This document shows, one piece after another, positions 1-64,000 of a stretch of 64,000 bases of DNA. The notes below the pieces were generated by a model. The model made no database searches. It was not told the DNA's origin and was given only the letters and a program-made list of their open reading frames with translations. This stretch comes from Clavulina sp. PMI_390 (taxonomy: Eukaryota; Basidiomycota; Agaricomycetes; Cantharellales; Hydnaceae). Positions within the stretch are counted from its first letter, which is position 1; every line of letters begins with the position of its first letter. Location of the stretch: assembly GCA_015039315.1 (NCBI GenBank), contig WIDE01000064.1:90138-154137 (forward strand), read 5' to 3'. The position numbers and the translations under genes were made by a program.

Positions 1-2377
1 TCTCGCTGGCAGAATTCACCAGCTCTGGAGCAACATAGCGGCGATGCCCACCTTCCTGGATATTGGTAGCAGTCCTCGTGATTTCATGGCGGATTCGGCT
101 GAGGCCAAAGTCACAAAGCATTGCTTCACCGGTTGCAGTCACGAGAACATTCTCCTGACCGCGTGAGATTATATCAGAACCGACACTTGTGCAGTGAGAA
201 GAAAGCTCTAGGACATACAGGATGAATATCTCCATGGATCACAGGTGGGTCGCGCCCATGCATATACTCGATTCCAGCCACCGCTCCATGTAGCTGATGA
301 AGACAAGACGATTAGTAACAGCCACTACTGATCTACTAACTGACGCAAGCATACAATTTTCAAGGTGACGGGCATGAGATCTCCTCTGCCCTCATCATGA
401 ACACTTCGTAAGAAGTGCAGCGATGAAGCACTTCCAAATGGAGAAGAAAGGCATGATCGGCTCGAGTATTGGTTTTCGACGAGAGGAAGTAGAGTCATGA
501 ATGAGCCACGATGGAAAAAAACTCCGTAGAGCCGCAAGATATTCCCGTGTGAAAGTAGATAATGGGTGAGTGCTTCACGGCATGCAGTCTTTAGGGCGGG
601 AAAGTGACTTGGTAGACCTGAGGTTATCAAATTGATTGAACATACCGCTTTTGTATATGTCACTGTCAATTTGGCCTTCCTCACCGCCATTGGCCAACTC
701 CATCCGCCAATATCCCGTTTGCATCGAAAAACACGCGCTTCCGAACCGTTTCCGAGGGCATCAAATGTGTCCATAGTAATTTCGTTCTCTGGTACCCAGA
801 GGGACAAAGGTAACTCCCCTGAAGCAGATGATATATCCTGAATAAGGCGGAGCGTGAGGTTGGGGATGAGATTGTGGTCTCGGTCTCCCTGGAAAACAGA
901 GGGTGGTTAGTCGGGGCTGTCGACAGTAAAAAAAATAAAGCGCACAATAAGACGATCGAGAAACTCGGCGGCCTCGGATCCTCTCAGATCAAGGAGCATG
1001 GTGCGTGAGGCAGAATACCTATCATCTGAAGCTATCCTTTCTGAGAATGCTCTCAGATCACGATCGCTTGACGTTGCTAATAAAGAGAATGCCTAATACC
1101 AGGAACCAAAGCTGAGGAGCAATCTATGTAGGAAGTATAGCCGATTTGGGGCTTACAGCGCGAGGAATACTAAGACGATTTTCCAATTGAATCCCGACTC
1201 TGGCGATACTGCCTGTCCTTGAGATGCAGACAAAGTGGTTATCACTTCCATAGCAAGCTGCAAGGTTCTCGAGTGAATAATCTAGTATTTTTTCCCATTG
1301 GTTTGACCCTGAATCCAAGTGGTAGGCAGTGGCTCGTGCATTAGAGTACAAGGTGGATGGGGGATGAATGCAGGCGACAACACGTGCACAGGGAGATAAG
1401 ATCGCCAATGGCCTCCCATCAACGAGGGTAATTGGAGCAGACACTCTCGTTAAGTGGGGTTCAATGTCCAACAAATGTATCTGTGACAACACGAATAGGT
1501 TAAACCGGCTAGGTTTGATTTTTGATTTGTGATGCGCATTACTCACCGCGAATCTGAAGAGAGACTTGTAATTTGTAATGATCAAAGCGTGATCAGTCGG
1601 GCCACCAAAGTTCAGGAATGCCGGAGCACTATAACTATACATGGAACGAATTCGGATGCCCATGTTGTTATAAACGTGCACTTGAATCAGTCCTGAGTGA
1701 TCAGGACTGAATACGGCAAAGTAGAGATCATTGGGAGTTGATACAACATCAACTCTATAGAGGTTGTCGAGTTCATTGATAGGAAACAAGAAGATGGGGA
1801 TGTTTGGACCCCCTTCTGAAGAAATCTCCCACTTGAATAGGCTTGATGAAACCACAATCACCAGGCAGGTTGGTCGCAGCCATTTCCAGAACAAGATGGC
1901 GGCGTTGAACTCAAATTCACTAACTATAGGTGGATTCTGTCGCTGTCCCCAGAGGTTTCGGTCAGACTGCATTTGATAGACCCGGATCCCGGTCCTCGCT
2001 GGAGTTTCTCTGTCAGCGGATGTTAAACCTAAAGAAAGCTCGCTTACTCTTGGTAGCCAAGTATTGGTGGGTGGGAGAGTACAAAGCAGCATCAACCCTA
2101 GTAGCTCCCAGCCAGCCAGGCCGAATAGTTACTGGTGGTTGACTTGGTCGAAATATGACAATTTTTTGCGCTTGAGTATCATCCACATCGACCAGTGTGC
2201 CGTCGTATGCTATCATAGGAGCCTTGGTCGCACGGATAAGCATGTTTGAGAGGTCAAAAAGGGTTCATGGGGACAGAGACACACCGAGAGGTCATCTTGT
2301 GGGATAGGCAGGCCAGCATCCGTAATGTTGCCAAGATGAGTGATCTCAAACGGCAGATTGTCATTTGGAGTGGACAT
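1..2377 (-). pseudogene. Clathrin-propeller/kinase fusion, left copy, frameshifted and cut by the window start
   Basis: Left paralogue of the intact gene at 7255-9945. The same exons can be followed: 2377-2048, 1998-1547, 1480-1157, 1092-946, 888-646, 588-355, 293-219 and 154 to the edge. Exons 3-7 have lengths that keep frame, and exons 4-7 match the other copy base for base in length. Exon 1 is one base short (330 where 331 is expected). The missing base lies near 2265, where this copy reads gggttcat and the other gggttccat, so the N-terminal frame breaks after about 37 codons. Propeller and kinase are otherwise open: P-loop GNGSEARV, catalytic loop HGDIHPEN and CDFGLSRI are present. Translation could start at the in-frame ATG at 2243, giving a propeller without its first blade. 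The end of the kinase lies outside the window. A sequencing error at one base would also explain the break. Confidence 0.7.
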
Positions 2378-2691
2378 CAATCGACACAGGTGAAGTTCAG
2401 GGGTATTACCCTAGAGATATGGACCAAGCAGCGTGAGTTGAGGCCAAAAAGAGGCTGGGACAGTGGAATGTACAAACAAGAATGTGGTGCGTTTGCCACG
2501 AGGTGTGGATTCGTCACAGTGTTGCATTTGATATAGCTATCGAGCACACAACCTCCATAGTTGGTATTTTCTTTTCTTTGCATGGGGCAACTAAAACGGA
2601 GAACATAATGGAAAATGCACCTTGTGTATGTATGCACACATCCTATCCGACCTATCTGCCGCTGGATCCCATGTAAATTGAAATGTCTATA
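2378..2691. other. Upstream region of the left fusion gene
   Basis: No gene seen. It aligns by eye with 9946-10280 upstream of the intact copy, so it is the duplicated promoter region. It ends at the left target-site duplication of the insertion described next. Confidence 0.5.
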
Positions 2692-4012
2692 GGTATTATA
2701 ATTATAAGAACGACCCGGTCCGATTGCGGGCCGCTCCGAAGCGCGGCGCTCCAACACGAATTTGAATTTCCCTCCCGCATCCCACCACGTCGCGCCACAA
2801 CGAGCCCTCGCCCCATTCTTACAACACGCAACGCCTTTCGCTACTCCGCATGCTATTTATTATCAAAGCATCATACATTACGACCTCTGCCTGCTCTGAC
2901 GCTCTTTTTGCTCACCATGATCGCGCACTCCTTGCTCTTCGCTACCTGGGCACTCGCGCTGCGCTCTGCCTCTCTGCGCGCACATACGCAATACCCGAAA
3001 CTACAATACGCTTTATCACCCAGCAATGCGGCCGGAGACTCGCACTGATCAGTGCGTCTCTGCGCCACGGAGCGTCATCCGCACTAATTCCTGTATAATA
3101 CCTCCCGCATGTTCCGTATAAATATAATTTGCCAAGCAAACCGCTACTTCCCACAACCTGGCGTTGGGCCAGTAAATACACCCAAAAAATCAGAATAGTT
3201 CCATTCATGGAGCCCACACACCAGCCAGCAGCACTGCCCGAAGGGTAGCATTGCACAATACAATAAGCTATGCCCCAATCCCAATGACATCTAGCTTGGG
3301 ACCAATCATCATTTACCGCCGTCTATATATCTTACAGTTTTGCCTTTCCAGGGATGCATCATCCGCGCGATTTGCTATCGGCCTCCACTACCCACACGAC
3401 GCTTCCATTGATTCTACGCATTCAAGCTGCTTGAGTGAGTGTGAATGTGTTGTTTATGAAGTCCGTGCATTATTACATGGCTCTGCAGTCCGTAAACTAC
3501 ACTGAGGAAATCTTTTGCAATTCGTCACATAGACCATGCGTCCGTGCGGCGTCTTGAGGTGTTGATTCTGTGTGGTACCTGTTATATAGGCATTTCAATC
3601 ATATCACTTCCTGGCTGTGCCTCGCAGAGTCCCTTGGGATTGTTGGAGCAACAAGTGCTCTCAACAAATGGATCGTCACCATGAAGGCCGCGCAGCGGCC
3701 CCAGAATGATATGCCAATGCAAAGAGTATAACATCCTGATCGTTCAGCTGATTGCTTTGGCAACTTCTACACCAGACCTATTGCCTAAATTGCTTCATAG
3801 CGCTTCACAGAAATGTCTGTGATACTTATCCGCCTTGCACGGGATCCAGGGCTTCCAAACTCAAGGTTTCACACCATCCTTTTGCTAATGCGATGGGTGC
3901 GGGGCTGTCATCTCTGTGGTGGGCCAAGCGACCACAAAACACTATACGTATAAGTTTACAAGGTTCACCCCTGCGGGCGCTACGATAAGATAGAATAACA
4001 AACTTGTCTATG
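2684..4012. mobile_element. About 1.3 kb insertion with 8-base target-site duplication
   Basis: Sequence found in the left copy of the duplication only. The flanks tgtctata (2684-2691) and tgtctatg (4005-4012) match at 7 of 8 bases. Where the right copy runs through a single tatctata near 10279-10288, the left copy has 2692-4004 inserted. An 8-base duplication is typical of hAT elements, but I see only weak end similarity (ggtattata... against the reverse complement of ...agaataacaaact) and no transposase reading frame. It may be a non-autonomous element, a solo terminal repeat or other foreign sequence. Composition differs from the flanks, with many CA-rich and GCGC-rich stretches in the first 400 bases. 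Confidence 0.55.
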
Positions 4013-4793
4013 TAATATTTCAGGATTGAGCCCATTTTGGCACTGTCTCGGAAGGAAGACGTCTTCAGAGACTAGAAAAGGCCACTTTATCGACAATATA
4101 TTAAGAAATCATCTTTGGCTGAGTGGAATGTTGTTTGATGGACGTTCAACTGTTCCGATCTCATTCCACCAGTCACCGAAAGTCAGACCCAGATATTGAC
4201 GCCGAGCTCATATAAATTCACCACCAATACCAATTTACAGCACACCAAACGAGCACTACTATTTCCCTTTCTTTTGTTTGTTTTCATCATAAAAGTACGT
4301 GCAATTAATGTACATAAAACCGAGTCGAGGGCGAGACGAGTCAAAGTGAAAATCCCATGCATATGATGCGCGTTGTGCACACGCACCGAGCACAAAATGA
4401 CTACAATGCGACCAACGGGCTACTAGAACGTGCGCTTTGGATGAGTGGGGGAAGAATGGGAAAGGGAGGAAGGAGACAGGACAAGATAGAGGCGATACGC
4501 ACGTAACAAGCTCGAGGGCAAAGGACAAAGTATCCAATCACGAAACGGAGAGAGGGACCAGCGAGCGGGAGAAGAAAGAAATCAAGTCAGCGAGAATAAA
4601 AAAAGCTACATGTGCAAAACAAAAGATAAGAGATTGATGATGATGGTATGCGGAGTGATGACGGATTTGCAAGGAGGGGGGCAGGTTTTCGAAAGCTATG
4701 ACAACAATTAAGAATGAGTGGGGCGAACGAAGGATCAAAAAATCCTCCATCCTTTCCAGCGCATGAACCAACGATCATAACACACACACGCTC
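4013..4793. other. Duplicated spacer, downstream of the bZIP pseudogene
   Basis: No gene. From about 4190 it is closely similar to 10440-11019, including the stretch gtacataaaaccgagtcgag, and corresponds to the 3' flank of the bZIP gene. Short reading frames here are not conserved between the two copies. Confidence 0.5.
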
Positions 4794-6320
4794 TCATATC
4801 GACGGAGCAGGTACAGGCACGCCACCACCGCCGGCAGCACCCATACCCACACCCATACTCTTCTTCCGATGCACATCACCCAATCCTCTCACAATACTAT
4901 CAAAGCTCGCCTCCTCCAACACCGGCCGACTCCCATCACACCGAGCCTTGGCGCTCAACTCATTGCACAGCTCGTCAATATCGCACTCCTCAAAGCCTGC
5001 ATGCTGGCGAATATTCTCCCATGCGCGGCCAGTCTCGATCTGGTTTGCTTTTTTGGTTGTGCGAGGCAAGTCGACGCACAGAGCCGCCATGCGCGCGTGT
5101 GCGCACGCCTCGTTCGATGAGGTGGACGAGCCGACGTTCGAGCCAGGGGCGGGGCAGCAGGGTGCTGAGATGCGAGAAGACGCGGAAGGTATGGCAGGGA
5201 GGGGAGACGGTGGGGAGGGCCCAACAGTGAGCCCATCTTCGATGTTGTCGCTGAAATAGCAGCGAGGAGAGAGGAAGGTTTCTGCCACTAGGCAGCGATA
5301 CCAGAGGACAAAACGTCGAAAGAGTGTGCTAATGCTGCATGCTGTTCGCATCCTCAACTGTCTTATGGCAATTGTCGCCATCATCTGCGCGGTCCGCTCG
5401 TGGCCTTGGACGCCACGGAGAACGATAATGACGGAATGCTCGCGCCCGCACCACTCAGTGCCATGCTATATGTCGCTCCACCACGTGCGGGTCTGCTGGC
5501 GCTACCCGACGTAAGATCACTCCAGAACGACAAAGCAGGCCCGGCGGTCATGCCTGCGGCACCAAAGATAACAACAATGCACATGAACGCTGGCATATAT
5601 GCGTCTTTAATAGTGTTGGCTCCAGTTGCCGCTGGCGTTGGCGAACGATGCCATCCTGGATAGCTCGACCTCGGTACCAGCGTTCGGGATACCAGGCGGC
5701 GAGCCCGTCGCACCCGTGGTATAGTCGCTAGGACCGAGCAAGGCCCATGCCATGGGATTGTATGATTGATCGCCGAGGGATGGGGTTCGGAAGGATAGCG
5801 GTGGCGCAATTCTTGGCGCTCCGAGGTTCAGGCCTCCAAGCAGGTTCACGTCTCCTCCAGCGCAACCGAAACAGTCGAACGAATAATTCGGTTGCTGTTG
5901 AAAATGTGCAGCCCCAAAGCACCGGGAGACATCTGAAATCGCAAGGGGGTAGGCTAGCTGCGCGGGGAAGAGCCGCTGGCAACGCTGCTATTGATGAGAC
6001 TAGACTGCGAGCCATTGGCGCTGAGGCGCGCAAACAGGGATGACTCGTGTGTAGGAACGTAGTATGTTGAGGAGTAGAATCGCTGTTAGAGGAAGAAGGG
6101 GGAAGGACGTTTTTGGCGCTCAAGCAGAGGAGGCCTAGCCACTGAGGCCAACGTTCACGGAGGGGCCAGAGGTCAAAGCTCATCCTGGAGTGGCATGACT
6201 CCTCGAAGTGAGACCACCGAATCGAGGGAGTAAAGGCAGGTTGCATTACAAATAGGATCTCATTGTGGAGTCGACCGAGGAGATTCCAGAGGTGTTCGAG
6301 CCAGGGCACGAGAAAGATCG
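4794..6320 (-). pseudogene. Yap1-like bZIP pseudogene, 5'-truncated
   Basis: Degenerate copy of the bZIP gene at 11020-13330. The last 100 or so codons (5100-4794) are nearly intact, including the C-terminal cysteine region with ECDIDELCNELSAKARC and the ending PAPSI. Upstream, the frame is broken: where the intact gene reads DNCPKTVEDVKRMQDQ, this copy has DNCHKTVEDA and then an in-frame TAG at 5331-5329, and further frame changes follow. Similarity can be traced to the leucine zipper (LLGRLHNE near 6280) and fades about 6320-6420. The two 5' exons, including the DNA-contacting basic region, are absent, so the duplication broke inside exon 3. It cannot encode a working bZIP factor. Confidence 0.8.
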
Positions 6321-7254
6321 CATGTCTGCCGTGGTTGAGGAAAGCGTACTCTGGAACTCAAGGAAGTTTTCTGCGCGTGGGAATGTCACAACTCCCGGAC
6401 TTGCTGTAACGACTCTCCCTGTCATCATGGAACGGGCTTAGCTCCACTGCTAGACTACCTTGGCTCGATGATTAGCTAGTCTGAGCCTCCAATTCCGAAC
6501 AGACGATCCATGCGACTCCGAAGTTGCCGTCGGCATCTCTCACGCTTTCACCATGACTGACACGGATTGCTCAGCATTCGACTCAGATGCCCCGAGAGGC
6601 TCACTATTAACCTCACGAAATTCACCCACGCTGAGGGAGCGAGGGTCTTCTGAACTACTTGGAGCAGGATTTACCGCTAGTCGCAGCGCTGTTTGGCTCA
6701 GGACATTCAACTCCCGATCCACCGTCACCTTTCAACACTTTTGAACACTAGCAATGGCTTTCCCCTGACTTGATCATTCCCTATCTCTGATTCATTCAAT
6801 ACTATACTACGTGTTCACAATAGCAGCAGCGCAGATCCTCAATGGTCCCATCGATACTTCTAGACGAACAACAGTCTAAACCAACCCGGGCAGCCCTGAT
6901 GAACAAGAGCAAACTCTGTGGATAGCTGACAGCATCGAAACTCCCTAGAAGTATGCTTCTACCGCAAGGTGATGCAGGCCACTCCTGAGATTGTACGATA
7001 AGACGGGTTCGTGAGATTTTGTGGGGGTATTCACTGAGCGAGTATAGCTTTGGGAGGAAGAAACTAAAGCACCGACTGCAAACTTCGAAACCTCTAGCGA
7101 ATATCAGCAGCAGAAGACCGCACTCCTATACCCTATCCTTCAATCCAACTTTCAATGAAACGAATTGAATGTGGAATATCTGAACTTGACAGTTAGCATG
7201 AGGGAATGAGCCTCAAACTTTGTCACAATCTGAATGACTACGCAACCTATGAGA
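6321..7254. other. Unique spacer between the two duplicated blocks
   Basis: No gene recognised. It lies between the truncated bZIP copy and the 3' end of the intact kinase fusion gene and has no counterpart in the other copy within the window. Reading frames of about 60 codons occur on both strands at 6540-6744 but have no recognisable motif. Confidence 0.4.
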
Positions 7255-9945
7255 TCAGACATGAGGTCCCACTCTTAAAATATCCTCCGTAGAGTGAACG
7301 CGTCTGAGAACATCCGCAGCCGTAGGTCGAGTGGCAGGTTTGTGTGCCCACATTTCCTTAATAAGGACCCAAATAGCTGCTTGAATACGACTATCCGCCA
7401 AAATGGTACTAGTTTTTGGGCGACCAGGACGACGGCCATTGTTGATCTGATGCATCGCATCATAGTCCCGAAGATTCTGAAAAGGAACATCCAAGGTGAT
7501 GAGGGAGTAAAAAGTCATCCCCAAGCTATAGATATCACTCGACTTTGTGGTGCGGAACCTCTCGCTGGCAGAATTCACCAGCTCTGGAGCAACATAGCGG
7601 CGATGCCCACCCTCCAGGATATTGGTAGCAGTCCTCGTGACGTCATGGTGGATTCGACTGAGACCAAAGTCGCAAAGCATTGCTTCGCCAGTAGCAGTCA
7701 CAAGAACATTCTCCTGAACACGTTAGATTATATCAGAATCAGCCCTTAGGGAGTGAAAAGTGAGCTCTGGGACATACAGGATGAATATCTCCATGGATCA
7801 CAGGTGGGTCGCGCCCATGCATATACTCGATTCCAGCCGTCGCTCCATGTAGCTAATGAAGACAAGATGATTAGCAACAGCTGCCAATGAACTGCCAACT
7901 GGCGCAAGCATACAATTTTCAAGGTCACAGACGTGAGATCTCCTCTCTCCTCCTCATGAACACTTCGTAGAAAGTGCAGTGATGAAGCGCTTGGAGATGG
8001 GGAAGAAATGCATGATCGGCTCGAGTATTGGTTCTCGACGAGAGGGAGCAGAGTCATGAACGAGCCACGATGGAAAAAAACTCCGTGGAGCCGCAAGATA
8101 TTCCCATGGGAAAGTAGGTAGTGGGTGAGTGCTTCACGGCATGCAGTCTGAGACAAGGAAGTGACTTGGTAGACCGGAGGTTATCGAATTAACTGAACAT
8201 ACCGCTCTTGTATATGTTACTGTAAATGTGGCCTTCCTTACCGCCATTGGCCACCTCCATCCGTCAATATACCGTTCGCACCGAAAAACACGCGCCTCTC
8301 CACCGTGTCCGAGGTCACCAAATGGGTCAACAGTAACTTCGTTCTCTGGTACCCAGAGCGACAAAGGTAACTCCTCTGAAGCAGATGATATATCCTGGAT
8401 GAGACGGAGCGTGGGGCTGGGGATGAAATTGTGGTCTCGGTCTCCCTGGAAAAGAGAAGTAATCAATTGGGGCTATTGAGATGAAAAAAAAAAATGAAAT
8501 GCACAATGAGACGATCGAGTAAATTGGCGGCCTTGGGTCCTCTCAGAGTAAGGAGCATCTTGCGTGGGGCAGAATACTTAGGCTCTGAAGCTATCCTTTC
8601 TGAGAAAGTTGCCAGATCACGATCGCTTAATGTTGCTAATAAAGTGGATGCCTAATTCCAAGAACCAAAGATGAGGAGCAATAGGAAGTATAGCTGATTT
8701 GGGGCTTACAGCGCGAGGTATCCTAAGAAGATCCTCCAATTCAATCCTAACTCTAGCGATACTGCCTGTCCTTGAGATGCAGACAAAGTGGTTGTCACTT
8801 ACATAACAAGCCGCAAGTTTCCCGATGGTATATAGTGGATAATCTAGTATTTGGGACCACTGGTTTGACCCTGAATCCAGGTGGAAGGCAATGGCTAGTG
8901 CTTGAGAAAAGACGGACGAGGAAAGAATGCAGGCGAAAACACGTGCACAGGGAGATAAGATTGCCATTGGCATCCCATCAACAAGGGTGATTGGAGCAGG
9001 CACGTTTGTTAAGTGGGATTCAATGCCCACTAAGCATATCTGTGATAACATCAATAGGGCAAACTGCCTGGATTTTTTTTTTTTTTTTTTTTAATTCGTG
9101 AGGCGCATTACTCACCTTGACTACCAAGAGAGGGTATAGATTTGTGATGAGGAGGGCATACTTGGTCGGGCTACCAAGATTCAGGAATGCCAGAGCTCTG
9201 TACCCGTATGTCGAATAAATTAGGGCGCCATTGTTGTCAAAAACACTCAATCCACCACTTCCTGAGGGATTAAGGCTGGATATGGCAAAGTAGAGATCAT
9301 CGGGAGTCGATACAACATCAAGTCGTGAGGATAAATCGACAGATTCATCGAGAGGAAATAAGAGGATGGGGCTAGTTGGATTCCCTTGGGAAGAAATCTC
9401 ACACTTATATAGATATGATCCCGCGACAGTCACCAGGCAGGTCGGTCGCAGCCATTTGAAAAAAATGATTCGATGGGAGTAGTCATATTCGCCAACTAAA
9501 GGTGGTGGTAGTCGCTCTCCCCAGAGGTTTCGGTCAGACGGCATTTGATAGACTTGGATCTTGGTCTCCGCTAGAGTTTCAATCAGGGGATGTTAAATGG
9601 GGAGGAATCTCGCTTACTCCTGGTGGCCAAGCATCTGTGTTGAGGAGAGTAGACCGCGGCATCGATTCCCGTAGCGCCTCTCCAGCGAGGTCGAACGACT
9701 AATGGCAACTGGCCGGGTCGGAATATAACAATCCTGAGCACTCGATTTTTATCCACCTTGACTAGTGTACCGTCGTTCGCTATCCTAGGAGCCTTGATTT
9801 GACGTGTCAGCATATTTGAGAGGTCGAAAAGGGTTCCATAGGGATAGAGACACACCGAGAAGTCATCTAGTGCGATAGGTAGGCCAACATCCGTGATGTT
9901 GCCAAGATGAGTGATCTCGAACGGCGGCCAACCGTAATATGACAT
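7255..9945 (-). CDS. Clathrin-heavy-chain-like propeller fused to a protein kinase
   Basis: Eight exons: 9945-9618, 9570-9116, 9039-8710, 8651-8505, 8445-8203, 8147-7914, 7852-7778, 7713-7255. Together they encode 756 residues in frame, and every intron but the first is phase 0. Residues 1 to about 420 resemble the seven-blade N-terminal propeller of clathrin heavy chain: a start like PFEITHLGNIT, then IQVYQM, FFKWLRPTCLVTVAGSYLY and a last blade SRTGSIARVRIELEDLLRIP. Next comes a stretch like the clathrin linker (LSDRDLATFSERIA). Exon 5 opens directly into a kinase: P-loop GHGGEARV, beta-3 lysine in AVRK, catalytic loop HGDIHPEN, CDFGLSRI and YVAPELV. The usual HRD arginine is Gly, and the catalytic-loop Lys is His, so activity is uncertain. 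A kinase carried on a cargo- or adaptor-binding propeller could act at coated membranes; that is inference. There is no transmembrane segment. Confidence 0.8.
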
Positions 9946-11019
9946 CGGTCAACACAGGCGAAGTTCAGGAGGGGGGGGGGGGGGGGTGTTGGATTAGAGA
10001 TATGGACAAAGTAGCGTGATTGAGGCCGAAAAGAGGTTAAAACAGGATTTGGCGGTGAGCAGAATGTGCGGACAAGGATGCGGTGTGCCTGTCACGATGT
10101 TTGGATTTGTCACCGTATCACGTTTGATATAGCTATCAGGCGAAGAACCCCCATACAAGGCAAAACTTTTGGCATGGAGCAGCTAAGGCGAGAAAAAAAA
10201 GGTGGGAAATGCGTGGTATTTCTGTATCTACACATTCCATCCGACCTATCTTCCTGGACCCCCATGCACATCGTGATATCTATATATCTCAAGATCGAGC
10301 GCATCTTGGCGTCTAGAGTAAAAGACGTCTTCAGAGACTGGAAATGGCCATCTGATCCACATGATATCAAGAACTCGTCTCCGATTAAGTGGGGAACTGA
10401 TTAATAGATGGTCAGTTCTTCAGATCTCATTCCAACAGTCACCAAAAGTCAGACCCAGATATTGACGCCAAGCTCATACCAATGCACCACCAACACCAAT
10501 TTCCAGCACACCAAACGAGCACTAATATTCCCTTCCTTTTGTTTGTTTTCGTCATAAAAGTACGTGCAATTAATGTACATAAAACCGAGTCGAGGGCGAG
10601 ACGAGTCAAAGCGAACATCCCATACATACGACGCGTGTGCACAGGATGACCACAATACGACCAATGTGCTACTAGAACGTGCGTGCTGGATGAGTTGGGG
10701 AGGAAGAAGGGGAAGAAGACAGGACAAGATAGAGGCGATACGCACGTAACGAGCTCGATGGCGAAGGACTAAGTATCCAATCACGAACAGAGGGACCAGC
10801 GAAAGAAGAAAGAAATCGAGTCAGCGAGAATAAAAAAGCTACACGTGCAAAACAAAAGATAAGATGATATGCGGAGTGATGAAGATGTGCAAGGAGGGGG
10901 GCAGGTTTTCGAAAGCTATGATGACGACGATAGAGAATGAGCGGGATGAACGAAGGATCAAAATCCTCCTTCCTTCTTTCCAGCGCATGAACCAACGATC
11001 AGAACGCACATCCACTCTC
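9946..11019. other. Spacer between fusion gene and bZIP gene, with a G-run
   Basis: No gene. It holds the 5' flank of the kinase fusion gene and the 3' flank of the bZIP gene, both read on the minus strand. A run of 16 G lies at 9971-9986, 26-41 bases upstream of the ATG at 9945. The left copy has only four G at the matching place. From 10440 on the region is closely similar to 4190-4793. Confidence 0.5.
9971..9986. repeat. Homopolymer run of 16 G
   Basis: An uninterrupted run of sixteen G (C on the coding strand) just upstream of the start codon of the kinase fusion gene. It is short or absent in the paralogous copy near 2400, so it expanded after the duplication or is an assembly feature. 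Confidence 0.85.
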
Positions 11020-13330
11020 TCATATCGACGGAGCAGGCACAGGCACGCCACCACCGCCGACGGGGCCCATACCCGCACCCATACTCTTCTTCCGATGCAC
11101 ATCGCCCAATCCTCTCACAATACTATCAAAGCTCGCCTCCTCCAACACCGGCCGACTCCCATCACACCGCGCCTTGGCGCTCAGCTCATTGCACAGCTCG
11201 TCAATATCACACTCCTCAAAGCCCTCATGCTGGCGGATCTTCTCCCAGGCGCGGCCAATCTCGATCTGGTTGGGCTTCTTGGTCGTGCGGGGCAAGTCGG
11301 CGCACAGAGCCGCCATGCGCGCGTGTGCGCATGCCTCGTTCGATGAGGTGGACGAGCCGACGTTCGAGGAGGACGAAGAGGTACCAGGGGCGGGGCAGGC
11401 GGGTGCTGAGATGGGAGAGGAAGAAGTGGAAGGCATGGTTGGGAGGGGGCCAGACAATGAGCCCATCTTGTGCGTCGTCGGCGAAGTGGTGGCGATGGGA
11501 GAAGAGGGCTTGCTATTAGGCAGGGGGACAGGGGGTCCGAATGTCGAAGGAGGATGCTGATCCTGCATGCGCTTCACATCCTCAACCGTCTTGGGGCAAT
11601 TGTCGCCATCATCCGCGTTGTGCGCTGATGTGTTTGCGCTCGTGGCTGAGCTTGCTTTGGAGGCCACGCCAGACGATAATGAAGGAATACTGGAGCCGAT
11701 GCTGCTCGATGCCGTGCTATACGTCGCTCCACCTGGGGAGGTTCCGCTCGTGCTTCCTGGAGCACCAAAGTCGGCGAGGAACGACGGAGTGGGCCCGGCG
11801 CTCGTGCCGGCGGCGCCAAAGATATCATCAATGCTCGTAAACGATGGCACGCCCGTTGCATTGACTGTGTTCACCCCAGTCGCCGCCGGGGTAGGCGCCG
11901 TAGCATTAGCGAACGACGTCATTGAGAACAGCTCCAGATCGGTACCAGCATTAGAGATGCCAGGTGGCGAGCTCGTCGCGCCTGTGGTGTAGTCACTGGG
12001 ACCGAACGACGCCCATGCCATGGGATCGTACGACTGATCACCAAAGGACATGTACATAGGGTTCGAAGAGATGGTCGTAATGCCATTCTTGGACGCTCCG
12101 AGGTTAGCAGCACCTCCAAGCACGTTCATGTCCCCTCCAGCGGAACCGAAAAAGTCAAACGAGTTACTCGGTGTGCTGTCGAAACCTTGCAGTCCGAAAG
12201 CGCTGGGAGACATTTGGAAGCGCGAGGGGGTAGGCTCGCTGCGGGGGGAAGAGCCGCTGGCAATGCTGCTACCGCCGAGACTCGGCTGAGAGCCATTGGC
12301 ACTAGGGCGCGCAAACAGGGATGATTCGGGGACAGCATCGGCGGATGCAGTATTTTCGGGAGTGGAAGCGCTGCTGGAGGAGGAAGTGGGAGAGGAGACT
12401 TTCGGAGATGAAGCAGAAGGGGCTTGACCGTTGAAGCCGGCGTTGACGGACGAGCTGGGGGTAGGAGCTGATCCTGATGGGCCACCAGGGTTCGATGGGC
12501 CACCGCCGGGAGGGAAGGAGAAAGTAAAGGCAGATTGCTTCAACAGCAAGTTCTCATTCTGGAGTCTTCCGAGGAGATCTCGGAGGTTCTCGTTCTCCCT
12601 GTCCTGGTTATTAGACTTGGCCTCGAGAGCAGCGACCTGCTCCTCAAGCTGGAGGTGGCGGATAAGCGATCGGTGAGAAAAATGATGCAAAATATGTGTG
12701 GGTAGATCGGGAGAGAGAGAGTGGACTGACCTCCTTGACATGACGCTCCTTGCGCTCACGGAAGGCACGTTGCGCAGCCCTATTTTGCTCCTTGCGCTTC
12801 ATGGCACGGTTTTCATCCTAAAAAGAGGAAATTTTGTTAGTTATTTGGACTTCAGTGACTGACGACGGTGACGATCGTGGCTAAGCGCCGACAGGAACAG
12901 GGAATAAATTATCACTACTCACCCCAGGACCCTTCTTCTTGGTGCCGCCGAGCGAGCGACGGGGACCATCCTTATCGGAGGCCCTGTGGGGGTACTTTGA
13001 TGGCATGTTTTCGTAGCCAGAGTCGTCCGAGTCTGTGATATCGTCCTGCTTGCGCTTCGAGTGATCATCTTCATTGAGACCAGCGGCCGAGGCCCTGGTG
13101 TTGCGGGCACCAGCACGGGTAGCGGCGAACTGCTCGCGCTCCTTGATGCTAGGGGGTGAGGGAGACGAGTCCTCGCTGGCAGGAGGGGTGGGGTTGTCGA
13201 CTGGGGCTGCAGGGAAACGGGTGGGATCGAGAGTGAGCGTGGCAGGCATAGCGGCGTGCTGCTGGAGGAAAGCATAGAGATTGTCGGGGTCGAGAGCGGC
13301 GTTGGCCCACTGGCTTGGATTGTACGCCAT
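11020..13330 (-). CDS. YAP1: Yap1/Pap1-type bZIP oxidative-stress transcription factor
   Basis: Exons 13330-12923, 12817-12731 and 12648-11020 give 707 residues. The second exon holds the basic region (NRAAQRAFRERKERHVK), whose NxxAQxxFR signature marks the fungal AP-1 (Yap/Pap1) class. The zipper follows in exon 3 (LEEQVAALE... LRDLLGRLQNENLLL). The long middle is Ser/Pro/Thr-rich. Two redox motifs are present: an N-terminal cysteine (DNCPKTVED) and a C-terminal cysteine-rich stretch ECDIDELCNELSAKARC. In the Yap1 family the latter overlaps the Crm1 export signal and is masked by disulfides on peroxide stress. By family knowledge this is a nuclear activator of antioxidant genes. The start is the ATG opening MAYNPSQW. 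A broken second copy lies at 4794-6320. Its long 5' region is shared with the divergent gene at 15964. Confidence 0.9.
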
Positions 13331-15963
13331 CGCTGATGTCTGCTGCTGTCCTTTTGGGCGTCGGTGTCGCGGCAGAGGACGTGGACGTTGGGAGAAAGAG
13401 GGAGTGAGCCACAAACAACCAATCAAAAGCTGGGTTCACTCCCCCCTCATTACTTAAGCGCTCGCCTCCACCTCCACTACAAAACCCACACAAATCGCAA
13501 AAACTCCGGAATTTCGCTCAGCCGTGTCCAGCTGGTAGCTCGCCCCCGATCAATCCTTTTCCATCCCCATCGTCAGTGCCAGTCGTCCCCAGATGCACTT
13601 GTGCTGCTGATTCAGCAGCTTTGCGAGCATGGGCCCATGCCGAAAGTTACCGAGCCATGTTCTATTTTCCCACGTTGTATATATATTCATGCATGTTCTC
13701 GATCGCTCCCGCGTGGCGGTCGGTTGGTTGGTTGGAACAATTTCTTTGCACTCTCTCCTTACCACCACCACCACACTCCTCTTTCCCCTGATGGGCCCTC
13801 CCCGCTCTGTCTTTCTCTCCCGCCGCTTATGATATCCCATAAAAATCCTTATGAATCGCCCATTGTCAAATGACATCCACAACACAGCGGAGCGAATATC
13901 CCGAGCCTTTTAAATACCTGACCTAATCCTCTCAATCCCGCCTGCCCCTCCCCTGCAACGAGAAGATCCCCTTTTCCACACACTCACGAGAACGGCAGGA
14001 GCTGCACTTCCCTCGTTCGGATGCATGCTCTGCTCGAACAGTCATTCTCGCTGACTCGCTGCCGAACTAAAATACCTAAAATGGTCATGCCACGTCTTGA
14101 GCCGCGCGTCCGTTGTTGAGTCCGCCGTGAATCAATCGGCGCCTCCAACGCCGAAGTCACAAATAACTGAATCGACATCCGTTATCGCCTCGGTACCGGG
14201 GATTAACACGTTTCGGAGTATATGTATCGCAATTCACTTGTCTGTCCTTTGCTGACTCGGTGCACCGCTTCGCGTACCCGACTCGCGTGTTTCTCCATTC
14301 AGACAACTTGTCAAACAAAAACCCGCACTTGGCATTCCGACTGCCCACTGAGTCATCATTGTGTATAATCCACTTCACACAAATGCTATGCCTCACTATT
14401 GTACATACACTGAGACTGGATCTTACCCGCCGACATACTCCTCTAATCTCTGTGGCATATGGCGGCGGGCGCGCAACAAAAAGCCACTGATCCCCGATTT
14501 GTGCCACCACTTCATCCGCACAGCGCATCCGGAGATCGAAACATCGTTTCTCCGTCGGAAGTTCTTCTTTGCTCCCCTCCCCTTTTTGCCCAACATGGAT
14601 AATCACCGTAGTGCCTTTGGTTCCTTGCCTCCGCTGCTCCTCGCACCGCCACCACCCTATCCCTTGATCCACCATGTTTCCCGCCGATCTGCTCAATCTC
14701 GAGACATTCTGCTGTTCCCTTGACTGAGCGGTCAAGTTTGCGAGGTGTGAGCTGGCCAGCGCTTTTACAATCGTTGATCGGACCCGCCCTGGGTCTTTTG
14801 ACAGTGATTGTTGATGGCCAGGACTTTCTTCACGCCTCGCTCAAAATGATGCTTCAGCTCGGAAGCAGGCTATAATATCACCCTTCTCGCTTCATACAAC
14901 ATTTGGTCCTAAATATTTTGTTCTTGAACCATGTCTGTGCCCTCTCCCAGCTCGACTTATATAGTCATCAATGTCATCTTTATTACTACTGAAAACTCCG
15001 ACCTATGGCGCTTGTATGTAAACGACGGATGAGCAATGTTCTTTCCACAATCGCGCGCAAATTATCGTTGTGATGTCTGGTTTGGCGACAATCGGAACGC
15101 TAGGCGATTGTGGGGTTCATTCGCGCTCGGGCTCGACAACACTTTCTTTCACATGCGCTGCAATCGATCCATTCCACCCTTGCTTGACGTCTGGTGCAGG
15201 TGTTGCAGATGATACAATGGACTAGCTTAGCTCGCCTCGCGCATGAAGCATTCCAAAAGTATGTAAGCATCGTCGCACATCTTCGATTCTATGAATACAT
15301 CCTATCTTCAAATACCATCCAGTGCGCAGCTGACTACAGGGAGATGAGCTTATCCTCGCTTCGTTTCTCATCTTGATTCATTCATACGGCCATGCTGGAC
15401 TGGCATACGCAAGGAACAGACAGGAGTCGTTGGGTAAGGTCAGCACCAGCTAATACCGATTGTAGCTTACAATTATGGAAGCCTGCGTGAACAAATATAT
15501 ACGACACTGGATACAAGGTCTGCAGCAGCGAAACCCTGATCGAGGACGGCAAGATTTGCCACACCTTGCGGTTCCAACGGGTGACGCCGCGCTGGTTCGG
15601 AATCCACCCTCTCGACTTGCTCCTCTCCACGTCTTGTGCTCTGTCCCTTTCTGTCGCTGGAGTTTCCAATAAATCCAGGCTTGACCTCCCCGTTCCCTTT
15701 CAAGTAACACAAACGTGCGTGAGCCCTTGCTCAACGTAAGCCATCGCGGCCAACCCAAATCGACAGGGTTCAGTGTCTGACCACTCGTTTCCATTATTCA
15801 GAACCAGCGGTGCCAAAGAGACTCCCTCATTTGCTCCTCGAACTGTCGTCTTCGCCGCCGCCAATATCACAAGCAAAGCTGAAACCTGTAAGCCAATGCG
15901 CTTTAATCGTCCCGTTGGGCTTGGCAGTTGATCACTCAGTGCGCTCATCATTCAGGCCTAGTG
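13331..15963. other. Long divergent intergenic region
   Basis: 2.6 kb between the bZIP gene (minus) and the first Myb-like array gene (plus). The part at about 14250-14730 resembles 21730-22200 further along the array: shared stretches around cttggcattccgactgcc, ctctgtggc and gagcgac/tagtgcct. It is therefore a diverged copy of the array spacer. A 192-codon open frame on the minus strand (14735-14157) lies in this repeat and has no motif; I do not call it. No tRNA or other RNA gene seen. Confidence 0.5.
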
Positions 15964-17647
15964 ATGTCGAATCCAATTCCCATTACATTGAGTGATGATG
16001 ATGAGCTGGGTTTGTACTCTGACTCTGGTGCTGCTAAATGGCTATGGACCAAGGCGGAGGAGAATGCCCTCCGCGAGGCGTTTAGGGAGTTCCGCGAATC
16101 GGATGGTCTTCAATCCCAGACAGAGCACGCATTCTGCGTATCGCTCTCAAAGGAAGTATTTATCAAAATACCGTCTATGTTTTCATCCTTGCATGCCTAA
16201 CGATAATTATTCAAGCCACGATTTCGAGGCCGAACTTGGAGTGCCATAAAAGGAAAGGCCGCGAGGATGGGATTATCTGCATCTGTTGAGAACGATAATG
16301 GTGAGATACGAAAAAAAACTCCTTTGGATCCTCTCCCTGTTCTGATAGATTCCTTCCGCTCTCCTTGGGTAACGCCGTCAGCCTCATTTCCTAACAGCGC
16401 GACAACAGTGAGTCCGAAAAGCACGACGACCCCATTCTGACCGTCTAACCAATACTCGCGCGCTTAAAGAAATCATCTTCCTTGCGTGATCAAACCCGTC
16501 TCAATTCTGCATCACAGTCTACAGGTATGATTGGCAGAAACCGTTCCTTATCGATTCTGAAGACTCGCATGCTGGCCATATGACTAGCAAATCAAGGGAT
16601 ATTCCAAAAGTCCTCTACCGATCTTGATAGCCGTATCCCAACGACGATTCGACCTCGTAATGTATGTATAGTCGCAAACGTTTTGATATGCATCCTCACA
16701 CAATGCTCCACAAAGTACTGCAGCTTGGGATACCTGGCCTCACAGCCTCGCGCCCCGACACGCCCTCTGATTATAAAGGGCGGCCTCATAACCCCTCCCT
16801 TTGTTCCACTTACCAAACGCCCTCTGGACTCGAATGCCCCGGATAGCTCGCGGAGGAAAAAGCAACGCCATGCTGATGCTGAACCCAACCCCTCACCTCC
16901 GCACCATCCTAAACCTATGCAAAGTCGAATCACTGTCAACGCTCCGGATGTATCAACGCAACTAGCAGATGCCAGTTCATCGAATGTAGACGATCACGGT
17001 ATCAACCATATCACCCCCATGCAGCAACGGCGTTCAAGCAAAGGAGTGGAGCGCTTTGATAGCCTCTTTCATGCATTCATCGAAAAACGGCCTGATCTCA
17101 AAGATTTCGACTCGATTGTCAATTTTATCGAAGAGCTTTGCGAACGCAAGGTACGTCGTACAAATATCTGGTCCTCCATACAGCCTCTAACAGCCAGTCA
17201 AATGTTTACCTGACAGACCGATCGCATTACCTATTTGGAGACATTGCTGGCGAACAAAAAACTGTTTCGCAGTATCATCGATTCTCGGAAACGGCGGGAT
17301 CCAAAAATCCTCTTTTTGTACACGGAGATGGACTTCGATACCCTAATGTTGTGGTCTATGGATAATGACCACATACCTGATGATACCACTGTCAAAGATC
17401 TTGAGCGTAGTCTCGAGGACCTTGGGAAAAGCGAGGTGAGAATCCAACGATCATTTCCACTATTTGCGACTACTTTGGGACGCTATCTGATGCTCTTCAA
17501 AAGCGTGGACGCCATATTCCATCATCCGGATGGTATATGTTATATTTAGCAAACCGAGAATTAATCCAAAAGATCCGGAATCAGCGTGAAGGCATTCTTC
17601 CTAGGACCGAATCCAAATCTGGAACCAGTAGCGTACGTTCATGTTAG
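15964..17647 (+). CDS. Myb/SANT-like array gene A
   Basis: First of four tandem paralogues. Supported exons are 15964-16155, 16216-16300, roughly 16732-17150, 17217-17435 and 17504-17647; any exon between 16300 and 16732 is unresolved. The N-terminal module has a Myb-like pattern: LWTKAEENALREAFREF, then an intron, then PRFRGRTWSAIKGKAARMGL as a likely recognition helix. A basic stretch (SSRRKKQRH) may be a nuclear localisation signal. The C-terminal part (DSLFHAFIEKRPDLKD...; YTEMDFDTLMLWSMDND; WYMLYLANRELIQKI) is conserved in all four copies, and the 219-base penultimate exon has the same length in A, B and C. The second Myb-like module seen in B and C was not found. Probably a nuclear DNA-binding protein; targets unknown. 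Confidence 0.65.
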
Positions 17648-19106
17648 TTCGTTCTGCCTCAACTCCTTTAGGCTCACATACCCAACCCAGTAATCTACGT
17701 CGATCAAGCACGTCCTCCACACCTCTGCAACGAGAAAATCGAGGCTCTCTTACGATTGGAACAATAACCTGAAATTATTTTATCTACCTGCGCATGCCTT
17801 ATCTCGGAATCATCTGCTGCCAGTCATGTCCCTCATTCCTTGCTCAAATTGCCCTGCCCTACCGATTCCGCCCTTCTTGCTTGCGTGCTACATCCAACCA
17901 GTCATTCGATGACGACTTTCAGTCATCCCTTTCCCCTTCGTTGTGTAACCATTCGCTTGACTCACGCTATCCAAGCGCGAGGCCCCGGAAGCCCCAGTTG
18001 CTTTTTCACGTGCTTTAGTGCGCAATATCAGGCCTTCATCACAACCGAGTTCCTCCCGTTGGTCCGCCACTATTTTTCTCTTTTCACCTATACACTACTA
18101 CTCGTGCAAAAGCAGCATCTTGTGTCAATGACGAGGAAAATTTTATTATATAGGTACCATCTATCCCCACATTCCCTCGTACCAATGTCCATTGATAGCT
18201 GCTTTCTGTGTGAATCATCCTGGAATTTTGCCGTACGTCGCCCAGCTGGGAGCCCACCAAAACTAATCCATGTTGCCCTCATAAAGCGCCCACATATCTC
18301 TGATAGTGCAAAGGACTCACTTGAGTTCCGCTGCATTGACCTTACTACACCTGTGCCGACACAGTCGGCACGCGCCATTCCACACTAAAGTTCCTCCTTG
18401 CTATATATCGATATAATCATCCTTCAATATAAAATGCGAGGAAGCAATTATAGGATTGTTGGTGGAAGCCAATTTGCCTGGACATGCGTCGCGGTTCGTT
18501 GGAATTACGCTCTAAGCTAACCTCATCGTGAAGCTCATCAGCAACAAGAACAGGCCCATCTGTGATCTCGACCACTACTTGATTGAAGATGTGCTCATCC
18601 TCCAGCTTTCGCGCCCCCAACATAGACTCATCACTCAGCTGAATTGGTACTTCAAAACTCAAAGAACATACAACTATCCCTTGCTGTCACCCATGGCGTT
18701 GTTGATCACACGTAGGAGAAGGAGCTACCCGCTCCATTACACACCACCCGTGCCCATATGCGCACCCATGGGTCGGCCCCTCTCCCTCCGCAGCTGACGA
18801 TAATTGACAAATTAGCGAGCAATTCTTTGGCGGGGTCAGCACCCGCATAAATGATTCACCAGCCCGATATTTCGGTCACCGGGAGGGATAAAACAATAGG
18901 TTGATTGAATGCGTAAACGTGGAGCAACCCTCGGAGATATCTTGATTACACAACCTACGCGAGGCGTTTGACATCGAGATCTAGTCGACATCAAATTTGG
19001 GTCACGCTCCATGTGGATGGAGGAAACCTTTCGAGCTCCCCCCTTCTCGCCACTACGCTCCTTCTTGACTTCGCTTGCCTTGTGTTTCATCAGCCCGTAA
19101 CAACTA
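17648..19106. other. Array spacer between genes A and B
   Basis: No gene. The stretch 18710-18860 (gagctacccgctccatt..., cagctgacgataattgac...) resembles 23140-23270 before gene C, so spacers were duplicated together with the genes. Short open frames here are not shared between the spacer copies. Confidence 0.5.
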
Positions 19107-20935
19107 ATGCTCTCTCGCTCTCCAAGACCAGCAACATTTAGACCCTGTGAGTTGCTATATTCATCCATCCCGTCGATATCCGTTTCCTTTGCTCTGGCCG
19201 TTTGCTAATCAGCCCCAGCAGTATCGATGCGAGGACCGCGCTTGTCGCTAGGACCTGATGGGTTCGACTCAGATGCCGAGTCACAGTTCGACCCCGATCC
19301 TTCAACGACAGATGAGAGACCGTGGTGTTGGACGGAGGCGGAAAAATCCGCTCTTCACAACATACTCAAGCTGGACCGTGGGTTTCACCGTCAGTCAAAA
19401 GAGGACTTTTTTGAATCTCTTGCTAACGAGGTATACTTCTGACCTATGAATATTATGCAATCAACGCCGCCTCACTGATTCCAACATCTTAGCCCCAGTT
19501 CCGTGGCCGAACTGCGGCCGCAATCGAAGCGAAAGCGAAGAGAATGGGGTTGTTTACGGGGGTTAGATACACCCAAGGGAAAGGCTGGCAGTTTGAGCTA
19601 CTGATGGACGGAAAAGGTACGACGAGTCACTTGGCCTTTTCCTCTGTTATTCCAGCAGGAACCCGGAACTTCTCCCCTCGTGTTCTTCCGAATATAGGTG
19701 GAACGGCGAGGAAGACAGCTACCGCCTTGCCTTCCGTCCTTCTTCCGAAGAACCATTCCGTCAGGAAGGCCCTTCAGGGCAGCCCTGACCCTGCTCAATC
19801 GGTGGCGAGCACTACTACGGAAGCTCTAAATATCACTACTTACTCTGGAAGCGTTTCCTTCACCAAATATGAAGACGAGGATCTGCTGCGTATTTGGCAA
19901 ACCAACAAAAAGATCGTCAAGGACTCTGATCGTCGCCCGATTGATTTCTGGGGAGAGCAAATTTCTCAAGTAAGTGAGAATACGAGTTTTGGCAGTCAAA
20001 CCGACCTCAAACACTTTCTAAGTTTCCTGGAAGAACGGCCCATGAGCTCATGAAGCGCACTGATGATCTCAAGAAGCTCGCTCGCGAGCGTACTATTCCG
20101 ACCGCGGTGAATGGCCCTGCACTACCTCGCCCCAAGCACCAAATGGAGCCTGAGTCCATGAACAGCCCGCCCAACAAAAAGCAGCGCCGTAGCAATGCTC
20201 AAACCGATCCCACATCGTCCAAGGAACCTGCTATGCCCACAAACGCGCAACCACCGTCGAGTTGCGCCGCTTTACCAGAATTTATTGGCAATAATGATTT
20301 TCCCAACTCCATTCGGTCCGAGACCGAGCTAGATCAGGCTGCTTTAACCCTTCGTCGGTTCAACCGTATCTTTAAGAGCTTGATTATCCATCCCATGGAC
20401 CTCAACAACGTCGCCTCAGTGGTCGATCTCATTGAAAAAACCCTCAAGGTGAAAGAAGTACGTTCTAAATGATGAATTATCCCATACTCGATGTCTAAAA
20501 TAGCTATTCTTGTCGTAGGTAGAGCGGATGGCGTATTTGGTGACATACACCCAGCACAAAGACTTCTTTCACAAAGTCATGCACAATCGAGAGCAGCACA
20601 ACCCTTTAATTCCTGTCTTCTATGAAAAGCATGACGTTGACACACTACTACTATGGTCAATCAAGAATCATCACACTCCGAGAGGCACCACAATTGACGA
20701 ACTAGAAGCTAGCCTCGAGAGCTTAGCAAAAATTCCGGTAACTTGTACGCTCGAATATCCGCGGCTTCCAAGCTGAGAGCCTTCTATCATGTCTGTGTAG
20801 GAGGCGTCCCATTTCACGTCGGACCAGTGGTGCATGGTCTACTGGACATACCGACACTTGATCAAGGAGATCAGGACGTACTGTGAGGCGATTTACCCTC
20901 CTGTTAAGTCCGAGGATGGGACCAACGACGTCTGA
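19107..20935 (+). CDS. Myb/SANT-like array gene B, two Myb-like modules
   Basis: Exons 19107-19146, 19219-19430, 19493-19969, 20023-20457, 20519-20737 and 20801-20935 give 505 residues in frame; a 39-base in-frame intron inside exon 3 is possible. The start MLSRSP is shared with gene C. Module 1: CWTEAEKSALHNILKLDR...FFESLANE, intron, PQFRGRTAAAIEAKAKRMGL. Module 2: FTKYEDEDLLRIW...FWGEQISQ, intron, FPGRTAHELMKRTDDLKKL. Both are interrupted just before the arginine-rich third helix. A basic stretch NKKQRR follows. The C-terminal conserved domain (FNRIFKSLIIHP; YEKHDVDTLLLWSIKN; WCMVYWTYRHLIKEI) closes the protein. The two-Myb plus C-terminal domain layout loosely recalls Rap1, but I cannot show homology. 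Confidence 0.75.
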
Positions 20936-23473
20936 CAGCCTCATTCTCTGTTGCCGCGCCTGATTAATCCAGTCTTCTTAATAATGCACTCCGAATGAGA
21001 GACTAGTCGATGACCTTTCTTTGATGCCAGTTTATCAAGTGCTGTTTTTCCACGGTTTCACACGTCTTTCCGCCCTGTGTTTTCCAATTCAAATGAGTTT
21101 GTCTTTCATTTTTTTCCTAGCTCTTGTAACTATGAACGACCCAGACTGCTTTCTATTACAACAAGACTGTGCTAAAATATGTGAAGGCGGTATTGCCATA
21201 CTAAAGATCAACGAGCTTATTTCTATGTTCGATCAGTATAACTGGCCTCTTCCCGAATCCCTATGCTTTTCAGTTATGATTGCCTGCACCCCAACCTGTT
21301 CCATCTGGGTACCAATGGGCGGGATACTGTGGGCATTTTTTTTTTCATCAGTCAGTGGCCTTACCCGGGAAGCATAACTGGTTTGAGATGAACAAGTCGC
21401 ACATTGGCAATCCAATCAGAGACCAGTGCCCTCATATTGCAGTGAGACTGAATGAAGAGCCTCTGCTGATGACGTCAGCAGCTTCAGCTTCTCGCAACGT
21501 TCTCTCGATCCCGCTCCCCAGTCTCATCCACATTATGACCATGCGGGTTATGTCCGGATTAAACAACATCAGCATACTAGTACACCCGCTATTAGTTCTC
21601 GGGATCGCTGCAACTCAGAATCATTTGGGATCTTCTACGCCAAGCGCGACCACACCCAATGCCTGTGTCATTGCTTGGGTACAACAACGACCGACGTGCC
21701 TTAGAGCCTCACAACTCGCTTGTCTTGCTCACGCAGTGCACCGTTTCACTTACCAAATCGTGTCTTTCTCTATCGAGAAATGCTAGTGAACCCCACCTGG
21801 CATTCCGTCTGCCACTTCAGACTGAGTTATCATCCTGTAACATCAGCCTCACATTACCAATAAACCTAACACACAAACACGCAGGATCTCTGTCGACGTT
21901 CGTCTAAATGCCACCTGCCCTACATGCTTGCTCCTCCAATCTCTGTGGCGTGGCAGGGAACGTGCGAATCCGATGATCTCTATTGTACCACCACTCGATC
22001 CACACTGCACACTCAGGGGCTGAGCATCCTTTCTCCGCCCAAAATTTCTCTCCATTCTTCCATTTTGCCTAGCGTGGGTGAGCGACGTAGTGCCTGCGCC
22101 TCCTCGCCTTCGCCACCAACTCCTCGGTCCTTCCATCTGCCACGTCTCCTCGCTTTGATAAGTCTCGATGGCTGGTGGTTCCTTTCTTCGTTTGGGTTGG
22201 ATTGATCTGACCGAAGCCTGCGAGCCGTGAGCCTGGCCAGTGCTTACAATCATTGGCCACATCCGTTATACGGTTTCGAGGGCGATTATTATCGCGGACT
22301 CCACTATCATACCTTGCTCACATGTCAACGTTCACTGTAACGAGGCATGCAACGCTGTCTTCTTCATCAAGCTTCTACGACAGATGTCCGCGAATAGTTT
22401 CTTCTTCAGCTGACTGAGGCTCACATCTCGATCCGCAAACCTTGTAAACAATAGACAAACACTATTCCTTCAATTATGCACGCGGGAATCGGAACTATAG
22501 GAGATTATGAATTAATCGCTAGCGCTTCGATTGAACTTTCCTGTAGTACATGTTATCTGTCCAGCATCCTGCTCGGCGCCCGCTTGCGGCCTGTGGTGCG
22601 AATGATCCCTCTACCTATCTCTTGCGTACGCTGGTGTCCTCATGAGTGGTATAAGATCTAAGCAGTCGAATCCTCGGAGTCTAAAATATACCTCAGACTT
22701 TTTTGGGTTGAACTAGATGCTCTGCCGAGCTAGTATTAGCATCCTCGACACACTGGTATGCAAATTACTCCACACTATGCGCATAGTGGTTCTGATAGCT
22801 TCATCACCCGCAGACCCCCAAGAAACAGCTTTCATCTCACTAGCGACGTCCTATTTGTGGGTGTTCGTCTTGGTTCGTCAGAATACCCTTGCAAGCGTAA
22901 AACTTACCGTGGAATTCATCAACAGTGGCATTAAGTGCATTCGTGATCCCAGCACTGTCTGCTCTGGTTAAGTTACATGCTCATCCTCCCTACTACTTTA
23001 TCGAGCATGCCGCTAATTTCCAGGCCCTGCTGCCCTCTTTAGGCTCGTCGCTCCGTTTGACCGGTCCTCCACGAGCTGAAGATACTATAACTGTCTTTTG
23101 GTACCATCTATGGTACTGCGTCATCGGCGGAGAAGATAGAGCTACCCGCCCCATTGTAAAAATTTGCTCGCTTACAGAGTCGGCTTCCGCCTCTGCAGCT
23201 GATAGTGATTGGCAAGGTGTACGAGAACTGATTGACAAAACCAGCACCCCAGTTAACGATCGGCCAACTCCATTGTGCCATTTTCAGTAAGGACAAAGCG
23301 ATATATTGATCCAATGCAAAAACATTGAGCCACGCGCCTCGGGATGTGAATTGCACAGACGACACAAGTACTCAACATCTGGACGACATTTAGATCAGAT
23401 CACCTTCCAGCTGACAACCTCTCTCTCCTTCTCGCCACCACTACCTGCCCCCTGTCTGTCCGTCAGCATCAAT
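20936..23473. other. Array spacer between genes B and C
   Basis: No gene recognised in 2.5 kb. Parts match the region upstream of gene A (21730-22200 with 14250-14730) and the spacer before gene B (23140-23270 with 18710-18860). The longest open frames, 21280-21786 (+) and 22262-21849 (-), fall in these repeats and show no motif. It is long enough to contain the remains of a lost array copy. Confidence 0.45.
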
Positions 23474-25252
23474 ATGCTCTCTCGCTCTCCAGTGCCAGTC
23501 AGATTCAGAAAGTGTGAGTTACAATGCTCTCAAAGCGGTCGACCCCTATGATTTATGATCGCTAACACGCTCCTCGAATCAGACCCACCGGTATCGTCGG
23601 TAGTCTCCAGTTCGTCACCTGAACTAGATGAGCTTGATTCAGCTGTGGAATCCCAATCGGGCGCGGCTCCTTTGGGAGCTTGTAGGAAGCGTTCTCGCTG
23701 GACGAAGGCAGATGAGATTGCCCTTCGAAACGTTTTTAGGCAGGATCGTGCCTATCAGTACGAGTCAAAAGAAGATTTTTTCGAATCCCTTGCAAAACAG
23801 GTATGTCGCCATCACAACCCACTACTAAAACTGCCTTACTAACCATGGCGTTTTTTTGAGCCACAATTCCGTGGTCGTTCAGGTGAAGCTATCGCGGCGA
23901 AGGCGAAGAGGATGAAGTGGTTCACGGAGATAAAGCAACTCAGGAGGAAGGACTGGGGGTTCAGATCCACGGCCAACAACGACGGTACGAAATCGCCCTA
24001 TCTCTTTGTCGTTCTCTTCAGGAAGATTTTCTATCGCGTTGTTGGAGATAGATCCCTCATCATTCCCTATCTCCAAACTAGGAAAAACTGAAAGAATGGA
24101 GCCCGCTATTCCACCGCGTGCTTCCGATCAAGATAAACGTGCCCAAGATAGCTCCACTCCTGCTGTACCGGCAATGGAGACGAACGTCGTAGTGAACATT
24201 CGAGCGGACGCTAAACGCCGTCCGTTTACTGAATATGAGGACGACAATCTGGAACGTATCTGGGAAGAAAACTCGTTCGGGAGCACCACTATCCCTCCAC
24301 TCAGCTTCTGGGCGAGTCAATATCCTCAGGTGAGCGTACTTAACCAATCTAGAGCAAATTCTGACTGTATGGGCTCCTTAGTTCCCTGGAAGAACTGCCC
24401 TCGAGCTCAGAAAGCGCGCTCGTGAGCTCTTTACGACTCTCGAGCCGGCTGATTTGCCACGGTCCCACTCGATGCCTCATAAGGAATCTAATATTTCTGA
24501 GGGTCCACGTGGAGAACAACATGACACAAATGCTCAACCTGGCGCATCATCCTCCCAGAATGCTTCTGCGAATAGCAGTGCACAAGTACTATCTGCTCCT
24601 ATCATCATTCCAACAGTCCATTTAGCGCTGGTCTTGCCGCCCGTGAATTTTGGCGCCTCCCGTCCTGTCAACTTGGAGATTGATCCCCAGGCCCGCCAGC
24701 GCTTCAATCACGTCCTTCAAGGTGTCATTGAGCAGCAAGCAGACCTTAACAACCCGGTCTCATTAAGGGAAGTTGTCGAAAATATTCTCGGTAGCAACTC
24801 GGTAGGTTACACATGGCTATGACTCGGCGACTTCGTGGATTCATCATAGATTCCTACATTGTAGCGCCTTACCTTGGGATATTGGAAGACATATGAGTTC
24901 AATGAAAACTTCTTCAACAGAATATTCACCTGCCGGAAACGCCATGAGGCTCAGAATGCTCCCATTTATACTCCTGAGAACTTTGACACGCTACTGCTGT
25001 GGTCGATCGATAACGACACCATCTCAGATGGTGTCACGATCAAAGAGGCAGACAGCTCCTTTGATCTTTTAGCTAGGAGCAAGGTGAACCCTCTTTTTGC
25101 GAAACTTTTCCCACAACTAAAGCCGTTCAATTTGACTCTTGAAGCAAGGGAGCCATCTTACGCCATATGAATGGCGATTGCTTTACCAGTCAAATCGAGA
25201 CGTCCTTCAATTCATTCACACCTATCGGGAGGCTTATTACCCCAAGGTCTAG
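23474..25252 (+). CDS. Myb/SANT-like array gene C, two Myb-like modules
   Basis: Exons 23474-23513, 23583-23800, 23861-23984, 24022-24329, 24382-24801, 24865-25083 and 25145-25252 give 478 residues in frame. It starts MLSRSPVPVRF, like gene B. Module 1: RWTKADEIALRNVFRQDR...FFESLAKQ, intron, PQFRGRSGEAIAAKAKRM. Module 2: FTEYEDDNLERIWEEN...FWASQYPQ, intron, FPGRTALELRKRARELF. The C-terminal domain is intact (FNHVLQGVIEQQ; FDTLLLWSIDND; EWRLLYQSNRDVLQFI). It has the same domain order and intron positions as gene B, and exon 6 has the same 219-base length as the matching exons of A and B. Probably nuclear; function unknown. Confidence 0.75.
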
Positions 25253-26103
25253 AACAAAGAGTAATGTATAAATTTCCCCCCAACGGCCTTCCAGCTAACG
25301 CTTTGGGTCTTGAGGATATGTTTCAGCAAACCTCTTGAGGCGATTCAGTTTTATGAATCCAGCTCTCCTACCAATTGGAATTTCTTGATCTGTTCCCTTT
25401 GTGAATCCTTGGCCTGGGCATCGCCATTTATCTGCTGGCTGTTCCAGGGCTATATGGGCCGTATGACTCCCCGCCCATGTTGTTACGTCGATACTCGAAG
25501 AATCTCATCGCATTACCCTCTGAATTTATTCCAATTTCCGTCCTTAATTGACACCATCTCGTGATCACCGTATAACTAGCTATGACGTAGCTCGTCGGTG
25601 AGTTGCTATCTCTCGCATTATCTTCGCGGTCGTCGTCCGTCCAGGCTACATTAGTGCTGAAGCCCTCTATTGATGTCAAATTAACGTAGCCAAAGTCCTA
25701 GGAATACCTAGATTACAAGAAACATTCTCTCCCAGGTGCGCGGCTAAATTGTCAGGAACAGATTGCGTGGTTGCCAACTGGAATTTTTTAACAGCAAAAG
25801 GCAAGGATAGAGGTTCATATCCTTGTACAGGCATCCATCATACTTATTGGGAGAAAGAGGTGGAGCACATTAATTGAACAAATAAGGTGGGGCTGGTGGC
25901 CGATCGAACTTCCAGATCTCGTCACCGACACTTCAGGTCCAGTCGTCTTCTTCTCCACAGCTTCTGCTTTTCTTACTTTTCCTCTCGTCATCTATATATC
26001 TTCCTTGTTGACCTCCAGCTTGTGAGCAGTTGCGCCCGGAATTGCCCCCATTTTGGAGCCTCAAACCCTCATTCACCACTCGAGACTCAGATCTCCGTGC
26101 AAC
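25253..26103. other. Array spacer between genes C and D
   Basis: No gene seen. AT-rich with stops in all frames. It contains the short upstream region of gene D. Confidence 0.4.
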
Positions 26104-27687
26104 ATGGACGCCTCGTCCGACAGTTATGATCTCAATCTAACGTCGGAGTCTGAAGCCTGTTTTTCTAGTGGCAAGAAATGGAGTCGTGCTGAAACGGACA
26201 TTCTTCGTGATATCTTCAACCACGACCACGGTATCCAGAAGAACTCAGAACGAGCGTTCTTTAGTTCATTAACAAAACAGGTAGGTGTTTTTACTACAAT
26301 TGACGGATTGCTATAAATGATTTACCACTCATTACTCACTAAATCGAAGTTCCGTGGCCGAAGCTGGAATGCTATTAAAAACAGAGCAACCACGCTAAAC
26401 CTGTTCAGTGTTGTGTACGTCGGCGATAAGCGTTGGAAGTTCGCGCCTCCCGAGAAGATCGCAAGCGACCACGATGAGCTCGGCCCGGAAGAGGACTCTC
26501 ACAAGCAAGGTGGACAGATTGACAATTGCAAATATGGACTACGCGACCCACGATCTTCCCCCTCGTCGCCTGATTTATCACTTCCACCATCACTTTGCAA
26601 GAGCTCGCCGCCGCCACCACCACGACTATCACTTCCTTCGCCAGCACCCCACCCTTACCAGTACACAAAGACGTACAGCAAAGCAACTCCGATTACCAGA
26701 AGTGTGGAGGTATCTGCTATCCGCGAGGAGCAGCCACCAACGGGCACCCAGCATGCTCGGGGTGGTAGCTCGAACTCCCAGTGCAAAAACGCGTTGCCTA
26801 ACGATCCCTCTTCCAAGCGCCGCCATACCATCGATAGCCAAGAGCATACGCCTGTAAAGCGGCATCGTCACGATGCTAGCACGTCACCACAGCCATTGCC
26901 GTCCCACCAACGTTCTGTGTTGTCGCAGGCGCCATCTAAAGCTGCTCCGGTGTCAAAACTGCCACCATCGCGATCTCTCCCAGCTTCTGAGAGTGTGTCA
27001 CCCCAGCACGTTATATCTCGACATACAACGATCGGATCACAGGCTCATCAGCTCCGTCAAGAATGTACTCAGTTCGACTGCCTCCTCCGTGGAGTCATTG
27101 AAGGAAGACCAGAGCTCAACGACATGGACTCAATCATGGAGATCATCAAAAAATTCAGCAGGGTACGCTCAGCACACCTGTAAAACGTGACCATGGTTCT
27201 AACAGGCGATATTTACAACATCTAGGATAAGTCAATTATTTGGAAACTTGTGAAAGCATACATGCGTGACGAGAAGCTATTTCAAAAGATCGCCATCTGC
27301 CGCAAACAACGTGATCCTTCGTTGCCAATGGAGTACACGGACGAGGACTTTGACGCAGTTCTGGTGTGGTCCATTGAGAATGACCACATCCTACCCACCA
27401 CCCCGGTAGAGAAAATGGAGGCAAGTCTGGAACATTTTGCTAGAAACAAGGTGCGACTCCATTTCAAATCATTCCCAACTCACGGGACCCGAATCGGCCG
27501 CTGATCCTTCCTGGTGGTGGTAAAGATGGGAGGCTGTCGCTCATGGCTGCACTGGCAATTGGTATACTCGGCGAACCGAGATATCATTCGGGAAATTCAT
27601 GCGCATCGTGTGGCCATTCGCACCGCGGTAAAAGCTGAGCCTGACGATAGTATTGTGAGAATTGCTAGAACCTCACAATGGCTTTAA
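26104..27687 (+). CDS. Myb/SANT-like array gene D, single Myb-like module
   Basis: Exons 26104-26280, 26350-27162, 27226-27450 and 27526-27687 give 458 residues in frame. The N-terminal module reads KWSRAETDILRDIFNHDHG...FFSSLTKQ, intron, FRGRSWNAIKNRATTLNLF. The second module of genes B and C is missing. In its place is a long Ser/Pro-rich, probably disordered linker with a poly-Pro run and basic clusters (SSKRRHT, VKRHRH). The C-terminal conserved domain follows (FDCLLRGVIEGRPELND; YTDEDFDAVLVWSIEND; HWQLVYSANRDIIREI). This copy and gene A share the shorter layout. It is the last gene of the array; the next gene, SUA5, points towards it. Confidence 0.75.
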
Positions 27688-28006
27688 CTCTCGATCGCTT
27701 ACCCGCACCCTTAGTGACTCAATGATATTCATTGATAGACTAAAGACTCTGATCTTCGACCACCTTTTGAACCAAGCTCAGGATTTTCAACCTCTGGCTC
27801 ACTAGACCAGACACTTATCTTGCCATAGTTCATGTGGGAATCTTTGAATCAGCTCCCATACTTCACACTTTGTTCCGCTACTAGCTTCACTAGCATCGCA
27901 AGATTCTTAATTATTTGATTTGTTGCGAATAAAAGGCTACTAGACAAAAATTAACAAGATGATATCACAACCACTCCGAAGGACCACGATTACTCTACAT
28001 AATCTC

Positions 28007-29824
28007 TTAGCATCCACCAGACACATCAACGCGCCTCACCTCGCCTGCCGCCTTCCGAACACGATTCATCACGGCTAATCCTTCCCGGACTTCGTCGATA
28101 CTCTCGACAAGGATCAGATCAACACCATCGTTGTCAAGCGTGAGGAGGCCATCAAATAGGCGTTGGGCAGTGACGTTTGGCGCCAAGCGTGCGCCCAGAG
28201 GATGGATCTGGGTCGTGATGCTACGGGTGGGATGGAGATGAGCCGAGGTGGCAGCAGGTGAGCGAATAGGGATGGGGTTTGGGACAGTGGATGTGGAAAT
28301 GGATTTGGAACGGACGCGTGGGGAGGGAGGGGATATGGTCGAGATATACGATTGGATGGGGTCCAGGAGGGCGGAGTCGCTTGTGAGCAGCAGCCCAAGA
28401 GTGATGTTCTGCGTGGGCTCGAACCGCGAAATGAGCGAGTCCAGGACAGCGCGTACACTTTCAGTGACGTGAAGTTTGTCTGCTGTACCGTCCCCTGAGT
28501 TGGAAGGTGACGACGATTCTGTTGACGGAACGAGGAGGACGACAGGCACTGTTGGGGAGTAATGCCGATATTTCATCCCTGGAGTCGTCGGGGCGCTTTC
28601 CTGTTCGTCATCTCGATAGTCTCGCTTGTGCACAAGAACCTTAACCTCGTCCTCCCTCATCCCATTTTCATCGAGGACTCGTCGAATGTCCTCCACCGTC
28701 ACACCTCCTGGTCGCAGCACTCTCAAATGCCCATCCACATTCAGCCCATCAACGACAGTGCTCTCCAGCCCAACCTGTGAAGATGCACCGTCATCAAGGA
28801 TGATTCCCACTTTGCCATTTAGGTCCTTGAAGACGTGTTCCGCTTTGGTGGGTGAGGGACGACCGGAGGAATTTGCGGATGGGGCAGCGAGAGGGATGTT
28901 AGTGAGGGCAATGAGGGCACGAGCGATAGGGTGTGATGGCATGCGGACAGCAACAGTAGGATGATTCGCTGTTACAACAGGAGGTATTTTGGAGGATGAT
29001 TGATGTTGTAAAGAGGATGAGTCGCCGGCGGTAGGTGATGTAGAGGACGGGGAGTGAGCAGGGAAGAGTAAAGTGAGTGGACCAGGCCAGAAAGCCTTCA
29101 TCAGCACCTCATACATGCGCGGAATCGTGATGCCCTGATCAGGCAAAACCTGCTCTCGTAGCATCTTCAGCGAAGAGATGTGGACGATTAGAGGATTGTC
29201 ACTTGGCCGCCCTTTCAGTTCGTATATCCGCTTCACGGCGGCAGTCGAGTCAGGGGTGACAATGGCTCCGAGACCATAAACGGTTTCAGTGGGGAATGCG
29301 ACGGGCTCCCGGGTGACGCTCAGGTGCCTGGCCGCCGTGTTCAGAGAGTCGAGCGTTTCTTGTGATGTAATGTGAGGAGTACATGTATCGATCGCCGAGG
29401 AAGTGGAAGATGTAGAAGGTTCTTGATTCCTATCATCAACAGTTCCTGTAAGCACAAGAATAGCCAAAGATTCAAGCCACACACTCAACTGGGATATTGG
29501 GTCCTCCACGAAAGATATGGAGGATGGGTCGACAGGAAGCATGCGAGTGACCACGCTATGCTCTCGGTGCAGCTTATGGCTCGACGGAGACGACATGATG
29601 GCTTGATCGCTTTGGAGAGATCTGTACACCGAGCTTTCGGCAACAGTGTGCACTGAGCGTGAGCGCGTCGAGCCTGATCTTAAGGTAGGAAAGATGCGAA
29701 AGGGCGAGGAAGATGAAAGAATGATCGCTGACTCCGATTTCACGGCCAACTGAATTGAGTGGAAGGATCCCGACCCAAAATGTGGCGTCTGGAGGACACG
29801 CAAATTGCGCGAGAGGCGCAGCAA
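28007..29824 (-). CDS. SUA5: Threonylcarbamoyl-AMP synthase Sua5
   Basis: An intronless frame of 605 codons. It makes threonylcarbamoyl-AMP from threonine, bicarbonate and ATP, the first step of the t6A37 modification of ANN-decoding tRNAs. The YrdC domain spans about residues 165-385: AFPTETVYGLGA, KGRPSDNPLIVHI, PGPLTLLF, PTVAVRMPSHPIA, PLAAPSANSSG, VGLESTVVDG and LRPGGVT. The Sua5 C-terminal domain follows, opened by the linker with PGMKYRHYSP. A Ser/Thr-rich insert of about 25 residues lies after LLFPAHS. The first ATG gives a basic, Arg/Ser-rich leader compatible with mitochondrial import. A second ATG (MSSPSSHK, about codon 76) would give a cytosolic form, as is known for other eukaryotic Sua5/YRDC proteins. 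It converges on array gene D. Confidence 0.93.
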   Translation of the reverse strand: MLRLSRNLRVLQTPHFGSGSFHSIQLAVKSESAIILSSSSPFRIFPTLRSGSTRSRSVHTVAESSVYRSLQSDQAIMSSPSSHKLHREHSVVTRMLPVDPSSISFVEDPISQLSVWLESLAILVLTGTVDDRNQEPSTSSTSSAIDTCTPHITSQETLDSLNTAARHLSVTREPVAFPTETVYGLGAIVTPDSTAAVKRIYELKGRPSDNPLIVHISSLKMLREQVLPDQGITIPRMYEVLMKAFWPGPLTLLFPAHSPSSTSPTAGDSSSLQHQSSSKIPPVVTANHPTVAVRMPSHPIARALIALTNIPLAAPSANSSGRPSPTKAEHVFKDLNGKVGIILDDGASSQVGLESTVVDGLNVDGHLRVLRPGGVTVEDIRRVLDENGMREDEVKVLVHKRDYRDDEQESAPTTPGMKYRHYSPTVPVVLLVPSTESSSPSNSGDGTADKLHVTESVRAVLDSLISRFEPTQNITLGLLLTSDSALLDPIQSYISTISPPSPRVRSKSISTSTVPNPIPIRSPAATSAHLHPTRSITTQIHPLGARLAPNVTAQRLFDGLLTLDNDGVDLILVESIDEVREGLAVMNRVRKAAGEVRRVDVSGGC

Positions 29825-30043
29825 AAGGCACAGCTTTGCTCGAGAGTAACGAGGATATAAGATGAAAGTTTGTGATTTCGAGCCTAAATTTGGTCGAACC
29901 CTTCGGTTTTCTCGTTAGGAGTCGGCTAGAATTTTGGATGAACGATGAGTCACGGTGTTCGCGTTGAGCCACCTCGTCATCGCAGGCCACGGCCAGCACA
30001 AACAACCGTCAATATGATATATTCTGCCAATGTCGTTAAGCAC
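29825..30043. promoter_or_regulatory. Upstream region shared by SUA5 and tRNA-Leu
   Basis: 220 bases between the SUA5 start (minus) and the tRNA gene (plus). I see no clear motif. An open frame on the minus strand runs through it but has no ATG suited to SUA5. Confidence 0.35.
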
Positions 30044-30140
30044 GGTGAGGTGGCCGAGTTGGTCTAAGGCGTGAGATTAAGGAGCTTGTCTTCATCTTCT
30101 CATCTATTCGTAGGCGCGAGTTCGAATCTCGTCCTCATCA
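30044..30140 (+). tRNA. tRNA-Leu(AAG) with intron
   Basis: A class II tRNA fold can be drawn. Acceptor GGTGAGG pairs with CCTCATC, discriminator A. D-arm TGGCCGAGTTGGTCTAAGGCG is of Leu/Ser type. Anticodon stem TGAGA/TCTCA encloses the loop starting TTAAG, so the anticodon is AAG at 30079-30081. An intron of about 15 bases follows the anticodon. The variable arm is CTA-TTCG-TAG and the T-arm GCGAG-TTCGAAT-CTCGT. It decodes CUU (A34 normally becomes inosine). Confidence 0.93.
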
Positions 30141-30148
30141 ATTGGTTC

Positions 30149-30155
30149 TTTTTTT
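30149..30155 (+). terminator. Pol III terminator
   Basis: A run of seven T starting 9 bases after the tRNA-Leu 3' end, as expected for RNA polymerase III termination. Confidence 0.8.
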
Positions 30156-30380
30156 GCATTTTGTTTTCACGCATGGATCGACAAGAACGAATGAGATTCC
30201 ATAGCATCGTGTCGTAAGGACATCTATGAATAGTATGTACAAGTTGTTGACGGATCGTAGCAGACAAATTCGAAACAGCGACCAAACGTTGGCATTGGAC
30301 GTAACTTCAGAGAGGTTGATTTTTCAAGATGGTTGACCCGACGAGCTGATGGCTCTGGACGATTCAGGAGGTTAGATCAC

Positions 30381-33146
30381 CTACTGCACGACCCAATCAC
30401 ACGTGCCAAGACCAATACGGGACAGCTGGTCCCAGTAAAAGACTGAGGGGGGTATCATCGTCAGCTGACAGCAGGGGGTTCAGAGTAATCATTCAAACGA
30501 CTGACCAGTAGCATGGGCGGCAACACGTCCAATAAGAGGAATCTTTTGGATGAGAACGCCAATCTGCTCACGGCGCTGCTCTCCTGGCTGGAGGAGGTGG
30601 GCAGCACGTTGGGCCGCAATCTCCTGAGGAGAGAACTTGGAGTGGACAGAAACGGGAGACCCGTAAAGCATATGGCTCCCTGTATGAGCAACATTGGATT
30701 AGAGCGGTTATAGTCAAAAGAATAAACGAGAGCGCACCAGAAACATTATTATTCTTGGGGTGATCCTTCATGATAAGTTCAGCGCCGAGATGGGCGAAAG
30801 CGAAGGCGTTGTCTAGCAGGAAGTTAGTTAGGATTAACCACAAAGACTGATGACGAGGGATAAATGGACTGACTAGGGCTGACAGTAATGCTGCGGCGAT
30901 CTCCCAAGTCGGGAAGAAGAGTCGCAACGACATCGCCGTTGGAAGTGATGCGCCACATAGTCTTGAGCTGGTCGGGCTTATTCTTCATCTTCTGGTTGAA
31001 CACTGGGGTAGAGGGACTCAGTTTATCTTCGTGTGAACCAGCAACGTTCGCTCTTACCATCAACGCTAGTACGATCCGTTGTGATAGGGGCAGCGAAGAT
31101 ATAGGCGTCACGAAGAATAGCGGTCTTGCCGAGATCTTCATCGTGCATCAGCATACGAGAGTACCTGTGGCACCCAAGAAGTGGTCAGGACTGATAAATC
31201 CTCGTGTTTCCTTGTTGAGGACAGCTTACACAAGTGAGGCCACAGCGCATCCGAGTGAGTGGCCCGTGAACCAAACATTAATCTTCGCGTCTGCTCCGAG
31301 ATTATTCTGGGTCTTGAGCCATTTGGCAAGGGTCTTGACGCCAAGAACAATGGTGTCGTAAGGCCTGAAATCACCGAGACCGCTGACGTCACTGGGGAAG
31401 ACACGTTCCTGAAAGCATCGCATGAACATCCCGTTCTAATCACTGACTCGATTTGTGTACGACATACCTTGAATCCAAGATGACACTTTGAGAAGTTCCT
31501 AATGTCGCTGCCACCTGAATATCACTCCCGTCAGCTGGTCAATTCTCCAATACAGACCAGAGTTTGATAACTCACACTCCACCAACTTCGTATTGAGATC
31601 TGACAGCCACTCGCCAAACTCTATTTATATGGATTGATATGGCTTAACATTCACGCGCGAAGGAAAGAGAGAGCAGAGACGCACCAAGAGGAGCGGTACC
31701 CTTGAAGCTCACGACAATCCAGTTCGACTTGGGATCCCAGAACAGACCGGCGAAAGCGGATGAAGTGCTGTTCAGCTCTATAGAGTTTAGGAAGCATTTA
31801 ATTCGGATGCTCAGACCAGTATGCTGTTGTGATGCTCTTGTGCTTACCGGAAACAGGCTCGAAGTCCATGCCGAACCTTCCGACAAAGTCCCGGATGCGT
31901 TGGTCCGATTCGGTGTCGAGAGTAGCTGCCACCTTGTTGGAGGTTTGAGGGCTCCACAAGTCGGCTAACAGCGCACCAGCAGGACGCTATTGGGTGGGTC
32001 AGTGATCATGTGAAAGAGCTTATTCCAAAAAGAGGATTCTCGCACCGGTGGAGCTCCAAGTTTGGCACCAATCTTGGCAATCGAAGCCAGAGGTGAGGAG
32101 GTGGCCGCGGCAGTAAGGGCATTACCGATAATGGTAGGAGGCTTTAGGTTGGTGACGGCAACTGCTTCGCGGATCGCATCGCACTCGTGCTCATAGATGA
32201 CGGCAGCAATCTGGAGCCTGAATAAACGAAGAGTAGCGTTAGGTGACGTGATAATAATCGAAAGAAGGGTGATGTACGTACAGCATACGCGCAATGTCGA
32301 GATCGAAGCAGCGATGCTCCAGAGTACTAGGGCTGTCTTTGAATGATGCACTAAGAGCTTCTTTGGCAGCTGCAGCTTGCTCTTGCGTCATTGCCTAGAA
32401 ATTGTTCGAAGGAAGTCCTTGAGCATGCAAGTTATAGAAAGCCTACCTGGAAGAGATTCGGGTTCGCGGAGTTCACGAGTCCGAGCCCCCCGCCGAACCT
32501 ACAAAGCAAGGGTATTGAGTCAAGTGAAGGGGGACCAATGCATAAAACACTCACTTCTCACTCCAAGCAAAATAGATCTTAACCAAGAGCGGGAACTCCG
32601 CAGCGAGACAGAAGATTAGCACAAGGAACAAGACAGCGATACCACCAATAGCGAAGAACCAGATGGACAAGAGATCGAACAAGCCAAGTCCACCGAATAG
32701 AGTGGTCTGCACTAGATGCCATGGATCTCATTCGACACAGGGCAATAGGTACAGCGAGATGATTATGACACGTACCACAATAAAGCAAAGTCAGGTACAC
32801 GAATCGAATGTATCTTCCAGTCTCCAGGAAGATCAGATTCAGGTAGCTGTTTTGAGCCTAAGGAGCAAAAATCAGTCTAGAACGATGAAACTGTTGCTCA
32901 TGACCCGCTCACAGCGATCGTCCTGATGTTTGTCGGATTTTGGGATATGCTGGGGACTAGATCAAGGTGTTGAGTCTCTAGTTAGGATGGTAGTGGGTAG
33001 AGTAGATACCAACTTTCATCAAGGCGAAGCGCCTTCAGTTTGTCGTGAATGTCAGGACCGGCAGAATCAGTGGGAAGAGGGTCATCGTCTACAACAGTCT
33101 TCGTAGCGGCAGGCTTGCTTTTGTTGTCTGAGGCTTTGGTCGACAT
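30381..33146 (-). CDS. Membrane-anchored class 3 (Rhizomucor-type) lipase
   Basis: A gene of about a dozen exons, starting at ATG 33146 (MSTKASDNKSK) and ending at TAG 30383-30381 after FYWDQLSRIGLG. The N-terminal part has at least one strong membrane segment (LLSIWFFAIGGIAVLFLVLI, near 32680-32620) and a hydrophobic stretch before it. The lipase core is clear: GLFWDPKSNWIVVSFKGT (oxyanion-side strand), then FTGHSLGCAVASLV with the nucleophile serine in GHSLG (about 31240), then YIFAAPITTDR and WRITSNGDVV. It should hydrolyse acylglycerols or related lipids at a membrane. The membrane anchor sets it apart from secreted fungal lipases of the family. It is divergent from the Ayr1-like reductase gene at 34090 with 0.9 kb between them. 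Exon borders near 31500-31900 are uncertain. Confidence 0.8.
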
Positions 33147-34089
33147 TTAGGCAGCACTGGCGATACACTTGCTGTTGATTGGTGGACTTCTGTACACCTA
33201 AGGGGAAACCTTCGCCTGACCTCTCCCCTCTTTTATCTTTCTCAACTGAGAGAGACTCGCAGGTGACATTCCGAGCTAGCATTGGGTGAGCGAGCTCTTG
33301 CTTGTGAAAACGTCAGAAAGCTAGAATGCCAGACGGAGATGACGCAAAGATAGAAGAATGTGACCGCCACGAAAGGAACAGTTTGGGTAGCGCATTTGTC
33401 TATTTGAAAAGAAATGAGGCATCGCAGCCAGTGGGCAATACAACAAAAGGTCCACAGTCATCGGCCACCACCCACATCAAAAAAGTCAAGCCAATACAGG
33501 ATATATAGGCTAACGCGCTATTTCCACGTGGGGGGTAGCCCTACCATTGTTGACAAGCCGATGAATCATATGGTAGGAGACTTCAAGCGGAGGCCACCCT
33601 GGCCGATGACTAGACTTAAAAGAGGATGGCACATAGTGCATGTGACGAAAGAGCGCAGGAGCCGTTGAGATTGGCCGATGCCTTCTATTTGGAACCGACC
33701 GCATAGGGATTCCGTTCACGGTGACAGGTGCGTGCAGATAATGTCAAGATTTTTCACATGTAACCAGAAAAAGAGAATGTGATTATCAATCAGTTGCGTC
33801 ACTCCCGTTCGCATTGATGCGGCAGTGGGATTCTGGAAAGAGTACTGAAGCTCTGGGACTCTGTTCTGCTCATCATCCTCTTTGTTGAATGTTGTTTTGT
33901 TCGTTATTTTGCGAAAGACTCGGGCTCGGGAGATCAGTCGCCGAGCCGGCTTCCCACGGCCTCCTCGCTGCTTCCAGCATCACGTCGGCCACACTGCACA
34001 CGCCAAACTTGAACAGTGAGAGGCATCAAAACTTCCTCGGGGAGCTGAACTGGCCTACTGATTTCTGTGACTTTAACGACGTATCTAGC
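33147..34089. promoter_or_regulatory. Divergent intergenic region, lipase and reductase
   Basis: 0.94 kb between two genes pointing away from each other. An open frame entering from 33889 runs into the reductase, but its extra 67 codons have no counterpart in the two paralogues, so I treat it as leader. No other feature seen. Confidence 0.4.
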
Positions 34090-35109
34090 ATGTCTCTTCC
34101 CAAAGTCGTTCTCGTTACCGGGAGCTCGGCAGGTGGCATCGGAGGCGCTTTGTGCGAAGAATACGCGCGCGCTGGATGCATCGTCTACGCAAGTGCCCGA
34201 AAGCTAGAATCGCTCGAGGGCCTTGCACAGACCGGGGAAATCCGCAAAATTCAGCTTGACGTCAACGATGTCAAGAATGTGGAGGAGGTTGTCAAGACCA
34301 TTATTGATGCAGAGGGGAGGATCGACATCCTTGTGAATAACGCGTAAGACTCAAGTGTATCCGACTACATCATTCCGGTACTAAAAATGCGGTGTACAGA
34401 GGTGTTCTTGCCGTTGGTCCCGTCCTGGACGTTAGCATCGACGAGGTCAAGGCGGCGTTTGAGACCAACTTCTTCTCGCTTCTTCGCCTTACCCAGATCG
34501 TCGTTCCTCATATGGCCGCTTCCTCTGCTACTGATACTAAAGGCCTCGTTGTCAACATTGGCAGCATCACTGCTCTTGTTCCTATTCCATGGGGAGGTAT
34601 CTACGCTGCGACCAAAGCCGCCATCAAGAGTATCTCTGAAATCATGCACATGGAGTTTGGTCCGCTTGGTGTAAAGGTCCTCCTTGTGGAGCCAGGAGGA
34701 ATCAGGAGTAATGTGAGCCAAGATGCCCTATCTCTCTAACTATGACTAGACTCATTTCCCATTCTTGCTAAATCAGCTCTCAACGAACTACGCTCCCAAA
34801 TACAGTCTTCCGTCAACCTCGCTTTACAAGGACTATATCGACAGTATCATCGCCCGTATCCATGTCTCACAGCAGCCCGGGGCAATGGATACAAACGAGT
34901 TTGCTCGCACCGTGGTCAAAGCATCCGATATTCCTCCCATTCTATCTTCTTCATCAAAAGCCGTGGCGAAATACAAGTGGAACCCGAAGTGGTATCTCCT
35001 GGCAGGGAAGAACACGACCCTGTTCTGGCTCCTTACTTGGCTGCCGAGGACAATGGTGTTGCGATTGATGTGGCGACGTCAAGGCGGCGGGCAGCCCAAA
35101 AAGAAGTGA
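34090..35109 (+). CDS. Short-chain dehydrogenase, Ayr1-like (copy 1)
   Basis: Exons 34090-34343, 34400-34712 and 34777-35109 give 299 residues. Rossmann nucleotide-binding motif TGSSAGGIGGAL, then LDVND, ILVNNAG, NIGSI with the catalytic Ser region, and the active-site YAATK (Y-x3-K). The TGxSxGGIGxAL form and the hydrophobic C-terminal tail (FWLLTWLPRTMVLRLMW) fit the Ayr1 family of NADPH-dependent 1-acyl-dihydroxyacetone-phosphate reductases at lipid droplets or ER; the exact substrate is inferred. Start chosen by match to paralogues at 47405 and 48893, which share both intron positions (after NN and after the SN/TN codons). It ends in KKK. Confidence 0.85.
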
Positions 35110-35859
35110 AGTGGCAAGATTTTGACCTGCTCAGTACCGCCAGCTTGCAGGAATATGACCTCGTTGCCGGGGATTTGCCTGTATTTCTGAATAGCTTACT
35201 TGCCGCTCGTCTCAAAAACAGCCGACACTCATGTACATACAGCCATTGTAAGATGTGATCCGGATTAGAAGATAGTCATGCGCCGTCATTGCATTCGAGC
35301 AAGACTTGCAGGCGACTGATGGCCGACCATTCTGGGAACCTCAAAGTCATATGACATATGGACGTATGCGGAAATTGTCGACTAGACAAGGATCAGTCCA
35401 CCTTGTAATGCAAACTTCACAGAATGTTATTTTCGTGTCGAAAGTTACCTCGAGGATGTGGCACTGTATGCCCCCATGGCTATGACTGGAGAGGAATCAT
35501 GAGTAAAAGACATATCGGGTGTGGAGCTTGGGTTAGTCAAACAGGAAGAATAGATCAGGCTCCTACTACATGACTGATTATTGTTTCCATCTTGCGATGC
35601 AAGAAATTATTTGCTCAATAACGGAACATTAGGTCGATTATACAGGGGGATAGCTTAGAGCTGCCAAACAGCAAGACACGATCGGTGGAATGAAGAATGC
35701 GAGCCCTCGTGCTCATTGACAGCCTTAAGTCGTTCGCAAACGATGGTCAAGAAGTTCAAAAAAGTCTGCGTCTGCGTAGTACAGTCGCATCCACCATTTC
35801 TTATCATGATGAGAGCCCTCCTACACACAATAGCAAAATCGAGTGGACCAGTGTGAGTC
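35110..35859. other. Convergent intergenic region
   Basis: No gene between the reductase (+) and the four-module Myb-like gene (-). Only short frames without motifs. Confidence 0.4.
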
Positions 35860-38012
35860 TCATACTCGGGAGCAGATGATATGTAGAATGCTTGCCTCTG
35901 ATTCAGCGATTATTGAAAGCATATTAAGTACTTCCATAGGGTCATCTGGATCTGGCCGCTCGCGCATGACGTACTTTACCAGCAGCATATAGTCAGACGT
36001 AGAATACTCCATTTTCATTATGTGCTGGTCGAGCTTGCGGAATGCGAACTCTCGCCAATGGGCCAATTTGACTGTATTTGATGACTCACTGGTGACTGTC
36101 ACCTTAGAGAGCCGTGAGCGTTTACCTATTGGAGGGCTTGAAGGGGCCTGTGCGAGAGATGGGCTGCGAGTTCGTTTGAGAGTGGATTGATGGGAGATGG
36201 GAGAATGGGGATCAGGCGCAGGTTCGGAAAGAATATTGGTGTTCTTGACACCGTTCTCTGCATCAGGAGGGAGAAGGACTGATGGCTGTGCCATGGCAGC
36301 CGCCGAGGGCTCAGCAGGGAGTTCCGCAGGAAGTATTGAATTTGATACCTGTATCGAATCCTGAGGATGGGTTGGGGCAGTAACGGGGTAAGAGTTGTGA
36401 TAGAAGTTATAATAAGAGATTGCTGAGCACCCGGCTGGAAGGTCCTCTCGGTTCTGCCGCGAGAGGCTGGAGTAAGATTCATACACGTCGCTGGATTTAT
36501 TAGACACATACTGATTCGATAAACCTCTTCCAGGGCTCCAAACCGACCAGCTGTTCAACTCCTAAGCGCTCGCATTGCAAAGCAGCCCAGTTCCGAATAA
36601 ATTCCCCCTCTGCGCGACTAATGGGTGCTGACGGCGGGGTGGAAGCGACTGTCGGTGGTAATGCACCTTCGGCTGGAGTTTTGGGGACAATGGGTTTAAG
36701 CCCTCGCCGAGATATTTGCATGACCTTTTCTGATTCACGTCTGTAAAAAGCATAATAGGACATTGCCGAGCGAAATTGAGGTAGCTGCGATTTGTACTAT
36801 GAGATTACGCTCGTATGAAATCAATAGCCAGAAGTATATGTGAGTGGCAAAGCTCACTTTGTCGAAAAAACTTTCCCAAAATTTGGGGCCTCTCTTTTGA
36901 TCAATTTCTGAGCCCGTCCTCAAGGCTTCGCCACGAATCCAAGAAGCCATCAGGTCCACCTCCGGCTCTGAGAATGCTAATCCGCGACCTCGTATATGGC
37001 CTTCCCGTTGCTCCATATCTCCATTTCTTCCTGTCGAATCATCCTAACCGTAACGTCAAGGTTTCATGCTGGAATCGTCGATGTAAAAGGAAAAGCGGTA
37101 CCTCGTCGTCAGATACTCCGTCATTTATGCTTGCGTAGTCCATATCTTCATCATGAGAGATCGATGACCATGGTCCAGCGAGTTTTCGATAAAGCTGATA
37201 ATAAGCATAGGATTTGCGTCGGTACGGTAGCTCATTTTGTCGCTATTCAAAGGGATAGGTCATCGGCCACTCAGCAAACTAAGTATTTTTTGCTTACTTT
37301 TTCAACGAATTCTTCCCAAGTGGTTAAGCCTGGGAGGTAGTTGCTCTGAAGCTGCAATCGAAGGATCTCGTCCGAGGCCCATCGCAAGACAAGTTTCATC
37401 TCTAATTCGGAAAAGGGAATCTTCTTTGATCGAGAGCTTTGGGGGATATCCTTATCCTGTTCGTCTCCATTGTTCTGATTGTGCCCATGCTATAGAATGC
37501 TGATGAGGGGGCGTGATATTTGAAGGATTTAGTGACTTACCACTACCGATTCGATGGAGGTGCCGGAGGTGACGTGTCGACTGTTCCAAGAGATTTGCAC
37601 CGCAGGAGTTGTATTCGACGGAGGGTCAATTGATGAAGTGGCAAACAATCTGCGATACGTGCTGTAATAAGAACCGAGACTTCTGATGATTGGTAGACTG
37701 GTACGTTTCTGGTGGTAGCTTCAGTGGATTACATGGATGAGAGAGTTGAAAACTTCGTACAGCTTCGACAAATCGCTCCCAAGGCCCGAATCCCGCAAGT
37801 TCTCCGAGGCCTACACCGAGCTTCTCGCTCTCTGTTACTGCCCACTCTCGCATCAACCGCTCTTCGAGGTCTGTGTAAGCGAATCCACGCCCGAATTTGA
37901 CTAGCTGGGCGTCGACTGTGGGTGCTGGGTGTAGAAGTCCATTGGTGGTGGTCTCATTGTTGACGTTCGGGCCTGCCTGAACCCAAGCTGCATCAGGGTC
38001 GTTCAGCGGCAT
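35860..38012 (-). CDS. Protein of four tandem Myb-like modules, each split by an intron
   Basis: Exons 38012-37761, 37708-37541, 37489-37298, 37242-37102, 37043-36858, 36796-36512 and 36453-35860 give 605 residues, all joins phase 0. The protein is four copies of one module. Its first half ends at an intron: YTDLEERLMREWA...GPWERFVEA, FSELEMKLVLRWA...TTWEEFVEK, FSEPEVDLMASWI...KFWESFFDK, SRAEGEFIRNWA...EPWKRFIES. The second half opens the next exon: LPIIRSLGSYYSTYRR, LPYRRKSYAYYQLYRK, LPQFRSAMSYYAFYRR, LPAGCSAISYYNFYHN. The pattern of two helices followed by RSxxSYYxxYRR recalls Rap1-type Myb domains. A Ser/Pro-rich linker with KRTRS and KRSR follows, then a helical C-terminus. No family recognised; probably nuclear. 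The start is the first ATG in frame; an upstream exon is possible. Confidence 0.65.
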
Positions 38013-38779
38013 TATTACGGAAAGCGTTGGTTGTGATACCGTGGGGTTAGTTGAAGGAGTCTTTGATATCAAAGGGTCGATGAGAATGTTCACTGAATGC
38101 ACTTGTTCAATCGCCACAGCGTACGCACCATGTCACTGAATATTTCCTTCAGTTTGTTAGCTACAGATGACTATTCTTCTTTCAGCCCCGCTTCGGATCC
38201 GCCCGTATCTCAGTATGCCCCACGGCCAAGAAAGGTATGTTAATCGTTCAGGCCAGGGTTTAGAGCGGTTCAGGGCGGAAGCTGGAATTCAAGTTGAGGC
38301 GCCTAGCGTGGGAACCAATGGAGGTCACATCAGCCACAACAAAGGAAGAGCGCTACTTATATGGGTTTGGAGCATACCATTTCACTCTAGGCTATCTTTT
38401 AACCGGGATTTATGAGGCAGAATGAAAACCCAAAGGGCGAAGCAGGAAAATGGCAAATCCCGTTATCCCACACATATGCATTGAATTCCCAACAGTGGAC
38501 AAAATCTAGCTGCCTACACATGCGAGTCCGCTTGCAGTTGCGGGATCTGCCTGGTATACCATAATAACTTGGATATGAGCGCCCAACAGCAGGTTTCTTA
38601 ACAGAGTTGCAAGCTGCTGATGGAGGGTGCAATCGATCGCGCCCGTCTCTCACGAGCCGAAAAAGGCACCAAAGCGTGTTTACACAACAGGATTGAATCC
38701 ATGGTCTTTAATTGTGAATCGAGCAGCACTGCAAATATTATGAGGGACGATGTGGTGCGACCCATGATGAGACTAACAC
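38013..38779. other. Intergenic region upstream of the four-module gene
   Basis: No gene. It probably holds the promoter of the Myb-like gene (minus) and the 3' end of CTU2 (minus). Confidence 0.4.
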
Positions 38780-40316
38780 TCAATCATCGAGGAAGAATTC
38801 TGCTATCCCTCTCTCCGCTGCCCACGTAGGTGCCAGGATTTTGTCCGAAGTCTTCTCTGATGACCTGGTCCCTCGGCTTGACAACGCTGTACGGCACGCA
38901 TAGCATAGTGTCTGCGTTGACCGAGTAGCTTTTGTTGCAGATGACATTGCCTTCCATGAGTTTGCTTCGGATGGAGTAGGCCTAGATATGTTTTGTCAGT
39001 TAACGTTGGCTTGAACAAGGGAAATGCTGGACCGCACCGTTCACAGAGCTGACATAGTCCTTCCGCCTCTTGTTTTGGTGTGACCTTGGCACATGTCCTA
39101 GCTATCGCGTTGACGGTCGATGGGAAATCTCGATCAAGCCCTACGATAAAATCTAGCAGCGGCGAATCGTTAATCAGGGCGTTTGGGAATCTGTAAGTAT
39201 ATAAGACACACCTTTCGTCACTTTGGCAATGCCAGACTCGGCCCGGGGCATCTCTGGAGGGCATAGTGATCGCAAACCGTTCCAGTAGTAGTACGCAGCG
39301 CATTCTTTCGCCATCAAATCTCGTAGCGGCCGAATTATCCGAACCGAGCCCCATTGCTCCTCTCGGTCACTTGCAATGTGGAACCCATCTCCAGATGCAA
39401 TGCTCGTGATAAGCGAGACTGACAAAGACGTCATTGTGTCTCCAAAGAGGATATGAGAGCAGTCCAGCCTCTTTGCTGTGTAGAGAAGAAGCACCCTCGA
39501 AAGCTGGGATATCACGTATGCTACGCCAGATGGTGTTGGTAGTGATTGGATGAACTGTCGCAATCGTGTGACGGGAGCTTCAGTTGTATCTCGCCATGGG
39601 AAAGCTCCGTCTAATTTGAAGAGCTCGTCTGGAATTTGGCCATGTACTGCGTCCCACCATTTTGGGTCGAAAGCATCCTCGAGACGAAGGAGAATGACGT
39701 TAGACGAGATGGCCGTGAGCCTCGTCTTCACTTCCTCGGACCGATCTTTTCTCTTGGAACATAGTCAATTCAAGAGCTCGAGCGATGGGAGAAGTTAGGC
39801 TCACAGTTCCGTCAATGGCAGCAAGTTCGATATATGCGAGATAGTAGCCCACCCAAATCTGCTGCCTCTTACTCAGCGGTTTATGCGGAGATGTCGGCCT
39901 CGAGAAGCAATCTGCTTCCAACATATTAAATAGAACGGGTGATTCAATACCAGCTGTTATAGGGATGAGGGCGGATCGAGTAGGTTTGGGTTGATCGTAT
40001 TGGGATACAGAGGCAAGACCCAGGCTGGCGTCAAGTGCACGGCGGAATTTGGTGAGAGTCTGGTGTTGAAGGCATGCCCTAGTCAGTTGAATGAGGGCTT
40101 CGAACAGCAGGACTATTGGTAGGATATATGCGTACGAGCAGTAAACGGAGTGTTGAGCTACAATCTGACCTGGGCTACTTTTGCAGCGGATACAAGTCTT
40201 GGAGCGATCAAACCGTCGACGCTCTAGAAGACTTGGTGTTAATAGATGATCTTGCCGCTGCCCTGAGAGTGCATACTTGGCATGACATCTTGTTCAGGGT
40301 TGGGGGCGTCACACAT
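38780..40316 (-). CDS. CTU2: Cytoplasmic tRNA 2-thiolation protein 2 (Ctu2/Ncs2)
   Basis: Partner of Ctu1/Ncs6 in the 2-thiolation of wobble uridine (s2U34) in tRNA Lys, Glu and Gln, using sulfur passed from Urm1. Starts MCDAPNPEQ at 40316; the first intron joins to KRRRFDRSKTCIRCKSSPG, an N-terminal CxxC with later HSVYC. The PP-loop place reads IPITAGIESPVL, so the ATP-binding SGG motif is degenerate, as usual for Ctu2. Core motifs are CSHILFGDTMTSLSVSLI and RPLRDLMAKECAAYY. The C-terminus has DFPSTVNAIARTCAKV, LCQLCER and, after a last intron, LCYACRTAL, giving the second zinc-type cysteine set. It ends ...AEFFLDD at TGA 38782-38780. Confidence 0.88.
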
Positions 40317-40400
40317 TTTAGGTGTGGAGGGAGTCAATCGAGTAAGGAGCGATCGTGTGACCGAGGGAGTAAAACGTGACTCTGTGACAAGCAGCAAAAC
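40317..40400. promoter_or_regulatory. Short bidirectional promoter, CTU2 and MED19
   Basis: 84 bases between the two divergent start codons. No recognised motif. Confidence 0.4.
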
Positions 40401-41067
40401 ATGTCCAAACTCAGCGACAGCGCCGACGTCTTTCGACCTCCAAATGGTGTGATGGAGCATGATTTGTCTGTCTATGAACTTCAATTGAATGCTCACTTGT
40501 GTGCGCTAAATAGTCAATAAACCACCTCAGCTTCCTCCTCGACATCTTGACAGCTCGCAGGATCTCTTAAGAAGACTTCAGCTCCAACCTGCCTATGATC
40601 AATATGTCCGCCCCTTCGTGAGACCTCATGGAGATAAGGGTAAAGGCAAAGAGACGGAGCCAGGGGAACAGCCTGACCCGGGCAACAACCGTATCCCACA
40701 CGGACTCAAGTCGTTCATGGTCGACTTACCTGGTGAGTCTCACTCGCACTAAGTTTATCCTATTCTTAGCATTCCATTCTTAACCCTTGGCGAGCTAGGC
40801 AAGACTAGTGTGAAGCGAAGTGAACCGCTCGTGGACCTCGTACTGGCGCCTCCTAAGCAGCGCATCGAAGTCGCCACATTTGATGCCCGAACGCTGGAGA
40901 ACTTTCGTTTGGGAGTAGGGCGAGAAGATGATGATCCGAGGAAGAAAAAGAAGGTGCGCATGTCTCACTACACCACTCATGAACCACCCTGCACGAGTTC
41001 ATCCACACCGTTCTTTCTCGCCAGCCCCACCCACCTCAACAGCGTCCAGACGGTCCGCCAGCGATGA
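40401..41067 (+). CDS. MED19: Mediator complex subunit 19 (Rox3-like)
   Basis: Exons 40401-40498, 40554-40732 and 40799-41067 give 181 residues. Diagnostic parts are LLRRLQLQPAYDQYVRPF, then HGLKSFMVDLPGKTSVKR, LVLAPPKQRIEV and FDARTLENF, the order seen in basidiomycete Med19 (Mediator head module, bridging activators and RNA polymerase II). A basic tail with RKKKKVR follows. The intron before the first match was set at TT|GTGTGC...CAG|C because only this joins in frame. The last 28 codons may hide an intron (AAG|GTGCGC). Divergent from CTU2 with only about 85 bases between starts, so they share a promoter region. Confidence 0.72.
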
Positions 41068-41225
41068 ATTAATGCCCTGAACTAAGAGTCCTATGTACAT
41101 TGCGAGTCCTACACATCATGAATGGTCATTAAGTCGTAATCAAGTCATCTGTCATAATATCAAGCACCAAGCAAAATAAATCTCGTTCCTCTATCACATC
41201 ACCCCATCACGAACAGAACAGGGGG

Positions 41226-42886
41226 TCACCGGTTCCCGGTGCCCCCAAAGCTGGGTAGACTCAATCTGCGCAGACCGCGCCCAATTTTTGACTGGCTTTG
41301 GTTCTTGGTGTAGGCGAGAGTCGGCGTTGGGGGTCGAAGTCTCGAGCTCCCTGCATAATCATAGGACGGCATGGGGAGAGGCTGAGGTGATACGGAGGAG
41401 AAGTAGTCTGGCATGCCGTTCGGTGTTACAGGGAGCCGCCGACGCGGAGTTGATGGAGACGGTGTCTGGCTGTTGTAGCGTTGGGGTGCAGGGTAAGGCA
41501 TCGGAGATGGAGACGGTTTCCGATGCATAGGGGAGAGTGGGCGAGCAGTGGCGTTGGATTCCAGTGTATCTGCTCTGAAGGATCGTGGAGAGGACGAGAG
41601 ACGTCTGCGGTCAGAATCCGACATCTCAGATGCCTCGAAGACTTCCACAGGAGCTTCCGGGATGTCTGTGGATGTTTGCTCAACGCTGGCGACTGATGGC
41701 TCTGACGCTCCAGACGAACCCGCATCCATGGATAGACCTGGCTGAAGGTGATCACGGTCTTCTTGAGCATGATCAGGGGCGTCAGAACTAGGCATGGAAG
41801 CTCGGTTCTTATAGTCCATCGGAGTTGTAGGGGACGATGGGGCGGCGGAGTTCGACCGATAGGAGGGCGGTCGGAAGGCAGGGTCTCCAGGTACAGGGTA
41901 TGCTTCGCCCTCAGTCGGGAGCGATGCGTATGAATCCAGCCCCCCTTCACACCAGGCTCTAGCGGTACCCACGTTGCCAACACCAGGAGCCGCTCGTCGT
42001 AGTGAATCACAACTTCGGGTCCATGCAGCATCGGCAAGGCGTGCTATGCAGGCACCGGATGAGACCATTGCACCCTTTTGCCGGGCATTCGTCTCGTTTT
42101 GGTGTTGACTGCGGAAAGTAATACGGCTCAGCTGACCATTGGCGGAGAGTGACCATAGACCGAGTGCTCACCTTTGCGCAACAGAGATTTCTGAGCCGAG
42201 AGTATTCTGTGTAAATGATATCGGTCATGACATTATTTTGTAGAAAGGAAAGTGAGAGTAGAGCATACGAGTATATCGATGTATCGCGCGTATTCCTCTG
42301 CAATGTCCCTTTTGAGGGCACGTCGCTCATACGCCTCCCCTTTTTCGCATCAAGATTCAGTTAGCCAGATATCCAGGAGTGTGCTGCGGAGTTGGGCTCA
42401 CCAGCTTGCCTAATTTTAGACTCGCGAATAGCGACAAAGTCATCATGGTTCCGCTCGTCTTTCTATGTCGAGGAAGGCGTTGACCAGTTAGGATGTAGAG
42501 GGAGAGTAGTTTGAGCACGGGAAATACCAACTCCTAGCTGCTTGAACCATCGTCGAAGTATTGTAGATAGAGACTCGTATTCTCGTTCCACCGTGCGAGC
42601 GTAGGTGGCGTCGGACTCGAGGACCGCATCGAGCAGCCAAGCACTAGCAGTCAACGCGTTTTCTATAGGAGTTCTTAAAGATTTGGTGACAGAATGGAGA
42701 GAATTATGAATACGCACTGGCTACGTCGGGGCAACCTTTTGTGGACGCACTCTCCTTAAGTGCTTTGGAGAGTTTCTTCTGGGCAGTGACCACTGCATCG
42801 GAAGCACTGGCGAGTTCATGGAAGCATGCTGCGATTTGCTCGAGCCCAACCGCGCTTTTGTGTATCTCTGCACGGGAGAGGGACAT
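41226..42886 (-). CDS. I-BAR/IMD-like coiled-coil protein with Pro/Ser-rich tail
   Basis: ATG at 42886 (MSLSRAEIHKSAVG), end at 41226 after SFGGTGNR; at least five exons. The N-terminal 250 or so residues are helical: LEQIAACFHELASASDAV, QKKLSKALKESASTKGCPD, an intron, NALTASAWLLDAVLESDATY, EREYESLSTILRRWFKQLG, then a basic stretch (AIRESKIRQAG, ALKRDIAEEYARYIDIL). This order resembles fungal I-BAR/IMD-type membrane-bending proteins such as Ivy1, but I cannot exclude another BAR subfamily. The C-terminal 280 residues are Pro/Ser-rich and look disordered (repeated SP and PxxP), suitable for phosphorylation and SH3 binding. Possible role: membrane curvature at endosome or vacuole. Confidence 0.5.
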
Positions 42887-43092
42887 TCCGTTAGTCGTGG
42901 GCTAAGCACGAGCGTGTTCGCGCGGAAAAGGGGTGAACTACTTGTCAGTCCAATTCAGTTTAGGCGTGCCGATTTTTGTGACGTCAGTGACAGCGTGACA
43001 TTAATTGCATCACGCCTCCGACGGAGCCCCCTTCCTCGTCGCCCGCGCGTTTCCTCTCTCCTCCTCCTTTGTTCATCCCCCTCGTCGAAGCG

Positions 43093-44215
43093 ATGGCCAT
43101 GAACGGGACAGGCTACGCCCACACTAATGGGTCGTCTCATACGAACGGCTCTGCCCTCAAGAACCGTCGCCCGCTCCAACCAGTTGCACCCTCGGCCGCC
43201 GAGCCGTCGAGCAAATCTGCCCTCCGTCCACCGGCAGGCTTCTGGGAATGGTGTCTTCGCTGGGAGATACCTCGAAAGGTCTTGCATAGCTCAATTGGTA
43301 AGCCTGTGGCCCTCTATATCCTGATTGCTCCCTCTGACGCGTTTTGCTGCAGGATTTGTGACGTTGGTCCTATATTTCCTCAGACCACCTCACATGAGCC
43401 CTATCATCGCTCCCCTCTGTGTCGCGCTCTCCATTATCGTGTCGGCAGATGCTATCAGGTTCAGGAGCTCTGCGTTCGAACGCGCGTATGAACGTCTGCT
43501 TGGTTTTCTGATGCGAGATGCCGAAAAGGTCGGTGGCCTTTACCCCTTCTCCTCAATGACTCACTGTTCTCACTATTTGTCGTGGATTAACTAGACCTCC
43601 ATCAACGGCGTTGTCTGGTACCTTATCGGTGTTGTTTTTGTGCTGGCAGTCTACCCAAGGGATGTTGCAGTGGAAGCTATCCTTCTGTAAGCATACACCA
43701 AACGCGCTTGATTTCTTGCTCCGATCCTCAATTTCATTACCTCTCCTTAGACTAAGCTGGGCTGATACGGCAGCATCCACATTCGGTCGCCTGTACGGAC
43801 ATCGCACCCCTCGTCTTCCCAATCGCATTCTCGGCCTCCCGGTCGCCGCCCGTAAATCCCTCGCAGGTGTCTTCGGGTCGTTCACCATTGCGATGCTCAC
43901 CACCTTGGCGTTCTGGGGCTTTTGCACGAGCGGAATGGGAAAGGGGCTACCAGAAGCTTCATGGCAGTGGACGCAGCCGGGTACCGGTGGCTGGGCAGGT
44001 CTTCTTTTGTTGAGCGCATCAGCAGGGGTCGTCACGAGCATTGTCGAAGTTCTTGGTGAGCCAATCACTGATCGACCTGTCATGGGAGGTTCCTCTGACG
44101 CGTGTTTTGTATATCAGATTTTGGTGATGTAGATGATAATCTGACGCTGCCAGTGCTCGCTGGCGCGCTGGTTTGGGGCATCACCGTCGTGCTTCGGACG
44201 CTTTCAGACCTTTAA
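43093..44215 (+). CDS. DGK1: CTP-dependent diacylglycerol kinase Dgk1
   Basis: Exons 43093-43297, 43353-43528, 43595-43686, 43751-44055 and 44118-44215 give 291 residues in frame. The fungal ER/nuclear-envelope enzyme uses CTP to phosphorylate diacylglycerol to phosphatidate, opposing the Pah1 phosphatase. Seen: cytosolic Ser/Asn-rich N-terminus, WEIPRKVLHSSIGFVTLVLY, several hydrophobic helices (APLCVALSIIVSADAIRF; VVWYLIGVVFVLAVYP), the signature SWADTAASTFGRLYGHRTP, ARKSLAGVFGSF and a last helix LAGALVWGITVVLRTL. The start MAMNGTG is the ATG after which the frame has no alternative near; the reading frame upstream is short. Confidence 0.88.
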
Positions 44216-45065
44216 ACTATTCTCGGAGCTAATATACCAATAGAGCTTAGTGTTCGACCTAATGGACAAGTTTGAGATTGGAAAGCACTTGATTCTCGTG
44301 GTTGTTGGCTCTTGAAATCTCTCAGTACAAAAAAGGTGCCGCGATCGAAGGGATTTTTCATCCACGCCGCCAGAGGTCCTCGTAGGTTAATCCTCTCGGC
44401 AGCGCCAGCGTGAGACCGAGGGGGAAAGAACCAGCAAGCTGTCCTGGCGGGCGCGCGCCTTCGGCTCAAAGGACGGCGCCGACAAGGAAGGCCCGCGCGC
44501 CGCTGACATGTGCGAAATAGTGAATCACATCATTATCATTCCAGTTAAGAAGTACCAACGCATTAGGGCACTCAGTGGTGTCAATGAGCAGTGCGTGCTA
44601 TTTAGGGGCTGCCATGGGCTATTCATTTGGAATCAGGCATAGTTGTCAGTCCCGCTCAATGTAGCTACGAGTCTATGGGCAGAGTTTTCCACTCGCCCTG
44701 CCAACAATTAATCTCTCATCTGCCAATCCAGCTCGTTTTTACTCTCTATAAGCATTGTTGATTGCACAGATGTTATAGAAGCGACGCCGGTACCACATAT
44801 TGCCGGTAATCCTGCTCTTGTCTCCTTTCGTGTTAATGCTGTGCGTCATGCCATCATTTTGAGCTTTGATTAGCACGAGTTACCCTCCAATGCACATCTC
44901 GCATCTTTTATCTGCGCGAGGTCTTCAATCCTTTCTTGCTCCTATTCCACATCTCTCTGTACCGCCAAGCTTAATCTACGTGCTCTATGCGCGGGCGGAA
45001 AGCGACACCCACACTTAACAGCATACCAGACACCTGATTCCTAATCCTCAATTTTTGAGCTCACA
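44216..45065. other. Intergenic region upstream of X1
   Basis: No gene. The last 200 bases match the upstream region of X2 (50400-50670), for example gcacgagttaccc and ttaacagcatac, so the promoter was duplicated with the gene. Confidence 0.5.
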
Positions 45066-46984
45066 ATGGATCCTGCCGTGGTAAGTCGGCAAGGTCCCCT
45101 CCCTCCAATCTGATTCGTCTTCCGAACGCTCAGCACTGTGTTAGGATGACTTCTTCACGACCGAAATTGGACCATCAGAGCGTTCTCCCCAGTCAGACTC
45201 CTCTCGCCATGCCCCCCTATATCGCACTGCTACAAGAAACTCGATCTTATCAACACGATCTGTGGCATCCAATATCTTTCTCCCTACCGCCGGGGTGATT
45301 GAACTCTCGCTAAGCGATTTCTGCGCATATGTAAACGAGCGTCGATCCCTCCAACGAGCAACGATTGTCTCCGTTGAGGGCTATCACCAGACGGTAGGAG
45401 TTGTCAAGCATCGTTTTGTTCTCCTTGAGCTCTCTCGCCACGGCCAAAAGAATATCTGGCTACGCCTTGACCGTCGACGAGGCAAAGGCGTATCTATCCT
45501 CCAATTTGTAGCAGCGCGAGGGAGAACTCTAGCGAACGATATTGTCAGTTGGGAATCTTGAAATATTTGCTTGCAATCCTTGTGTTCCGAGAAGTAATAC
45601 GAGCGGCCCGTTGCATGTAGGCCTCCCTTTCAGGCACCAGAGCAAGACTTCAGGCTTCTGCCACAATTGAAAACTCATGGGTGCTGGATGAGCAGCCTAC
45701 ACTTGCTGATCTCAATCGACTTCTCATTATTATCACCGAGGAGCTTGAAACCTATAACCTCTGGCCAGTCAGTACAATCGTCTCCCTTATTTGATCTGTA
45801 ATTCACGCTCATCGTCAGGAGAACTGCTGGTTCTTCTCGTCACTTGTTGAGCAACATCTGGTAGCTAGTGCAGTTGACCCATTTCACGCTTCTCCAACAA
45901 GCATAAAATATGCTGAGCTCGGTCCAAGCATCCGCGCTCGGGTCCTGGCGCGATATCATGCAGATGAGGACCGGAAAGCTACAGCGGCACTCATGCAATC
46001 GCTGGATGCTCTAAAACAGGTTGACTCTGTTTGGCCTGACGCTCGCATGATCCTTTACTCGGCAGAGGTATGGAGCTACTGAGCTGAATCTACTAAATCT
46101 TCATTAATTTAATCATCTCTCTTTAGAGAGTGGCCAAAAGGGTCTACCCCGTCAATCTCAATAATCCCTTTGACACCCATCTTCGCCGAGGCAAAGATGA
46201 CTTGAGACTCCTTCATCTGGCTTTGTGGGAACTAGTCTGGGGATTCACCCCATATCCGTGCACCGATGACGTCTTGAATATTATCGCCCATACCCGTCGC
46301 AATTTACCAAAGGCCTTTACTGGAGATACCGTGGATATCGGGCTTGCCCACCTTCTGTATCTGGAGGGCGTCATGCTTTCTCAGGCCGGCCGGTATCCCA
46401 GCGCTATCAACGTGCTTCGGAGCAGTATTCAGCTTTGCGGCAAGCTTGATCATCTGAAGAACCTTGGTGTGCTGAAGAATCTCATCAGTTCCTACATCCT
46501 ATCATCGTGGGTACATATGGAGCAGGGTCAAAGGGCGTTGGCTTTGGAACAGGTGATGGCAGCAATGCGACTGGCTGAAAGTGGCGTTTGCCGCTTGATC
46601 CCTGATCCAATCAGTGTCGCAGAAGAGTACGGTTTGCTTCATGCCGAGTTGCTCACTGCTATCTTGACAGCCTACTGCGTGCTAGCGCATTTCGGAGCAG
46701 CCTCTTGGTACGGCAAGCAACTGGCAGAGCTCTCAATAGAGGCCTTTTGTTCTCACCCGTTAGCTGACCCAGGCATTACACACGGGCTAGCGCTGGAGTG
46801 GTATCAGAAACCACTGGTGGGGCTGAGACTGCAGAATAGCAATATTGCTGAGCTGTCCTCGGTGAGAGAGTGGAGAGATGTTATGGCTCCTCTTGAACCA
46901 GTATACCTTGCCTATTCCTATGCTGCGGAAAAGGTTAGGGGTCTTGATAAACACGTTCTAGGGCCACCCTCTGCGGGAGACTAG
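45066..46984 (+). CDS. X1: hypothetical protein with ENCWFF motif and helical repeat C-terminus
   Basis: Exons 45066-45080, 45145-45543, 45621-45767, 45819-46067 and 46127-46984 give 555 residues. No family recognised. Residues 50-137 (NIFLPTAGVIELSLSDFCAY... RHGQKNIWLRLDRRRGKGVS) form a compact domain also present in X2. Then comes LADLNRLLIIITEELETYNLWP, an intron, and ENCWFFSSLVEQHL. The C-terminal 286 residues are helical and look like TPR-type repeats (LLYLEGVMLSQAGRYPSAINVLRSSIQLCG; QGQRALALEQVMAAM). X2 keeps everything up to the ARYHADED region and then carries a different C-terminus. The two copies flank a pair of reductase genes. Confidence 0.7.
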
Positions 46985-47404
46985 GCTGATACAATTACCT
47001 TCTCATATGCAAGATCTTATGAAGGATATATTAGTTACAATTTACTTAATATATCACAAATGACTGATGAAGATGGACCGGGTGTAGAAATAGATATCTG
47101 TCGATGACTTTTTCTCAACGTGATTGGTGTGGTCTGTGTGGATGACGAGCAGAAGGTCGCGAAAACCACAGGGTTGATGGAAGCTGTATCGAGCTCACCC
47201 GACATCAACTCGTCTTTCATCTCCTTGCTACTCACCCAGGGAGAAAATACAGATGAGCTGATCCGGATTCAACGGGAGTGTCCTGTGCTCCCGGTGCGAA
47301 TTTGTCCCACCCTCCCCGCCGGGACTCACCGAGGTCTCGTTCATTTCCCAACCTCCCCCGCCCCCGCTCCCCCTTGACGCACTTAACACTACTACGGAGT
47401 CACC
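46985..47404. other. Intergenic, X1 to reductase copy 2
   Basis: No gene. A stretch just before the reductase start resembles 48700-48892 before copy 3 (for example actcaccgaggtctcgttcattccc and ttcaccaaggtctcgttcactccc), a duplicated promoter. Confidence 0.5.
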
Positions 47405-48527
47405 ATGGCCTCTGTTGTTCTTCCTAAGGTTGTCTTGATAACGGGTTGCTCTGTGGGTGGCATTGGCGCCGCTTTGTGTGAAGAGTATGCGCGGGCAGGC
47501 TGCATCGTGTACGCGACCGCCCGACGACTCGAAGCAATGGATGGCTTGGGATCCGTTGGCGATATTAGGAAGCTGCAATTGGATGTTACGGTTGAGCAGA
47601 GCTTAGTTGAAGCTGTGGAAACCATAATTGCTGCCGAGGGGCGAATTGACATTTTGGTGAACAATGCGTGAGTAATTTAAGTAATTCTTCACGTCAAGCC
47701 CCCCGACTCACTTCATATGACATGCATGGCGGATCTTTCTGCTTAAGAGGTGTTCTGGGTGTTGGGCCTCTTCTAGATAAAGTTCCAGACGATACTGAAA
47801 CGGTCTTCAGAACTAATGTCTTTGCCCCACTTCGTCTCGCCCAGCTTGTGGTCCCTCATATGGCTGGATGCACCCCCAATAATACATGTGGGACAAAAGG
47901 TCTCATTATCAACATTGGAAGTATAGCCGCGATTGCTCCTCCCCCTTGGGATGGGCTCTACGGCGCTACGAAAGCGGCGCTCAAAAGTCTTACGGAGAGC
48001 ATGTACATGGAGTTTAGGCCACTTGGCATTCGAGTAATGCTAGTGCAGGCTGGCTGCGTGGCTACGAATGTGCGCATCTTATCTTTTAGAGCTGTCCAGC
48101 CTTCTTATTCGTCTTGTGCTCCTGTTCCTGCACCCCTTCTTGATCACCCCTTCCCCAGATTGCGAACAACTACGCGGCGACATACACCTCCCCTGATCTA
48201 TCCCTCTACTCAGACTACAGTGATTTAATATCCACGTTTATCTACCACTCCCAAACCCACGGTGCCATACCAGCATCCAATCTCGCCCGTACAATTATCC
48301 GCAAGTCAGACCTCCCTTCAAAAGCCCTATTAGGAAAGCCAATACCCAAAAATATGAGGTGGAATCCCGGGTGGTATCTATCCATGGGTGGCGATTCGTG
48401 GGCATTTTACCTGTTCGGGTGGCTTCCTCGACGCTTCGTGATGCTGGTAGAGTGGCAGGCTGTAGGTATTGAACGCTCTGAGCGGTCGTGGTACCTGCGG
48501 CCGATTTACTGGGTATTTGGGGTCTGA
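47405..48527 (+). CDS. Short-chain dehydrogenase, Ayr1-like (copy 2)
   Basis: Exons 47405-47667, 47748-48069 and 48159-48527 give 317 residues. Motifs: TGCSVGGIGAAL for the dinucleotide, LDVT, ILVNNAG, NIGSI and active-site YGATK. C-terminal hydrophobic stretch FYLFGWLPRRFVMLV. The introns sit at the same two places as in copies 1 and 3. It is closest to copy 3, the next gene on the same strand. Likely an NADPH-dependent ketoacyl-lipid reductase of Ayr1 type; substrate inferred from family. Confidence 0.87.
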
Positions 48528-48892
48528 AAGCCACTTCATCGTTTGGATGTCTGGCGATGATGAGGATTCATAGACCGTAGGTAATCAGATACAAGCATTG
48601 ATAGCCTTCCGTCGTATTTGCATGTGTACCACTCATAATACCCCGTATTCCAGAATCAGAGGTATGCCTTTCCGACCATGAAACACCATTTTTAAGCCTT
48701 GCACGCGGCCATAGTTGTTGGTCCATTGGCTGGGTTCCGCTTGAACCCAGTATTCATGCTGGGAAGGTCGAGCAGGCGGATCTCGCGGGTATCGCCGTTC
48801 AATCCGCCCAGTGAATTGGATTCACCAAGGTCTCGTTCACTCCCCACAGTCCCTTCAACGACGCCTCCAGTCCCACCTGCCAAACCTTGGCC
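48528..48892. other. Intergenic between reductase copies 2 and 3
   Basis: No gene. The last 80 bases are similar to the stretch before copy 2, including ggtctcgttcac/attc. Confidence 0.45.
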
Positions 48893-49978
48893 ATGAGTTC
48901 TGTAGTCTTGCCGAAGGTCGTGCTTATAACAGGCTGCTCTGTGGGCGGCATTGGCGCCGCCCTTTGTGATGAGTATGCACGAGCAGGCTGCATCGTATAC
49001 GCCACCGCACGACGCCTGGAAGCTATGGACCGCCTGGAATGTGCAGGAGACGTATGTAAACTACGCATGGATGTCACTGTTGAGGAAAGCTTGCGCGATG
49101 CGATCAAAACTATAATCAATACAGAGGGTCGGATTGACATACTGGTGAACAACGCGTGAGTTATTGAGCTCAATGCAACGCAATGGTGCTATTCAGCTCA
49201 CAATGCATGGGATTACTTCTTCAGAGGTGTCATGGGCGTTGGACCACTTCTTGATAAAGAGCCACAAGACGCCCAGACAATCTTCAACACGAACGTTTTT
49301 GCCCCACTACGATTAGCCCAACTCGTCGCGCCACACATGATCAATAGCACCGCGAGTAACGCTTCTGGGACTAAAGGTCTAATTATAAATATCGGAAGCA
49401 TGCTAGGGATCGCAGCTGCCCCCTGGGATGGCCTCTACAGTGCTACAAAAGCAGCGATCCGGAGCCTATCTGAAAGCATGTATATGGAGTTCAACCCACT
49501 CGGTATCAGAGTCATGCTCGTTCAGCCTGGTTGCCTCAAATCAAACGTCAGTTTCATTCGTCTCTTATAGCTTACCCCATTCTCTGATGATTTTCCCTCT
49601 CGATAGCTCGCAGACAACTACGCACCCTCCTACAACCCTCCAGAGACCTCTTTCTACAAGCACTACGCCGACGCCATCATCGCTTTCATGCACCATTCCC
49701 AAGAACCCCATATTGCTGGATCCGCATCGGACCTTGCACGAGAAGTAGTAAGAAAATCAGACCTGCCCCCACTTTCGCTTTTGGGCAAACCTGCTCCGGA
49801 AAACCTGAGGTGGAGTCCCGGGTGGTACGTCTCAGTGGGTGGAGAATCAATGGCGTTTTACATATTTGGGTGGCTGCCACGACGATTGGTGATGTTTTTG
49901 CAGTGGCAGGCTGTGGGAATCCGGCCGTCAGAGCGAACACCGCTCATGAAGTTCATATATGGGCTATGTGGTGTATGA
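48893..49978 (+). CDS. Short-chain dehydrogenase, Ayr1-like (copy 3)
   Basis: Exons 48893-49155, 49225-49546 and 49607-49978 give 318 residues; the first two exons have the same lengths as in copy 2 (263 and 322). Motifs: TGCSVGGIGAAL, MDVT, ILVNNAG, NIGSM, active-site YSATK, and tail FYIFGWLPRRLVMFLQW. All catalytic positions (Ser region, Tyr, Lys, Asn) are kept, so it is probably active. Tandem partner of copy 2. Confidence 0.87.
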
Positions 49979-50670
49979 TGGAAACCCCACCCTACAATCC
50001 TTAATGGTATCGATTCAGTGATCGGATCACTCATATGGAATGGGAAGCGGTCGTTCCATACAAATCGAGCTTATATCATCACGAATGAGCTATCAGATTC
50101 GAGAAATGCATGATGAGTATTCAGTTCAGGCGGAGAAAGAGTATAGTGAGTGATATAGGTGTTCGGATGCCACAAATGACAAGATCCCAACGAGACCTCC
50201 ATTATACGCGCGATGGGGCCTGTTAGACGTTGTTTTTCGGCGCTTTTATTATAGGGAACATTTTATTATGCTTATGAAGACATATGCAGTAGTAAGAGAC
50301 GTGACGGTGGCGAGCGGGCGGCCAGGTTTTTGACTTGTGTTTCCAGGCTTTACGTTAGTCGATCGACGATCTCCCCCGGGCAACCCTGTGTAGGTATCGA
50401 CGAGCCTTGATCAGCACGAGTTACCCCTGGTGCACATTAACATAGTTTTGCGTCGCCACAGTCCTCGTGGCACTGTCGATGGGCCGTGACATTTGTGTGT
50501 GATGTAGGGTTGCATAGCCATATCCTTTTCTTGCTCTGGCCACCAGACCCTCTTTCCACCTTCCCACTGAGTTCATCATCTTATTTCTCTCCTCCAGGAC
50601 CGAGAGCGAGGCCTAGCCTTAACAGCATACTAGACACTTGACTTCTAATCCTTGAGCCTTTGAGCGCTCA
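49979..50670. other. Intergenic, reductase copy 3 to X2
   Basis: No gene. The last 250 bases match the region before X1. Confidence 0.5.
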
Positions 50671-52574
50671 ATGCATCCTGCCGTGGTAAGCCCCAACAAT
50701 GCCTCTTGCCTAACACGATTATTCTTCGAAATGCTCAGCAAAGTTTTAGGACGACTTCTTTGCGGCCGATATCGAACCATCAGAGCTTTCTCCCCAGTCA
50801 GAACCCTCTCACGATGCCCCCCTATCTCGCACTGCTACCAGACACTCCATACGATCAATCCAATCTGTGGCGTCTAACATCTTCCTGCCCACCGCTGGAA
50901 TTGTTGAGCTCTCATTAAGTGATTTCTGCGCGTATGTCGATGAGCGCCGATCCCTCCAACGAGCTAAGATTGCGTCGGTCGAGGGCTATTACCAGATGGC
51001 CGGCGTCGTTAAGCATCGTTTTGTTCTCCTTGAACTCTCTCGCCAGGGTCAAAAGAACGTCTGGCTACGCCTTGATCGCCGAAGGGGCAAAGGCGTATCG
51101 ATCTTCCAGCTTGTTGCAGCGCGAGGAAGAACGATGGCCAACGATATCGTGAGTGGAGGCTCTCGCACCATCGTCTGCTATATCTATGTTCTGAGAATTG
51201 CTCCCAAATTCCATCTACGTGTAGGCTTCCCTTTCAGGTACCAAATCAAGATTGCAGGTTTCTGCCACAATTGAGAACTCATGGGTGCTCGATAAGCAGC
51301 CTACGCTTGCCGATCTCAATCGACTCCTTAGCATTATCACTGAGGAGCTTGAGACTTATAACATCTGGCCGGTAAGTGCAATACATTCACCTATCCGACC
51401 CTTAATTCACGCTCGTCATCAGGAGAACTGCTGGTTCTTCTCGTCGCTTGTGCAGCAGCATTTAGTTCCCGATGCAGCCGGCCCTCTTTATGCTTCACCG
51501 ATGAACATAAAGCACATTGAGCTTGGTATAAGCATCCGTGCCCGGGTCTTGGCGCGATATCATGCAAATGAGGACCAGAAAGCTGGGGCGCCAGATGCTC
51601 TGAAAGAAGTTCATTATTTGCCGCCTGACGCGCTGAGCGATTTCATAACCCATATACTCGGCAGCTCCGACCCTCTCGAGGCTCACGCGAGGATAGTTGA
51701 GCTTCAGCGATGGCAATACAAGACGGGGTTACACCACCACTTTTTATTAATACATTGTGTCATGAACGTTGCCGAGGCTAACTCGCTCTCCATGGGACCT
51801 CGCTTGCCGGCAGAAAGAACTGCGTGGAGACTGGAATCTGGCGATCCCCTGGACTTTTGGCTCAGGATCGAACTCTCGGCGAATGTGAAAAGCCCTGGGA
51901 TCTTGGGAGTAATTTCTGTGCTCCCTCCTGATGATACGGTACGCCAAGCTCTTAAGCACTGACTTCTACTCCTTTGCTGATCACCTTCAACAGGTTCTGG
52001 GGTCCTATAACACCCACCATGCAAAGAATTTAGTACCAGGTGCTGGAAAAGTAAGACCTGAACTTCTCAGTCGAGTCAGCTATCAAGAAAGCGCAAATCA
52101 AACTAGCGTGCGTGAGTTGGCCAGGATTCTAGATATGTTCCAGGCTGTTTCGACCCCCTATATCCTGCTTACAGTAAGGGAAATGTGCATAAAGCAATGA
52201 GGAACACCTGTTTTCTGACCCATCCGTAGGAAAGCTGTTGGTATCTTGCCCCATTCTTAGAGGAGCTTGCGCATAACAATTCCCCACGCTCTTCCACCCT
52301 CAAAAGACTTCGCACTGGATTCAGATGGCCAAGATCCTCCCTCACATTCACCAGTGACAATATGCTTGAATTATGGAGAACAAATGAAAATGTAGGGGTC
52401 TCGGCAGATCGGATCGGATCGGATAGCGGATGCTACCCGACTCGGATGAGATTGGACTCGAGGTCTATCCGAATCCGCGGATCGACCACTGGCACCCGAC
52501 TTAAGCCGCGGATATCCTCGGATACATATGTCTTGGAATTTCTGGCTACATTCCTTGAAACTGCGGGCGTATGA
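50671..52574 (+). CDS. X2: chimeric paralogue of X1 whose stop codon is replaced by a transposon end
   Basis: Exons 50671-50685, 50750-51148, 51225-51371, 51423-51938, 51994-52173 and 52230-52574 give 533 residues. Exons 1-3 match X1 in length (15, 399, 147) and sequence, and the start of exon 4 has ENCWFFSSLVQQHL. After DALKEV, near 51610, similarity to X1 stops. The new C-terminus holds a second related module: ELARILDMFQAVSTPYILLT, an intron, ESCWYLAPFLEELA. So the E-N/S-C-W motif occurs twice, each time directly after a phase-0 intron. The last 60 codons lie inside the TIR element starting at 52393; without it the frame would end six codons after TNE (NGNE and stop). Function unknown. Confidence 0.7.
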
Positions 52575-52999
52575 TTAAATCTGAGAGTGGAGCCCCATTC
52601 TTTGACTAAATAGATGGCTAGACTCGAGGATAATTGTGCAAAAACTGCTTGCTCACATACAGTTTGTCAATATTTGGTTCAGCTATCTCTATTTGTACAT
52701 ACAGGGAACTGGATGAGGAATGGTCTGAAACTCGAGGCACTCACCAGCTATGTTGTCCAGAATAGATTTATGACTTATTGGGCCCAGTGGGACCGTTTGT
52801 GTACTATGTTAGGAGCAGATAAGCTGTTACAAGTACCCCAAGCGCCAATCCGAAAGTCATCCGCCATCCGCCACGGATTGTCGGATGGTTTATCAGCGGA
52901 TCATTCCCGTACCTGAAAGGCTATCCGTATCCGCGGATTGGATTCCATCCGATTCGGCTTATCAAGGATTATCCGATCCGCCGAGACCCTCAGAAAATG
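52386..52999. mobile_element. 600-base TIR element (MITE-like) with target-site duplication
   Basis: Element 52393-52992, flanked by gaaaatg at 52386-52392 and 52993-52999. The left end TAGGGGTCTCGGCAGATCGG is repeated inverted at the right end (TGAGGGTCTCGGCGGATCGG when reverse-complemented). Subterminal regions on both sides carry many copies of ggat/ccgcggat words, which also pair as inverted repeats. There is no transposase frame. The end sequence and short duplication suggest a non-autonomous hAT-like element; the class is inference. Confidence 0.85.
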
Positions 53000-54286
53000 G
53001 TAATGAGTGAGTGAGGTAGATTATCGAGCAAAACATCGCGTATTTCTAGTATATCGACTGTTTTATCCTTTATGTAGAATTTGGTTTCCACTATAACCTT
53101 GTGGATATTCCCAATGATGCAGTCGTGGAGCCTTTCTAGAACGCATCTGCACCGTCAGGCAGCTCCCAGGCTCTTCAACAGTCTACCAACCTTCCTTCAC
53201 CCTTTGTCTCCCAAGTTTGAGATAAATTCTCACGCTCAGTTAGATGGAGTCGCCTGAGATGGAATCAGTTGCGAGGAGGTTATATCTCCGCATGCACAAG
53301 AAATTGATAGTATTTTACAAGAGCTCGACCCTTCGGGGGCCGGGATTTGATGGCATCTGAAAATGAGAGATAAGGAGTGGAAGAGCTAAGTAGTCCGTTA
53401 TATTGGTTAGGGATCCAAATGAATGTGGAACCAATTGGAGTACAGGAAGTGGATTTTATCAATTATAAGTGCTTCTGTGTGACATTGTTACAATACGTCA
53501 TAGATGACCGCTCTGATACGATATACGAAGCCGGTTAAGGAGTGTTCAAAGGGGGGTGATGGAGGAACAGACGTTCGGGATTTCACTTCCCGCATTAGGA
53601 AAATTTCCGCCCCGGATTTCAGTAATAATACCTGATTCACAGTGAAAGAATCTGGATGCCTTCCAGCTCCACTGGAGCCTAAGATCATGGGTGCGTGCGA
53701 TATTAGTCCGACGACAGTATTTCTTTTCCTCGACTGTTCCCTGTGTTCATAGGGCCTGGAGATGATTTGAGCTCTGCAGCAGCATCAATAGTTACACCAT
53801 CTCCTGAAAGTCCGCAACTATCAAATCTTTCCCCATCCGGCGGTCCTTTGAAGAGGGCATTCACCCCGCTAAGAGCGCTCGTTCACCACCAACGTAGCGC
53901 GAGCGGGAGAGGACCGACATGTGCCAAACAGTAGGAAATGGAACTCGTGTTCCATTCCTGACATGTTGTGATCGTCTGTTCGGACGTTTGATCGAAGATA
54001 CGTTTTGCAACGCCGCAATGAGGGTTGCTAAGTTTTTAATCGTGATGGGTTCTTGGTGCGGAGTGAAGATTGGTATTTGTAGTGCACAAGTAAAGTAGAC
54101 TAACCGACCGAGACCATTACTCGTATTATCTATATGCAGTGTACATATTCGGCTACGCTCGCAAATAGTGATCCTCAATTAGGCTCGTTGCCTAATGCGA
54201 AACCTCCTCCAGGGAGCATATTCGTAGCATGCTACTCCAAAATATCCAAAATTTCCAAGAAGGGAGAGGTAAATATCGCCACCAGC
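53000..54286. other. Intergenic region after X2
   Basis: No gene recognised. Frames of about 60 codons at 53488-53688 (-) and 53743-53934 (+) are open but have no motif. The X2 3' flank continues from the right target-site duplication at 52999. Confidence 0.4.
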
Positions 54287-56438
54287 TCAAGCGTTCGATT
54301 CTAATGCTCCCCGTGCCTCATCGACATCCTCCAACCATTCTCCCAGTTCACGCCAGAACGCCCTTTGCCGATCTGTGCCCATCCAGAGCGGCATGATCGA
54401 CAAATGATGATGCTTTTCGAGATGCTCGACCTTTGTCCTCTCACCCATCCTCAGTGCATCCTCACGCAACGAGGCATACGAGTCGGACGGTACGTGTGAA
54501 GCGGACGAAGGAGGGAGAGAATGCACATGGAAGATATTTGGAGCTGGGAGGGCTCGCGTTCGTGATGGACGCATGGATGACGCTCTCGATCTGGACCTGC
54601 TCGCAGCACGACGACGAGGAGCTTCGGCAGAGGTTTCAGTAGCTGGTTGAGCAGGGAATGAATCGCCAGTGGCGAATCGTACGGGGCGCGGCGCTTCGCT
54701 GGGTGGCTGGAGCACTGAGCTAGTACTACTATCGTCGTCGCGTCTCACGCCCTCCCCTAAACGGATGACGATGTCGGGCTCGTCCGCAACGTCACGGTCG
54801 TGATGAATACATCGGACACCAGGCCAACATTCTCCGGGATGCCATTGACTGAAGACTGGCACGACGCCATCGTTCGCGAAGTACTCTTCTGGGAGGGCAT
54901 TAAGGTCCAAGGTAGGAGGGGAAGGGAGGTCAGGAAGATGAGAGTCGGCGACGGATGGTGAGCGAGCAGAGGGAGTGAAGGGGTATGTGAACGCTCCGCC
55001 AGAGGACGATAGAGCTCCAAATGTGTGAGTAGACTGCATATTAGGGGAGCCGGGAAATGGTGAAATAGTAGAGAGTGGGGACGAGAGAGTGGAGAGCGGA
55101 GTGAGGAGATGGCTGCGACTCAAAGGTCTTGGGATCCGCCTTTCCTCCTCCACCACTGACCCAATCGGCGGTCGAAACTCTGGTGCTGGGCGGATCGTTG
55201 AGTAATCGAATCTGCCAAGGGATCTTGACGAGAAATACAGAAATCCAGCGTCGAGCGCTTGTGTCCAACTGGCGGGCGCGTGGCGGACCCCGGCCGTTGA
55301 CCGCGAGACTTCTCGTCTTGGCTCTGTCATGCAAGAGACGTAACTGCGATACCATGTCCGCCCCCGCGACTTTCCACCTGTCGTTGCGGAAGTTCCCTCG
55401 GGCATCAAGGACCAGAATATCCGGTCACGATCCGCAGCAGCTTCGAAGGTACAGTCCCAAGGAGTGGCATCTTTCGACTGCGCCCAGTCCTCGTCCCCGG
55501 GCCCTGCGAACAGCATCCGCACGAATTCAGAGAAGGATTGCTCGTGGAGCGATAAGGCGCGAGACTCCGCGTGGAAGTCTGGTTTCCACGCTGCGGGAAT
55601 GAGAGGCGAAAAGTATTCTATCGCATACACGAACTTTGTCACAAAACTCCCGAACTGTAAAGAGCGGAAGTTAATATGAGCTGGTCACTGAGATGAGTGT
55701 ATGCAGTCGATCGACTTACAGAGAACACTCGAACATCTGGAGCTGCATCAGTGCGCTCGCCAAGGTCATATACGACCCCAGTCCCCCGGAAAGGCGCAGA
55801 AACAGTCGTAACGCTGGCAACCATACTATCATCTAGAGGAGGGTTTGGAGGGAGGTGGTCAGAGTTGTCCTCAAAGAACCCTTCACGAATGAGGGTCAGC
55901 ATTGTTGTGATAGTTGGGCCACCCATGCTGTGCCCGAGGAAGTGTAAGGGGCGGCTTGGGGACCACGAGGGGTAAAGGCCTTTGGTGTGCGTGCGGCCAT
56001 AAGGACGATGACCATGGTGAAGGGAGTGACTCCAGCCATAGTGTACTGCAGAATCTGGAGTGTTATTGATGGACGATGAAGCCGAACATAACATGCACCC
56101 ACCGGTCCCTCCACGTAGAGCGTAGTAGAGCTCACAGGCTCGATCGTGTAATGAGCTTACGGGGCCTACACTGGAGGTGATCAAACGTCAGCGAGTTCGT
56201 TCGAACCACATTCTCAGGTGCCTACCACTCACGATGCAAAGATGACTCTCCTCCTTCCTTGAAGACCCAGCTCTTCTCTCTGAGCATTCAGGTGATCCTC
56301 AAATTTCCCCCAGAGAAACGGCGCGGTGGAACTGAGGAAACCCTCTACAATGACAAGTGGAGCCAAGTCCTCAGCGTAATGGTTGTTGTCGTGGCTAGCG
56401 AATTCTGGGATGTCCTGTTCGTGGACAGGGAGAGCCAT
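54287..56438 (-). CDS. Triacylglycerol lipase homologue of the bacterial GX/family I.5 type
   Basis: Exons 56438-56233, 56170-56103, 56045-55720 and 55654-54287 give 655 residues. Motifs match the staphylococcal/Geobacillus-like lipases: PLVIVEGFLS near the start, VGPVSSLHDRACELYYALRGGTV, GHRPYGRTHTKGLYPSW, nucleophile in HFLGHSMGGPT, WDCTFEAAADRD, the acid in NDGVVPVFSQ and the likely catalytic His in HHLSIMPLWMGT. No signal peptide is visible: the N-terminus MALPVHEQDIPEF is acidic. A Ser/Pro/Arg-rich insert of about 150 residues separates the core from the acid region, and another lies before the His, so the chain is much longer than bacterial relatives. It may have been gained by an ancient transfer; that needs a tree. 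Confidence 0.85.
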
Positions 56439-56718
56439 TGTCGAAGGTCAAGACACGTTGTAGCTGTCGCGTTGAGTGGAAGTCAGGAGAAAGCATGCTG
56501 ATCGACCTCGTTTCTGGTGGTCCTCAATCGGGCGCGCGTCATTTCCTGATTGTGGGAACGGATTGCATAAGAGGCACACGACCACTCTGAACATCGATCA
56601 TGTAATCTCACACCAGTCAGCACCCAAAAAAGCGTTTCCTCCACTTGTTGCCAGGCCTGGGTTCAAGGCAGCACGATATTGATTTACTAAGACTAATCGA
56701 CGTCCACCACTCTACAAG
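56439..56718. promoter_or_regulatory. Divergent promoter region, lipase and CFD1
   Basis: 280 bases between two divergent starts; no motif called. Confidence 0.4.
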
Positions 56719-57797
56719 ATGGCTCCACCCATCGAAGGACCTGTCGAAAAGCGCATGAAACATGTCAAGAACATCATTATCGTTCTCGCAGGCAAAGGAG
56801 GTGTCGGGAAATCTTCCATCAGCACCCAGTTAGCTCTCTCACTGCACTCCCTATCTCCCACTGCATCATCTTCCTTCTGCGGCCCGGATGGGAAACCAAG
56901 GGTCGGTATACTGGACATTGATTTGACCGGACCATCCGTCCCTCGGATGCTGGGCCTCGATGGGAGAGCAGTTCACCAGAGCACCGAGGGCTGGGTGCCT
57001 GTTTATGCCGATGGAGCGGAACAGAGACTTGCTTGTATGAGCGTTGGGTTCTTGCTGAAGAAAAGAGGCGATAGCGTCGTGTGGAGAGGCCCAAAAAAGA
57101 ATGCTATGATCAGACAGTTCTTGACCGATGTGCGGTGGGGAGATCTTGATTATCTTGTTATTGACACGCCCCCTGGTACGTCTCTCTGCCTCGATCGCAT
57201 CCTCCTTGGACTTCGCGAGCCTTGTCCAGAGCTCCTCCACTTGTGATGACTAACCCCCTCCACACAATAGGAACATCCGACGAGCATTTATCCCTCCTTG
57301 AGCATTTGGCACCACTACATTCCCGCCTCTCCTCCGTTATCGTGACAACCCCGCAGGCCGTAGCCCTCGTTGACAGTCTCAAATGCCTTTCTTTCACCCG
57401 AAATACCAACCTCCCCGTCCTTGGACTAATAGAAAATATGAGTGGGTATGTCTGTCCCTGCTGTGGCGAAGTATCCAACGTATTCTCTACGGGTGGGGGC
57501 GAGGCTATGGCCTCCAAGGAGGGCCTTACCTTCCTTGGCGCTCTGCCAATCGACACACAGCTGGTCGAGTTGTTGGATGGAGAGGCGATCGCGGAGAAGG
57601 AGAATGATGCAAAGGCCCTATCCGAGCCCGCCTCTAATGGTTCTACCGACGCCAGTGTGGATTCAGAGAAGGAACGCCACACGTTTGCGCTTCTAGAGCG
57701 ATACCAAGGAACTCCAACCTATGCACTCTTCAGCGACATGTCTACGAAGATCCTCTCGCGTCTCCAAGAGGTTTCTGTATCTATTTCTGCTCCCTAG
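56719..57797 (+). CDS. CFD1: Cytosolic Fe-S cluster assembly ATPase Cfd1 (NUBP2)
   Basis: Exons 56719-57175 and 57271-57797 give 327 residues. P-loop NTPase of the Mrp/Nbp35 class that forms the scaffold complex with Nbp35 for 4Fe-4S clusters of cytosolic and nuclear proteins. Seen: deviant Walker [53 protein letters not shown], then [26 protein letters not shown] with the bridging CPxC cysteines, and FLGALPIDT. The N-terminus lacks the extra four-cysteine ferredoxin-like motif of Nbp35, which makes it Cfd1. An acidic/Ser insert ([14 protein letters not shown]) lies near the C-terminus. Confidence 0.95.
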
Positions 57798-59020
57798 AGC
57801 AATTATAATGATTCTCGGAATTTGATTCCTCAGCAAGACACATTCCCCAGCAACAGCGGCAAGCTTCCTCCCACAGTTCATTCCTACCTTGCCCACACAG
57901 CATGATTGCTCTAAGTTCTAGTGATAATATCTCTGATCTTCACTGGATACCCTCATATTGTTGATGCGATGCCCGATTAGCCTCTCTCTAATGCACTGAA
58001 TGCCATCATTTTGGTAGTGCTTCTACATTCACAAGCGCACCCTACAATATCATCGCTCGGCTGAAACAATAACTCCACTATGCCCCTGGAGGTGGCGAGA
58101 ACAGCCCATGGTAGGTGCAAATTCGCAACGGAGTCTATAAATTTGCCTGACCAGTCTTCGAGGATACGACTTCTTACCCCGTCGCCGGTTATCCCCTCTG
58201 TCGGTACTCGTGCGCCCTGATTTCCCTTATATCGTGGGTCTTTCTCTCGAGATCTATGGGGCTCTTCCCTCCTGGCCTCGGTCTTCTCCACAAACATGAT
58301 TCATATGTATAGCGCAGATCATCACCATTAGATCGACTGGATCCGTTTCTACGCAATTTTCGCAATGTTCGAGCCAAGGGCATGCTTGATCCCGGTAAGC
58401 CGCATCTCTCCCGACCATTTCCTTTCCTCCGGTATTCATTCCGGTTTGCTATTTTTAAAGATCGGCCTCCACTAGTTCGTTTTCGATGCGTGTATAGTGC
58501 AGAGCACGTGTGCTCAGATCGTGAGCTGAGTTCAATAGCCAACGGGGCTGGCGGAATAGAACTCGATATGCAAAGGAAGGATACGGTGGGCACAGCAACC
58601 TGTATGAACCTACTATTTTCCGCCCGCAGCTACTATATCTTGAGAGCCGCACGATCGAACCCCTTATACAACCCACCGAGCTTTCTCGCGAATCTCACTG
58701 GTTCTTTTGTATGGCCGATTGTATTCCAGGCGGGCGACTTGCCTGCTTGCCGACAAATCAAAGAGGGCATACCGTAAGTCTCCGTCGCGGGGATATATTC
58801 TGATGTACACCGCCGAGGATTTGATTAATGTCAGAATTGATGATTTTCGTAGGTTTGTGACACGAAAGAAGGGGGTGCGCCACCTACCCCTGGGGGTTTG
58901 ACAAATAGAAGCATCCTCTCTGGTCCACCAACACTCTCCAACTGCACACTGGGCCTCCTAGCTGCCCACCCCCATTCCTTTCAGCTCAAGATCTTCTAGG
59001 GGCATCGAAAACCTTCGATC
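57798..59020. other. Intergenic region, CFD1 to ferric reductase
   Basis: 1.2 kb without a recognised gene. Open frames of 100-134 codons on either strand (58297-57977, 58593-58189, 58382-58777) overlap each other and show no motif or splice-consistent extension. Confidence 0.4.
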
Positions 59021-62000
59021 ATGCCGTACACTGGCTTGTATGGCGACCCCAATCCTCTAACCCCAGCTTGTTCGAGTGCGCAAGCCTGGATCCAATCTTA
59101 CTTGGCCATCCACGCCCTGAGCCGTGAGTGATTTCTCGATCTCTTCCGTATATTCGTCATAAGATACCTCGGCTAACATGGACACAACGTTGCGGTCTAT
59201 GTTTTTGCAGCCGCTAGCTATCGCTACGTATACATTCTTTGGTTTGAATTTATTTTCCTTTTCGTCGTATTTGGTTTATTGGGGCGGTCTCCTTCTGGAA
59301 GTACCCGACGCTCTGCCCTGGCAGCCCGGTGGTACAAGTGGTCAATACAGCGACCTTCGATGTGGCGCCGTTGGAAACCTGACACGACAAAGGTGGAGCC
59401 AGTGCATCCATCGACCCCTGTGCCGCCTCGCAAACTCCGAAGACCAACTTGGTGGAAGATCAACTTCTCGGGTTTGCCTGTCAACGGAGATCTGGTCGTC
59501 TTCCTTTTCCTTGTATTGTGTATTGCGTTGGCATCCGTGTTGGGGCCAGACTACTTGAATCCCAATCTTGGAGCTCTCGATCTTACTCGCCTAGGTCGGC
59601 GACTGGAGCGACACGGACTCGTTTCTGGAGACGAGGCAGCCGAGCTTATTAAAATCCCGACTTACACGATACAGAAGGCATTCTGGACCGCGGGAAACCG
59701 AGCTGGTCCGTAACATTCACCTGAGTTTTACTTTTCCAACACTGAACTCCATATTATTAGGGTTAATCGCCTTCGCATTGTTCCCCTTATGCGTCATCGT
59801 GGTATTAAAGGCACCTCCATTCGCCGTTATCGCTCTTCGTTTTCCAGCACAGCTGCATTCAGATCAGTTAGGATGGTTGCACCGTTCGATCGGGCGGATA
59901 GTTTATTTGCTGACTCTTGCTCACGTTACTCTGTGGAGCGTGCAGTTATCCAAGGACAAGCGAGTAGGGATCACCGACGGTCAAGCTGCTTGGGTTTATG
60001 CATTCGGTTACCCCAAGTTCATATTCGGGATCATGGTAAATTTCTTGTTTATTGCAGCCGAGTGAACCGTCTATCGACCCTCTATCACAGGCTTTTATTT
60101 GCATGACATTACTTATCGTTTTATCCTCACAATCATTCCGGAGGTCCCACTTCGAAGTCTTCTACTTCTTTCATATCATATTAGTGCCTCTAACTCTCAT
60201 ATTCTCCGCGCTTCACCACCCTCCAGTCAGCCCTTGGTGCTGGTCAACGCTCGCTCTGTGGCTTTCTGAACGTCTCTATCGTATCATGAGAAGCACGTGG
60301 GTCAACGGGTGCTTGCTTACCAAAATGGCCACAGTGTCGCCGCGATCTACCCCGACAGAGGGCGGGTTGCCAGTGACCCACCAATCATCGTCAAGCTGCA
60401 CCCTAGTCCCCCATGACTCGATTAAGAGGCACTCCAATGATCGAGGTGGCCCATATCTCCCCTCCCCGTGCTACGGAATTTCTACCAAACCCCCTGGTTT
60501 GCCCACCAATGACATTCTCGCTTCTATCCCGCCTGGCTGCGGGAGAGCGGAGCTTCTCCCCGGAAGGACCATCCGTCTCATCGTACGCCCTGTTCGTAGC
60601 ATAAGCGCTGCGGCTGGCCAGTACGCCTTGCTTACCATCCCCGTGTTGTCTCGCTTCACAAGTCACCCGTTCACAATCGCCGCAACCCATCTCCTTGACC
60701 CTCACACTATCCTAGCGACAGCCAAAGACATCGAGTCCGGCGTAACTATCACTTCCCAAGAATCATCGCCCGCGTGCAATCAGGCGATTGAATTCATCAT
60801 ACGCGCGAGGCAGGGTCTCACTCTTGATCTCTGGAACCACTTGAACGCAGTCCAAACGTACGATAAGCGGATAGGTCGATATAATCCTCTAATCCTCGAC
60901 GTCCGTGTGGACGGTCCATACGGAAGCTCAGCCCGTATCAACTGGAAGTCGTATGGAAGCGTCCTCGTCATTGTTGGTGGAAGCGGTGTAGCTTTTGGAC
61001 TCTCAATTGTACAAAGCCTTTGCCATGCGATTGCAGAGGCTCATACGGAGTCTGGTGTGAGAAATCTCCGCACGAACAGAACTGACCACCGTGGATTGTG
61101 GTCCACTGCAAGACTTGGCGAATTCCATCTCAAGAATAATAGACAGAATTCGCTCAACACGACTAGGATCCGATTCGTCTGGGTTGTTCGCGAGTATTGT
61201 AAGTCTCGAAATCTTATTCTTTTGCCTGTTATAGCCTTGATCTCTAAACGCTCCCCTTGTAAAATCGCTTTAGCCCATCTGATGTGGTGTGCGTCGAGGC
61301 TGCGTCAATTTGCGCAAATGGTGCCACCAGATACCCTAGATATCGATATCTTTGTCACCAACTTTTCTCCAGCCATAACCTATCGTCCCGTATCCGCAAT
61401 CGGTGACGGCCACAGCTGCTTCATAATAGGCGACCCCAACCAGTCGCTTACTAGGCCCAAATCAAGTTCTAATCGATCACAGTCAGCACAAAGTCAAATT
61501 ACCGCCTCAGACGGATTGGAAAGAGGCCAAAATGACTCATCCCCAAATCTCAGCGATCCAGATGAGAAAGGGCATCAATCAAGCATCAAAAAACACCATT
61601 CCGATGACTCGACGAGCTATCGCTGGCTTGGCACTACTCCCGACGAGGATGGGGTAGATGACAGTTACATTTTCATGCTGCTTACGACTTTCGATGGCGA
61701 AGAGGATGACAGTGATTTGGAATCTGTTAAGCTGTCCAATGCGATCAAGAACGAAGGACTTCTGGTACAGCAAATGGCGTCTCCCAATATCGAATTGACG
61801 CACTCTGGACATTCTCCTCCAGCATCTCCCCAGATTGCATCGGACTTCGCCGCTCATGTCCATCCGATGCTCAGCTCCGTCTCGATGTCCATTCAGCCGA
61901 GGACTGTCATAGAGCCACACCCGTATCATTCCCGAGATCTGCATATCGCCATCCTCAACGACGACGATGACATGAAGGCGGACGAAACGCTAGTGGCCGA

Positions 62001-62766
62001 TATCGCATCTCCACCCCACTCTCCTCTAGACGTTGCTTGTGGCCAATCCGCAATTGCTGGATTGACTCCTGGGGCTCTGAGTCCTTGTTCAAAGGCTCAA
62101 ATGTCTCAACCCTTGCCAAGCCGCCCAGCATCTCCCATGCTTCCTCCTAAGGCCCCATCTCTGCTTGGAGGTCGCCTCACAACACATATCCACATGCCCG
62201 GAATGTCGCCCTCCTGTGTCTTGCCGCAATGCATCACGCCTGGGGTTCTGCCTCTACCGCTTGCGAAGCATGGTTTTTTTGATGATCTCTCATCCCGCGG
62301 CTCACTCTCTTCGACCTCTGGATCGGGCCGCTCTTTTCACCATGGGCGACGCCTTTCTACTATATACTCTGTGCCGGATTCACCACATAGCCAAATCGCG
62401 CATGCTCCATCTTCCCATGCTAATGGTTATGATGCCTCGAAATCTGTCCATTCATTATCGCCAGCGATTGGCGCAGGTCCATCAGAGAAAAGATCTCTTT
62501 ACTACCTCTTCAACCTCCCTTTGCGCGAGCGTGATGACATGGCGTATATAGCCGCTCTCGCGCGACCTGGTCACCCGCCACTTGATAAGATTCTCTCATC
62601 AGAGGTAGAAACTTCAACTGGGGGTCTAATGGTCGCGTGTTGTGGCCCCAGTTCGTTAGATAAAATGGTAAGAGAGTTGGTGTCAAATCAAATTGATCCC
62701 TCGAGAGTGAAGAAAGGTGATGAGAGGGGATTTATCACTTTCTACAGTGAAGAATTTTCATCTTGA
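59021..62766 (+). CDS. Ferric reductase (FRE/NOX-type) with long C-terminal insert
   Basis: Exons 59021-59123, 59211-59705, 59761-60035, 60091-61198 and 61274-62766 give 1157 residues. It moves electrons from NADPH through FAD and two hemes across the membrane to reduce Fe3+ or Cu2+ outside. Seen: first helix YILWFEFIFLFVVFGLL, VVFLFLVLCIALASVL, then heme-ligand helices LHRSIGRIVYLLTLAHVTLW and FEVFYFFHIILVPLTLIFSALHH. FAD motif is HPFTIAA, and the NADPH side has DGPYGSS, VLVIVGGSGVAFGL and a final CGPSSLDKMVREL. Between IFVTNFSPAITYRPV and the CGP motif lies a Ser/Pro-rich, acidic insert of about 420 residues, far longer than usual. The substrate (iron, copper or oxygen) cannot be read from sequence alone. 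Confidence 0.88.
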
Positions 62767-63757
62767 AACATCTTATTCTCCATCCCATCATCCCGGAATG
62801 GGGCAGGTCTCCAGCTTCCCATCGGGATCAATGTCGCAGACCAAAATGTCAACTTAAATGCAATGAAACCGCCCCCTGGCTTTTCTACATTTATTCTTGC
62901 TGAATAGTCGTCATCAAAAACGTATCTGCTCGTATTCCCTTTATATCCCGATTATTTTCTCTTTGGTTTATCGAATAGGCATCTAGCGCGCGAGTTTTTC
63001 GAATGAATAAATGACTCAATACAAGTTGATTTCGCGATTTTCTACCTTCCTGGTTCTCAAACCAGCCGATCGAATGCCCAATCACAGTTGAATCTTTCGT
63101 GCGCCATTACCATAACTACCAAAAAATCATTCGCTCAATGTTCACCCCTAGTTTTTCAATCGCGCACTCACAACGTCTCCACATCTGTGGCGAGGACAAT
63201 ATATCTCGGTTTCCTCAATTGCAGACGACTGAGTAGGGCAGCATGATAACGAATTATCTCTGCAAGACCTGTGGATCTTAGATTTACCACCGAAGGAGCC
63301 GGCATTCAGGTGTTCAATTTGTCGTCTGGGCGCTGTCGATTAGCGCATTTTGGCGTACAAGCAGTTGAGCCCACGAGTCGAGCAGCGCCTGAAGTACTGT
63401 GGCGAATGGCCACCTCCTCCCTCCACAGGCACGAGATTCCCCGATGGCGAATATTTCATGCAAGGATTCGCCAATTCGTCCCATCCTTTGCCGATGTGGA
63501 TGTAATTAGGCCATTCTATTTTACTCTTGGAGGGGGGATATCGTTGATCGTTGGAGCCATCCTCGGGAGCTAGCCCCTATAGGAGTCTTAATATCTATTT
63601 GACCAATATTTATGCCAGCAAATGACCCAGCATAGCACAGATTCAAAATAACGACTCTGCCAAAGAGTTGTGTTCGAACAGCGTTCGTATTTTTCGATTT
63701 AGACGCGCGTTCCCTTCGTCAGAGTTTCCCGACTTTCCTCACCACAACCACGTCAAG
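62767..63757. other. Intergenic region, ferric reductase to F-box-like gene
   Basis: No gene called. An open frame of 100 codons at 63271-63573 starts with GTG, lacks an ATG in the upstream part and has no motif. Confidence 0.4.
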
Positions 63758-64000
63758 ATGGCGGCCTGGGCTGATTTGCCGGCCGAAATCGCAATAACTA
63801 TACTGCAAGAGGTATCTCGTCGTCCCTGTTACCCACACCTTATATTGCCCTACATCTTGGAAGCACAAAAGCACACCCGTAGTTGTGTCCGGGTTTCACG
63901 CCAGTTCCGGGGCATCACTGAGCCGTTGCTGTATCATGAAATTTACATACCCGCCCCAAAGAGAGATGGGAGCCATGCTCTCTTGAATCTTTCTCGATTT
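63758..64000 (+). CDS. F-box-like protein, N-terminal part (cut by the window end)
   Basis: Open from ATG 63758 to the window edge with no stop (81 codons). It begins MAAWADLPAEIAITILQEV and continues SCVRVSRQFRGITEPLLYHEI. The LPxEI...L...V...F......LLY order is the usual form of N-terminal F-box regions in Agaricomycete proteins, which recruit targets to SCF ubiquitin ligases. Helix 2 is interrupted by an extra stretch (PHLILPYILEAQKH). The remainder is missing, so the target-binding part is unknown. Confidence 0.6.
   Translation, partial: MAAWADLPAEIAITILQEVSRRPCYPHLILPYILEAQKHTRSCVRVSRQFRGITEPLLYHEIYIPAPKRDGSHALLNLSRF

Follow-up and report, generated by a model that had tools for sequence, protein, structure and literature searches.

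A 64,000-nucleotide stretch of the genome of Clavulina sp. PMI_390, called the window in the following, carries a minus-strand gene between positions 9945 and 7255 in which a clathrin-like propeller appears to precede a protein kinase. The locus raises the question whether the two halves belong to one gene, from where the propeller was acquired and at which point it was joined to the kinase, and what the resulting protein may recognize.

Gene model, gene copies and kinase domain

The in-frame protein of 756 residues that the initial annotation had assembled from eight exons was reproduced by translation of the joined exons, but exon 1 as drawn there still contains the segment 9855-9793 (GTGTGT..AAG), which is also spliced out in the NCBI protein P0001. 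A phase-0 intron occupies the same alignment column in 6/6 paralog models, and exon 1 of the initial annotation had therefore retained an intron. After correction, the gene copy at this locus, here designated P0, encodes 735 aa in nine exons separated by eight introns (Table 1). P0001 (612 aa, Clavulina sp. PMI_390), which bears the name 'kinase-like protein', covers propeller and kinase and uses the intron 8504-8446, but compared to the 756-residue model it lacks exon 9039-8710, 21 residues of exon 1 and, in the beta-3 region of the kinase N-lobe, a further 13 residues. Since this exon and the 13 residues are conserved across the other copies in the seven-copy alignment, their omission from P0001 looks like prediction errors or isoforms; given these differences, the splicing of P0 shown here is a predicted one.

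Table 1. Positions of the fusion gene P0, its further copies and the true clathrin heavy chain gene (window coordinates unless a contig is named).
Feature	Position	Strand	Remark
Exon 1	9856..9945	-	start codon; first propeller strands
Intron 1	9793..9855	-	63 nt, phase 0; column shared with the first intron of true clathrin
Exon 2	9618..9792	-	propeller
Exon 3	9116..9570	-	propeller; FFKWL aligned to clathrin FWKWI
Exon 4	8710..9039	-	propeller end; omitted in the NCBI model, kept in 6/6 paralog models
Intron	8652..8709	-	phase 0, residue 350; most likely the fusion border
Exon 5	8505..8651	-	linker of 49 aa; second half most likely kinase-derived
Intron	8446..8504	-	junction of the initial annotation; most likely ancestral in the kinase family
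Exon 6	8203..8445	-	kinase N-lobe, glycine loop, beta-3 xAxR
Exon 7	7914..8147	-	kinase alpha-C to hinge and insert
Exon 8	7778..7852	-	kinase up to the HGD loop
Exon 9	7255..7713	-	C-lobe of the kinase (DFG and APE motifs); stop codon
PB, second fusion copy	1..2377 (C263:92514 to 90138)	-	452/623 aligned residues identical to P0
Copies PA, PB, P0	contig C263		spliced alignment, one gene per place
Copies PC, PD, PE, PF	contig C3		spliced alignment, one gene per place
True clathrin heavy chain gene	C173:360-366k		genome search, spliced model

Further copies were located by genome searches with the P0 propeller and the P0 kinase. Propeller pieces were confined to two clusters, each lying beside kinase pieces, at about 68, 91 and 98 kb of C263 and at about 18, 23, 29 and 33 kb of C3, and a second propeller query of the genome added no copy (one weak match on contig C17, E 0.025). 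The genome contains seven copies, two of them inside the window, each encoding in a single reading frame a propeller of about 350 residues and, downstream of it, a TKL-type kinase. The paralog models were generated by script as spliced alignments fitted to the P0 protein. Eight introns were obtained per copy, and their alignment columns and phases agree, the exceptions being the third intron in PC (where it is in phase 2) and in PD and the second intron in PF, which is displaced by an insertion. Poor splice sites are present in some of the models, namely the donors GTCTCC in PA, GTTGAC in PC and GCAAGC in PD, and the 3′ end of PB is lost in a scaffold gap immediately outside the window (N at C263:88501-90137). 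A second NCBI protein, P0002 (336 aa), is placed by its letters in copy PA and joins the propeller end to the kinase N-lobe. At the level of sequence, gene structure and recurrence of the fusion are established: the fusion is real, recurring in all seven copies beyond what chance or a mis-join would give.

The kinase half, for which P-loop, DFG and APE motifs had been claimed, was confirmed. In P0 the P-loop LGHGGEARVF and the motifs HGD, DFG and APE are present, and residues 464-741 of the 756-aa model match PF00069 (Pkinase) with E 7.8e-29, besides a match to PF07714 with E 1.5e-23. The closest PDB relatives by sequence, among the best 60 of 1026 matches, are RIPK2 (top), SOBIR1 and TNNI3K. 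The catalytic Asp, Asn and DFG (HGD, N, DFG) are retained in 7/7 fused copies; in place of the beta-3 lysine (VAIK), all 19 kinases in the alignment, fused or not, carry arginine (xAxR, VVVRE), the position being assigned by eye from the motif (window:8203-8445; loci L063-L073, L075 and L076). With arginine at this position throughout, although HGD, Asn and DFG are kept, kinase activity is therefore uncertain, and these kinases may be catalytically unusual or signal in an unconventional manner. Throughout the whole genome, at least 131 exon matches to the P0 kinase at E 1e-6 or better were counted, fused copies included, and by these matches there is a large predicted expansion of TKL-like kinases in Clavulina.

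Descent of the propeller and position of the fusion border

The N-terminal 420 residues had been assigned to the clathrin terminal domain. Homology to this domain was supported by profile comparison and by introns, but the similarity stops at about residue 345. When the profile of all seven propellers was compared to the PDB, 18/18 matches (E up to 10) were clathrin heavy chain, the best with E 3e-10. Alignment of the same seven-copy profile to the terminal domains of Clavulina's own and rat clathrin with hhalign yielded a probability of 95.3 and E 2.3e-8 over 274 columns (clathrin residues 48-339), the first 50 residues falling outside the alignment. Single sequences gave no such signal: no Pfam clathrin model matched the propeller of any of the seven copies searched singly, and a PDB search with the P0 propeller alone returned no clathrin match. 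Ectonucleotide pyrophosphatase, which appeared in the latter search with E 0.48 and worse, was rejected as a relative, these matches being at chance level. With regard to a seven-bladed propeller fold, an AlphaFold2 prediction for P0001 alone reached a pLDDT of 32. The clathrin leg repeat (PF00637) has seven matches in the genome, all of them in the true clathrin gene on C173, and none in the P0 protein.

The introns were compared on a protein alignment that had been built without regard to them. In its spliced model the true clathrin gene has its first three introns at residues 27, 82.3 and 232 with phases 0, 1 and 0, corresponding to columns 36, 95 and 277, and exactly the same columns and phases were found in P0, PA, PB and PE. 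PC and PD share introns 1 and 2 with clathrin and PF shares intron 1, while intron 3 of these three copies lies off the clathrin column; counted over all copies, the clathrin column is shared by 7/7 for intron 1, by 6/7 for intron 2 (its phase by 7/7) and by 4/7 for intron 3. A rough calculation that assumes about 1,200 coding bases with five introns puts the probability that three introns coincide exactly by chance at around one in a million or lower. On account of the columns and phases shared with the true clathrin gene, the propeller is concluded to descend from clathrin, a descent established at sequence level in which the introns were most likely carried along.

The initial annotation had placed the join of the two domains at the phase-0 intron between 8505 and 8445. 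This placement was not upheld, since a phase-0 intron is also present there in 12 of 13 kinase models that lack the propeller and cross the place. For this survey 23 loci were given, of which 15 exceeded the score cut and 13 crossed the position of intron 8504-8446, L074 and L057 starting after it; the exception is L068, a weak model with a score of 156. A sister kinase without propeller, L035 (C263:84387-85735), has the same intron in both alignments, out of four, that extend that far. Furthermore, a profile of the 12 intron-bearing models aligns upstream of the intron in 5/7 fused copies, in P0 from residue 381, and starts after it in PC and PE. As the clathrin similarity ends at about residue 345 and kinase-type sequence begins by residue 381, the border most likely lies at the intron 8709-8652 or just after it, within the first part of exon 5. 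A phase-0 shuffling event, one intron upstream of the originally proposed junction, is plausible. For a small and weak profile of exon 5, the best match was the sister kinase (E 0.011, search space 20), and the clathrin linker was not listed. An origin of intron 8504-8446 from clathrin intron 4, which has the same phase and lies five columns off, was considered less simple because the propeller-less kinases share the intron.

In a midpoint-rooted tree of 19 kinases, from which L069 had been removed by the motif and length filter and L068 and L074 had been left out, the seven fused copies and the sister L035, a long branch, were grouped with a support of 100/100, and the seven fused copies alone with a moderate support of 91/89. 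L035 is located between PA and PB, no propeller match adjoins it, and it may mark the state before the fusion.

Taken as a whole, we consider it highly probable that the locus represents a clathrin propeller-kinase fusion gene formed from a duplicated clathrin 5′ part and a TKL-like kinase and multiplied afterwards. A duplicate of the 5′ region of the gene for clathrin heavy chain, which codes for the propeller of the terminal domain, would have retained its introns and been fused to one of the many TKL-like kinases of this fungus; the fusion would most likely have taken place a single time, at a phase-0 intron or close to one. Multiplication of the fused gene would have led to at least seven copies in the two clusters on C263 and C3, in which the propeller would serve as a recognition module that either recruits a ligand for the kinase or directs the kinase to its ligand.

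Ligands of the propeller and alternative explanations

A kinase targeted to clathrin-box peptides or coated membranes had been suggested by the initial annotation, the propeller docking on adaptor peptides in the manner of the true terminal domain and thereby bringing the kinase to the coat. In the available portions of PMC5182127 and PMC11543927, clathrin-box peptide binding by clathrin is attributed to residues of the type Q89, F91, K96 and K98. The groove residues were mapped via rat numbering and the alignment of clathrin and propellers. All four are retained in the true clathrin of Clavulina and largely replaced in the seven copies, position 89 being Gln in P0, Arg in five copies and Asn in one, position 96 Asp in six and Ala in one, and position 98 Asn, Asp, Gly or Glu. 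The positions of the W-box, arrestin-box and Royle-box are mostly changed too, in regions where the alignment is less sure. Besides the clathrin descent itself, a coat function would be favored by the hydrophobic residue at position I80 (Leu in 7/7), by the aromatic residue at position 91 (Tyr in five copies, Cys in two) and by the Gln kept in P0. In view of the replaced groove, canonical clathrin-box peptide binding by the propeller is not supported by the sequences, and a kinase of the clathrin coat appears unlikely.

In five copy pairs, dN of the propeller exceeded dN of the kinase 2.3- to 3.9-fold, a pattern that we interpret as a recognition module exposed to shifting demands and attached to a kinase that stays conserved. 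Given the largely altered groove and the faster change of the propeller relative to the kinase, we think that clathrin's adaptor peptides would no longer be the main ligands of the propeller and that binding may have diverged among the copies. A more far-reaching variant would be a fungal family of receptor-like proteins with a built-in mimic of clathrin, in which the propeller senses clathrin-binding molecules or new ligands and reports via the beta-3-arginine TKL-like kinase, the clustered copies, with their fast-changing propeller and conserved kinase, recognizing other organisms or strains; this variant is regarded as quite improbable.

A non-functional expansion, with fused copies drifting to pseudogenes, would agree with the fast evolution of the propeller, the missing beta-3 lysine, the poor splice sites mentioned above and a remnant of a kinase C-lobe beside PC (L031, C3:17166-16634), whose HGD loop is not intact and which is probably a decayed copy. 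However, dN/dS was below 1 in 5/5 pairs, with 0.24-0.62 for the propeller and 0.11-0.28 for the kinase (rough values, several dS exceeding 1), the beta-3 arginine is common to the aligned propeller-less kinases, and all seven copy models read without a stop, although the script permits no frameshift and none could therefore appear. Decay of the family is thus very improbable. One linker comparison gave a dN/dS of 1.118 (P0 versus PB, 90 codons).

That a propeller gene and a neighboring kinase gene were wrongly joined by the initial annotation is exceedingly improbable, because, in spite of a weak donor in P0 (GTGCAT at 8504) and of several exons in which the NCBI model disagrees, both halves are connected in frame via introns at matching places in 7/7 copies, P0001 and P0002 join them too, the P0 kinase frame has no ATG from its opening at 8472 to the beta-3 strand, and the linking region is conserved between copies with 27-76% identity.

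Comparison with known systems

The initial annotation had stated that no such architecture was known, and in line with this neither the propeller-kinase architecture nor Clavulina kinases were found in the open-licence literature. Protein database searches, in each of which about 8,000 candidates of limited length were scored, returned only P0001 for the P0 propeller, P0001 and P0002 (both from Clavulina sp. PMI_390) for the seven-copy profile, and no match for the PE propeller. Relatives in other species were not found among these candidates, whose restricted number and length make this weak evidence of absence; true clathrin heavy chains exceed the candidate length. The fusion is a new architecture within a known kind of kinase, and it is a gene family instead of a one-off.

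To our knowledge, the clathrin terminal domain is known solely as part of the coat protein. A heritable family carrying this domain with its introns ahead of a kinase would represent a clear case in which part of the endocytic coat has been reused as a kinase recognition module. It would make it possible to test how specificity arises in the large, unexplained expansions of TKL-like kinases in mushrooms, and would provide a natural set of propeller variants in which most of the adaptor groove is lost. With the clathrin terminal domain the Clavulina proteins share the propeller sequence, the F[WF]KW motif and the column and phase of the first three introns; unlike the clathrin heavy chain, they have no leg repeats, most of their adaptor-groove residues are replaced, and the propeller is followed by a kinase.

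TKL and FslK kinases are described as expanded in Agaricomycetes in the accessible parts of PMC2838846 and PMC3937382, and the word clathrin is absent from their main texts. A TKL-like kinase at large copy number is common to these expansions and to Clavulina. Propeller-less relatives in Clavulina, e.g. L067 and L070, open with an acidic stretch instead of a propeller. The nearest named counterpart, judged from the accessible part of the source, is CLTC-ALK, a human tumour fusion of clathrin heavy chain and the ALK kinase which is listed under triskelion assembly motifs (PMC3407651). Both combine a part of the clathrin heavy chain with a kinase, but the Clavulina gene is inherited, multi-copy and fungal and contains the propeller only.

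In fungal NOD-like receptors with WD40 propellers, a fast-changing recognition module is placed on a conserved signalling module in repeated copies. By analogy, a comparable combination of modules in repeated copies may be present in the Clavulina family, which differs in that a NOD domain is not among the Pfam matches of the P0 protein and in that its propeller is of clathrin descent.
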